Positions 1 to 64,000 of a DNA stretch of 64,000 nt are shown here, piece by piece. The position numbers and the translations under genes were made by a program. The DNA comes from Antedon mediterranea (lineage: Eukaryota > Echinodermata > Crinoidea > Comatulida > Antedonidae), in assembly GCF_964355755.1 (NCBI RefSeq), contig NC_092678.1, positions 643,922-707,921 of the forward strand, in the 5' to 3' direction. Numbering within the stretch: position 1 is the first letter of the stretch; each line of letters opens with the position of its first letter. Under the pieces are notes generated by a model. The model saw only the letters and a program-made list of their open reading frames with translations, was not told where the DNA came from and did not search any database.

Positions 1-130
1 AAGCTTACCAACAATCTGTGTTCAAGCCATTGGGTTGTCAAAGGCCTCTGTCAAAAAGCTTACCAACAATCTGTGTTCAAGCCATTGGGTTGTCAAAGGC
101 CTCTGTCAAAAAGCTTACCAACCGTACTGG
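1..130. repeat. 56-bp tandem repeat at the left edge, part of a dispersed family
   Basis: AAGCTTACCAACAATCTGTG to GGCCTCTGTCAAA occurs twice with a third partial copy. The core GGGTTGTCAAAGGC and CTTACCAACCGTACTGG recur at 48408-48475, and in reverse orientation at 41308-41395. Confidence 0.7.
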
Positions 131-196
131 TGGATACGAGTATTTTTGCCAACTATTTATGTTTAACAGTTCTGTTGGTGGATTTGTTTTTCTTAC

Positions 197-3100
197 CTGA
201 TTCTTGTCACCAACTGATCAAGATCATCTATAACCTCCATCACCCATCTGTAAAAGAAAAAACAAACAATTTATGTATCAACTTTAAAGCCATGGATAAA
301 TGTGTATTTTCGATAAATAAAAAAATTAATTAAGAGACGTTTAATATATCATTTTAAAATCATGGAACCATTTTCAAGAACAAATGAGTAAAATTAGCAA
401 AATAAAAGTACCAAAGGATGATGGGAAATACAAAGCACCAAAGGGTGATGGGAAATATAAAGTACCAAAGGGTGATGGGAAATATAAAGTACCAAAGGGT
501 GATGGGAAATATAAAGTACCAAAGGGTGATGGGAAATATAAAGTACCAAAGGGTGATGGGAAATATAAAGTACCAAAGGGTGATGGGAAATATAAAGTAC
601 CAAAGGGTGATGGGAAATATAAAGTACCAAAGGGTGATGGGAAATACTATAAACAATTAGTAACAAAGACTGAAAATCCTAAAAAGATAGGCTTCTTCTC
701 TCGTTAATTATCAAACAATTTTGCTTTCATGGAGTCAATCAAAGCAAAATTGATCTTTATTGTTATTAAATTTTATTTTAAAGATGATAAAAAAAATAAT
801 GAAGAATTCATGTTGGTAATTATACCCTTGTTTATGTCTTTTGACAAGTGCCTCTTTATTGACCTCAGCAATGACTCCAATACAGCCACTTATAACAGCA
901 GCTTTAGCTTGAGCTCCACTCATACCACCAAGACCAGATGTTAGCAGCACACGCCCACTTAAGTCACCTGACTTGAAACAACGCCGACCCGCATTTAGAA
1001 CAGTTATCTGAAAATTGCAACAGGTTGTTTATAACAATACAATTTAATTATGAGGATCAATCATAAAAATTATTCTTATCTGATATAATTTACATAACAT
1101 TATGTATTCGTCATCGAACATGAATATCATACATAAAATTGATTGTCAGAAAAACCTATTATTGAATGAATGACTTACTGTAGTTCCGTGTACAATTCCT
1201 TGTGGGCCTATGTAACAGTAGCTGCCAGCTGTCATCTGTCCATACCTGAAACCAATAAAGTACAGTATATTCATTATAGGCCACCACAAACTCAAATAGC
1301 ACGCCCTCTGCATTAAGTATTTTTTTACAGTAATGGTCATTCATTCATGACAATAATGATGATGATAACGATGATGATAAATGATGATGATAAATAATTA
1401 TGATGATAATGACGATGATGATGAAGATTATGAATTCATGATGATGATGATGATGAATTCATGATGATGATGATGAATTCATGATGATGAATTCATGATG
1501 ATGAATTCATGATGATGATGACAATGATGATGACAATGATGAGGAAGATGATGATGAAGATATGATAATAATGATGATGACAATACTTACATTGTCACTC
1601 CAAGTGCGAAAAGTCTGTTGTACATTTCCCTACTTGAATAATTTGGAATCACCTTGAACAAATTAGACATAATATCCAAAAGTTAGTGTTTTCATTTTAG
1701 CTGATAAGAGGGAAGAGTGATCAGAATGTGTCTCGGCATGATGTCAATAATCGTAGTACTATGCTTGTTGGTTGTCGCAAATTGAAAGCTCCCTCTAGTC
1801 TACTTTTACATAAATCTCACCATGCCATTTGTAATAACCAAACCTGGTGCCTCAGCATGGCTTGGAAACAAGCCCTGTGAATGGCCAGAGTTCATATCAA
1901 GTGATTACATAATACTCACCATTCCATTTGTGATAACCAAACGTGGTGCCTCAGCATGGCTTGGAAACAAGCCCTGTGGATGGCCAGAGTTCATTACAAG
2001 TGTTTACATAATACTCACCATTCCATTAGTGATAACCAAACGTGGTGCGTCAGCATGGCTTGGAAACAAGCCCTGTGGATGGCCAGAGTTCATATCAAGT
2101 GATTACATAATACTCACCATTCCATTTGTGATGACCAAACGTGGTGCCTCAGCATGGCTTGGAAACAAGCCCTGTGGATGGCCAGAGTTCATTACAAGTG
2201 TTTACATAATACTCACCATTCCATTAGTGATAACCAAACGTGGTGCGTCAGCATGGCTTGGAAACAAGCCCTGTGGATGGCCAGAGTTCATATCAAGTGA
2301 TTACATAATACTCACCATTCCATTTGTGATGACCAAACGTGGTGCCTCAGCATGGCTTGGAAACAAGCCCTGTGGATGGCCAGAGTTCATATCAAGTGAT
2401 TACATAATACTCACCATTCCATTTGTGATGACCAAACGTGGTGCCTCAGCATGGCTTGGAAACAAGCCCTGTGGATGGCCAGAGTTCATTACAAGTGTTT
2501 ACATAATACTCACCATTCCATTAGTGATAACCAAACGTGGTGCGTCAGCATGGCTTGGAAACAAGCCCTGTGGATGGCCAGAGTTCATATCAAGTGATTA
2601 CATAATACTCACCATTCCATTTGTGATGACCAAACGTGGTGCCTCAGCATGGCTTGGAAACAAGCCCTGTGGATGGCCAGAGTTCATATCAAGTGATTAC
2701 ATAATACTCACCATTCCATTTGTGATGACCAAACGTGGTGCCTCAGCATGGCTTGGAAACAAGCCCTGTGAATGGCCAGAGTTCATATCAAGTGATTACA
2801 TAATACTCACCATTCCATTTGTGATAACCAAACGTGGTGCCTCAGCATGGCTTGGAAACAAGCCCTGTGGATGGCCAGAGTTCATTACAAGTGATTACAT
2901 AATACTCACCATTCCATTTGTGATAACCAAACGTGGTGCCTCAGCATGGCTTGGAAACAAGCCCTGTGGATGGCCAGAGTTCATTACAAGTGTTTGCTCC
3001 TCTGTCATCTCTGATAAATAGTTCATCACAATCCAAAACTACAGAAAAGAAAACTGTAAAGGTTACAAACATATTATCAGCATTATTTAATCAACATTCT

Positions 3101-5342
3101 CCGACATCCTCGCTGTAATCATAATATTTTTTAAAGGTTTTGATGGTGAATAAACACTAATAAAGTAAGGTTTGCGGTACATACATCATGTGATACATCA
3201 TGTGATTCCCAAAATACGTCATGTGATTCCCAAATAGAAATAAACTATAAAGTTGAACATTTCATCAGTTATTAGACTGCACTATTTTTTATTCGACTAG
3301 ACTTTACCTTAAAAAATTACTTTAGAAAATATCAAAAGATATTCTCAACAATATTTTATTTCCATTTGAAAGCACATGGTGTACAGCAAACACACCTTTA
3401 CTATTCATAATGTACAGATTATAATCAATTTATTAGTAGTGTAGATTACCTGAGCCCAGTTAGAGAACACCTGACCGTTGCCGCCATATGTAACTAACTC
3501 TTCTGGAAACTGAAATATTAGAAAAATACTTAATTGTTAAAGTAATCAAGGGCTTTTAGAAAAATCAGTAAATAGAGAAACGTCATCATTTTTATTTAAT
3601 TTCATTATTTATTAGTCTATTGCAATATACATACAAAAGAAAACTGAAATTGGGTCAACCAGGGTCAACCTAACTTAACTTAATCACTGTAGCTGAGCCG
3701 GTTGACCTAACCCCAAAGTCAGTTTACACATAAGAGACACAGAACACAGTTAAAGCTAATCAACTCCATCCTATCGACGGACGTTTGCACAGAATAAAGA
3801 ATCAAATCAATTGACTAATGCTCTACAGGTATCAACGATTACATGCGATACTATCTTAACAGATGCTGCTTTGTACCTACCTGTGCAACTGTATGGTCTA
3901 GGTTGTTCATTATCATCAGCATAATAGCAGCAGCCTTCATTGTCTTGCAGGGGTAGTCATCAATTGGATAAGCTCTGTAAATTACAAACACAAACACACA
4001 TGAAATTCAGTTTTACTGTGAATATGATTAATAAATATGCAATATATGAATGATGAAAAGAATTTTGTTTTAATTTTATTTATTTATCCAACACTGAAGG
4101 ATAGAAGAAATGGTTTAATTCAGCATGCAAGCAATTTTCAATCAACTTTAATGCAATTTAGTTTTACTATAAAGATGATTAATAAATAAACAATAAATAA
4201 ATTTTGTTTAAATTTAATTTATTGAAGAATAGAATGAACAGTTTAATATAGCATGCAAAGAATTTTCAACTTTATAATTTAATAACTCCACCCCACCTCC
4301 ATTTAATAACTCCACCCCACCTCCATTTTTAAAAACCCATCACTGTCCAACAAGGAAGGTCCTCTTTGACTAATTGACTAATAAAAAACTGTCAATGATA
4401 TGGTGTGTATTTACACTTACCTCATTTTAATATCTGGTATAAAGCGGTACATATAAATATGACCATGAGCTATGAATTCCTGAGCGAATTCTGGTGCCAA
4501 CTCCTCGTGTAGTGAAGATGGAAAATACCGTAGAGCATTCTCAAGGGCTGTCTGCCAATGTTTAAAGAAAAAAAAGACTTCAAATAGAATACTAAACAAA
4601 TAACAACATAAAATATTTGTTTATTGCTTTCTTTCTAAACCTGTGTGGAGTAGGCCTAGGCTTCAATCATTTGTCGTATTCGAGAGTGGACCGTTGAGTA
4701 GTTTTTCCGTTGAGTACTTCTTTAACGGAGTATTTTGGGCGTTGAGATTGTTCTTAACGAAAAAGCTTTCGTTGTCAACGTTCTATTCGAATGACTTTCT
4801 GTTGAGCACAAATTTACAATTCGAATACAAAAAGTACTCAACGAATCTTTACGTTGACAACGAAAGTTCCCAATCGAATACGACAATTGTATCGTATCTT
4901 ATTATATATGAATTCATTTATATGACAAAGATTTCTGTTTAAAAAAAAAAATTAACAAGTTTAATGTTTGTAAATATTTGTGCAAAATGAATAAAGTTGT
5001 TGATCACCGACAGTGAGCAAACCGACCATACGCACGTTTCATCATTCTTTAGCCGTGAGGAAAGCAGGCCTAGCCGCTAGCCTCCCCACATGGCAGCCAA
5101 CACATGTCAACAAGACAGACCTAGCTAGGACTAGCCTTACCGTTTACCCACTATATGGCAGCCAACACGACAGACCCTAGCTAGGCCTAGCTGTGAGGTC
5201 TTGAAACCCCTACCTTTTGTTCGGTTGCATTAAGTCCATGTGCCCTGGTAGGTGCGTGTCCTATTAAGGGATCTCTTCCACGATATACAGGGAGAGGGGA
5301 AAAAGGTAAACCCTTACAAATATTCGTCAAAGTCGCCGACAT
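197..5342 (-). CDS. UROC1: Urocanate hydratase (urocanase), 5' part, cut by left edge
   Basis: Cytosolic enzyme of histidine breakdown; hydrates urocanate to 4-imidazolone-5-propionate using tightly bound NAD+. Coding exons in transcript order: 5214-5342, 4421-4551, 3881-3974, 3450-3509, 2910-3038, 1591-1652, 1179-1245, 826-1007, 197-247. All have GT-AG borders and join in frame (905 nt, about 302 residues). The family is about 670 residues, so the C-terminal half lies left of the window. Recognised from ENALRYFP, YGGNGQVFSNWAQ, SGHPQGLFPSHAEAPR, TNGMVIPNYSS, MTAGSYCYIGPQGIVHGTT and the nucleotide-binding SGLGGMSGAQAKAA (near residues 248-260). The start ATG at 5342 gives MSATLTN and needs no upstream exon. 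Divergent neighbour of HAL. Odd feature: the donor end of exon 5 is expanded into a 12-copy array within the following intron. Confidence 0.95.
408..648. repeat. 27-bp minisatellite, 9 copies
   Basis: The unit is GTACCAAAGGGTGATGGGAA plus ATATAAA. Lies in the UROC1 intron between exons 826-1007 and 197-247. The unit length is a multiple of 3, so frames stay open on both strands (VPKGDGKYK on plus); no sign of a gene. Confidence 0.9.
1345..1575. repeat. Imperfect GAT/ATG trinucleotide repeat
   Basis: GATGATGAT and GAATTCATGATGATG runs in a UROC1 intron, ending shortly before exon 1591-1652. Confidence 0.85.
1821..2990 (-). repeat. 99-bp tandem array made of UROC1 exon 5 3' end plus its donor, 12 copies
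   Basis: Exon-like segments start (low coordinate) at 1821, 1920, 2019, 2118, 2217, 2316, 2415, 2514, 2613, 2712, 2811 and 2910, an exact 99-bp period. On the minus strand each unit reads: exon segment from about CACTTG[TA]ATGAACTCTGG to GGAATG, then the donor GTGAGTATTATG and a few intron bases. The repeat junctions preserve the exon sequence AACACTTGTAATGAAC in some copies, which shows that the unit came from the exon. Coding differences are few: GAG/GAC (Glu/Asp) and one CGT-to-GGT (Arg to Gly) in the copy at 1821. A long plus-strand open frame through the array exists only because 99 is a multiple of 3. Confidence 0.9.
2910..3038 (-). CDS. UROC1: UROC1 exon 5, genuine copy at the head of the exon-boundary array
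   Basis: A 129-nt, phase 0-0 exon of 43 codons. It begins after TTTCTGTAG with FWIVMNYLSEMTEEQ, continues through SGHPQGLFPS, and ends ...TNGM at the donor ATG|GTGAGTATT. Only this copy has the full 5' half, so it is the real exon. Its last roughly 85 nt plus the donor recur 11 more times downstream. All copies carry the same donor, so the donor actually used cannot be decided from sequence alone. The proximal donor at 2909 is the only one that avoids the in-frame stop in the retained unit (GTG AGT ATT ATG TAA). Confidence 0.9.
4671..4886. mobile_element. Small inverted-repeat element in UROC1 intron 1
   Basis: TTGTCGTATTCGA (4671-4683) faces TCGAATACGACAA (4874-4886), and internal CGTTGAGTA motifs are also mirrored. 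About 216 bp, MITE-like. Confidence 0.6.
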
Positions 5343-5621
5343 TTTATCTGTTTTAATTTTGCACACGTCGCACGGCGGTTATTGTTTTGATTTTGGCAGA
5401 AGACCAAACTTTTGGCCTTCAATGAACAAGCGATTGGCCAATCAAATTCACCACATCATAGACACACCTTCAAGCACGTGTTCAATATACGTCATTAAAA
5501 TGCGTAAAACAAAAACAAAACACAAACGAATAGGCCTCTAAAACTGGTTATCACCGGATGAAAACAGAAGAGGTGTTTGTGGTTGCAGATAAAAGCACAC
5601 GAGAAAATATTGCCAAGAAAT
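5343..5621. promoter_or_regulatory. Shared bidirectional promoter between UROC1 and HAL
   Basis: This 279-bp gap separates the two start codons. It contains the palindrome GATTGGCCAATC at 5432-5443, a CCAAT box readable from either strand (NF-Y-type). It also has a perfect E-box CACGTG at 5475-5480 and a CRE-like half site TACGTCA at 5488-5494. No convincing TATA box was seen. The sites cluster near the midpoint (about 5482). The sites are seen; their use as a two-way promoter is inferred from gene orientation. Confidence 0.7.
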
Positions 5622-8600
5622 ATGAAAATTAATGTAAGAATTCGTGACGAATGGTTGTTAATTCCATGTCGAAATAACAACAGAAATAAAGGTAATACAG
5701 TGGAATGGTTGTGTGAAGAATCTATGCGACGATACAGCGAACAGTGCGCTTACGCGGCGGCTGATGGAGGAGGAGATCGCGTGGTTGAAATCAGGAAAAC
5801 ACAAGGAGGAAGCCTCCTGTACCCGTACGACTCGATCGAAGATGTTTTAGATGAAAATGACTTTGTTTATGCTGGTAAATAGCCAACTTATTATATTCAT
5901 ATTTTCACATATTTCATAAATTAAATCATGTTTAACATAGTTGAATTTGGTTTATCTTTGGGTTTTTTATATATATATCATAGTTTTTTTTTTCTTTTGG
6001 TTCAAAAGTAATATAATAACGTAATACTGATAATGTTTACATCTTAAAAATACAAAATAATATTTTCCTAAATATCCCTACCATGCCTAGATAGGTATGA
6101 AACCTGTATATATTTCCTGTTGTGTATTATTATATATTTATAATAAGTACCAAGGTCTTAGTTCCATATGGCATTGATCTTATAATGCATGTTGATCCTC
6201 CGACTGCAACAGAATTCATCGTTGATAATCTAGGCCTATGCCTTTATTGTCAATGTTTAATACCAATTTTTTTACTATAGATTGTTAAATCAGTAAAATA
6301 GCAAAAAACAATTACTTTACAATGTAAACTGTAATGCGTTTGTCATGAATGTATACATATAGTTCTATCTGCTTAAACCTAAGAATCAGAGCAAGGCATT
6401 GGAATACACCTTGACTTTTCAACGCCATTGATTACCATACGCCTTGTGTTAGATAACAAACCTAACACTGTGAGTCTGAACATACCCTTAGAGGTATGAA
6501 ACCTATATGTATTTCCTGTTGTGTATTTTTTTGTATAACTTCTAGTTCCATAATGCGTTGATCTTAATGCACCTTGATCTTCCACCTGCCACACAATTCA
6601 ATGTTGATAATCCACAACCACTTTACTACATAATTAAAAGTTTAATTATTTGACCTTTTTTGTATAGTGCTCGAGAGTGACCTTAAGAAAAAAGATGTTA
6701 TTATGAACCAAAATGGGATGAATGGGTAAGACATTCAATTCCAAAATGTAATATTTTTAAAATCATTACAATTTTAATATTGTTTGTTTACATTTTTTGT
6801 TACTAAACTATTTAAGACACCTACAGTACAACCTTATACATTTTGACACAAACAAAATGTGATGTAATGTTATCAATTTTTATTATAATATTAAAAATTA
6901 ATAACAAGAATACCATGAGATTTATTTTCTTCCTTTCTGTCTTCAGAGTTTCTTACCCAACAACCAATTGTCCAGAAGCAAAAGAAGTAGGTTATATTTT
7001 GTGTTTGATCTACTTTTACTTTTTTTTATATAATTGAAAATATGTTCATGGTAAATGGCTAAAATAAATATTACTGTGGAGTAATCAGGAGTAATTAATG
7101 AAACTGGTTGAAGGTTCCATCCAAAAGTAAATAAAAGATTTTTATTCTTAACCAAATTTTGCCTGGTCACACTTGGACCATAGGTCCATGCTTGGACAAT
7201 GGTCTCTCTTGTGCATTTAACAAGTGATAAGTACACTTGATTAAATAAAGCATCATATGAGGTGGTACCTCCCTTAAAAAAACATTGTAAAACAATTTGC
7301 TACTTTAAAACATAAATATTTTTTGTGGATTTCAAGTTTTATTTTTTTTTAGTTTTAAGTTAGAATCTAGATAAAAATAGGTTTGTTTTGTGATACTGAA
7401 TCTGCCTTAAATGACCATTAATCAAATTCAATATTGATTTTTAGTTTAATACCACACAGTAGGCCTATATTGATTAAAACCATAGGCCTCAGGCATTCAG
7501 CAGTGTACTATCTCATGTCATTGGTAATCGTATTATATTGATTGTTGGCAAAATCAATAACATACACGTAAAGTGTGAACACTGTTTGTAGTAGGCCTAA
7601 ATCTTTATTTAATAAAAAAATATTATAATCAGTTGTTTTTCTTTATGTTTTTGAGTAAAAACCTTACCTATTTATCAAGTAAAATGTTCCTAAAAAGTAT
7701 CAATAAAGGTACGTATTTTTATTTATAGTACATTGGGTTGGACGGCAACTCTTTGATGCCAGCCGATCTTATTCGACTTGGAAAAGGAGAACTTAAAATT
7801 AAGGTACAATTAAGTCTTTTTTATGAATGTTTACATAAAATTTATAGTATAAAATAATGAGGATAGTAAATATCAGTGTCTTTCACATTTATATTAATAA
7901 CTGTTAATTAAATTTATTTTAATTTTAAGCGTTCTTTCTTTGTGCCTACTCTAAGTAATTTGAGAGTTTGAGAGATAATTTGCAAGAGTTGTCTTTCCAC
8001 GAGAAGACTTAATGTAGGTCGCTCTTCCAATATTTATTTTTTTATTAATATATGATTTTTTATCTTTCAAACTATTTCTTTTTATTTTAAGTTAACTAAG
8101 AAATCAGAAATAGCAGTTGAAAATGCACGAGAGCTTCTCAACACCATTGTAAAGGAAAACAAAGGTAATTTGCTTTAATAAAAAACAAATCAATTTTTTA
8201 ATTTCACTTTTAAAATAATGTTTACAACGACTGGTTATAATATTAAATTAACTTTTTGTAATTGTTCTTGTAGTTGCTTATGGCGTTACAACAGGTTTTG
8301 GCAAATTCGCAAGAGTTGTCATTCCACGAGAAGATTTAATGTAGGTCGCTCTTCCCATTATATTTTTTTAATAGAAAAATTAAATTTATTAATACCTTGT
8401 TTGAAATAATAAAAACAATTTAAAATTATTATTTATTTTGTCAGTGAATTGCAGTTGAATTTGATACGATCACATGCCGCTGGCGTTGGCCAACCGCTTC
8501 CACCTAAACATGTGCGTAAGTTGATGGCGTTAAGAATCAACGTTCTTGCGAAAGGTCACAGTGGTATTTCGTTACCGGTATTGCAACAGATTATACAAGC

Positions 8601-11600
8601 TTTTAATGGTAAGTCTTTTTTTCTTATTTTAATCTTATGACTCAGAATTTCACATTTATCGAACTTTCTTTTTGTATTCAAATTGTGATTATTTTTCATT
8701 TTAATGTGGACCTATACAATTTCTTAAATCTTGACACTTTTCCAGCAAACTGCTTGCCATGGGTACCAGAGAAAGGAACCGTAGGGGCCAGCGGTGACTT
8801 GGCACCCCTTGCTCACCTTGCCCTTGGTATGTTAGGTGAGGGCAAAATGTGGAGTCCAAAAAGTGGTTGGGCAGATGCCAAAAGTGTGAGTATTTCAAAT
8901 AAAGTACGATTTCCTATTATTATATTCCATCCCAACAGGGAGTTGTAACTCTCTGTTCCCAGGATATCTCACTGGATATCTTAGACTTTATAGTAAATCT
9001 TTCAAAATTCTTCCTATTTTTTCCATATTCTTTATGTTATAATTAAACTGTTTACAAATGCCTACAGAGTTTGGCCAAATTCAATGACTACTTTGATTGT
9101 TGTATGAAGGTTAAGACTCAAGTAAATATGTATGATAGATTAAATTTAATAACCTCCTACCACCTAATAACTACTTAATTATAAATGCAACCAAGTATAA
9201 AAGAGCCTTCAAAAGTAACCATTTGATTGGTCAGTTTTACAAAAGGATCAAAACCAGATTCTGATTAGCATGCCAACAGAAGTGGAGGGTAAAGGATTTA
9301 TAATCTTTTTAACCTTTTATTAAACTGACCATGGTCTAACGATCTCATACTAAAACACCCTCTTATTCGCACCTTTCTTTTATGTAAATAATAATACTGT
9401 TTTCAAAACAAATTTCTGTTAATTCCTTTAATGGACAAATAAAGCCATTACTTCTATTATTAATACTTATTGTTCCTTTAATACGGCTCTTGTGGCTTGT
9501 CAGCTTTACATTGATTGTTTGTTTTTTAGGTGTTAGAAGCACATGGTCTAAAACCAGTGACGTTAGGAGCAAAAGAGGTACGTCAGTTTGTCACTTATCT
9601 GACAAACTTTAGCAGTGACTGCTTTTTGATGTTTAAATCAAATTAATTCATAAGCAATTATTATTGATTATTAATTTAATAGCAAAGATCCAAGGCAGTT
9701 GATTCAGATAGTTTAAAATCTTTTTAATGTGTATGGGTGCAATACTTTTTATAATAAACATATACAAATGCTTATAGCTATTATTATCTTGTTTAGGGTA
9801 TTGCATTAATCAATGGAACACAGTTAATCACATCTATTGGTTGTGAAGGTAGGCAAAAATCATTCTCTTCATGCAATTTGGAAAATATTATGCATTTGTG
9901 AAAAGTTCCTTTGCAATTTTGTATCCAATGCGCCTAACTTAGTACTGTTAAAGTCTTCGAATCAAATGATATAGTAAATTTTACAATTTTGTTTATGTAA
10001 AGACAGAAAATTTCGATTAAATTGTAAAATGTTTTCTTCCTACTTTAGCCCTTGAAAGAGCAACATCTGTTGCTAGGCAGGCGGATATTGTGGCTGCTCT
10101 GTCACTTGAAGTCCTCAAAGGGACGACTGCTGCTTTTGATAGTGGTAAATTATTTAATATTTATTATGTAGGATAGAGATAAAATAACCAACCAAAACAT
10201 TTAAAAACAGAAAATGATACTTATTTTAAACAACTTTACTTTCCCAACAAATTTTTCTGGATGATTAAATGAATTATTGTACTGTCCTGTACAAATCATG
10301 ATAATCTCTTCTTTCATTTTTTATAAATCTTCTTGAATTAGTCATCACACAAATGGTTAATGTAATTATTATCATCCTCTAAGTTTACCAGGGTCCCTTC
10401 CAAGTTTTACCAGGGTCCCTTCCAAGTTTTACCAGGGTCCCTTCCAAGTTTTACCAGGGTCCCTTCCAAGTTTTACCAGGGTCCCTTCCAAGTTTTACCA
10501 GGGTCCCTTCCAAGTTTTACCAGGGTACCTTCCAAGTTTTACCAGGGTCCCTTCCAAGTTTTACCATAGCCACTTTCAATACGACTGGGCCCATTTCTTA
10601 ACTTCGGTGATATTATTAAAGATCCATGTTTAAACATAAAACATAATTTATACATTTACCTTTTTAATTACTTTATGTTAAATTCTACTATTTGCATTCA
10701 CAAAATGAATTTTAAAATATTGTTGTCTTTTAGATGTTCACAGGGTCAGACCACACAAAGGTCAAGGCATGGTTGCCCAGCGACTGCGTTCCTTGCTTCA
10801 TTCAGATTTGTTCCCATCAGGCATTGCAGAAAGTCATCGCTTTTGTGATCGAGTTCAAGATGCCTATACCCTAAGATGTTGTCCACAAGTAAATATAATT
10901 TGTTTGAAATATTTTTTCCCCTCAAATTTGAGTAACCAATGTGAAAGAGTTAACTTTAATTTGGATAAATATTACAGAATCTATTGGAAGGCTTCCAAAA
11001 TACTCCTTTTAAAGTATTACTACGATCTATTTTTATTTATTCTTTCTTTTCACTTGATGACGCAGAGAGAGATTAAAGTCTATCCTTAAATCCTTATCCT
11101 AAGTCATTAACTTTATCCCTGATTCACTTTCATTACATTTTTGTGTAGGTGCATGGCATTGTACATGACACGATTGATTTTGTAAGAGGCATCATTACAA
11201 CAGAGATGAATAGTGCAACGGACAATCCTGTATCCTTCATTATTCATTAACAAATATTAAACTATTTAAAATAAAGCTTCACATGGCAAAAAACACAATA
11301 AAAACAGAAAAGTGCCAATTAGTGAATATCAACCTAGTCAGCTCCTACTCAACTAGTTAATGTAGCAGTATTATAATTTAAAAGTGTAAATAACATTTCT
11401 ACTTAGTCCGGGACATACCCAAAGTTGTATGACTAGATTCCTCTATAACTTCCTATCTGCCATTGTGACAGCTAGTTCTTCTCTCAGCATACCAGTATTA
11501 GTCTCTAGTACAGCAATATGCGAGTGCTGGTCTTCCTTGTTTTGCAAGCCCAAGTACTTAGTAAAGAGGGTTAAAAACGTTCAACTTCCTTCACGAAATA

Positions 11601-14478
11601 CTAGATTATTTTTGCTGAGCGTGGGGAAATTGTATCTGGTGGTAATTTTCACGGTGAATATCCTGCTAAGGTGTTAGATTATCTTGCCATCGCAGTTCAC
11701 GAGCTTGCTAGTATGAGCGAGAGAAGAATCGAAAGATTGGTCAATTCTGGTGAGTGCTTTAAAACAGCTACAGTAAACTTCTCTAGAATAGAATTCCTAA
11801 TGCTTGGTTTCCACATGGATGAAATTTAAAGACACCTTCCCTACGTTTTTTAGATCTAATTTAAGATCACAAACTATATTTAATGTAAAAATAATACTAT
11901 ATGGTCCTATTGCGATAACTTTTTTCGTCTTTAAATGGTTAAAAATGTGAAAAATAAGTAGATTCTAATAATTATAGCGGCCCGCTATAAATCGCAAAAT
12001 GCAATGCGCGCAGATTAATATTTTTGTTTTTCTTCTGTAATTCACCCACTTTTGGATCAAACTGTCACTTGCGATTGATTAACACACTTACAATTGTGCA
12101 TACATCATTATGTCTAAGGAAGCATGTCAAAATTATAGTGCCGCATCACAACATGGTAGCTGCGTCATAAAGGTATTCTTTCGTTACTGAGGTGGTTTGT
12201 AGTCGTTTTTGGCTTTTGAATATGAATTGTGAGTATTTCGTTTACTGCGTTGTCATTCAGTACATGCGGTCAACGATCTAGCTTTAACAATTCAAGTGCA
12301 AACAAAGCATTATAACTTAGGCGATGGTGAATCTATTAGTATATCATATTAGCACGACCATTCTCTATTATAATAATTACAATATAATAATTTTTTTCCA
12401 GCGTATAGTGAACTCCCAGCATTCCTTGTCAAAGATGGCGGTCTTAATTCTGGCTTTATGATGGCTCACTGTACAGCAGCATCACTTGGTAAACTTGATA
12501 TTTGCATATTCACAAAATAACAATAATAATTTGCATACTGTATTCCACAAACAAGTAGAGGTCTACATTCCAATATGTGGCTTTGTTAAGATGTCCCATT
12601 GCTACTTCTTCCAAACTTTGTTCCAATAGGAAAAATAATTCAGGGGTTCTAGATGCATCAATTCCATTTTCCGCCAATTACAGGATGGATAAACTATTTA
12701 ATAATTTATCATGCTTTTAAACTAAGTCTCATTTGAGGCTTAGGGAGTGGAGTTCAAACAGTTACCCCTGCCACTAGGTCAAATAAATATTGGTCCGTAA
12801 GTATGCAGACCACTTTTAATGGATGTTATTAAACCATTTCTAAAAAAAAACATTTCTTGTATTGCAGTATCTGAAAACAAGGTGTTGACGCATCCATCAT
12901 CCGTTGATTCCCTATCAACAAGCGCTGGCACTGAAGACCATGTTTCTATGGGAGGATTTGCTGCTCGTAAGGCGTTGCAAGTTGTAGAACATGTTGAGCA
13001 AGGTAAGATCTCAAATCTCATTGTCTAAAAAAACAACGTGGTCATATAAAACATCCACTTACAACTCTTCATAACAAATTTGTTCAATCTTTTATCAACT
13101 AAAAGTCGTGGTAAGTCATGTCTCGGGTCCATTCTATAGTCGCCGTACAGATAGGCTACTACATCAGTACTTTCTATGAATGGATGGCTAGTTGGTGACA
13201 AGAACGCTAGTTGATCATACCCAGTACCGTTTTGATTTGGCGATCATTCAGGAAAGCGCTTCACAACATCATACAATATACAGTAACAACCAACTATAAA
13301 AACTTCCGGACTTGAACGCAGGAGACAACAAGTACCAAGCCACAAAACCACTGTTATTTATTGCAAAGCCTCTATACAGTACACTTAGAAACAAAGCATG
13401 AATCTAACAAGTTCTTTTTCTTCACCTATTCAGTAATTGCAATTGAGTTGTTGGCTGCCTGCCAAGGTATTGAATTCCTTCGGCCATTGAAAACAACAGA
13501 ACCGTTGGAAGCTCTTCACAAGTTAGTCCGTTCTTACGTCAAGTAAGTTCACATTGAGTGGTGGTAGTGTTCTGAATAATCTAATCTCTGAATTTCTGAA
13601 TCAAATCTCTGATTGATGGTTGTTTTATTTGAAACTCAAGAACTTCATGTTTTATCTGAATATATTGTTAGTAATATTATCATACTATAATGCACAGTTC
13701 TTCAACATGTTATGCCCTAAAGACTTTGCTTACTGAACTAATTTGTATTAAAGTTTGTTTTTTAAAACTTTGTAGACCTTGGGATAAAGATCGTTATTTT
13801 GCACCTGATATTGAAGTTGCTCATCAGCTGATTAAGGAAGGAAAGGTAATTCAATTCTTTGAAATTGTTGTAATTTACATACTGTAATATGTATAGTGTA
13901 CCATTTGGTCGTTATATCTGATTGCTGCCTTTATTGACGACCAGCCTCTCACTTAGCGCCCCCACCCAATGACGTTGATTGCCAATTTAAATAATAATAA
14001 TAATAATAATGTTTCTCCTATTCAATGTATAAAAACACTATATATCATATACAGTAGATTAAAGAAGTCTGCCATTGTTCTTTATACAGTACTAGAGTCT
14101 TGCGTATAATTATTACTTTATTATTCATTTGAATTCTAGGTATGGGAGGCTACCAAGCCATATATGAAAAGATAACATTCTGCCATTTAATGTATAAAAA
14201 AACCTACAGTATACTGTATATAACATAATATCTACCTATAGACTAAAAGAAGTCTGCAACAATTGTCCCTATACACATTTATACTCGAGTCTGGAGATTA
14301 TAATACTTATTATTCATTTTAATTCTAGGTATGGGAGGCCACGGAGCCATATATGAAAAGATATAAAAATGAGCAATTGAAGGAAACAAGAGCGCAATCT
14401 CCGTCAACAAGTTCACTCGCTTCATTGAGAAAACGCAAGCGTGTGAAACAACCGTTAGCTGCTCAACATAAGGTCTAA
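5622..14478 (+). CDS. HAL: Histidine ammonia-lyase (histidase), complete
   Basis: Cytosolic enzyme that removes ammonia from L-histidine to give trans-urocanate, the first step of histidine breakdown. Nineteen coding exons: 5622-5874, 6668-6725, 6947-6986, 7729-7803, 8092-8164, 8274-8340, 8445-8608, 8746-8885, 9530-9577, 9797-9848, 10049-10144, 10734-10888, 11149-11229, 11605-11749, 12402-12488, 12868-13002, 13434-13542, 13776-13845, 14329-14478. They join in frame to 1998 nt, 665 residues, close to the vertebrate length (about 657). [11 protein letters not shown] in exon 8 holds the Ala258-Ser259-Gly260 triad that cyclises to the MIO electrophile. Also present are [47 protein letters not shown] and [13 protein letters not shown]. 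The start at 5622 gives [12 protein letters not shown], aligning with the usual N-terminus. An alternative short last exon lies at 14140. Confidence 0.97.
7976..8048 (+). pseudogene. Relic copy of HAL exon 6 3' end plus donor
   Basis: Lies 327 bp upstream of the genuine sequence (8303-8372) in intron 5. Reads [12 protein letters not shown] followed by TGTAGGTCGCTCTTCC; the true exon reads [12 protein letters not shown] with the same donor flank. No acceptor or upstream half ([11 protein letters not shown]) is present, so it cannot be a full exon. It is an isolated two-copy boundary duplication. Confidence 0.8.
10381..10567. repeat. 22-bp minisatellite in HAL intron 11, about 8 copies
   Basis: Unit AAGTTTTACCAGGGTCCCTT plus CC, nearly identical copies. 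Confidence 0.9.
12650..12785 (-). mobile_element. Truncated SINE body in HAL intron 15
   Basis: CAGGATGGATAAACTATTTA, then CTCATTTGAGGCTTAGGGAG and ACCCCTGCCACTAGGTCA match the body of the SINE at 59730-59876, without its tRNA-like head. Confidence 0.6.
13995..14365 (+). repeat. Two-copy 189-bp tandem duplication spanning HAL last acceptor
   Basis: The stretch from about AATGTATAAAAACAC (14024) to ATGAAAAGATAA (14175) is repeated, diverged, at 14190-14365. Shared landmarks are ACAGTA, AAAGAAGTCTGC, the ACTCGAGTCT/ACTAGAGTCT pair, TTATTCATTT and AATTCTAGGTATGGGAGGC. It duplicates the intron end plus the 5' part of the last exon. Confidence 0.75.
14140..14175 (+). CDS. HAL: Duplicate terminal exon of HAL, alternative short C-terminus
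   Basis: GAATTCTAG then GTATGGGAGGC at 14131-14150 copies the acceptor and start of the genuine last exon (14329), 189 bp upstream. In frame it reads [11 protein letters not shown] then stop TAA (14173-14175), because AGATAT of the real exon reads AGATAA here. Splicing exon 18 (ends 13845) to this acceptor would give a 627-residue enzyme lacking the basic Ser-rich tail. Both acceptors look equal. Whether it is used, or is a decoy, cannot be told from sequence. Confidence 0.6.
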   Translation, partial: VWEATKPYMKR

Positions 14479-16530
14479 ATGACCTTATATGGTGTTAATT
14501 GACCATTTCAATGCAAAAGATAGGACAACGGACACTTAATGTTACAATGTTTAGGCTCTTGCACTTAATGTTACAATGTTTAAGCCCTTGCTTAATTCAT
14601 TGATATTGCTAACATAATAGTAAAGTGTTTTAGAATTTTAAATAATGCTTAAAAAGCAATAGATTATGTACTTTTGTTTAACTTGCCACAACAATACTAT
14701 ATAATATGATTAAAATCACTGCATGGGCACTGCTTTTAAAATTAATGCACAGACCAAGAAAGAGGATAAATGCATGCCTTATTTGGTCATTCAAATTTAC
14801 TTTGGATCATGTGTAGGTTTACAATGATCATTACTTTTATTAAATCTCTAAACAGGTTTAGAGAGTTTGAATTAAATTTGAAATGACAGGGATATGTAAA
14901 TAGTAAACAGCAACGTTTCACAACCTATCCAGACCGAATGAATTATGGCATTTGGTCAGTAACCTGTGACATGGATGGTGGGTAGTGGTTGCTGAACTTA
15001 ACTTAATGTTACTGTTGATTTACACAGTTTAACTGTAATATAAGCTTATCTTAAATTTACAGATATTTGTATAATGTTTAATAGATGTTTTGTTGCAGGC
15101 CTATTAATTTAACCTGCATTCCAAGGTACAGTGCAACAAAATGTAAAATTATTAAAATAATCATGGGTGCAGGATTAACTACACAGTACTTACTATAAAC
15201 TGCAATCAATGTTAAGTAGTATATTATAACACCTAAATAAATTCCTGTAATTTGATTGGACGATTGTGGGTCACATGGCGTGCAATTAGGTAGTATATAT
15301 TATTATCAGTTCCTGCATTCCAATAGGACAGCTATCAAACTAAATATAATGTACTACTTAATACAGTATCTAAGCACCATAGGTTCTGGCATTCCGTAAT
15401 ACTTAATGATATAAATCAAATGATTTTTGCCTTAAAATAATTAGTGTGCTTTAGTTTGTGCCACTGTCCTAAAAAAAATGTAATATAAAATATTAAATTG
15501 TTCTTTTTTTAATGAGATATTGCAAAAAAAAACCTTTGTAGAAAAATAAAAGTTTGGATGTTCATTGACTTACCATATCTTCTCTTTATTTCCGTTAGCT
15601 AGTAGACCTAAGCTTACCTAGACGCTCCTAGGTCGCCACGCCGCCATACTCTAGTGGTACACTCATACTTCAGTAGACTTACCAGTCTAATACATCTAGC
15701 TAGGCCTAGCCTAGTCTTACAGTAAATTCATTTCACAAGATCAAAGCTGATAAATATGATATGCTTGATAAAAAATATATATTCAGGAAGAAAAACATGT
15801 GAGAAACCAAAATTAAAAAACATGAAAGATGTAGGCATTGGTGGTACTTTTAAATGCTTATTACTACACACCAGACGACTAAGTTCGTGGCTTAAAAACA
15901 ACGAAAAGAAAAAGTTTTGGTGACGACTAAACTATAGAGGACGTTTTTTAAAAAGCAATACGCATGCTCACAAACAATGTACATTTTTTGAATGTTGATG
16001 TTTTGACGTTGTTGTTGATCGTTTTTTTGTCAACAGAGTTAAATATTAGGCCTGGTGGTTAATTCTACTTACTTACGTGTATGTAACTACGTAATATTTG
16101 TTCAGATATATCTAGCAGGTATATACATTAAGCATAATTAGACAGGACTAGCTAGATTACCTAGTAGGCATTTCCTAGGCCGATCAAAACTGGCGGGAAT
16201 TCTCACACACAGCTACTGTTGTTGGACGCGTGCGGCGAAACAGTTGTCGGTGCTGGTGTTCTTGAACGATTCGTCCCTCTCTTACCTGTGCAGTGGAGTC
16301 GTATAGTTAGGCTTACTAACTACACTCTACTAGGCTTAGGACCTACATATAACTTATTATAAAATAAGAGATTGGTCTACTATTAAATTACAGAGATTAA
16401 TTTGTACAAAAATTACTAGGCCTATTTTGAAATTTGAATATTTCAAAATAGGCCTAGGGCCTAGCCTAGTTCTACTTTTACTACTGTAATTATAATATAA
16501 CAAAGGCCTTCAATTTTATGTTTGTAGAAG
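14479..16530. other. HAL-NDC80 intergenic region
   Basis: Holds the HAL 3' UTR, including a short two-copy repeat ACTTAATGTTACAATGTTTA (about 14535-14583). It also holds a dispersed repeat at 15239-15290 with GATTGTGGGTCACATGGCGT that recurs at 31708-31727, and the NDC80 upstream region with several TAGGCCTAG words. No further coding potential was recognised. Confidence 0.6.
16191..16199 (+). promoter_or_regulatory. E2F-like site upstream of NDC80
   Basis: TGGCGGGAA lies 332 bp upstream of the NDC80 ATG in otherwise AT-rich DNA. GGCGGGAA is a classic E2F core, and NDC80 is cell-cycle regulated in animals. The match is seen; function is inferred. Confidence 0.35.
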
Positions 16531-19500
16531 ATGAATCGTAACAGCAATAGATCATCAAGTGGTAGCCGTGCATCAAATGGAAGCCGTGCATCGCTAGCGC
16601 CTCTACGTATTAAACAAGAAAATGCACACGGTATGACTTTAATTTTTTTGTTTGACATTTTATTTAGACAGCATATAGGTTGGCTTAAAAATCAAAATTG
16701 TATTACATAATCTTTCTTGATATTTTTAGCTGGGTCAAGAGGTCGGTCTTTAGCTGGCGGACGTTTGTCGACAGGAGCAAGTTCAAAGGCATCAACCAGT
16801 CGAAGTTCACTGGGCACGTCAAAGAAATCATTGATTCCTAAAGCCAACATGGGTGGCCTTAGCAAAAGGTTTGTGTCTTAAAAACAAATAATTGTGCAGG
16901 ATTAAATATACTAGAAGGTGGTGATAATAAAAGGTAGAAATGTGCCCAGTGTGAAAGAACAGTTAAAAATGCATCAATATTTTTCAATGATAGTTTTTCT
17001 TATTTTAATACAGTAGGCGGTCAAGTAACTATGGACGTCAAACCTATGGACATGAGGTGGTCAAGGACCCACGCCCTATCAGTGATAAATCATTCATGCA
17101 TCGTGAAATCAAAGATATCGTTGAGGTAAACTTCTCTCTCATTTTCCTTCTCTGGTTATTTTGGTAGCTTATCATTTCATTCTAATATCTAATACAATGT
17201 TGTTTTTTATTTCAGTTTCTGGTAGACAATCGCTATCCCACACCGGTAACAACTAAGTCACTAGTGACGCCAACAACCAAGGACTTTCTCAGAATATTTG
17301 AGTTTATTTATGCATTTTTGGAACCAAAATTTGTGATTCCTACAAAGCATGAGGAAGAGTTACCAAAAATATTGAAAACAATTGGGTGAGGAGAGAGATG
17401 ACAGGTTCTGTATTAAAAATAGTTTAAATGAAACAAAACCTATAAATCACTAATGCTCAAAAGGTCATCGCTCTTAAATTGACCCTCTTGTTTTATCTAC
17501 AAAAGTACTTAAATCCTACCCCAAGGGTTTTTCACACAAGCGCCACTAGTTTGGAACCAGCTTCCACTCCGTATCTGTCAATGTAAATTTCTTAAGCAAT
17601 TCAAATCACTTCTAAAATCTTACCTTTTTCAATAATTCTTGTTGGTCTTTTAACACTGTGAAACATCAGTAAATAGAACTTTATAAATGTTTATTATTAT
17701 TATTAATGCAAACTGACTTAACGTGATGTTTTTAATTTGTTTATATCTTGTGTTTTCTAGCTACCTATTTACCATTAGTAAGAGCTCCCTTTATACCATT
17801 GGTAGCCCTCATAAGTGGCCTCATCTACTGGCCCAACGTGATGTTTTTAATTTGTTTATATCTTGTTTTCTAGCTACCCATTTACCATTAGTAAGAGCTC
17901 CCTTTATACCATTGGTAGCCCTCATACGTGGCCTCATCTACTGGCCTAACGTGATGTTTTTAATTTGTTTATATCTTGTGTTTTCTAGCTATCCATTTAC
18001 CATTAGTAAGAGCTCCCTTTATACCATTGGTAGCCCTCATACGTGGCCTCATCTACTGGCCTAACGTGATGTTTTTAATTTGTTTATATCTTGTGTTTTC
18101 TAGCTATCCATTTACCATTAGTAAGAGCTCCCTTTATACCATTGGTAGCCCTCATATGTGGCCTCATCTACTGGCCTAACGTGATGTTTTTAATTTGTTT
18201 ATATCTTGTGTTTTCTAGCTATCCATTTACCATTAGTAAGAGCTCCCTTTATACCATTGGTAGCCCTCATATGTGGCCTCATCTACTGGCCTAACGTGAT
18301 GTTTTTAATTTGTTTATATCTTGTGTTTTCTAGCTATCCATTTACCATTAGTAAGAGCTCCCTTTATACCATTGGTAGCCCTCATACGTGGCCTCATCTA
18401 CTGGCCTAACGTGATGTTTTTAATTTGTTTATATCTTGTGTTTTCTAGCTATCCATTTACCATTAGTAAGAGCTCCCTTTATACCATTGGTAGCCCTCAT
18501 ATGTGGCCTCATCTACTGGCCTAACGTGATGTTTTTAATTTGTTTATATCTTGTGTTTTCTAGCTATCCATTTACCATTAGTAAGAGCTCCCTTTATACC
18601 ATTGGTAGCCCTCATATGTGGCCTCATCTACTGGCCTAACGTGATGTTTTTAATTTGTTTATATCTTGTGTTTTCTAGCTATCCATTTACCATTAGTAAG
18701 AGCTCCCTTTATACCATTGGTAGCCCTCATACGTGGCCTCATCTACTGGCAGCTCTGCATTGGCTTATGGAATTAGTAAAGGTAATAATTCAATCTTATA
18801 TCTATGTTGAAATACAAAAAAAAAAAATACAATCAATGAACCCTTACAGACTGTATAAAGATGCCCAAATAAGGAATAAAGATGCCTAAAGAAGTAATAA
18901 AGTTTCCCAAATGAGGAATAAAGATGCCCAAATAAAGAATAAAAATGCCCAAATAAGTAATAAAGATGCCCAAATAAGGGATAAAGATTCCCAAATAAGG
19001 AATCAAACAGCAACAAAAAGATGAAACATCTTTAGAATCAATATCTTGATCTACAGTATTTGAAGAGGAGTGCTAGTTAATCAAACCTAGCACCATTTTG
19101 ATTTTATGGTCATTCAGAAAAGTATCTAATGCAAAACATTACTAATTTTTTTGTAGTGTGGAATGAATATGAAGCCAGAAGTAATGCTGTATCAATGTGA
19201 AGATGATATTGCAGACGAGTTTGATGGTAAAACTGAAGCTCAGGTAAGTATATTATGTAAATAAAAGCTTAGCAGTTTGATAAGTACCCTGGCAGAATGC
19301 TTAGCAGTTAAATAAGTACCAAGACAGAATGCTAAGCAGTTCAATAAGTACCAAGACAGAATGCTAAGCAGTTCAATAAGTACCAAGACAGAATGCTAAG
19401 CAGTTCAATAAGTACCAAGACAGAATGCTAAGCAGTTCAATAAGTACCAAGACAGAATGTTAAGCAGTTCAATAAGTACCAAGACAGAATGCTAAGCAGT

Positions 19501-22500
19501 TAAATAAGTACATAAATGCTAATGTAGGAACATCATTGTCAATACCATTTTTGTTTTTATTTGTCAGATTCTGTATGAGTTTGTAGAATGTACGTATGAT
19601 GCATTTTTAGCTGGGTCAGATGAATATGAGGAAGAAGAGAAAGCCCTTGCGCAAGAATTTAGTAAGTTGTTGAATCGTTCATGAAAACTTATATGGCGTT
19701 ATCCTAACGATGTGAAAGACTAATAATAATTCATTATGTCATTGCCTCATACTTCAGATGGGTCTTTAAGCCGTTGGTCGTGTACTTAGCACATGTCTAC
19801 GATAAAGAACTTGGAAGAGGTTATTCAAAAATAGTAGAGAATTGTTTTTGGGTGTGCGGCCCTCTGGGAGGGAGAACAGTTTTGTTCTGAAAAGTTCACC
19901 CATTATTAAAAAGATAAATAAAACACCGGAGACCTCACATAGGAGACGCAGCAATGTGTGTTTTGAAGTTTGTGATTATTTAGCTGCAATATTAAATTGT
20001 GATTATTCGTTACAGGGCGCAAAGCAGTATGTGTGGCGGGTGACATGCAGCAACTGGAGGCAGAGAAGCAAAGACTAAGAGCAGAGTTACAAGTCTTAGA
20101 AAATGAACCAGTAATACAATTATCTTCAATACTCATTAATCAATTCAGTATCTGTTTGTTTTTTTAATTAATAGTGGAGCTTTTGGGTCGTGGCTACCTA
20201 GTGTATGACCTACATGTCATAGGTCATTGTGTGACCTACATGTCAAAACCACTGAACTTGTTCCTAGGTTGTTGATTGTATCTCTTTTTAGCTTTACAAA
20301 ATGCTTCAAATTTGTTAATAGTATCATATCATTTATTTTGCCATATAGAAAAAACAAACAGAACCAATGTAAATCTATGAGACAGGATTACCTAAATGTT
20401 ATAACAAAAATAACAGTATAACCATAGTTACAGTAAACAGAATAGTTTTAGTAATCATAAAACAATTTGCTTTCTTCAGTGCCAATTAACTTTGTTGCAA
20501 GAACGCTATCAGGTGATGCAGATTGACAACAACCGTTTCAAGAACTACCTGATAGAACTTGACAATCACAGACGAGCACAAGAACAAAAACTGACAGAGG
20601 TTGACTGCAGATACCAACAAGAAGGTAAGGCGAGCTCACTGTTTAATTAGACATAATAAGACTTAAGTACGCCCCTATCTCCAATTTACACAGTGTAGAT
20701 CCTATGCTAAGGCTCCATTAATGTTTTAAATACAAACTTTTAATGGAACCACACAGAAATCAACATACTATTGTGTATTATATTACACAGGATTGATGAC
20801 ATCAATATTCATGTTATGCGTACAATAATGGTACGTCCTATTATCATACTTGCTTAAGCTCTGTCTACACTATCAAAGTTTATGTGACAAAATAAATGTG
20901 ATGTACCCTTATATGGTCATATCACTACCATATGTGGGCATATCACTACCATATATGGTCATATCACTACCATGTGTGGGCACTAGAACAAGTATTATTT
21001 TTGCAGCTCTTGCATATGAGCAAACACAAGCTGAAAACCAACAGCTGCAACACATCTTTGACACCCAGGAGCTGAGTGCTACGGACGTTGAGAGGATCAA
21101 AATGCAACAAAGAGAACTGGCACAAACACTGCAAGCTTTGGAGAAAGAAAAAGAATCACTTGATCGAGAAATATGGCAAGAAGAGAAAGCGATAGCAAAG
21201 AAGAGAGAACAGGTTCGAATTTGTCAACAAACTATCATATACAGTAGAACCTCCATTTTACGTACGGTACGGGACCGAAAGGCGTACGTAAAACAAGGGA
21301 TTCGTAAAATCAAGGTTGACCTTAACTTGACCCCAAATACGTAGAGATCGTAGCTAGCCGTATTTGCCTACTTCTGTACTGTGTACAGTATGCGTCACTA
21401 GCTTAGCTAGGCCTAGGCTATTCAGGCTAGGCTAGCAGGGCTAGCAAGATGTGAGGCCTAACTAGAAAAGTACAGTTATACAGGCTGTGCGATGTTTAAA
21501 TAAAGTGTAAAATATAATTGTTTTCTATCAATAAAAACAGTCGCTGCTTTAGGGGGAATGCACGTGCGTAGCTTGTCCCCCACACACAGCAGAATTCCTC
21601 ACACAGCCATGATTGTGGCTTTGTGTGCTTTGTTGTTGTTAAATTGCGCCCTCAATGTAAGAAAATGATGACGTCATCGGTTATTTTAAGCGTACGTAAA
21701 ATCGAGGGAACGTAAAATCAGGGTACGTAAAACACAGGTTCTACTGTAGTTGTATATTAAAAAAAATTTAAGCATGGATATATTATACAGTCGCCTCCGC
21801 CTAAGTCGAATCTAATGGGACCGGTATAAAAATTTGAGTTACGCGAACTTCGACTTACAGATTTGCAAAAAAATGCTAGGCCTAGGTTCACTCACTAGCT
21901 GCGCTATAGCTAGGCCTAGTAGACCCTGCCCTGTCGCGATCGCGGCCCACGCGATGAGCCTTCTTGAATTGAGTTGGCTTAGCTAGCTAGCTAGGCCTAA
22001 TAAATGCTAAGCCTCTTTTATCGGCAATGATAAACTGTATTTTCTTTTATGGTTTAAGCCCGAAACAATACAAAAACGTATAATAAATACATTTCGGTTC
22101 TTATTCGAAATCGGTATCCATTGTTTATTGCCATCTGTCTAGCACAAAATGGGTACCCACAAAACGCCGCTCAAGTTCTCAACTCTGAAAAAACAACTCA
22201 TACACTATACACTAGCGCGAGTTGTAGGACGCCGCCTATACTATACAACCTGCTTGAGAGAACCAATATGGTCCCACATTATCTCCTCTGTCGTTTGTTT
22301 ATCGAATTACGTACGTTTCATCGGCTTTTTTAGCGCGTTGTTGCCGCGTGATTTGTGACTTCGACTTATACGATATAAATCACTAAAGAATGTGTGTATT
22401 CGGACCGCAAAAAGACGTCGGCTTAGACGAATTTCGACTTAGAAAAATTCGACTTACAAATAAAAATTACACAGTAATGTATAGGAAAGAATTGGGACTT

Positions 22501-25068
22501 TCATAAAAATTCGACTTTCGCGATTTTTCGACTTACACGAATTCGACTGTAATTATAACTGTATTTCAGCAATATACTGTAAGCCATGAATCATAATTGC
22601 ATCTTTTTGCCCAGGTGTACAGAGGACTATAATTTCACAATTTTTACTGAGAATCAATAATACTTTTAAAAGTTTAAATTGTAACCATGAAAGTTTAAAA
22701 CTTTACAGACGATTTTAACTAATTAATACAATGACAGACTTAAATAAACATTGCTTGTAAATTTAATAATTTGTTGTTTGTAGATCGACCAACAATGATA
22801 TTATATTTTCTATACCTAATAATTTATTCTAATAACCTAGATGCTATGACTAATAATAATAATAATTTAATAATTTGTTGTTTGTAGATCGACCAACAAG
22901 CTCAAACGTACAACAACATGGCTCGTAAGTTGAAGCTGATTCCCTCAACTGCAGAGAACGCTCATGGCATTGATTATGAACTAAGACTTAACTTTGTCTC
23001 ACAACATCCAGACCACAATAGCATGATGAACTTTGCTAACATGATCAAGGTTTGTAGTGACATCTGTCTACACTATCTTACTTTATGTCTAAAAATGTGA
23101 TGTGCTCATATATGGATATGATGATGTCATATCACTACCCTATTTGGACATATCACTACCCTAGTTAGTGTAAACAGAGATGTGTTTTCAGTTTTCTAAT
23201 CTTGTTTCCACAGGTATTTTAATTTAGATTCTCTCTACTATGTGTTTGATCTTTCCGGAAAAGTCTTAATAAATAATTTTAATCTTTGAACTGCCCAGGA
23301 TTTTTAGGGTAGATACAGACAACTGTATACCAAATAAATTAAAAAAGAATTTTATTATGAATTCATCATATGTATTTGTATCGAATTAAATGATTTTTTA
23401 TTTTTTTTGGTAGCCTGCTTTGTTACAGTTAAAGAAACAGGTAAAAGAGACCCTCCATGATATCACTAATAAACTTGCCATGGAAAAGGAAACGTTGGAA
23501 CAGGTCAGTAGCAAAATTAACCTTTGACATTGTGTCAGGTCATACACTATTTGACCTATTAACCTACAACAAAGCAAACGTCAACAAAAGTATATAAAAA
23601 TTTTTATTTTAATAAGTTGATACTATTTATTTTATTGAAGATCTCAGAGATGGTTGAAAATAAACAAGATGAAATTGGACTTCAGGAAACCAAATTAGAA
23701 AGAGCTGAAAGGGAGTTCTTAAGTCATAAAGAGGTACATACATTAAATATATAGATATCAGCATCACTGGTTACAATAAGAGAATAGATATTGGACAGAT
23801 GAATAAGCATTGTTTGCTGGCAACTGTTGCTTGTATTCCCCACATTTACAGGCTATTCCGCACATTTACAGGCTATTCCGCACATTTACAGGCTATTCCC
23901 CACATTTACAGGCTATTCCCCACATTTACAGGCTATTCCCCACATTTACATATAACTATAATCATAAAATAAAACCAGAACATTAAAGTTGGAATGAGAA
24001 CGCAAACCTCTTGATTTAACAGGAATACCGTACAACAATATCAAACCTAAAACACTTTTATAAAGAAACATCTTACTCAGATAGTCTATGTTTTGTATTT
24101 GCAGCGTTTGAACAAAGAATACAAATCGAGTATCGAACAGGTTCATATTCTAGAGTCAGAGTTTCTTGAATTAAAACAACTTTCGGAAACAGATGTGGAA
24201 ATCCAAGCTAGAGAATTGGCCGAGATGAAACGAAAGTAAGAGTTTTCTACAAAAGTACCCTCTTTACTTTGAGGGTAATTATGGTTTAATGCTGTTACTC
24301 TGTATGTATTCCTAGTATACAACATTCAACACTTAAGCTTGGTTCTCACTAGGATGCAAGGCAAGGACGTAGATGCAAACGAGTTGCTTCATTGCTTCTT
24401 GTGATTGGTCAAATCCCTTGCATTACTGTTGTGTTGCGTCTCTATTGAGAACCAACCGTTAATTTTAAGAGTTGCTGACGATGTAATGGTATTTCCCTTG
24501 GCCTAACCTACAACATAACTAAAGCACTCTCTACACTATATTTGACAAAAAAAGTGTGATGTACCCAAATATGGTAGTGATATTTCCAAATATGGTGCAG
24601 TGATATGACATCTTCATGTCCATATGAGCACATCTCATTGTTTGTTGTCACATAAAGTTTGATAGTGTGGACAGAGCTTAACATTTTCTTCTATCTAAGG
24701 GCTCATCAAGAGTTATTGAAAATGAATGAGGAGAAGAATCAGTACAACAGTTTCCTGCTAGATGCTGTGAATGTCATCCTACAACATAAAACAGAAATAC
24801 AGGTATGCTATACTAAGACGTCACATGGGGTTTGGTTCGCTCTTCTATCGACCTGAAGATGCAGTTCTAATTTATCCCCATTTGTAAAAACATGGTTGTT
24901 CTTCCCTTAACATTAAATATTATGTACAGTATAAACATTAAAAAAAATTGTAATGATTGTATTAATTTGTGTACTACTAAATACAGTATATTATTTTTTA
25001 AATATTTTCAGGAACGGATTGAGCAATTGCACAGAAAAGCAGAAGAGGATCTTGCCGAGTTGGAGTAA
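16531..25068 (+). CDS. NDC80: Kinetochore protein NDC80 (HEC1), complete
   Basis: Microtubule-binding subunit of the outer-kinetochore NDC80 complex. Sixteen coding exons: 16531-16630, 16730-16868, 17014-17125, 17216-17385, 18679-18781, 19157-19243, 19568-19661, 20016-20110, 20480-20624, 21007-21212, 22888-23049, 23414-23503, 23641-23733, 24105-24235, 24700-24802, 25012-25068. They join in frame to 1887 nt, 628 residues (human about 642). The N-terminal tail is basic and Ser-rich with RxS sites typical of Aurora B targets (RAS at 13-15 and 19-21, RLS at 45-47). [11 protein letters not shown] and the calponin-homology domain follow (about 90-210: [36 protein letters not shown]). The rest is long coiled coil rich in Gln, Glu and Lys. 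ATG follows TTTGTAGAAG, so a 5' UTR intron may end at 16527. Odd: exon 5 is preceded by eight partial copies. Confidence 0.96.
17522..17706 (+). mobile_element. LINE 3' end fragment
   Basis: Reads in one frame [20 protein letters not shown], then [11 protein letters not shown] and stop TAA at 17633. This is the typical C-terminus of a CR1/RTE-like non-LTR reverse transcriptase ORF. A short 3' tail ends in ATT repeats (17691-17706). The NDC80 exon-5 array starts directly after it. It is heavily 5'-truncated, as usual for LINE copies. Confidence 0.75.
17719..18751 (+). repeat. About 115-bp tandem array of NDC80 exon 5 acceptor region, 9 copies
   Basis: Exon starts after the acceptor are at 17761, 17874, 17989, 18104, 18219, 18334, 18449, 18564 and 18679 (spacing 113 once, then 115). 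Each unit holds a branch-point-like CTAAC (TTAAC in the first), a T-rich tract, TTTTCTAG and the first 73 nt of the exon. Copies differ mainly at codon 192: AAG in copy 1, then ACG, ACG, ATG, ATG, ACG, ATG, ATG, ACG. Tandem 67-residue open frames here are by-products. Confidence 0.93.
18679..18781 (+). CDS. NDC80: NDC80 exon 5, genuine copy at the end of the array
   Basis: Begins after TGTTTTCTAG, completes the codon for Gly174, reads [20 protein letters not shown] and then [14 protein letters not shown], and ends at AAAG|GTAATA. It is the only copy that continues past CTACTGGC into AGCTCTGCATTGG and has a donor. All others run into CTAACGTGATG with an in-frame stop (GCC TAA). Confidence 0.93.
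18850..19010. repeat. 21-22-bp repeat in NDC80 intron 5
   Basis: Imperfect units around AATAAAGATGCCCAAATAAG, about 7 copies. Confidence 0.8.
19266..19510. repeat. 32-bp minisatellite in NDC80 intron 6, about 8 copies
   Basis: Unit AAGCAGTTCAATAAGTACCA plus AGACAGAATGCT. Confidence 0.9.
20855..20985. mobile_element. MITE copy (AGCTCTGTC family), right arm lost
   Basis: Begins AAGCTCTGTCTACACTATCA; the interior repeats CATATCACTACCATAT. No right arm is visible before the acceptor of NDC80 exon 10 at 21007. Confidence 0.7.
21240..21748. mobile_element. TA-flanked inverted-repeat element (MITE) in NDC80 intron 10
   Basis: The left end TACAGTAGAACCTCCATTTT and the right end AAAACACAGGTTCTACTGTA are inverted repeats bounded by TA, as in Tc1/mariner-type non-autonomous elements. 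The interior repeats CGTACGTAAAA motifs near both ends. No transposase frame. Confidence 0.75.
21786..22551. mobile_element. Second TA-flanked element (MITE) in NDC80 intron 10
   Basis: Starts TACAGTCGCCTCCGCCTAAG and ends CACGAATTCGACTGTA. Subterminal arrays of TTCGACTTA motifs are present in both halves. TA on both sides. It lies 38 bp after the previous element. The weak open frames inside are not coding. Confidence 0.7.
22763..22797 (+). repeat. Duplicated acceptor of NDC80 exon 11
   Basis: AATTTGTTGTTTGTAG plus ATCGACCAACAA at 22768-22795 repeats exactly at 22872-22899, where it opens genuine exon 11. The upstream copy diverges after 12 exon bases. Separation is 104 bp. It is a possible decoy 3' splice site. 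Confidence 0.85.
23063..23182. mobile_element. MITE copy (AGCTCTGTC family)
   Basis: Starts about 14 bp after the donor of NDC80 exon 11 with CATCTGTCTACACTATC and ends TTAGTGTAAACAGAGATG. Confidence 0.65.
23848..23950. repeat. 20-bp minisatellite in NDC80 intron 13, about 5 copies
   Basis: Unit CACATTTACAGGCTATTCCC. Confidence 0.85.
24527..24682. mobile_element. MITE copy (AGCTCTGTC family)
   Basis: Left arm CACTCTCTACACTATATTTG, right arm AAGTTTGATAGTGTGGACAG then AGCTTA. It ends about 17 bp before the acceptor of NDC80 exon 15. Confidence 0.75.
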
Positions 25069-26399
25069 TGTCATCATTTAACAACTACAGAACCTATGAT
25101 TTGTGAAATTACCTATACACTTGTTACGTTATATAGAAAACTAATTTACCAAACTAAATAGCATTTTTTCCATATTAATTTTGGAACATTTTCTTTCTAT
25201 TAAATTTGCTAAATGTTAGTTATTGTTATTTACATTTTTGTTGTTGTTACATAATAATGACAAAATATAACTATTAAAATTGTAAAAAGGTAGTTTATGC
25301 ATAGTGTAATCATAGTGTAATCATAGTGTAATCATTAATGCCATATTTGTATTAGTTTAGTATTTTGTGTAGTAAAATACAAAAATCATTGTAACCATTA
25401 ATAGTTTTGAGAGTACTGAAGACTACTGTATTTAACATTATATGATAATTATTAACAATTGCCTACTGTACATATTCAAATTTGTTCTGTAAAAAATATG
25501 TTTGATTTTGTTTAGCTGTCGAGAAAGTATAATTAAAACTTTTTTGAAAAGAATTTAATCCTTGTAAATTAACACAGAGTTACAATTTGTTTAATGACAA
25601 CCAATTTACAGAATTTTGAAAAACTGACATACAGGTCAACTAAAAAATCAATGATGGGTCATTTAGGGTGGATTATCTGGGGTGGCATGCCTACTGTATT
25701 ATCAGCGACGGGCCATTTAGGGGCGGATCCAGTGTTATAGATTAGTGGGGGGGGGGGGGGCGGCTAAATATTTCATAAATGATAAAAACTATCAGTCGGG
25801 TTGCAATAAAATAACAATACCGTAGTCATTATTTTATTTAAAAAAAGATAAGGCTGGTAAATTTACAAGACTCTAGTATATGATGGACCACAAGAGTGCA
25901 GAGAACCTAATTTGTGACCAGTGGCGGATCCAGGATTTTGAAATACTGTAGGGGAATGAAGTGCTGAACTTCATTTAATGTCCTGTCTTTTGCATTACAA
26001 TTTAGAGGGCGGGCCCCTTGAATCCTCCCGTTGTGACTGACAGATACTATGCAAGATATAAAGTCTGGATTTACAGTTAGGATGTACTTTTTTTTATAAC
26101 ACTGACTTTTTACACAAACTAATAATAATAATAATTGCAGGAAGCATGGTCTGGTTCCTAGACTTAAATTAAATAAAAAAATTCTTACCTTAAAACATCG
26201 TTGAACGGTGACTGGTATTATGAAATCCAAATGGGTAAAATTGAGTACAACAATTGTCATGCTTATAAATCCACATGGTAGTTCTGTATAATAGTCAACA
26301 CACTTGTATGCAAATGCTATGTTTATAAATCCACATGGCTGTGTACAATTGTCATTCTTATAAATCCACATGTAGGCTGAGTACAATTGTCATTATTAT

Positions 26400-26650
26400 C
26401 AATCCACATGGCTAAGTTGTCATCACTTTTCATGGCCTATACTTCACATGGTAGTTAGTCAACACACTTGAAATGCAATGAATCCACATGGCTAAGTTGT
26501 CATCACTTTTCATGGCCTATACTTCACATGGTAGTTAGTCAACACACTTGAAATGCAATGAATCCACATGGCTAAGTTGTCATCACTTTTCATGGCCTAT
26601 ACTTCACATGGTAGTTAGTCAACACACTTGCAATGCAATGAATCCACATG
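26400..26650. repeat. 78-bp tandem repeat, about 3 copies
   Basis: The unit begins AATCCACATGGCTAAGTTGT and includes CTTCACATGGTAGTTAGTCA. More diverged CCACATGG units extend over 26200-26830. Confidence 0.8.
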
Positions 26651-27495
26651 GCTAATTAGTACAATAGTAAACACATAATACACCTACATTAATGTTAGAT
26701 GCATGGAGTTTCCTCCATGGTAGAATAATAACAATCCACACATGGCTAAACCTGTGACACTTGTATAGCAATCCACATGGGCTGTAGTTTCTTGTATGTC
26801 AATATTATCAATGCACATGGGTTGCAGTACAACACTATTCCTTGTATGTCAATAGCAATGGGTAAACAAGGGTATTAATTAACTACTGCTTTCTCTGCCT
26901 TCACACCATAAAATGACCACAATACCTTCACAATAGACTAACTCATTAATATGCATATCCAATTATCCAATCAATGCCTCCCACAATCTCATTTACATAG
27001 CAGATGTCTGTGCTGCTATGGTTACACTGGCCAAGGTCACTTGTAGTAGTAATTGGTAAAGAAAACATTAAATACATTCTATTTTATATATTTTTCCTCA
27101 CAAAAATGATACTGAACCAAAAAAAGTAAAGTCTGATAATTAATTTGAAATAAAAAAAAACAAATTTATCATTCAAATAAAATGATGTATACATTATACC
27201 TTTAAACTGTGTTCTTTCATTGCTTACATTTTGGTATTTCTTTTTTTTTTGTCTTCAGGTACAACACACTTTTATTTCTTCATCTACTAAAATATTGATT
27301 TACAATATATTGCACTTAATAATGATTGTACAATGCAATGCAGCTGACATTAGTTTTCAACAATCATTTCTTTCTCATTTTCTTACTATTGGTATTTATT
27401 GTGCATTTTTATATTAAAAAGTTATATCTGTAAAATTTCATTTCATTTGTTCGTCTCAAAACAATAAAAAATACAAACATAATAAATAACAGCCA

Positions 27496-28512
27496 GAACA
27501 TGAGACAGGGAACCCCAAAAGTGAACTAAATCACTGTCGGGTGGGGACACTTAGACAGGGAACCCCAAAAGTGAACTAAATCACTGTCGGGTGGGGACAC
27601 TTAGACAGGGAACCCCAAAAGTGAACTAAATCAATGTCGGGTGGGGACACTTAGACAGGGAACCCCAAAAGTGAACTAAATCAATGTCGGGTGGGGACAC
27701 TTAGACAGGGAACCCCAAAAGTGAACTAAATCAATGTCGGGTGGGGACACTTAGACAGGGAACCACAAAAGTGAACTAAATCAATGTTGGGTGGGGACAC
27801 TTAGACAGGGAACCCCAAGACAGGGAACCACAAAAGTGAACTAAGTCAATGTTGGGTGGAGACACTTAGACAGGGAACCCCAAGACAGGGAACCACAAAA
27901 GTGAACTAAGTCAATGTTGGGTGGGGACACTTAGACAGGGAACCCCAAAAGTGAACTAAGTCAATGTTGGGTGGGGACACTTAGACAGGGAACCCCAAGA
28001 CAGGGAACCACAAAAGTGAACTAAGTCAATGTTGGGTGGGGACACTTAGACAGGGAACCCCAAGACAGGGAACCACAAAAGTGAACTAAATCAATGTTGG
28101 GTGGGGACACTTAGACAGGGAACCCCAAGACAGGGAACCACAAAAGTGAACTAAGTCAATGTCGGGTGGGGACACTTAGACAGGGAACCCCAAGACAGGG
28201 AACCACAAAAGTGAACTAAATCAATGTCGGGTGGGGACACTTAGACAGGGAACCCCAAAAGTGAACTAAGTCAATGTTGGGTGGGGACACTTAGACAGGG
28301 AACCTCAAAAGTGAACTAAATCACTGTCGGGTGGGGACACTTAGACAGGGAACCCCAAAAGTGAACTAAGTCAATGTCGGGTGGGGACACTTAGACAGGG
28401 AACCCCAAAAGTGAACTAAGTCACTGTTGGGTGGGGACACTTAGACAGGGAACCCCAAGACAGGGAACCCCAAAAGTGAACTAAATCAATGTCGGGTGGG
28501 GACACTTAGACA
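27496..28512. repeat. 50-bp minisatellite with 66-bp variants, about 19 copies
   Basis: The unit runs GACAGGGAACCCCAAAAGTG, AACTAAATCACTGTCGGG, TGGGGACACTTA. Several copies carry an internal 16-bp duplication (GACAGGGAACCCCAA), giving 66-bp units. Confidence 0.9.
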
Positions 28513-28937
28513 GCAGTCATTGGTTGCAAAAGTTATTCATAAATTTATATTTTGAAAATAAGAATACCGATATAATAAATAACATTGACACTTTTTTTTT
28601 GTATTACAGTTTATTTTACAGTTTATTTTCTATAGCACATAACTTAACATTCAAGGACCGTTTACATTCCATATAACATAATAAATTATTATTATTTTAC
28701 TATTAATAAACAGAAAAAAACATTAGTTGCATACTGAATATTTGATAACAATGATATGTAAAATTTAAAAAATACTGATTTAAAAAAAACATTTAATTAA
28801 ATAATATAAAGCACCAATTACGAATTAATTAATTTAAAGTAAACATAATCATACTTATATACACATTTATAATTATATAATATATAAAGAAAAATAATAT
28901 AAAGAAAATAATATAAGAACCAAATAGTATTGTATAT

Positions 28938-29395
28938 ACAGTAGAACCACTGTCCTTGGGGATACACATATTCAGGGGATACCTATATTAAGGTGACACC
29001 CATATTCAGGGATACCTATATTCAGGGGACACCTATATTAAGGTGACACCCATATTCAGGGGACACCTCTATTCAGGGGACACCTCTATTCAGGGGACAC
29101 CTCTATTCAGTGGATACCCTATTCAGGGGATACCCTATTCAGGGGATACCCCTATTCAGGTGACACCCCTGTTCAGTGGATATACCCTATTCAGTGGACG
29201 AGTCCCTATTAAAGGGACACCCCAATTCAGGGGACACCCCAATTCAGGGGATACCTCTATTCAGGTGACACCACTATTCAGGGGACAACCCTATTCAGTG
29301 GATACCCTATTCAGGGGACATCCCTAATAAGGGGACAACCCTATTCAGTGGATAGCCTATTCAGGGAAAACCCCTATTCAGAGGACACTGAGAAG
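28938..29395. repeat. Degenerate GGGGACACCYCTATTCA repeat
   Basis: Begins ACAGTAGAACCACTGTCC, similar to the end of the MITE at 21240, then about 20 variable copies of a 17-20-bp unit. The same unit recurs at 31133-31270, 36370-36470, 50150-50200 and 59650-59960, so this is a dispersed family with internal slippage. Confidence 0.75.
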
Positions 29396-30039
29396 CATTA
29401 ACGGAAAACCCCTTTTAGGTGGCCCTTTAATAGTCTTTTAATGTATAACAAATTTAATAAATATTTATTAATATTAGTAGTCAGTCTCCCAGAGACAGAC
29501 AATCAGATCTCTCCCAAACTTTAGTTAAGTTTTTTGAAGAGTATGATTGTGAAAGATTAAGGACAATTTTTGTATTTGAAATATATTTAAAAAATGTAAT
29601 AATGTTAAAGATTTGTTTTCCTTTGGTATATTATGTGAATACATATTATGAAATGAAAATACCTCATAATTGCAAAATTAACAAACATAATTCTATGAAC
29701 AACTTTAATACTTGAATATATAGTGCTAAGTATTTCTAAGTATTAATACAAAATGAAATTAGTCTCTGTCAATGATTTTAATCTTTAGGTGCGGCTTTAA
29801 CTACTTTGTCCTTCGTACATAATTTAAAGTTAAACAATTTTAAGCACCCGTTTCATTAAAGAAAAGTTTCACAGTAATCACTTAAATATATTAAAAATAA
29901 ATTAGATTAAATCACATGTTTTATATTGACTTTGTTGAATCGACTATTATGTATTTTATCCGTTTATTTTATATTGACACTGTTGATTCGTCTATTTGTT
30001 TTTTAAATATTTTTATATAGTTTATTTTATATCATTGTT

Positions 30040-30170
30040 GTTACTTTGGGAGTACGGAACCTGAACTCTTGTTATAGTGATTAGGTTCACTTTTAGGTTC
30101 CTGCCTACTCCCTTAGTTTCTGTGTTTTGTTTGTTTGTAACTGGTTTTTGGCAATAAATAATAATAATAA
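30040..30170 (+). mobile_element. Retroelement-like 3' tail with stem-loop
   Basis: GGGAGTACGGAACC and GGTTCCTGCCTACTCCC pair as a hairpin, followed by a T-rich stretch and GGCAATAAATAATAATAAT. The layout resembles 61660-61815. Likely a LINE 3' UTR; the family is not identified. Confidence 0.4.
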
Positions 30171-30761
30171 TTACTAGCTTTACCACATAAATATTAAAAA
30201 CATTTAACATATACACGACCTTTCGGTTTTAAAACATCGTTATCATAAAATAGAAGTCATTGCAAATGAGGTCACAGTCTAACCGCGGTCATATCCAGCT
30301 GTTTGATTTCATGACTTCATCGTCACGTCATACCGACGTGTCCCATGATTCATATCCTAGCAGCAGTCACACAAAATGTAAAGTCACAAAGTGTGTACTT
30401 AAACCACCAGTGCTTTTACTACAAGTAAGTAAATACCTCACAATGCATGTGTATCTGCTTCCTTTAGCTTTTAAAAGTTATATACTGTACATGCTATAAA
30501 ACTGTATGCCAAAAAAACCCCATCTTTTTAATGATGACATATTTCATATTGGCACTTACAAAAACGAGTATCGCCAGCGAAGAGTGAAAATAATTTTCTC
30601 TTCCCTGGTATCACAATGCACAGTTTCTTCATAATGATAAAAATAGTTCTTAGTACAGAAAAAGTACATCTTTTAGCTCATTATATAAAAAACAATAGCA
30701 GATGACCATATAAAGGTATAAAACAATCATATATGGGAATATCATACCCAAATATGGACAT

Positions 30762-33700
30762 TTATAAATGATAATGGGGGTTAACAGGAGGGTTGTAGTT
30801 TTGGTTTGGGTATGGTGGTGGAGCTGATGCATTTTGGTGGTTGCTTGTCTGTAGTACTGGGTACATTGGCTGGGCTTGCTGTCCATAAGAAGGGGGTGCC
30901 TGACCCCCTGCTGCTGGTGGGTACACATGGTGGTTGTGGTAGTTGTTGATTTGGGGAGGCGCTGTATGGTTGATTATTGTTGGAGTTGGGTTTGCCGGAG
31001 CTGCAAAAAATAGATAGAAAAAATTATTATTATTTATTCAGGCAAAAGATACATTTTACAAAATATAATACAAATCAACAAAGTAAACAAACACAACGCA
31101 AGGAGACTATTGTTATTTGTTTCAATATGTTTCTATCCAGGGGACGCCCCTATTAAGGGGACGCCCCTATTAAGGGGACGCCCCTATTAAGGGGACGCCT
31201 CTATTAAGGGAACACCCTTTTCTAAGAAACACACCTATTTAGAGAACACACCTATTCAGGGATACTCATATTAAGGTGACACAAAGGGCAATGTTCAACC
31301 TCTATTCACTATGTTTGATTATGTAGAATATTTTGTCTTATTACTTACAATATGCTACCCTTGTACGTGGTACACGACTACTCCTAGTACGTCGTCTCTT
31401 ATTGACGCAGCAACACGAACAAAAGCAGCAACAAATCACGACACAGACGATAATAAATATAAAGAGTGCACACACGCCCCCTATTGTCACCCTTATACTG
31501 AAATAAATAATAAAAGTATTACAAAAGTACAATTCGAAACATTTATTTAGAAGTTGTAGTAGAAGTATTGTCAAAATATTAATATAAAAATGGAAAGCAC
31601 TATGTGTACGCAATGTCAAAATTAATTTTATTAGTAATTACATTTTTATCATCAAGTTCCCATTATAAATATAACACATAAATTCCTGTCATTTGATTGA
31701 AGGATTGTGGGTCACATGGCGTGCAATAGTATGCACTATCAAACAATCTGTTCGCATTTGTAAATGTTTTTTTATTTTTAATTTAGTACTAGTACTATGA
31801 TTAATGGAGAATACTAAACTAAAAGAATTCTGTGATAAAAATAAATAACTTACTTATGACCTGTTCCTCCTATATCTCCTATATCTCCTAACTCAGTATC
31901 TAAAGTATTTGCTTCGTCAAAATTATCAAAGTTATCAAAATCAATATCACCTCCCATCATGCCAGCAGGAGTGTACAATAATTAATATCAAGTAAAATAT
32001 TTGAACTGACTGCGAGTAGAGTAGGTCAACTACAGAACAGTTTAGCTAGTAAATGTGGCGGCGGTGTGTCACCGGCGCGGAAACGTGCGTCACGGGAAAG
32101 TTGAAAGAAGCTACGGGAAACTAGGTTATAATATGATAAGTGATAACATCCTGAGAGACGGTAAGAATAAATAATGACAAATTGTTATGACTACTGTACA
32201 ACAAGGTGCACTTAAATTATGTCAACCTTTAGAAATTGTGTTTATTCATTTCATAATTACATCCTTTACTAAATATTTATTATTAGTAATATTAAAGTCT
32301 ATTTTAAAGTTTATAAAGTTTATTTTGTATCAATAATGTATTATTTGTGGAAAATCAATAAAGATCGATACAGGTCTAGGTCCAGCTGATGACCTTTGAC
32401 ATGCGCAAAGTAGGTCCTGGGGCTCTATTTGAAAATAGCTTTGAAAGTACCTAGGTCAAATACAGTATTAAATGACATTTGATTTCTATTTATCATCTTA
32501 CCTACCTAGTATTAAACAATAATGAATTTAAATACCATGTACAGTATTGTTGTTATTCTCTGTTATTAGTGTAGCATTATATTTGTTCAGTGACATAAAT
32601 CTATTTTGTTCACTTATTGGTCTAACTCAGTCTAAGTAACGGCTAAGAGTGATTAACAACATATTGTATGTTATTGACAGGTCTTACTAAGTCACGGTCT
32701 AATTGTTGCTACTAAAACTAATAATACTTTGTTTGGTTCTGTTGGTGATAGCACATTGCAATTATTCTACTACAGTGAGTCTTATTACCAGGTTTGATAG
32801 TTCGCCCACATTTACGCTTTCATTTTTAGCGTGTTGCACGGGCCGAGGTCAACCCCACAAAAACCTTGCAGTTATACATGAAATCGTAATACCGTGTTAT
32901 ACCGTAGTTCATAATCCTAAGTTGTATATACGAATTGCATGCATTATTAATTAATATGAGTTTAATAAAGGATGATTTTTTAAATCTGCTTTTGAAATTA
33001 TAAAAAAAAATGTTTTAGAAATAGGATTATTATAAAACTATGCTACATTTTGCCAAATTATCCTAACATTTGATTAGCGTTAATGTTAAGTGCTAAATCG
33101 CTTAAAATATGCAAAAAAAAAGCACAATGAATTATCTACTAGATTTGGTCAACATTTTCACAGCACATACTTATATTTAACGAGAGGTCAAAACAATACC
33201 CTGAGGACACTTCCAACACGCCAACAGCAACCGGGAATGCACAAAATTTTAGGATTCAGCCAATTTTGCAATTAAAATCTCATTACGCGGAATCTCTTCG
33301 ATGTTATACAACACACTTCTCGTAGGCGTGTTGAATATGCGTGTAATAGCGTGTTGTATAAACATGCCCTTTGAGAGGACAGTATGTGATAAGATTAGCA
33401 AATAGGCCTACAACTCTTAATGTTTAATTTGCACATTTTAGGGTAATGTATTAAAGTTACACTCTTCATAAATAAATGTCAAATAATGGAGATTATTAAG
33501 ATTGTAAAAACAGAAAGAATGTTAAATGACTATCATAATGATAAGAAGACAAAACATGTTGAAGATTACAAGCTATAAATACAAAGTACATAGGAAATAT
33601 TGGTTTACTATCTTTACAAATATTGACATAAGAGTATATATAATGTAAATATTCTTGTGCAATATGACAACAAATCATTGGCAGATATAGCATTGTGGAA

Positions 33701-35081
33701 TAGGGTTATCGCAACTTCCGAAAAAATATGAAATGAGAAATTCATTTTACCAAGAGGTTTAAACTTAATGATCCAATTTTCTTTTAGTACTTTTGTTTGT
33801 TCTTTTTATGTCTTAAAAAGTAACTTAAAGACAAGCTTAAGTTTCTATACAAGGTCCCCATTGTATTTTGTTTTACATTTGTTTGCAATTCTTTCTGGCC
33901 TTTTTTTATTTATGGTTTTAATTTAGCTGATTTGCTTTTTTTTTTATTTCGAGATCCAGCCACTGATACCAACAGCACTGTCATTAAAAACAAAATTATA
34001 TAGTTGTTGCAATCATAAACTAATAATCAATGTGAACTTGACTCTATATTTATTGTTTTCTACATAGTAGCCAAGTAGTACACTGCATGATATCAATCAC
34101 GCCATCATTGGCAAAGTTCCAACTAGAGCAATTTGGAATCAAACTGTGTGTATACAGTAATAGTATTTGATTGCAGGCCTTGTCTTTTGAAAATCATAGG
34201 TGTGCAACAAATTGCACTCCTAAATACATTCAGGGGTGCTGTAGGTGTTCTGTTTGTATGTTGGTGTGTATAAGTTTACCAAATTTAAGCGTGTTATAAA
34301 ATCGCACTCTCAATCAAGGGCAGTTTACTGTAGGAGTGTGTTAGGTAAGTGATCACACTCGCTTGCCTTAAAAGACAAGGCATGTAGTGGTTCTAAGTAA
34401 CTTACTTAATTGATGGTATGTGGTGTGTATCGCCATCACAACAGCCTTCTTTGCAACAGTATATCTTATCGAGATCATCTCCTGCAAAGAATTGTGGGCA
34501 ACTGTACGGTTCCTTGTACTCTCCAAATTCCCAGTATCCATCACAATTTTCACCTGCTGTTGATAAAAAATTAATAATTAAACCAAATGTATTTATTTAT
34601 GACATACAAATCAATCCAGGGTATACAAACATGTAATAATTCAATGTGTTTTGATATTTTTTAAATTAAAAAAACATAACAATTTTTTTCTTTATTTAAT
34701 ACAACAATTAAATAAATTGGTCAACAGCCCTCAACAAACGTGGACCCATCATCCGGGAACCCATACATAATGCACGCGCGCGCGCCACACAATTTTGTGC
34801 AGGCTGTTTTGTGGGTGTAGCCCAACTCAAGTACCAACATTTGTAAACAACTTCGCGGGGGTTTGCCCATCAAATTCCCACAGATGAAACGTCAACGCCC
34901 GATGGTTGATGGCCTTCAACTTTCATCGTCTTTTCTAACTCAATAAGATACCCAATTCTAATATAATTCTACTTAAATAATACCTTCATAAATGTACTTT
35001 ATTTATATAATAATAAGCTTATAATTTACCTGAAACAAATGCAAAAATTCCTCCTAAAAGAAGAGAAACTGATAAAATCAT
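30762..35081 (-). CDS. Shisa-like single-pass membrane protein, secreted-signal isoform
   Basis: Coding exons 35030-35081, 34406-34553, 31349-31497 and 30762-31000 join in frame to 195 residues. Residues 1-17 (MILSVSLLLGGIFAFVS) are a signal peptide, with an in-frame stop upstream. Residues 18-66 are a Cys-rich ectodomain (ENCDGYW, YSCPQF, IYCCKEGCC) of Shisa type. Residues 70-92 are the membrane segment, followed by a CCCFCSCCC cluster and a basic KRRR stop-transfer. The cytoplasmic tail is rich in Pro, Asn, Gln and Tyr, with two WW-binding PPxY motifs (PPSY 152-155, PPPY 177-180), as in Shisa4/5. Such proteins act in the endoplasmic reticulum or endomembranes and bind WW-type E3 ligases or receptors; the exact role is unknown. 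Neighbours show no functional link. Confidence 0.85.
31133..31215. repeat. 17-bp repeat in the Shisa-like intron
   Basis: GGGGACGCCCCTATTAA four to five times; related to the 28938-29395 repeat. Confidence 0.8.
31854..31960 (-). CDS. Alternative first exon of the Shisa-like gene
   Basis: ATGATGGGAGG starts an acidic segment (MMGGDIDFDNFDNFDE, then LGDIGDIGG) that ends at CATAA|GTAAGT with two spare bases. This is the same phase as exon 2 of the main form, so it joins exon 31349-31497 in frame (GH-N-IRVTIGG). The product would be 164 residues, without signal peptide or Cys-rich domain but with the membrane segment and PPxY tail. A CpG-rich patch upstream (32050-32105) may be its promoter. Supported by frame and splice site only. 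Confidence 0.7.
32045..32110 (-). promoter_or_regulatory. Candidate internal promoter of the Shisa-like gene
   Basis: An isolated GC- and CpG-rich patch (GGCGGCGGTGTGTCACCGG, ACGTGCGTCACGGGAAAG) in AT-rich intron DNA, about 85-150 bp upstream of the alternative ATG at 31960. No TATA box. Promoter role is inferred. Confidence 0.4.
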
Positions 35082-38052
35082 TATCACTCGACATGTTTTC
35101 TAAACAACTAATAATCGCCCTCAACGTTTGGAGTGTTTCTCTCTCTTTCTTCAATTGTTTGGTTTTTAAACTTAACCATACACATTTTGGTAGTAGTGTA
35201 CTCATTCTATCTCGGCAAAATATTGGAAAATTTTGAGAAAAATATCAATAAAAATTGCTGTAGCTCTCTCCGTCTTAAATCCACCTACAGCAATCATAAC
35301 AAAAAGTTAAATAAATTAAATTTTGATTGTATAAATAAAATAAAAGTTCTTGTCTAGTACTAAGTAGGGACAGTGTCTAATTATTGTAAGCCATTAGTAG
35401 AACCTGGGGAATTATTTGTTTTCATTTTTAATTTAAATAATAATTATATTGGCCTATAATCAATAAATGCAGATTATTTATATTCTTTTGGTAGAATAAC
35501 TAACACTAAATGGTTGCATGCCTAATACTGTAGGTAAAAGGTAATATAATCTTTAAACAAAAACAAAAATCACAGCCATAACTGTTATTATTATCTAGGT
35601 GTTTATTACAAGAAAACCGACACATACACTTAACCGTTTATAGTTATGGGAAAAACCACCTCTCTAATTTGCCAAAATCAGTGGTTCACACATGAGCAAT
35701 AGGAAACTTTTGCTTTGCGATGACAGACAACCAAACTACGTCATAATTTAATTAATTGTGCGCATGTGGGGATATTGGGATGTATTCTTCACTCCCCCAC
35801 CTCAACAATTTGGTTTCTAGGCACCCACCGATGACACTTTGATTGACCTACGTAGGTCATCGCATTGTTTAAATTCAGCACACACTAAATGTTAATTACA
35901 TTAAAAGCGTTAGATCAAGTGTGAACTCAACCTTATTAAGCAAAATATTTATTTTTTTCTTCAAATTTTGCCAACTAATTTGAATGTTTTACAAATGGCC
36001 TTTGCCCTTAAGATACCTTATACAAGTTAAAACATATCTACACATACTGATAGCAGTGTTGGCAATACATATCTACACATACTGATAGCAATGTTGGCAA
36101 TTTGTTTACCATTGGTTAATAAATGCAGCATTTAATATTTTGGTATTTGATGATGTCACAGTGAAATATGGAAAATATTAGATCATAATAATGTGTAATT
36201 AGTATTACATAATCTCAAGCAATTAATGTGAATTAAATTGGATAAAATTAGGATAATAGCCAAATTGTATAAAATTATCCCTTATTTGGTAAATCTAATC
36301 ACAAAAAGTCCATTAATTCCAAAATATAAATGAAAAACCTGTAATAAGCGAATTGAATGACCTAACATAATAGGAGTGTTGTCCGCTGAAAAGGGACATG
36401 TCCCCTGAATAGGAGTGTTGTCCTCTGAATAGGAGTGTTGTCCCCTGAATAGGAGTTTTGTCCCTTGAATAGTTCTAATTTAACATCAATAATTTCAATG
36501 CATGATTGTTTATCTTAAGCCATATTGTGTATTAGGCCAGCATAAATTGTAGTCTTCTGATCTTAAATACATTTTTATAAGCATCTCAGCAGTTAGTAAG
36601 CAAAAATTAATTAGCATTAATGTTATTAATAATTAATATTAATTATATTTACACAAGAGATGTTGTAACTTTATGATAAGGTTTAATCATGTTGGTTTTA
36701 TGTTATTAAGAAGACATATTTGATTGAGTTTATATATCATTAACATTAACAACCAAAATAAAAATGATTTTACCTTTCGCATAGATTCTTAATAAGTTAA
36801 TCCAATCCGAGGGAACGTTACCACAGAGGCAGACAATATCTTTTACTATGAAAATGTAAAATATATATCCTATTTTTTTTATTGTTACTGTTTTTTCTAA
36901 CAAATGAATATAAACATTTACAGTATATGAGGTAAAATAGTATAAAATTTAACTACAAACTTCTATCTAGATTTGAAACCTAATTTTGATGAAATATAAA
37001 TAAGTATAATGAACAAAATCGCTAAGCATACACACTAACAAGTTTTGAATACAGATAAAAATACCACTGTATTAACATACAGAATACAGAATACAAAACA
37101 GATTAGTGAAAAAAGGTTCGGAAAAATACAAGGGCTAAAAAAAACTTAAATGGTGGCAGCAGACAGATTATTCTTGTCAAATGTCATTTTAAGACTTTTC
37201 TTTTAAGTAGTTTTTAAACTAATTAAAAGTATTGTTAAGCACTCTGTTCTTGGTAGGGCATCATATAAAAGGTTAATTATAATATCTGGCCAAGCCTGCG
37301 GCTAGGAGGATTCAATGGTAAATATCTCATTCTCTTATGTGGAAAAATGAATCGCCTGTCAACATCCTGCCTACATGCTTGGTTACACACATAAGTTAAA
37401 CTTGAGATAAGAAGTGTATTTTACAAAAAGTAAATGAAAGTTTCTTACACTTCCTGATAAATATTTTTACATACATTTATATTTTTTAAGAGACAAAATA
37501 CAAAGAAATGAGATGTAACTGACAAATACAACTAAACACTATATTACTAAACAATCTTACATAAACAAGGGTGATAGAGAGTGTCACAAGAAATGAGGTG
37601 TTTAATGCAAATGACAACACAATAAACACTGTTACAATCTAAAATCATTATTTACAATGATTGACCTCTGATTGACCTTTGCAACTACAACATTGTGCCG
37701 TGTTAAAAACCATATAATAGCACCATAAACAAAGTGGCAACGAATTCAATAAAAGTTTAATTTTCAACAAAGCATGATATACAAATTAGTTCAGACAACT
37801 GCACTCAAACGGGTTTTTCTTTATTTTTGAAAAAATATAGGAATTTCATTTCTTGTAAACTCGCTTGTAAACCAGTATCAAATTTAACTTACCGTACGTT
37901 ACTTACATATGAAAATGTTTTCACTATTAATAGAAATTTAGTTGTCGTCCAAAATAATTTGTATAACATTATCATGAATAATTATAAAAACATGTTAACA
38001 TTGAAAGATGACAATCTATAGTTAGTGGATGTAGGTTCAACTATGGCCGCAT
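35082..38052. other. Shisa-laminin intergenic region
   Basis: Shisa upstream DNA and the laminin 3' UTR. Contains a two-copy repeat with CATATCTACACATACTGATA (36026-36098) and a short AGGAGTGTTGTCC tandem (36370-36470). No coding potential was recognised. Confidence 0.55.
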
Positions 38053-41000
38053 CTATCTTTTATTGCCCTCTTTTCCGGTGCATACTTCATAGTAGTTTGC
38101 CCGTTGCTGTATTGTTGAAAGGGCATTCTCTGCTCGTTCCTTTAGGTCACCAAGCGATACCTCCTGCTCATCTAGCAGAATCTTATTGTTATTAAAGTCC
38201 CTTTCTAGTGCTACAAAACAAATAGTGCATTTTAAAAGTGTGTTTAAAATATCTTTTGTTCAATATAAAATAAAGTATAGATATTATAAGTTATTTTCAT
38301 TTCTGTGATTTATATATAAACACAATAGGCAATGAACATTAATTCGAAACTGCCCGGTGATATACTGAAATTTAATTAATTAATTTGAAACGATAAACAT
38401 GAGGAAATCTGTGAGAATATATATGTTTTGTTTGCTTTTGTCCGTTCTACTTTGGCGTCTGACACAAGCATTTGATTCATTGGTGACGCCACCATTTTAG
38501 AAATAAACGTTAATTTTGATTTGAAGTCTTTGGTGTATAGTTTAATAACAGTTATCTGTTTTTAAGGAAGAAAAAATGGTATTCAAGGGTTTTAAGCGTC
38601 TAAATCTTGAGCTCTAGAAATCTGCATTATTATTGTTATTATTTAATTAGAGTATACTATAATGATACCCATAGATTTAGAAATGTATTTTTAGATGTTT
38701 TAAACCAGAATTGGTCTTGCAAGTGTGAATGAACAAATAAATAAAAACAAAATAAAATAAATAGGATAAAAAATATGGTTAAAAAAGAAGTGTTTTAAAC
38801 CAGAAGTGTGAATGCATAAATAAACAAAATAAATTAAGAAAAGGTGAAGTGAGGTCAAAGTGCAATACTAACCTCTAAGACGGCTCAGTTTTCTCTTCGT
38901 CTCGGTTTCTAAGATAGTGGCACCTGAAAGAAGGGCATCAGCACGAATACGGAACTCTTCTGCTCTTGATGCTTTAGTGTTTATATCCTGTTTAGCCGTG
39001 TCAAACCTATCTTGAAGGGCCCCTGCTTCCTGTAAAGACAATACATACAGAGGGTCCACTAATTAGTATGATATAATTATAACATAAAGGCCAATTTACA
39101 CAGATGAGTGGTAAAGGCAAGCAGAAAACCGCGTAGCTTGTCCCACGTAGAATCTGTATCTATCCTGAGCAGAAACCGCCAGTCCGCCCCGCATTGTGTG
39201 TAAATGGTCATAAGGAATAACATAGATTCTATATTTTTTATTACCATTACGGCTCGTCTGTGTAAATTGGCCTTAGAACAAACTTGAAAAAAGTGAGGGA
39301 AAAATACAATATTTATTATTATATATGAACTGGATGGATATAAATAAAATCACATATAAGGTCATTGGTAATTGGTACCCAAGCATTTTTAGAATGAGGT
39401 AGAACATCACAGTACGACATTTACCAGGTTTGGCAATGTGCTAACATTATACTGAATAGTTGTATATTGCATGTTTATATATAAATATATAGTGGTACCA
39501 TTGCACCGATTAGCATTGTTAGTATGTGCTTAATTGTGTGGTATCAAGTGCACTGCTTACCTGGGCTGTTTCTTCCGCCAGAATAGCTGCGTTAGCCGCC
39601 GAGTCGTTTGCCGTTTGAATATTAATCTGATTGTCAGTAAAACGTAAACTCAAATCCTTTAGTGACTCTTTCATCATCAGAACCATTACAAGAGATCCAT
39701 TAGCCTTGATCAACGCAGCATCAACTACTGAGGAGATCTAAACACAACAAACATAGGATTATCAAAGTGTGATAGATAAGGCACCATGCTATGGTGCAGT
39801 CTCCTGTGGGTACACTGTTACACTAATACAAGTTATCCTTAGGTCACTTACAGATGTTATGGTCAATCCAACTTCCTTTATGTCCTCAGTTGCCGTGTCA
39901 ATCGCAGCGGCAGCCTCCTTTTGGTCATCTTTTGCATTTTCAAGGGCGGTGTTAACATATTCTGCTGAGTTCTTCACACTCTCTGCAAATTGTCTTTAAA
40001 AGAGAAGTTTTGTAGGAATTTTAAATACCTGTGTATTGTAACTTCCAAAATTCGACAAAATTATGAACATAGAGATAGAGATAAATAATATAGAAGTACA
40101 CTACATATAACATTAACAAAATCAACAAAAAAAAAAAAAAAAAAAAAAAACCACTTCAAGGGGTCCGTAACCATAGCAGCTATGCAGAATACCTTTGATT
40201 AACAACCATTTTGTTTTCATGTTTCTAGGTGTCTGTATTGAAATGGTAAAGTCAAAATAAAACAAAAAGGACAATAAAATGGAACCTACTTTGCCTCATC
40301 AGCTTTCTTTTCGAGTTCAGTGACCCTTCTGAGGTCATCACGTGTGTCGTTCAAGATCTGCTCAATATTATCCAGACTATCCACCAGTTCTTGTATCTCT
40401 TCTGCCAAAGCTGAAATAAAAAAGACAAAACATTATTAAAAAGTCTGAACACAGTATATTCCTCCTTTGGGACCCCTATTTAGGGAAAACGTTGCTTGGC
40501 CATAAAGGTGTACCTTCAATAAAGGTTTTATTGTAGTAGATCAAGAAACAATATGTGGGCTGAAGCTCTCTCGGCAAAGAAAATGAACTTTTAAAAAAAA
40601 CAATATTATCTTGCCTACAGTATACAGGACACATTACCATGTCTAGGATATGCAATATCATTCAATGGAGGTGCTTTTTCAAACAGTACACCTACTATAT
40701 ATAATTTCTTTTAAAACATTACACCTAATATTTATAATTTCCAAGTACAGAATATAATATGTACCTTTAATCTCCTCTGGTGTACGAGATATCTGGATGG
40801 CTAAGGTATCCTCAGCTGTGATCTTTACTTGTTCTGGTGTTGCTTCATCTACAACATTCAAAGCATTAATGATGTCATCGACCAATCGGGAAAGGTTCTG
40901 CCCGACTGACCCTAGATCTTGTTTGGCTGTTAGAGCAGCGTCATATGCCTTTTGTGCTTCCTCTAAGGCAACTTCACTCTCTCCTTCAACTGCTTCTACT

Positions 41001-44000
41001 GCTTGTAGCTTTGCATTGGCTTCTTTTTCTTTCTCTGTAAACTTCTCTTGTGCCGTTTGTGCTCTTTCTTTGGCTTTGTTTGCGATGTTGCGAGCACCAT
41101 TACAACCAAGACCGCCACAAGTACCACAACCAGCACCGCCACATTGACCACAACTGTCACCTGGATTTCCACACACCTGGTGATTATGCAAAATAGCTAG
41201 TTATACATTGAATACAATAATATAACCGTGTAATAATCATTTGTGAAATTATTGAACAGGTACAAATTTGTGAGAGATTTTGCAAACAAACTATTGAGAT
41301 TAACAGGGCCGTAGCCACCAGTACGATTGGTATGGTTTCAACCTGAACACTTTGACTTTGACAACTCATGGCCCACACAAAGGCTTGAACAGAGATGGTT
41401 CCCGTTTCTTACTAAACCTGGACCACTATATTTCTTGTGGCTACATCATTGTGAAAGGTTTTGTTGCAGATTTATTGTTAATTTATTTCACCAGAATAAA
41501 AAAAATAATAATTATTATTTGATATTGATAGTCATAAGAGCAATGGTCATTTACCGATCACCAAGTGAGGATGAAGCGTGATGCCATAAATAAACTAAAT
41601 ACCACTCTACCTGAACATTCAAAGCATTTATACGATCTTCAAGATCACCAATATCATTGCCGACAGCGTCAACACGTGCCCGGTAATTATCCAAATCATT
41701 ACTAAACTGTGTTTTTAATTCCGCTATTTTGTCCTCAACCTCTTGGCGAACACCAGCTGATTCTGCTAACGTGTCGGCCGTTCCGTCTGCCTTGGCTTGG
41801 GCTGCGTCGCCTCGGTCACGACTCTCATATATTATCTTAAGTGCCTCTGTAATTATAAAACATTACTTTATACTACATTTTTCTAAAGCTTTTTTCATAC
41901 TTAAAATTTATAAACTTGCTATGAAATCAAACCACTACAATTGTGGTGTTTTTCCTGCTTTCTATAAAAAAGATAAAAAATATAAAAGAAAAAGAGTTTA
42001 TTTTACTAAAACCAAATGGTTTTGTTTTGTTTCTGCACATTGCAAAACATATCAGGGTGACCGCTTAAGTTGAAACAAACATATCAGGGTGACCGCTTAA
42101 GTTGAAAACAAACATATCAGGGTGACCACTTAAGTTGAAAACAAACATATCAGGGTGACCGCTTAAGTTGAAACATATCAGGGTGACCGCTTTGAAATAT
42201 ATCAGGGTGACCGCTTAAGTTGAAAACAAACATATCAGGGTGACCGCTTAAGTTGAAAACAAACATATCAGGGTGACCGCTTAAGTTGAAAACAAACATA
42301 TCAGGGTGACCGCTTAAGTTGAAACATATCAGGGTGACCGCTTAAGTTGAAAACAAACATATCAGCGTGACCGCTTAAGTTGAAACATATCAGGGTGACC
42401 GCTTAAGTTGAAAACAACTTATTTCCAATTTACATTATTTTTCCAGACTGGTCTAAGATGAACACAACGTAAAAGAATTAATTTAATTAGAATTTGTTCG
42501 AAAACAAACATTGCGTAACTTACCTTCAATATCAATCCTTGTAAGGTTCCTTAGATCCTCTTCAAGTTTCTTGATGTCACGACCCAGGTCAAGTGCGGAG
42601 GCATTTAATTGGTCGATTCGATTGTTGGACTCTTCTAAGTCTAGTTCAACGTACACTAGTTTACTTGATATCTTGTTTAACTCATCAGCATTACTATCAA
42701 GTTCTTGTCTATAATAAAATAGTTGATAGAGTTATGTGACAATTACTGCAGTAATTATCAATTTTTTAAAATATTACATGATAATTATACAAACAATTAA
42801 TATAGCATGGTATAAATGTAGATCTTGAGTACACTAGCAGTAAAGTATCCGTCAATGAGGGCCATGTGTCTTGAGTACACTAGCAGTAAACTATCCGTCA
42901 ATGAGGGCCATGTGTCTTGAGTACACTAGCAGTAAAAAGTATCCGTCAATGAGGGCCATGTGTCTTCAGAAGAAAAGACAGCTAAAGTAACAGGTACAGT
43001 TTATTGATTTCAACACATCATTACTTCACAGGGGATATACTTTAGGAGTTAGCAATTAGTTGCATTGTAAGATATTTATGTACAGTTAAAATCATTAAAA
43101 TAGGCCTACAAACACACACAAAAAGAACACTAGGACACTATTTAAAAAGATTACTATGTTTTCTTACTGAATTTGACGAAGAGCATCTTCGTATTCTTGG
43201 AGTCTGTCAGATGGATTGTTCTTAAATCCATCTAAAATGTCGCGTATTTCCTGGATGTTCTCTTCAATTATTGTAAAGTTTTTGCCAAAAGCTCCGCTGG
43301 TAAAGTTCGATGACCTATTAGAAGCTTGAGCAATGAGTTCATCGGTGGCAACTACCAAAACAAAAATGTTGTTAAGATTGACTTATTTTTTTAGTATGGA
43401 TTAAGTTTAGACATCAATTTAATTAATTAAGATTATAACACAAGTGTAGTCAAATACTCATTTCTAAGTTTTTTCTTTGAAGTTTGGACATCAAACAAGA
43501 CACATCTTGAATGATCAAATACTTAAGTAACTACTTACTTTTTAAATCTTGAATGATCAAGTACCAGTTATCGTAACATTCTCCGCAAGGGTCACAATAT
43601 GGAAAGTTGCCCTTAGTGCCGATGGCGCAGCGGTCACACTTAGGTCCAGTCACGCGGTCTCTGCACACACAGTGTCCATTGTTTTCACATTGTAGTACAT
43701 CTGACCCTTCAACATTACATTCACAGGCTGTAATAAAAGAAATTGAATTAATAAAGAAAAGAGCTGGTATTTTAATTCAGTACGTTTAAGCACATGCTTA
43801 AGTGAAATTCTGAGGATGTATACCATTCAAGTAGATTATATCAGCTGCTACTTTTACAGATTTTTAAAGAGCTTTTACAACTTTCTTACGTCCTTAATTG
43901 ACACCGAAGTGTATAAGGTGATGTTGTGATATAATCTACTTTAAAAATTGTAAAACGTTGGGTGTGTTTCCAAAGTGTATAATACTTTTTAAAGTCATTA

Positions 44001-47000
44001 CTTTTACTATATTCCAATAATTTAGACTGTTATAACATCTAAAATAATGTACCCGTATATCCTCTGGTATAATTCAACCTCAGTAAAACATGAAATTTGG
44101 CCGACTTTGGAGGTGGGACTATACCTGGGAAAACCCTGGTTCAGGAAAAAATGATTTCTTGTAAAAACTCATCTGAACTGGCTAGAGAGAGGCCTACATC
44201 AAAAGTCAATACTAGAACTATACCTAGGATATGTATGTTTGTAAAATCAATAAATAAATAAATTAAGGGGTGGGATTATAATAATAAATAAATTAGGGGG
44301 TGGGATTATACGAGAGGATATACAGCAGTAAAATGCATTAGAATACTGACGTGTGCATCCAATGTTTGCATCTATTGGGTCGCCATAGTAAAGATCTTGA
44401 CAGCTACAACAGTCTCGTCCTCCAAAACCTGGTTGACATGTACACTCACCGCTGAACTACAAAACAAAAACAAACAAAATGATGGAGTAAAAGCAGTAAT
44501 TGTGTTTGGCCTCTTACTTACTTCGGGTAAATTATGTACTTTTTTGCAAATAAATATTATTACAATTTTCATTATTAATCGGCGACCTTTCATGAGTACA
44601 ATTATGAGTTTAGTAAGGGAGATGAAAGGACATACACAATGACGAGAAAAAATGTTATGTGCCTATATATGGACATGATGATGTGATATCACTACCATAT
44701 TTGGGCGCATCACTACTATATTTGGGCACATCACACATCAAACTAATTTGATGGTGTAGACAGAGCTTAACATACCTGGTTACATTGTAAAGAAACTGAA
44801 CCCTGGGAGCAACAGTTGCAAGCTTCGCAACCCATCCCACTCGCTAACCGCCAGTAGTTGTCCATACATTGGTCACACTGACGTCCAATCACGTTGGGCA
44901 AGCACGGACAATCGCCAGTAACACGGTCACAGACGCCACAATTGTTGTTAGCGTCACAAGTAGTTCTGTCTATTCCTAGAACATTACAACTGCACTCTGA
45001 AACAAAATGACAAAAACTAATATTACACAATGTCATTCATCTCATTTATTCAAAGCAAGTAGGTCAGAGTTCATTTGACTTTAATTGCTCAAAAAAACAA
45101 CAGAAAATGAAAATATTTAACACAATACAACAGAGCCACAAAATTATTCTGTTGAACAATAACTGAACCCAGTCTGATAGAAAAGGAATACAAGAACTAA
45201 GGAAGCCTAAAACAGACCTAAAGTGCTTACTGATAATTATTATGGTCTTTCATTTTGCTAATAAAATTGATCAAAAATTATAATATTACAAACATTATCA
45301 ATTAAAATAATGTTAAAACACATTCTATTTTTGCAAGATTCTACTCATCCCATGCATAATGTATTTGAGGTATTACATATTGGTAGACGTTACCGGTCCA
45401 TCATCTCTCATACAAATAGGTTTCGTAAAAGCTTTTATCTAGCTGCCATTCGGGCACTGAATGTTTGTATACCGTACGAGAGTCATGTGACACTTTGTAA
45501 TTGTTTGTTTTTTTAGTTTTATTTATCTGTTTTTGTTTATCTCGGAGCAAACATAATTTCTATGTATATTTTATATGCAAATGACAATAAACGAAAGTAA
45601 TTTTCCACTGATGAATAAATGAAAAGAAAAGTTAAAGTGCATGCCTTACCTCTACATGTCCTCTGAAGGGCATCGCCATAGTAATCAGAGGCACAGATCT
45701 CACAATGTGGACCAGCAGTATTGTACAGACAATTAGTACATTGGCCAGTTTCAGGCATGCAGTTACCGGGCAGAGCAAGATCGGTATTACCGTTACAATT
45801 GCACAGGCTACATCCGCCTCCTGAAACAGTCGGGTCACCAAAGTAATTGTTGGCGCATTTGTCACATCGAATACCTAAAAAACAAAGGGAATAGTAATTG
45901 AAGCTCAATTAATCTGGGACCCCCAGACATTTCATGTTATGGTGACATCTGTTGCTTTTGGGGTCCCAGGACATGTTGTTGAATAAATAAATGATCAACA
46001 CATAGAGAACTCTTAACATGACTAAATAAAAAAATATGTACATCCTATATTCTATGAATTTGAACATACAGTACTTGTCATTAAAGCTCTGTCTACACTA
46101 TCAAACTTTATGTGACAAAAAAATGTGATGTGTCAATATATGAACATGATGATGTCATATCACTACCATATTTGGGCACATCACACTTTTTTGTCACATC
46201 AAGTTTGATAGTGTAGACAGAGATTTAGATTAGGAAGATTTTAATTTTATTGATTGTCTAGTCTCTATTATCCAGAATGTTGTAGTTACCATCAAAACCT
46301 GGATAACAGTTGCAGATGACAGTCTGGGACTGGTTGTCAAGGTAACATGTATCGGCATGTTGGATGCCATTTTGTACACCTCCTGGACACAAGCACGGTT
46401 GACACTGCTGACCAAAGCCAATTCTTGGGTTACCATAGTAACCATCAAGACATCTGCGACAATATAAAGACATTAGTTCCTCCATACATTAAGAACTTTA
46501 TAACTTCATATTGTTAAAAACCTTGATTGACCAAAATATTTGATTAGGAAAATAATAACGATGACAATGTATTAATAAGGTAACTTTTTTTTTCTTACCT
46601 CTCACAATTAAAACCAGCAGTATTATCCTGACAATCTGTACAAGCGCCCCCTATTGCTTCACATTCTGTTGCATGGCCGTTACATTCACACGCTGGACAG
46701 TCTGGGAAACCGTAGTGCCCGGAACAGCATGTGTCGCAATTTCGGCCGCAGACGTTGGGCATACAGGGACATTTACCAGTTGAATCGCAAAATGCTGCTT
46801 GAGATCCAAACGCATTACACTCACAAGCTTGAAAAATAAAATGTTTTATTAATTATTTCTTTCCTTTTATAAAAAAATGTCTCACTTAAAGCATGGTTTT
46901 TACTAGAACGCAATGCAGTGAGGCTAACTGCTGTATTGCGTGATCACAAGTGGTAACCGACGACAGAACAGTGCTGCAAACATTGCTACAGGAAATCAAA

Positions 47001-50000
47001 ACAGTTTGATTTCACGCAACGAGAACACTGGAAAACATTGTACATCGCATACTCAAAAGTACACGGGGTGAACCAGGTCAAAGTCTATGGCTAGCTAATG
47101 TTGACGCACAACAAGCAGGTTTGATTTAACGCAGACGGGGGCAAACACAATTATTGGAAGGGCATTTTCTTATGTAGCGTCGCTAGTGGGAACAGGACTT
47201 TAAATTGATTCCTTCATCTTCCTAATATTTTGCTCATATTGTGCCTTACCTGTACATCCATTAGGACCAAATCCAAAGGTGCCAGGTGCGCATTGGTTGC
47301 AGGCTCTACCCATTACGTTTGGTTTGCAGTCGCACTGGCCTCCGTAACTGTCGCAGATGTTACTGGTAGATCCGGTAGAATCACAACCACAATCTGAGAA
47401 AAATAAAAACAGATTTAAAATAAAAAGGATTTATTTATGATTAAAATTAATTTTCTATAGCAATATTAACTTGGTTTAGAGAAGAAGAAAAAAATGTTTT
47501 CCCAATTCTACTGTATTAATATATCTTTGTATAGGCTTTTGTGCAATCATTTATTTTGAAAAAAATTTTTATAAAAAAAAAATAAAAAAAAAAAAAATAT
47601 ATATATAATTATCATTGGTTTTATACTTTTATACAAATTTTAATATTGAACAAATGTAAATATCTTTGTAATTCAGCTAAGGCTGCGATAATGATATTGA
47701 AATAAATGAAATGAAATGAAAAAAAAAAAAAATTTATTTTAATATATTATATATTTTTTTCTTAATGTTATTTATTTGGTATTTAAATTTTCTCCATGTT
47801 TTGAGATTGAAGTTTTGTGAAGTTTTTTTTCTGTGTTTTTTAATACCAAAATAAATTACCAATGCCTCCGTTGTACGTCATGGCTGACATTATAAAGAGC
47901 AAGTCCTGACAAGTTTCTTGTAGTTCTTGTTTATCCACCCTGTAGAATGGATCCATGCAGCTGTAGTAGTTCCAGTTGTCAAGACGTAAGCCACCGCTCT
48001 GCTCGGAGAATGGCGCTAGGTTGCCGGGCTGTGGCAGCAGGGCAATCTGGGTAATAAAACATTTGAAGAATATAAATATACAGTGCTGTAGTCACGAGAA
48101 TTAAAAGGGTGCGGTTGTTGAAACAGGAGGGAACACTCTCTTGTGCGACAACCTATACATTCATTTAAAATTGAAAAACCTTTGCCTACAATTTTGTCCC
48201 CATATTTTTTAGCTATATTCAGAAGCCTAAAAAACCTATGAACAAAGGTTATACCAAAGCTCTTACTTCCCAGATGAGAGCACAAACTCTGCACAATCAC
48301 AGTCCAATATAAACATATTTGTTAATAACATATTTTACATAAACGATTATTCAGCATTATATAACAGTGATGTAGCCACAAGAATTAAATGGTGTGGTTG
48401 TTGAAGTGGGCCATGGGTTGTCAAAAGGCTTTTGCCAAAAAAGTGGTCAGGTTGAAACCTTACCAACCGTACTGGTTTATACAGCCCTGATATATAATGT
48501 ACTATCTCCAGATCTATAACATAGTTCTTTCTATCGCAAAGGATTGAGAGGTCACTCAGGTCACTTTTTGAAGTGATGATACTGCAACTCTTCTATTTTT
48601 TATTTCTCCCTACCTAGTATGATATAAACCTGTAACATGAAATATCATATGAATGAAAAGTGTATTAAAAAACTTACCGAGTCGATACGAATGACAGCAT
48701 CTGGTCGTGATTGTCCCACAATAAGGCTGCGGAATTCAAGTCTTATTATGTACCGTTCACCTTTTTCCAAACAAAACAAATCTGGAAGTGTACTACGATG
48801 CCTGTGTGCAAATAAAACACAAAATAATGATGAAATTCTAATTAAAAAAGATACAGAAACCAACAGTAATGTTGAGTACTTACTCAGATAAACCAACAGT
48901 GATGTTGTCTATGAGTACTTACTCAGATAAACCAACAGTAATGTTGAGTACTTACTCAGATAAACCAACAGTAATGTTGAGTACTTACTCAGATAAACCA
49001 ACAGTAATGTTGAGTACTTACTCAGATAAACCGACAGTGATGTTGTCGTTGAGTACTTACTCAGATAAACCGACAGTGATGTTGTCGTTGAGTACTTACT
49101 CAGATAAACCGACAGTGATGTTGTCGTTGAGTACTTACTCAGATAAACCGACAGTGATGTTGTCGTTGAGTACTTACTCAGATAAACCGACAGTGATGTT
49201 GTCGTTGAGTACTTACTCAGATAAACCGACAGTGATGTTGTCGTTGAGTACTTACTCAGATAAACCGACAGTACTCTAATCTCCTCAAAGAGCAAGATAT
49301 AACTTGATGGTGGTGGTTTGCGAGGATACTCCCACTTGAGGGCATAGTTCATGGATAACACCATTTATAAAGACGGTTAAATAAATGTACTTTTTTAGGC
49401 TTATCTATCTATCTCTTCAAGTCAGAGAGTACTGCTGTAGTTACTATACTAAAGATAAACATCCATTACACAAACATTATGTATGGTTAAGGAATGCAAC
49501 TATGTAGCACACTATGTAGAACTAACAGATATCTAAATTCATTCGTGCTTTCACTGTGTGTTATATCTTTATTACAACTCTTTACTTGTTTTATATTTAT
49601 TTTACTTATATATATTGTATGTTGTTGCATTGTTATGTGAGCGCTTGTGCCTGTCATGAATTTCCGCAAGGACCAAATAAATCTGAGCTGTAAACCTTGA
49701 AAAACAAAGTTAAACAAACAAATAGATAGATAATATACACATTTTTACATACAAATTTTGAGCAGTGTTTGCCTTCCATACCTGTCGTTAACAGACAATG
49801 CTACAACCAGTTCATCATCAGATGGGATTGTGTTTCCACAGATACTACTGGTATCAACTGGTCTTGGTCTCTCCAACGTTATTCTCACATCCTCCCACCA
49901 GCTGGCTGTCAGCTGTATCAACATAAATTGATAATAAAAGTTAGCTTAAGTACTGTGATGGGTTAGTACGCATCTTACTGGATGCGTGATTTGGACTTAA

Positions 50001-53000
50001 GCTTGTTTCCCACTCAAACGCAGCGCAACAACGTAAGCTTATATTACTTGCGATGCGGATACGTCTTATTATAATTAAATTACATTCAGAAAATTATAGG
50101 ATTTATTATTTCCATACAAATTCTTATATTATACAATAGAACTTCTATTAAGAGGACACCCTCAGGAGGCAAAGTGCCTCCTTAATTATAGGTGTCCTCT
50201 GAATCTTGCAGTTTTTCCCTCTCATTCAGTTCAATTGTATTTTGTTATGATGATTATTTAATCAAATCAATTGAGTTTAATGCTGTCACCAAAGACACAT
50301 TACAGAGAAGATTGAAAAAAAATTGATGCAAATAAAAAAAAACATAAATTGTGAAGAAAATAATTAAAAGAATCAAAACGTGATTATCCATACAAGCAAA
50401 ACAGGAGAAAAAAATAGATAAAAATTATTTCAAACTTCTAAAAGTGAATCGCAATGAATTACATTAACATGCATACTGAATGATACACTTTCCAGGTCGA
50501 TTATGAATTTTAAAAAATAAAATAAAAGCAACGTTTACAAGAAACTGAGAAACTGTTGTGTGATAATGTTCAGAATGTACATGCATGTTATCCCGCATAC
50601 ATGTCATCCCGCATACATGTCATCCCGCATACATGTCATCCCGCATACATGTCATACCGCATACATGTCATCCCACATATGTACATGTTATCCCGCATAC
50701 ATACTTAATGTTCAAATGCATGTTTACAATGTGCACATATACTTACTATAATTCTGGAATAGTTAAAATGAAGAAAAAACACTTGTATGTTATTTCTAAC
50801 TATATATTGTTGAATATAATATAATTATCAAAACATGGCAAGGAAAAAAAACAAAGTGTAAAGCACAGATTTATATTTTTGCCTCAAGTGAAGTCAAGTC
50901 AGGTCAAATGTGATGCTACGGTTTGTTTATTGCAGATTTTTATCATAAAAGTCTTGGCAGTAAAGATCATACACATACACTCATACACAATGGGTTTCCT
51001 TAACAATGTGCGTCCCCTGTTGATCCTATAGTCTATACTGGCTTTTTTATTTATTTATTTATTATTTATCTTTATGTAACTAGTTTTTAGTTGGCCTCCT
51101 ATCACAAGCCCCTTTGGTTTCCTGGAGATCCCTTTTATCTTAGTTGGCCTCCTATCACAAGCCCCTTGGGTTTCCTGGAGATCCCTTTTATCTTAGTTGG
51201 CCTCCTATCACAAGCCCCTTGGGTTTCCTGGAGATCCCTTTTATCTTAGTTGGCCTCCTATCAAAAGCCCCTTGGGTTTCCTGGAGATCCCTTTTATCTT
51301 AGTTGGCCTCCTATCACAAGCCCCTTGGGTTTCCTGGAGATCCCTTTTATCTTAGTCGGCCTCCTATCACAAGCCCCTTTGGTTTCCTGGAGATCCCTTT
51401 TATCTTAGTTGGCCTCCTATCACAAGCCCCTTGGGTTTCCTGGAGATCCCTTTTATCTTAGTTGGCCTCCTATCACAAGCCCCTTGGGTTTCCTGGAGAT
51501 CCCTTTTATCTTAGTTGGCCTCCTATCACAAGCCCCTTTGGTTTCCTGGAGATCCCTTTTATCTTAGTTGGCCTCCTATCACAAGCCCCTTGGGTTTCCT
51601 GGAGATCCCTTTTATCTTAGTTGGCCTCCTATCACAAGCCCCTTGGGTTTCCTGGAGATCCCTTTTATCTTAGTTGGCCTCCTATCACAAGCCCCTTGGG
51701 TTTCCTGGAGATCCCTTTTATCTTAGTTGGCCTCCTATCACAAGCCCCTTGGGTTTCCTGGAGATCCCTTTTATCTTAGTTGGCCTCCTATCACAAGCCC
51801 CTTGGGTTTCCTGGAGATCCCTTTTATCTTAATTGGCCTCCTATCACAAGCCCCTTTGGTTTCCTGGAGATCCCTTTTATCTTAGTTGGCCTCCTATCAC
51901 AAGCCCCTTGGGTTTCCTGGAGATCCCTTTTATCTTAGTTGGCCTCCTATCACAAGCCCCTTGGGTTTCCTGGAGATCCCTTTTATCTTAGTTGGCCTCC
52001 TATCCCAAGCCCCTTGGGTTTCCTGGAGATCCCTTTTATCTTTTTTAAATTTGTTTTATTCCTATTTGCTATGTGTATTGATGAATAAAGAGATTAATTT
52101 GATACTCTTCTCACACTCCTACATTTAGTAATATAATTTGATTACTCCTTCCTAAATTTAACAAAACTCTATACTTACAAGTGGTTCATATCTAATAACC
52201 AGTTCATAGTTTCCAGAGTATGGGACGTTATCCACCACAAATTCAAGAACACTGCCCTCACTGACTCGTACAAAACCAGTTCCTGTCCACGTTAGTGTAG
52301 TACCAATGGGTTGTACGCGATCTTCAATATCACCCTAAAACAAATAATAAAAAAAAGAATAAAACACAAAGTGAGGTTGCACTCAAGTGAGGTTGCACTC
52401 AAGTGAGGTTGCACTCAAGTGAGGTTGCACTCAAGTGAGGTTGCACTCAAATGAGGTTGCACTTGGTTATTCATTTCAAACTAAAATATCACTTACAATA
52501 TAACCGGAAAGTCGCGAATACTCCGCCTCATAAACCAAGTAATCCACATGCGTGATAAAGTAGCCAGGTTCGACATCGTCACAACGGCGGCCAAAAATGT
52601 TGGGTCGACACGGACACTGTCCAGTTTGTTTATCGCACTGGTTGGAGTACGATCCACCAGGGTTACAGCCACATGGCCGGCAGCCTTCTGTTTCGTCGCT
52701 CAAACCGTAATACGAGTCGTGACATTCATCACAGTTGCGGCCGGTGACATATCGTTTGCAGGTGCATCCGCCGCTCCTCTTGTCGCAACCTCGGTTATCA
52801 ACTGTTCCAAGTGTGTTACACGTACATGCTAAATGTAAAAGACAATTACGGTATCAGAAACATTTGTTTAATTCATTGGTATTTACTCATAAAACATTAA
52901 TTAATTCGAAGATCTACAGTGTGTGTCGTAATACATTATTTTGTATTTGGCGAAGTCCATACACAGAATACACCTACTTTTGATCATAACCAAGCTAGGC

Positions 53001-56000
53001 TAATATACGCTAGGCCATATGAGGCCTAGCGGTCCTGTTTTGTTTACACTCCATCGCGGTCGAAGATCGCTTCACACACGGCGCTACAAGTCGCCAAAAC
53101 GGAAAACCACTATTTGGTATCGGCTGCCATAAACAAGCTTATTAAATTTCTTTGGTACATTTCTATTTAACGAACATTGTATACTTGCTTTTCTGCTTGA
53201 TAAATTCTTGTTCAATTGATGTTTAAAATAAGATATTATACGATAAATTACACGAACTATAAGCTTAATTTTCCGACACTCTACACCTCGTGTATTTAGA
53301 GGCAACGTCGTACACGTGAGGGCGCTCGCTCGCATGGTGGAATACACAGTGTACATGTGCTGTTTTTGACGATCTGCATTTTTGGATCCTCGGGTATAAG
53401 CCCACCCCCCAAACTTGACGTGATTTCATGTTCGAGGGGGGTGGGCTTATACCCGCGTCAGTACGGTATATAGAAATATATTTCATCAATACATATTGAT
53501 ATTATTGATAATGATAACATTTTTTTTTTACTGCAGTAAAAACATGTCTTACCTTCACAGCCGTCAGGATTATTTTCTTGTAAGTTCCAGAAACCGTTCA
53601 TGCATGTATCGCAACGCTTACCGTTCACATAGCGTTTACACAAACATCTACCGGCCTCTAGGTTCATCATGGCGTCGGTTCGGCTCTCGCATTCTCCTCC
53701 CATCTCAGAACCACTCGGATCACAATCACAAGCTAGAAAAAACAAAAACAAGGATTTAATATTGTAATCCAAAAATAAAAATGAAAACTGTCTGAATAAA
53801 CATGAGAGTAGTCAACTCTCCCAATACCGTACTAAACTCTGCCAATACCGTACTAAACTCTCCCAATACCGTACTCAACTCTCCCAATACCGTACTCAAC
53901 TCTCCCAATACCGTACTCAACTCTCCCAATACCGTACTCAACTCTCCCAATACTGTACTCAACTCTCCCAATACCGTCCTAAACTCTCCCAATACCGTCC
54001 TAAACTCTCCCAATACCGTACTCAACTCTCCCAATACCGTACTCAACTCTCCCAATACCGGTACTCAACTCTCCCAATACCGTACTCAACTCTCCCAATA
54101 CCGTACTAAACTCTCCCAATACCGGTACTCAACTCTCCCAATACCGTACTCAACTCTCCCAATACCGTGCTAAACTCTCCCAATACCGTACTCAACTCTC
54201 CCAATACCGTACTAAACTCTCCCAATACCGTACTCAACTCTGCCAAAAACGTACTCAACTCTGCCAATACCGTACTCAACTCTCCCAATACCGTACTCAA
54301 CTCTCTCGATACCGTACTCAACTCTGCCGATACCGTACTCAACCCTGCCAATACCGTACTCAACTCTGCCAATACCGTACTCAACTCTGCCAATACCGTA
54401 CTCAACTCTGCCAATACCGTACTCAACTCTGCCAATACCGTACTCAACTCTGCCAATACCGTACTCAACTCTGCCAATACCGTACTCAACTCTGCCAATA
54501 CCGTACTCTCTAAAATACGGAAACTCTCCCAAAACCAGACTTTTCGTAAGGTCCAAAAGGTCACAAATTCATTTTTGCCATTAGAAACACATTCTGAATA
54601 CCAGAATTTCCAGAAAACCAGAAAATTAGGCCAGCCCAAAGGTGTCCGATATTGAGAGAGTTGACTGTATCACTAAACCCTGTAGTATTATATAAAAGAT
54701 CTATCAGTACACCTTATTAAACTTTACTACTAAACTAACTAAAAGTTTTGGCAGAATACTACAGTAAATTAATATTTGCATACACAGGCAGGAAGCATAG
54801 TAATTTAAAATTGAATTAATTTGTAACGTACAGTGTATTAACTCACATGCATAGAGAAACTCTAGACTGCCCAGTGATATACTGGAAATTAATTTACTTA
54901 TAAACGGTAAAGATAATATTCCATACATGTATTACTATTAAAGCCCTATAAATTAACCAAAATATATGTAGTTGTTCTACATGCATTAGAGTTTTCCATT
55001 CGTTAACTTTTAATTCACAAATCAATGAAAGTTTAAAATCAGAGGCAATTTAACTACTGGTGATACAATTTACAAGTCACTAGTAGAACAGTGGGGGATC
55101 AAAACCACAAATTAAAAATAAATTCCAGCTGATATGTATGTCTACAAGCTCCAATCAAGGTCATAGTTCATTAGATCGAGGGCGGTGTATGTGACTTTTG
55201 GTAAAGGTTAGATGGTTTTTGTTGTTGTCGGCTCTTGGTGTAAATCCCATGAGTATAAAGATAGTTTATTTCATGACAAATTTAATGTTATTTTTGGTTT
55301 CTGGTTTCATTTATAAATACCCTTTAATCTGGAGTTAGGCAGCCCATAGCCTTTGAGTCCACAGCAGTAGCAAACCTGCCAATCTTTAAAGTAAAAACTA
55401 CAGCTATATATTTTTTTCTGTGATTCAAAGGTGCACAAAAGCAATAGTTTCAAGTAAATATATGTAAATAATATAAAATCTACACAAAAGTAATTGATCT
55501 ATATATTTTAAGATGAGTTTTGTTGCGTAATATTAGGTAATCATACACATACTATGTACATATTTAAACTAAAGATTTCAAAAAAAATATTAAAATTCAT
55601 AAACAAATATTGTACATCAACTTTCAAATACCAATATGAACAGTAAAAAAATCATTATTTGAAAATTTAGTTGGGCTGGCCTAATATATCTGTTTTTCCA
55701 GAAATCTTGATATTTCGATAATGTGATTTTAATGGTAGTAAAAACAGAATTTTAAAAATTCTGGCATATCTATTCGGTTTTCAGATTTTTCGGTATCGAG
55801 AAAGTTGATGACTATCTGAATTGTTGTATGTGGGTTGTTTTCTAGCATGGTTGTCGGTAGGTTGTAACAGCAGCAGCCTAATCAACTACAGACTGCAGAC
55901 AGATGGTGTGCAAATATATTTTTAATGTTATGATCTTTGTTCCGAAAGTCTAAAGTGGAATTTATGAGTTGCATTTGAATACAAACATTTTAGAGAAAAT

Positions 56001-59000
56001 TGTTTTCTCTGGTATTCTACAATATTACATGAATATTGTGTCACACCTTTGTCTGGTATTCTACAATATTACATGAATATTGTGTCACACCTTTGACTAT
56101 GACCAATTTTATATATGTATAAATATAACAACCACAATTTCAAAACATTCTTAAATTCATTTTAGTAACAATTATTTTAATTTAACATATCATAACAAAG
56201 ATAATGATAATAAGGACATGTTCGCTCAAAGACGTAGACAGAGTGGGAAACACAAGTGGGACACGCATCTAACAACTATTAGCGTTTAAGATGATGATGA
56301 TCATAATGATAAATTGTGTATCACAAACCCCTTTATATTTATATTCATCCCTAATTAAATCTAAAAACTAACTTAATTCTGTAGAAAATATACAATCTTG
56401 CTAATTCCACAAACAATACTTACGAACACAAATTTGAGAATCCCTGATGTCTCTCGTAGGATCCATATAATAGAACGCTTCACACTGCTCACAGTTCCTA
56501 CCCATCGTGTTGTGCATACAATCATCGCACACACCCCCACTGACACCTCCAGTTTGTTCAAAGACCGCTGCATCAAAATGGCATTTTGTTGCATGTTGAT
56601 TACAATTACACACTGCAACAAGGCAAAGAGAAGGGGGTAAGATTAATAAAAAGAATAATTATAACAACTTTTTATTACATTAATAGCTGTATTTCGATTA
56701 CTGTACATATGTTTCATTCTGAAAAGTTAAACATGTTAAACATTAATAAACATCAATATTAACATTATTGAACATCACTAAACATTATTGAACATCACTA
56801 AACATTATTGAACATCACTAAACATTATTGAACATCACTAAACATTATTGAACATCACTAAACATTATTGAACATTACTAAACATTATTGAACATTACTA
56901 AACATTATTGAACATTACTAAACATTATTGAACATTACTAAACATTATTGAAAAAATATAACCATGGCGTTAGACCGTTTTAGCGTACGACGCTAAAAGA
57001 ATGTGTGTCTGAACAGTTGGGGATTAGCGTACAACGCGTCGTACAACGGTTGTAGCGTTGTAGTGGAAAACGGTTGATAGTACCGTTTTAGCGTACGACG
57101 CTACTGTAAGTCAACGTTGTATCCAATCAGAACGTTTCCTGTTATGACGCGAAACAAGGTTTGACCTAGGCTGACATCTTGTATCGTCAATGTGTGAGAT
57201 GGATTTCAATAACAAAAAGGCCAGAATAAATAAGGCCTAACTACACTACAAATACAACTGTTACAAAGGCTACAAACTATTATCAACTGATTACCATTAT
57301 ATTTTCTAACAAATGACATAAATACATGCACCTTGTATTTAAACATAGGGACTATGATCCCATCCGCTTTTAGGCCTAGCTAGGCCTAGAGCCATTCACG
57401 CATTTCATTCAAGCTAAAAACTAGCGTGGGACATCAAGTCACTCATTCATACAAGGCAGACTAGACTGGACAAGTTAATGCTGAAAACCCCCTAACTCCT
57501 AAAAAAATCAGTAAACAAACAAGGGGAGCTGTGTCCCTTTTATTAGCAAGTTAAGGGTAATTTTCAACCGACTGGACCAAAGAATATATATCTTTTTGAC
57601 TGGACTGGATAGACTAATCAACAATCATTTTTTTCTTCATCATTACGAGGCCTGCTTTATTTTCGTAACAGTCAATAGCCTGGGGAAAATGTTTTTTACT
57701 ACAAAATAAAAACAATAGAAACAGAAATTTGGCTTTACTATATTTTTCTTAAATAAATGCTGAGGTATGTTTTATTTACGGCAAATTTTGTCATAATTGT
57801 AGGGCTGAGATCTAGGCCTAGGCCTATATACAGTGGAAATAATGATGAAAACACGTGGGTAAGAGCACATGATGAATATGCAACTAGAAACAACCTGGAT
57901 GACGTACTTCCGTTGTAACGATAATCGTACGCTATGGGTCTGAACACCTCGTTTTTTTCTCTGCGGTTTGTAACGTGACCTTGATAGTAACGTTGTACGC
58001 TAAAACGGTCTAACGCCATGGGTCTGAACAGGGCCAAAGAAATGACTGCACTGAAACAAGATACTTTTGTTCTTTATGTTATCTCATAAGATTTGTTGAA
58101 TGTTGAATGTTTTTATAGGCCAGGTCATCAAGGTCATTCAGAGTCTCTTGTAGTAAAGTAGTATCAACTGGTTTATTATTAATTATGAATACTGTACATT
58201 ACAAAAGTTTGGTTTATATCTATAGAACAGAAGAAACTCTCTTTTGGGACATTCTATTCATCAGGGGACATTTTGTGGCAACATCTCCTTGGGACATTCT
58301 ATTCAGGGGACATTTTGTGGCAACATCTCCTTGGGACATTCTGTTCAGGGGACATTTTGTGGCAACATCTCCTTGGGACATTCTATTCAGGGGACATTTT
58401 GTGGCAACATCTCCTTGGGACATTCTATTCAGGGGACATTTTGTGGCAACATCTCCTTGGGACACTTTCCCACAAACGAACAATGAAGAACAAGATACGC
58501 TTGAACACTACAACCTACTGTATACTACACAAACCATAAATGGCGTTGCAACAGCCGCTGGATAACATCCTTATTACATTTGTGGGTTTCAAAAGTGTCC
58601 CTTTACAGGGGTTCTATTGTGTTTTAAAGAATTATTACATTATTTGTCATCTTTTGCATTTCATACAATTCGCAATCTGACCTTCAGTGTTTTGTTAAGA
58701 ACAAATTGAGTGGGTTTATATGTCATCATGTAATGCATGCCTAGAAGTTATTGGGCCAATGGGTTTACTGTAGGAAAATTTATCACCTGATAAGTAGCAT
58801 TAAACTACAGAGGAATTTCCTGAAGATTCTGGAAAAACTGTTCTAATTTTAGTTTTTTAAACTGATTGAACTACAGTACACAAGACATGGCTCAAAATTC
58901 ACCATAGCAAACTAGAAATGTGTGAAAATTTGCTAGTAATAAAATTAAATTTTTTTATTTTCTACCAGATTTTAAAAATAAAGTTGAGATCAACAAGGTC

Positions 59001-60191
59001 ACAAACATTAAACAAAAGGATACCATGTTTAAAGTACATACACATACAGTATGACAACTTGATATGTACACCAAGTTTAGTACTATAGTAGCAGAAAATG
59101 GAGAAAAAGACAAAAACATTTTAATATTGGAAAAGTAACGATAAATAATACAAAAATAGTGATGGTAACAAGAGGCACAAAACATATGAAACATTCTCAG
59201 TCCTGACGTTAAAAGCATATTGATCGTACGGTCGAGAAACTTAACAGTTCTTTTCAGAACTAATATACGTGGTGTACCGCAAACTTTATATTCTACAAAT
59301 AAAACATTTCTAAGGGAAACAGCAAATTTTTAAAAGCTAGTTGGATAGCAATTGAGGACATATTTGGTGGAATAAATGCACCAGTGCCTTGATGCTATGA
59401 CTAGCCTACCCTCTCATATCTAGTTACACCATTCATACTGTAATCCTTAAAAGGTGAACTTTTAGTGACCTTTAGAAACTGGTATAGTACAACAAACAAG
59501 CAAAAGATGAGATTAAAATCAATACAAATATTGTTGCATAGGTTTAGAATAGATGTACAAACAAACAGTACAGCATCAAGGCTGTATGTTGTGGAGACGT
59601 TCGAGTTTTGATTATGTCAAAATCAAACTATATTACACTGTAAACTACAGTACACTTACTCCTTTGGGACACGCCTATTAAGCAGAAACTTGTATTTTTT
59701 ATTTCAAACACATCTAACAGCAAGTATTCAATTACAGGATGGAAAAACTATTTTAAATTTCATTTGAGGCTAAGTGAGTGGAGATGAAAGAGTAACCACC
59801 CTGGCACAAGGTCAGAATTGAACCCTGGACCTTAGGATTGGAGGCAAGCATGTTAACCACCAAGCTACAGCGCCACTACTTCCCTGTGAAACAAATGAGG
59901 GGTAATACATATTTTAAGACTAGGGCCAACCCCTATTCAGGGAACACTCTTACCAAGAGGACACTTGAATGGGTTTCTATGGGTTACCAATGGGTGTACA
60001 GTATTTGAAATGTTGGTATCATTTTCATGCTAATATTATACAGTATTAAGAGGATAAAATTTACATTTGCATTTGTTTGTCTGAACTCCCTGGGCTGGTC
60101 GCCATGGCTGATCATGGTGGAATGGTTTACATCTTTCACAGTTCAAGCCTTCAGTGTTGTGGTTACAATCACAATTGCCATACACATGTGC
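38053..60191 (-). CDS. LAMB1: Laminin beta chain (beta-1/2 type), N-terminus beyond right edge
   Basis: Basement-membrane glycoprotein chain that trimerises with alpha and gamma laminins. Twenty-four exons in transcript order: 60065-60191, 56424-56612, 53553-53732, 52497-52828, 52179-52334, 49782-49912, 48678-48801, 47860-48046, 47250-47393, 46599-46827, 46290-46453, 45650-45874, 44776-44996, 44351-44456, 43539-43727, 43168-43351, 42524-42708, 41611-41846, 40765-41176, 40290-40410, 39852-39993, 39561-39737, 38873-39029, 38053-38210. All join in frame: 4476 nt, 1491 residues. Order: LEa repeats from the second one, LF (IV-B) domain in exons 4-8 ([24 protein letters not shown]), LEb repeats, then coiled coil broken by the beta-only Cys/Gly knob in exon 40765-41176. 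The LN domain is missing only because of the window edge. The chain ends YYEVC plus eight residues. Beta-1 versus beta-2 cannot be separated. Confidence 0.95.
40765..41176 (-). CDS. LAMB1: Laminin beta knob exon
   Basis: The largest visible exon (412 nt). It opens [20 protein letters not shown], continues GGLGCNG, and then returns to coiled coil ([19 protein letters not shown]). This Cys/Gly-rich interruption is diagnostic of beta chains and absent from alpha and gamma chains. Confidence 0.9.
42040..42420. repeat. 33-bp minisatellite in a laminin intron, about 12 copies
   Basis: Unit ATATCAGGGTGACCGCTTAA plus GTTGAAAACAAAC, with shorter copies lacking AACAA. Confidence 0.9.
42820..42967. repeat. 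46-bp tandem repeat, 3 copies, laminin intron
   Basis: Unit TTGAGTACACTAGCAGTAAA plus CTATCCGTCAATGAGGGCCA and TGTGTC. Confidence 0.9.
44645..44772. mobile_element. MITE copy (AGCTCTGTC family) beside a laminin donor
   Basis: The right arm GATGGTGTAGACAGAGCTTA ends about 4 bp from the laminin exon 44776-44996. On the gene strand the donor reads GTATGTTAAGCTCTGTC, so the element begins inside the donor's extended consensus. Confidence 0.7.
45310..45600 (+). mobile_element. Probable LINE 3' end fragment in a laminin intron
   Basis: An open frame to 45516 includes [20 protein letters not shown] followed by YLAAIRALN, resembling the terminal segment of non-LTR retrotransposon ORF2 proteins. An AT-rich tail with ACAATAAACG follows. 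Opposite orientation to the host gene. Family assignment is by pattern only. Confidence 0.55.
46083..46228. mobile_element. Short inverted-repeat MITE, best copy of a five-member family
   Basis: Left arm AGCTCTGTCTACACTATCAA continues through TTTATGTGACAAAAAA. The right arm reads TTTTTTGTCACATC, then AAGTTTGATAGTGTAGACAG, its near-complement. About 146 bp, no coding. Related copies: 20855-20985, 23063-23182, 24527-24682 and 44645-44772. The flanks suggest TA or TTAA targets. Confidence 0.8.
48866..49275 (-). repeat. 33/39-bp minisatellite with donor-like motif in every unit, laminin intron
   Basis: About 11 units. On the gene strand each contains GGTTTATCTGAGTAAGTACT; CTGA|GTAAGT is a near-perfect 5' splice-site match. 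It lies between the two LF exons 49782-49912 and 48678-48801, ending about 65 bp from the latter. Confidence 0.85.
50583..50702. repeat. 15-bp repeat, about 7 copies, laminin intron
   Basis: Unit CATACATGTCATCCCG. Confidence 0.85.
51090..52042. repeat. 52-bp minisatellite, about 18 copies, laminin intron
   Basis: Unit TTAGTTGGCCTCCTATCACA, AGCCCCTTGGGTTTCCTG, GAGATCCCTTTTATC; copies are nearly identical, so expansion is recent. An AT-rich tail with GATGAATAAAGAG follows, so the unit may derive from a retroelement 3' UTR (inference). Confidence 0.9.
52371..52462. repeat. 16-bp repeat, about 6 copies, laminin intron
   Basis: Unit GAGGTTGCACTCAAGT, ending 35 bp from exon 52497-52828. Confidence 0.9.
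53391..53455. repeat. Perfect 20-bp-arm hairpin
   Basis: CGGGTATAAGCCCACCCCCC (53391-53410) and its exact complement (53436-53455) around a 25-bp loop. Probably the end or core of a MITE in a laminin intron. Confidence 0.85.
53806..54660. mobile_element. Inverted-repeat element invaded by a 21-bp minisatellite
   Basis: The left boundary AGTAGTCAACTCTCCCAATA and the right boundary GATATTGAGAGAGTTGACTG are inverted. Between 53812 and 54510 the subterminal 21-bp unit CTCAACTCTCCCAATACCGT has expanded to about 33 copies, with a C/G variant block (CTCTGCC) on the right. A related end occurs at 55780-55815. Confidence 0.7.
56755..56952. repeat. 20-bp minisatellite, about 10 copies, laminin intron
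   Basis: Unit AACATTATTGAACATCACTA; it directly abuts the element at 56962. Confidence 0.9.
56962..58034. mobile_element. About 1.07-kb non-autonomous DNA transposon in a laminin intron
   Basis: CCATGGCGTTAGACCGTTTT then AGCGTAC at 56962 is inverted at 57995-58021. The right end continues GGTCTGAACAGGGCC, a hAT-like CAGGG-type terminus; the left end lacks that piece, probably truncated. No transposase frame. Confidence 0.7.
58240..58462. repeat. 42-bp minisatellite, 5 copies, laminin intron
   Basis: Unit GGGACATTCTATTCAGGGGA plus CATTTTGTGGCAACATCTCCTT. Open frames across it arise because 42 is a multiple of 3. Confidence 0.9.
59730..59876 (-). mobile_element. tRNA-derived SINE
   Basis: On the minus strand the head reads GTGGCGCTGTAGCTTGGTGG with an A box (59854-59867) and a B box GGTTCAATTCT (59814-59824) at tRNA-like spacing. 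A non-tRNA body follows, ending in a CAGGATGG-containing segment. The head cannot fold as a normal tRNA here, so it is scored as a SINE and not as a gene. Confidence 0.7.
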
Positions 60192-63100
60192 CTAAAATCA
60201 CAAGAAAAAATACTAATTAATATGTTTGCCAAATTTATTATTAAAATTCATACGGGTGAAGACTGGAATAAATAATGAAAAACAAAAGAAATAGCAACAA
60301 TTTGTGGCTTATTAAACTGGCCAAAGAAATGAGAGTGTTGATGTTAATTCAATTCAAATTTATTTCAGATAATTTGCCCAAATAATACAAAAGAAATCCA
60401 TTTGATCAACAAATGACCCAGAATTATTCATTGAAATAATGCCTCTTCTACATTTATACTACATTCTGGAATCAATCAAAATATTGAATTTAAACAATTT
60501 ATCATTTTGTTTTTGCTTTTGTTTATTTATATCAGATGGGTACCGACAAATTTGAGAGACTGAGTATAGATACGAGGTAAATCGGGGAGTTGTTCAAGAT
60601 ATTAATATTCTCAGAACATAAAGTCTATCCATTGATAGTCTTCATCATTCCAGGCTGGGTAATGAGTCCACTCAGATATTAATCTAATTACTCTGGATTA
60701 AGAGATCAAATTTCTTTATAATTAGCGTACAATTTAAATCCAGGCAAAATTCTTGTTGGTAATTTAATGTCTGTACTTTGGTTTCTGATAATAATAAAAT
60801 GTTATTAATATCTTACAAAAAGAAAACAATAAATTTGGTATTATTATTAACAATAAGCTATACTGTTATGCTATTATTATCTTTAAAAAAATGATTTGAG
60901 AACAATAATTTGGTAATTCATTACAAAATAATGTCACGATTGTAGCTAGGACGTTTACAGGCGATTCCTTGTTTTTCACAAAACAGGCAAATATCTTCAC
61001 AAGACTAGCTATCATCACTTATGCCTCTAGTTGAAAAAGGAAACAAAGGGGAGGATTGTTTGAATATTCTACACCCCCTCCTCCTCACACCTCAGCAAGT
61101 TTTAAGTACATTTAATTTGACCAGGAGCATGAGTGCAAATAGAACATAGGATAAACCAAGTAGACACCATGTTTAGTTACCTAATGTACCTGTACATTAT
61201 GCAATGGAAGAGTACAGTGTTAAGTTTTACTTACACAATGTTACACCCATTTTGATAAATCTGAAAGTGCAGGAAAGGCTCTCGTTTTCGGTTCTAACAA
61301 CAATGTTATTTATCTAACGATGATGTTATTTAAATAAGATAAGAAGAGATAACAACCAATGAAAACAAACTGAAAACCCAAATTCAAAAGCATTCTAAAA
61401 ATAATGGTTATAAAGCGGTCAAATGAATGGGTTAACATATTTTGAAAGCACAAACTTATGATCAATAATAATGTTTTAGCTTAAATTTATTTAAGTTTAT
61501 ATTATAAATATTAGAGATTAGATTATACAGCATTGAAAAAAGGTATGATGCACTGGTCTATGGCCTGAGACCAGCGTATCTGATATTGGTTACTACATGG
61601 TACTACTGTATGGGCTATCCTTGGTTTCTTTATTTATATATTTGTGTTACTTTTTCTGTAGTTAAGTTTATTTTATCTTTACACTTTAGGAGGTCGGAGA
61701 GTCACTCATTAGTGTTTTGTTTCACTTGTTGACAATCCCATCTACTCCCTAAAGTGCTCTGTACCTTGTGATTTTTTTTTTTTATTTATAAAAGACAAAA
61801 TAAATGAAATGAAATTTGCTTGTAAGTATTTTGTATTCATATTGTCTTGTTGTAATCTTATGTTGAAATCTAAAAAATCAAATCACATACTGTATGACTA
61901 CAGAGAGCCAGTCAGGTTAAATGCTAATTAAATTATAATGCTTAAGTCATTTTCTTCCAGCTATCCTGGTGAGCCACCAGATGCCGTTTGACAACCACTC
62001 CAACAAATTACAAATTCGTTCATAAAAATTATAGAATTATTGCTCATGTACTTACTGTATTGTTTAAAATGAAATATGAATCATTAAAAGAATAAATCAT
62101 CACAATATATACATACATAGCATTCATTCAATCAAGAGAAATTTATTTCTTTAAAAAAAAAACTAAAATACCTTCACAATGTTTTATTATGTTCTAAGGA
62201 ATGTACTCAAGTGTTTAATACTGTAAACGTTATTTCCTGAAATAATTTGATTTGGAATTTCGGATCCAAATTAATAATTTAAAAGTAAAGTTTCCATATA
62301 ATTTTACTGGACTGAAATAAATTTTAAAAATGTAATAACTTTTTTTTTCTTGTGAATAGCGCTTCATTACCACAAGACAGTCAATTTCAATGGAAAATTA
62401 TTGAAAGTTTATACAGATTTTTTAAGGGGGAAAAACTTTGAAAGAGCTCTCTAGAAAATCTAAGCGGCCATTATCATCACTGAGTCGTTGCAATATTAAT
62501 AATTAGGTCAATTGTGCCTCCCTGTTGAGCCTAGAGGAGTGTATGCAAGGCTAGCATTTCAAATGCCAATCTTGCATGCCATAAAGGTTAAGACAACTAA
62601 TGTACATTGCAATGCATTGATGCCGTCAAAATCATCGACTTAATTCCTCAAAATGTTCTAATACAGTAATCTTATTTTCATAAACTTTTCAGAATAGAAA
62701 GATGTAATTTATTAGTACAAAAAATAAAATTTAAAAGTATTTAAAAATGTTGTTTAAGGGATGAAAATCTTTTGAAAAAGGGTCAAAGGTTGAATACTAT
62801 AACTGCCTACGACCCCTCTGTCTACAAAGAAAAGGTGGATAAATAATTGATGCTATGTCAAGATGAGGCACAGTAATTGCTAATAACTACTAATACTGTA
62901 AGTACTAACAGAGGTGAATAACATTACCCCTTCTGTCAAGAAGAGGCATCCTTATACAATCAAATTATTTGTACCTTTGCCTACGTACAGTACTAGAGGT
63001 GAATAAAATCACCCTCTACCTACAGTAACACAAACATCCTGTATCTCAAAGTCAGACCATCTCTGGTTTTAGTATTTATACTTAAGTCATTTAATTTTGC

Positions 63101-64000
63101 TCGTTTGAGGTATCGTTTTAATTCTAGACATAAACATACTTCACCACTATAAAAGGAAACATGTCCTACAAATAAACCAATAATTATACATTACAAATTA
63201 AATTTAAGACTCTTTCCTCCAAGCACGTTATTTGAATTCTAAGCTACATTTGTCTGAATACAGTTAGGTTTCTATTTAATATAAACATTTATTTGATTGT
63301 TCCCACGCATTGTTTGTTCATGTTTATTGTTTTAAAACTATAACAACATAACTTAATGGAAACAACATAAAATGTAGCAAGGTTTAACCCAAGAACTACT
63401 TGTGAGGTAAAGAATGTTCCTTCTACTTTATACTGTGTAAGCTCAAACTCTAATTATACCAATGTACAGTCTGTACTGTATAATATCGGATGCAAGATTA
63501 TACAATACCACACACGTTTGAACATTACAACAAGTTAAGCCAAATTGAATTACTATAGTATTTAACTCCAATAGAGAATTAGTAGTTGATACGCAATACT
63601 ATATGTCTGTGGCGTTACAGAACTGACAGCCTGGCTAAACCCAGTACCAGAGCTTAAATGGCAGAGAATCAGCAGCCTCAACGCAACTACCCAGCGTTGG
63701 ACAACCCCTTAGGAATGCTAAACCAAGGGACTTTTCCCCATGTTAATATTACTACTGTACTGCTGCGTGTACACAAATCTCTAACTTAAAAGAATCAAAG
63801 TTAAATTATATTTAAGTTATATTTGAGAGTCATGTATTGGTAACTTTTAACAATCTAACTAAAAATTTAATTAAAATTTTAAAAGCATCACACATGCATG
63901 ACAGACTACTAGCCAAGAAGCCTCTTTTCGAAATAAAATGTATAACACACATTTTGAATTATGCTGTTTTAACAAAAAGGTCAAAAGATCACCTTTGTAC
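60192..64000. other. Laminin beta intron, open at right edge
   Basis: No LN or first LEa exon was found on the minus strand, so this intron is at least 3.8 kb. It holds a retroelement-like tail at 61660-61815 (ACTTTAGGAGGTCGG pairing with CTCCCTAAAGTG, ending AAATAAATGAAATGAAAT). Otherwise it is unremarkable AT-rich sequence. Confidence 0.55.

Follow-up and report, generated by a model that had tools for sequence, protein, structure and literature searches.

How can a gene carry nine nearly identical splice acceptors in a row in front of a single exon, and which of them is used? The question arose from a 64,000-nt stretch of DNA from the crinoid Antedon mediterranea (contig NC_092678.1, positions 643,922 to 707,921; below, the window, numbered from its first letter). 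In an original prediction made from this sequence, nine consecutive acceptor modules of about 115 bp were placed before exon 5 of NDC80, a gene that is essential in studied eukaryotes.

The NDC80 gene and its acceptor array

We built a model of the gene by hand. The features on which the argument depends are the following:

16531..25068, plus strand: NDC80 gene, 16 coding exons, 628 codons without internal stop (hand-built GT-AG model)
17216..17385, plus strand: NDC80 exon 4, with donor GTGAGG at 17386
17712..18750, plus strand: minisatellite, 115 bp × 9.1; unit made up of the last 43 nt or so of intron 4 followed by 72 nt of exon 5
17719..17833, plus strand: decoy copy 1, exon part with P to L and T to K, without TAA after GCC
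17834..17946, plus strand: decoy copy 2, 2-nt deletion in the pyrimidine tract, branch region CCCAAC
17947..18636, plus strand: decoy copies 3-8, differing from one another at one site, ACG or ATG
18635..18678, plus strand: ninth, putatively real acceptor, comprising CCTAAC (branch-like), pyrimidine tract and AG
18679..18781, plus strand: NDC80 exon 5, 103 nt, within the CH-domain match, with donor GTAATA at 18782

The product of this model matched the Pfam families Ndc80_HEC (PF03801, 6.4e-45) and NDC80_loop (PF24487, 3.4e-25), and its CH region matched human HEC1 in the PDB (2ve7, 1.4e-36; 2igp, 4.4e-32). By these matches it has the N-terminal CH domain and the loop region of the NDC80/HEC1 family, and both the predicted identity of the gene and the place of exon 5 in the CH domain were supported. 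The introns of the gene model measure 90-464 nt, with one exception of 1675 nt. In intron 4, upstream of the array, lies an open frame (17513-17632) that we take to resemble the end of the reverse transcriptase of a non-LTR retrotransposon.

Searching the whole assembly with the first 300 NDC80 residues yielded 16 matches, eight to real exons and eight to decoys, all of them at this locus. A second locus, which the original prediction had named as a ground for refutation, was thus not found with this query in the assembly, which has gaps and withheld stretches. On the intact reading frame and the finding of one locus only, we rejected a pseudogene or a spare copy of NDC80.

Tandem Repeats Finder described positions 17712-18750 as an array with a period of 115, 9.1 copies and a 98% match (score 1987), far beyond chance. 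Each unit contains a branch-like site, a pyrimidine tract, TTTTCTAG and then 72 nt of the exon. The nine TTTTCTAG acceptors end at 17760, 17873, 17988, 18103, 18218, 18333, 18448, 18563 and 18678, spaced by 113 bp once and by 115 bp seven times. Copy 9 alone runs on into CAGCTCTGCATTGG... and the donor at 18782. The repeat analysis and the count of nine AGs therefore agree with the predicted modules, and the last copy is, as stated there, the only one that joins the rest of exon 5. Two details had to be corrected. The repeated part of the exon had been given as 73 nt, but the common part is 72 nt, nucleotide 73 being C in the decoys and A in the real copy. A branch-like CTAAC had been assigned to every copy; CCTAAC is present in copies 3-9 (seven of the nine), but copy 1 has CTTAAC and copy 2 CCCAAC.

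Among copies 3-9 a single site varies, if the junction base of copy 9 is set aside; it reads ACG or ATG, with C-T-T-C-T-T-C as the succession along the array. Copies 1 and 2 stand apart from copies 3-9, and from each other, by 3-5 differences, so that the array has diverged at this edge and not at the opposite one (copy 9). The variable codon is the Thr of an HTW motif common with human. It encodes Thr in the real copy and in decoys 2, 3 and 6, Met in four decoys and Lys in decoy 1, where Leu also replaces the Pro of YPF. The last copy keeps P and T of the human YPF...HTW, and five of eight decoys alter one or both. Residues retained by the real copy are thus altered in decoys; the number of sites is small. 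The C-T-T-C-T-T-C order suggests that blocks of three units may have been duplicated. ACTG is present at both edges of the repeated stretch, which would fit slippage between short matches and is suggestive only.

Compared with the 354-Mb assembly, the array stretch matched nothing except itself (one match from one scored candidate). On this single match we rejected a transposon or dispersed repeat as the source of the array.

Relation to mirages and other intragenic repeats

By its structure the NDC80 array is a mirage minisatellite, a kind already described in amphioxus, where the name was given in work on Adh (Canestro and others 2002, cited in PMC3087553). Its tandem unit lies over an exon-intron boundary (roughly 43 nt on the intron side, 72 nt on the exon side) and is minisatellite-like in length and copy number (115 bp, 9.1 copies, 98%). 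The copies carry splice signals (nine AGs), one of them, copy 9, is complete on the exon side, and concerted evolution inside the array is accompanied by divergence at the edge formed by copies 1-2.

Close in anatomy are the mirages of the amphioxus globin genes BflGb6 and BflGb9, in which 5' as well as 3' boundaries are reported to be duplicable (PMC3087553). NDC80 differs from them in its nine copies of 115 bp and in belonging to a genome that, in the comparisons made here, did not resemble that of amphioxus. The amphioxus Adh mirage, as cited in the same paper, has units of 10-72 bp and reported somatic length instability, whereas the NDC80 unit measures 115 bp. In lancelet PGBD5, repeats of 60 and 108 bp likewise span splice sites in tandem, and troponin C is cited alongside; the copy number of the PGBD5 repeats is reported to vary between genome versions (PMC3902484). 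Unlike those of NDC80, the PGBD5 copies are imperfect, and they belong to another gene in another animal. The globin, Adh and troponin C arrays of amphioxus are reported not to interfere with splicing (PMC3087553, PMC3902484).

Outside lancelets, internal tandem repeats in human segmental duplications are described as minisatellites that alter gene structure, some of them at exon-intron boundaries (PMC2812944). Those repeats make exons longer or, as proposed, give rise to new introns, whereas the NDC80 protein would be unchanged if the ninth acceptor is used. With the exception of these human repeats, we recognised no such arrays outside lancelets in the titles and abstract openings that searches of open-licence PubMed Central listed.

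Choice among nine acceptors

We propose that a 115-bp stretch over the boundary between intron 4 and exon 5 was duplicated in tandem, and that the array was then amplified and homogenised through slippage or unequal exchange. The 3'-most copy is the only one that still continues into the remainder of exon 5; for this reason it would keep its role as functional acceptor, and all eight copies upstream of it would be intron. The ninth acceptor is the one presumably used in splicing, favoured perhaps by exon definition across the short distance to the good donor at 18782, and the array would persist because it is spliced out with intron 4 well enough. Messages made with a decoy would meet a stop and presumably be destroyed, and the array itself is probably neutral, a harmless passenger. 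The array, the intact gene, the single locus, the residue changes in decoys and the recurrence of such arrays in other genes all support this account. Overall we consider it very probable that NDC80 carries a mirage-type minisatellite of which the eight upstream copies are intronic; the last acceptor would be used, and misspliced mRNA would be removed.

The local signals were scored with the following results. Over 20 nt, seven of the eight decoy acceptors are identical to the real one, the exception being copy 2 with its 2-nt deletion in the tract. The real acceptor scored 5.66, the fourth lowest of the fifteen NDC80 acceptors (range −0.5 to 13.5, each site left out of its own training), and the donor at 18782 scored 8.3, the best in the region. 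Exon length up to this donor is 103 nt via acceptor 9 and 218 to 1021 nt via the decoys. RNA structure that hides the decoys was rejected, as two array units folded about like shuffled sequences (z −0.46).

Two claims of the original prediction bear on how decoy use would end. Splicing to any decoy had been said to lead to GCC TAA. This is so for decoys 2-8, which reach that stop 81 residues after exon 4 begins, but decoy 1 reads GCC CAA, and the first stop comes after 157 residues. The donor at 18782 had been called unique, but each copy contains a donor-like site of its own, 17 nt into its exon part (a slash marks the boundary):

17778..18701, plus strand: nine donor-like TTA/GTAAGA sites, with the G of GT at 17778, 17891, 18006, 18121, 18236, 18351, 18466, 18581 and 18696

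The claim of a unique donor therefore does not hold. At 4.24, TTA/GTAAGA scored within the range of real donors and above three of the fifteen in NDC80, those of exons 4, 7 and 8 (2.2, 2.85 and 3.4, none of them scored with itself in the training set). Pairing between a decoy acceptor and such a site, over 130-132 nt, would therefore be possible. Acceptor k and the donor-like site of copy k+1 delimit a 132-nt pseudoexon, a multiple of three; the first measures 130 nt and shifts the frame. A stop lies within the pseudoexon at seven of the eight positions. Exon definition by itself would leave room for these 132-nt pseudoexons, since a donor-like site is present in every copy.

A further point stands against use of the last site. 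The intron to the first decoy would measure 375 nt, similar to the other NDC80 introns, and intron definition favours the upstream site. According to a survey of human splicing, exon definition favours sites at a short distance across the exon, and intron definition those at a short distance across the intron; where both flanking introns are long, the upstream preference between 3' sites of comparable strength is described as reduced, without being shown to reverse, and the class in which a long intron precedes and a short one follows is said to resemble exon definition (PMC9225289). With 375 nt to the first decoy, the survey gives no firm ground for use of the last site.

The original prediction concluded from the essential role of the protein that the last of the nine acceptors must be chosen reliably, a conclusion that goes beyond the sequence. 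A looser process, in which several acceptors are used and bad mRNA is discarded without precise choice of the last site, is less likely in our judgement. It is a variant of the account favoured above that departs from it at the choice step, so that the two overlap and their probabilities do not add. The identity of seven decoys with the real acceptor and the stops to which decoys lead speak for such a process. Large losses of NDC80 mRNA should, however, be costly because the gene is essential, and regular splicing was reported by RT-PCR in amphioxus (PMC3087553).

We regard it as very unlikely that the array is a regulatory poison-exon device in which decoy acceptors and in-array donors yield stop-bearing mRNAs and so lower NDC80 in some cells. 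The pseudoexons, most of which keep the frame length and contain a stop while the first shifts the frame, would suit that role, as would an in-array donor that scores inside the real range. But the stop and the donor-like site both follow from duplication of coding sequence, the differences between copies resemble ordinary minisatellite turnover, and unrelated genes hold similar arrays. Least probable of all is that the assembler added or collapsed copies: near-identical copies are hard to assemble and an amphioxus mirage was reported as misassembled in a draft (PMC3087553), but copies 1, 2 and 9 have private differences, copies 3-9 follow the C-T-T-C-T-T-C pattern, and the window holds many other arrays of varied period.

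Similar arrays in other genes of the genome

Eleven contigs, each 22-41 Mb long, account for almost the whole 354-Mb assembly. On C2, twelve Hox-type homeodomains fall within 378 kb, and the three posterior genes at one end of this cluster resemble the Hox11/13 genes of echinoderms and hemichordates, so that the genome is probably ambulacrarian. An amphioxus-derived fluorescent protein, used as a query without a positive control, had no match in the genome.

Arrays over splice sites were found in four further genes, two in the window and two among motor-domain genes elsewhere:

1806..2992, minus strand: UROC1 donor array, 99 bp × 12, 12 GTGAG donors, the first (2909) probably the real one
48871..49272, minus strand: donor array of a laminin-like gene, 11 GTAAGT donors at a spacing of 33 or 39 bp
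L042 2012-3446 (G000 C5:31794088-31795522): kinesin acceptor array, 70 bp × 20.5, over the acceptor
L090:2349-2482 (G000 C5 about 1603838-1603971), minus strand: small, decayed acceptor mirage before a myosin head exon

The UROC1 array, to which the NDC80 modules had been likened as a donor counterpart, bears out the parallel. Its exon is without a stop from the first donor only, the other 11 donors leading to one, and the joined exons match Pfam Urocanase_N and Urocanase. The name of the laminin-like gene is provisional. The exon before its 11 donors resembles laminin IV type B weakly (Pfam E 0.0027, 17.6 bits against a cut-off of 27), with no Pfam match at 0.001 and no match in the PDB, and searches with coiled-coil peptides of that stretch were uninformative.

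The kinesin array, in a gene that we take to be KIF3-like, is larger than that of NDC80, with 22 acceptors before or forming the start of the exon GSERQSKTG and about 20 nt of exon per unit. In the small myosin mirage, two AAG/ACTTTCACTGGATCCATT copies and a third, partial one lie upstream of the real TAG/ACTTTTACTGGATCCATT, which opens the exon TFTGSILVAVNPYQ. Mirages thus occurred at two of 113 sampled motor-domain exon matches, one large (kinesin) and one small (myosin). The three others (NDC80, UROC1 and laminin-like) lie in a window that was chosen because one had been seen.

The kinesin sample consisted of the best 66 of 134 profile matches with 800 bp on each side (132 edges; 122 of 184 first-look candidates scored), and the myosin sample of 47 of 80 head matches (94 edges; 65 of 335 first-look candidates scored). 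The myosin sample contains no matches from C3; all 33 there were set aside ahead of the count, since 31 belong to a single cluster. These 31 similar-scoring head matches lie at about 19.6-25.1 Mb of G000 C3, 19 around profile positions 342-409 and 12 around 563-641, and apparently represent numerous myosin genes clustered on a single chromosome. Other duplications were noted in passing. At about 830-1130 of locus L072, a myosin exon is present in two neighbouring versions that look like alternatives, presumably like the mutually exclusive exons of muscle myosin. At L059 (G000 C9:4155800-4158200), two kinesin matches cover the same profile range at a distance of about 0.9 kb, and no tandem array was seen there; this pair may be a duplicate exon or a pseudogene. 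In the window, a 21-bp × 33 array (53808-54528) has a minus-strand open frame of 135 codons at 54124-54528.

Arrays are not concentrated at splice sites. NDC80 has 30 of these, of which about four would be expected inside arrays at the cover of the window (about 13.6%, from 24 hand-picked intervals), and one was seen. Match edges only approximate exon edges; with this proviso, about eight kinesin edges were expected inside arrays at a cover of 5.8% and one was seen (L042), and about three myosin edges were expected at 2.9% and none was seen, the array of L090 ending just short of the real acceptor. Near misses were of several kinds: a 13 bp × 1.9 repeat extends into the end of a kinesin match (L052), two arrays at L050 lie 28-29 bp outside kinesin matches and in intron only, and the myosin arrays of L070 and L084 start past the donor, with no edge inside. 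Since edges inside arrays do not exceed the expectation from cover, targeting of arrays to splice sites was rejected, and chance capture in a minisatellite-rich genome, followed by selection, suffices.

Beyond NDC80 itself we offer a broader reading tentatively, as one that may well fail. Outside amphioxus, in an ambulacrarian genome, minisatellites that capture splice sites would be a regular presence in ordinary genes (about one exon in 100), with up to 22 near-identical sites of which the terminal one is picked by exon-wide rules, and they would feed new introns and pseudoexons. Several arrays in a genome that is not amphioxus-like suggest that mirages are not peculiar to amphioxus. Rows of 9, 11, 12 and 22 near-identical sites offer a natural test of position relative to the partner site against site strength. 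Minisatellite-rich genomes may, as these arrays suggest, steadily supply material from which new introns and pseudoexons, and also errors of annotation, arise.
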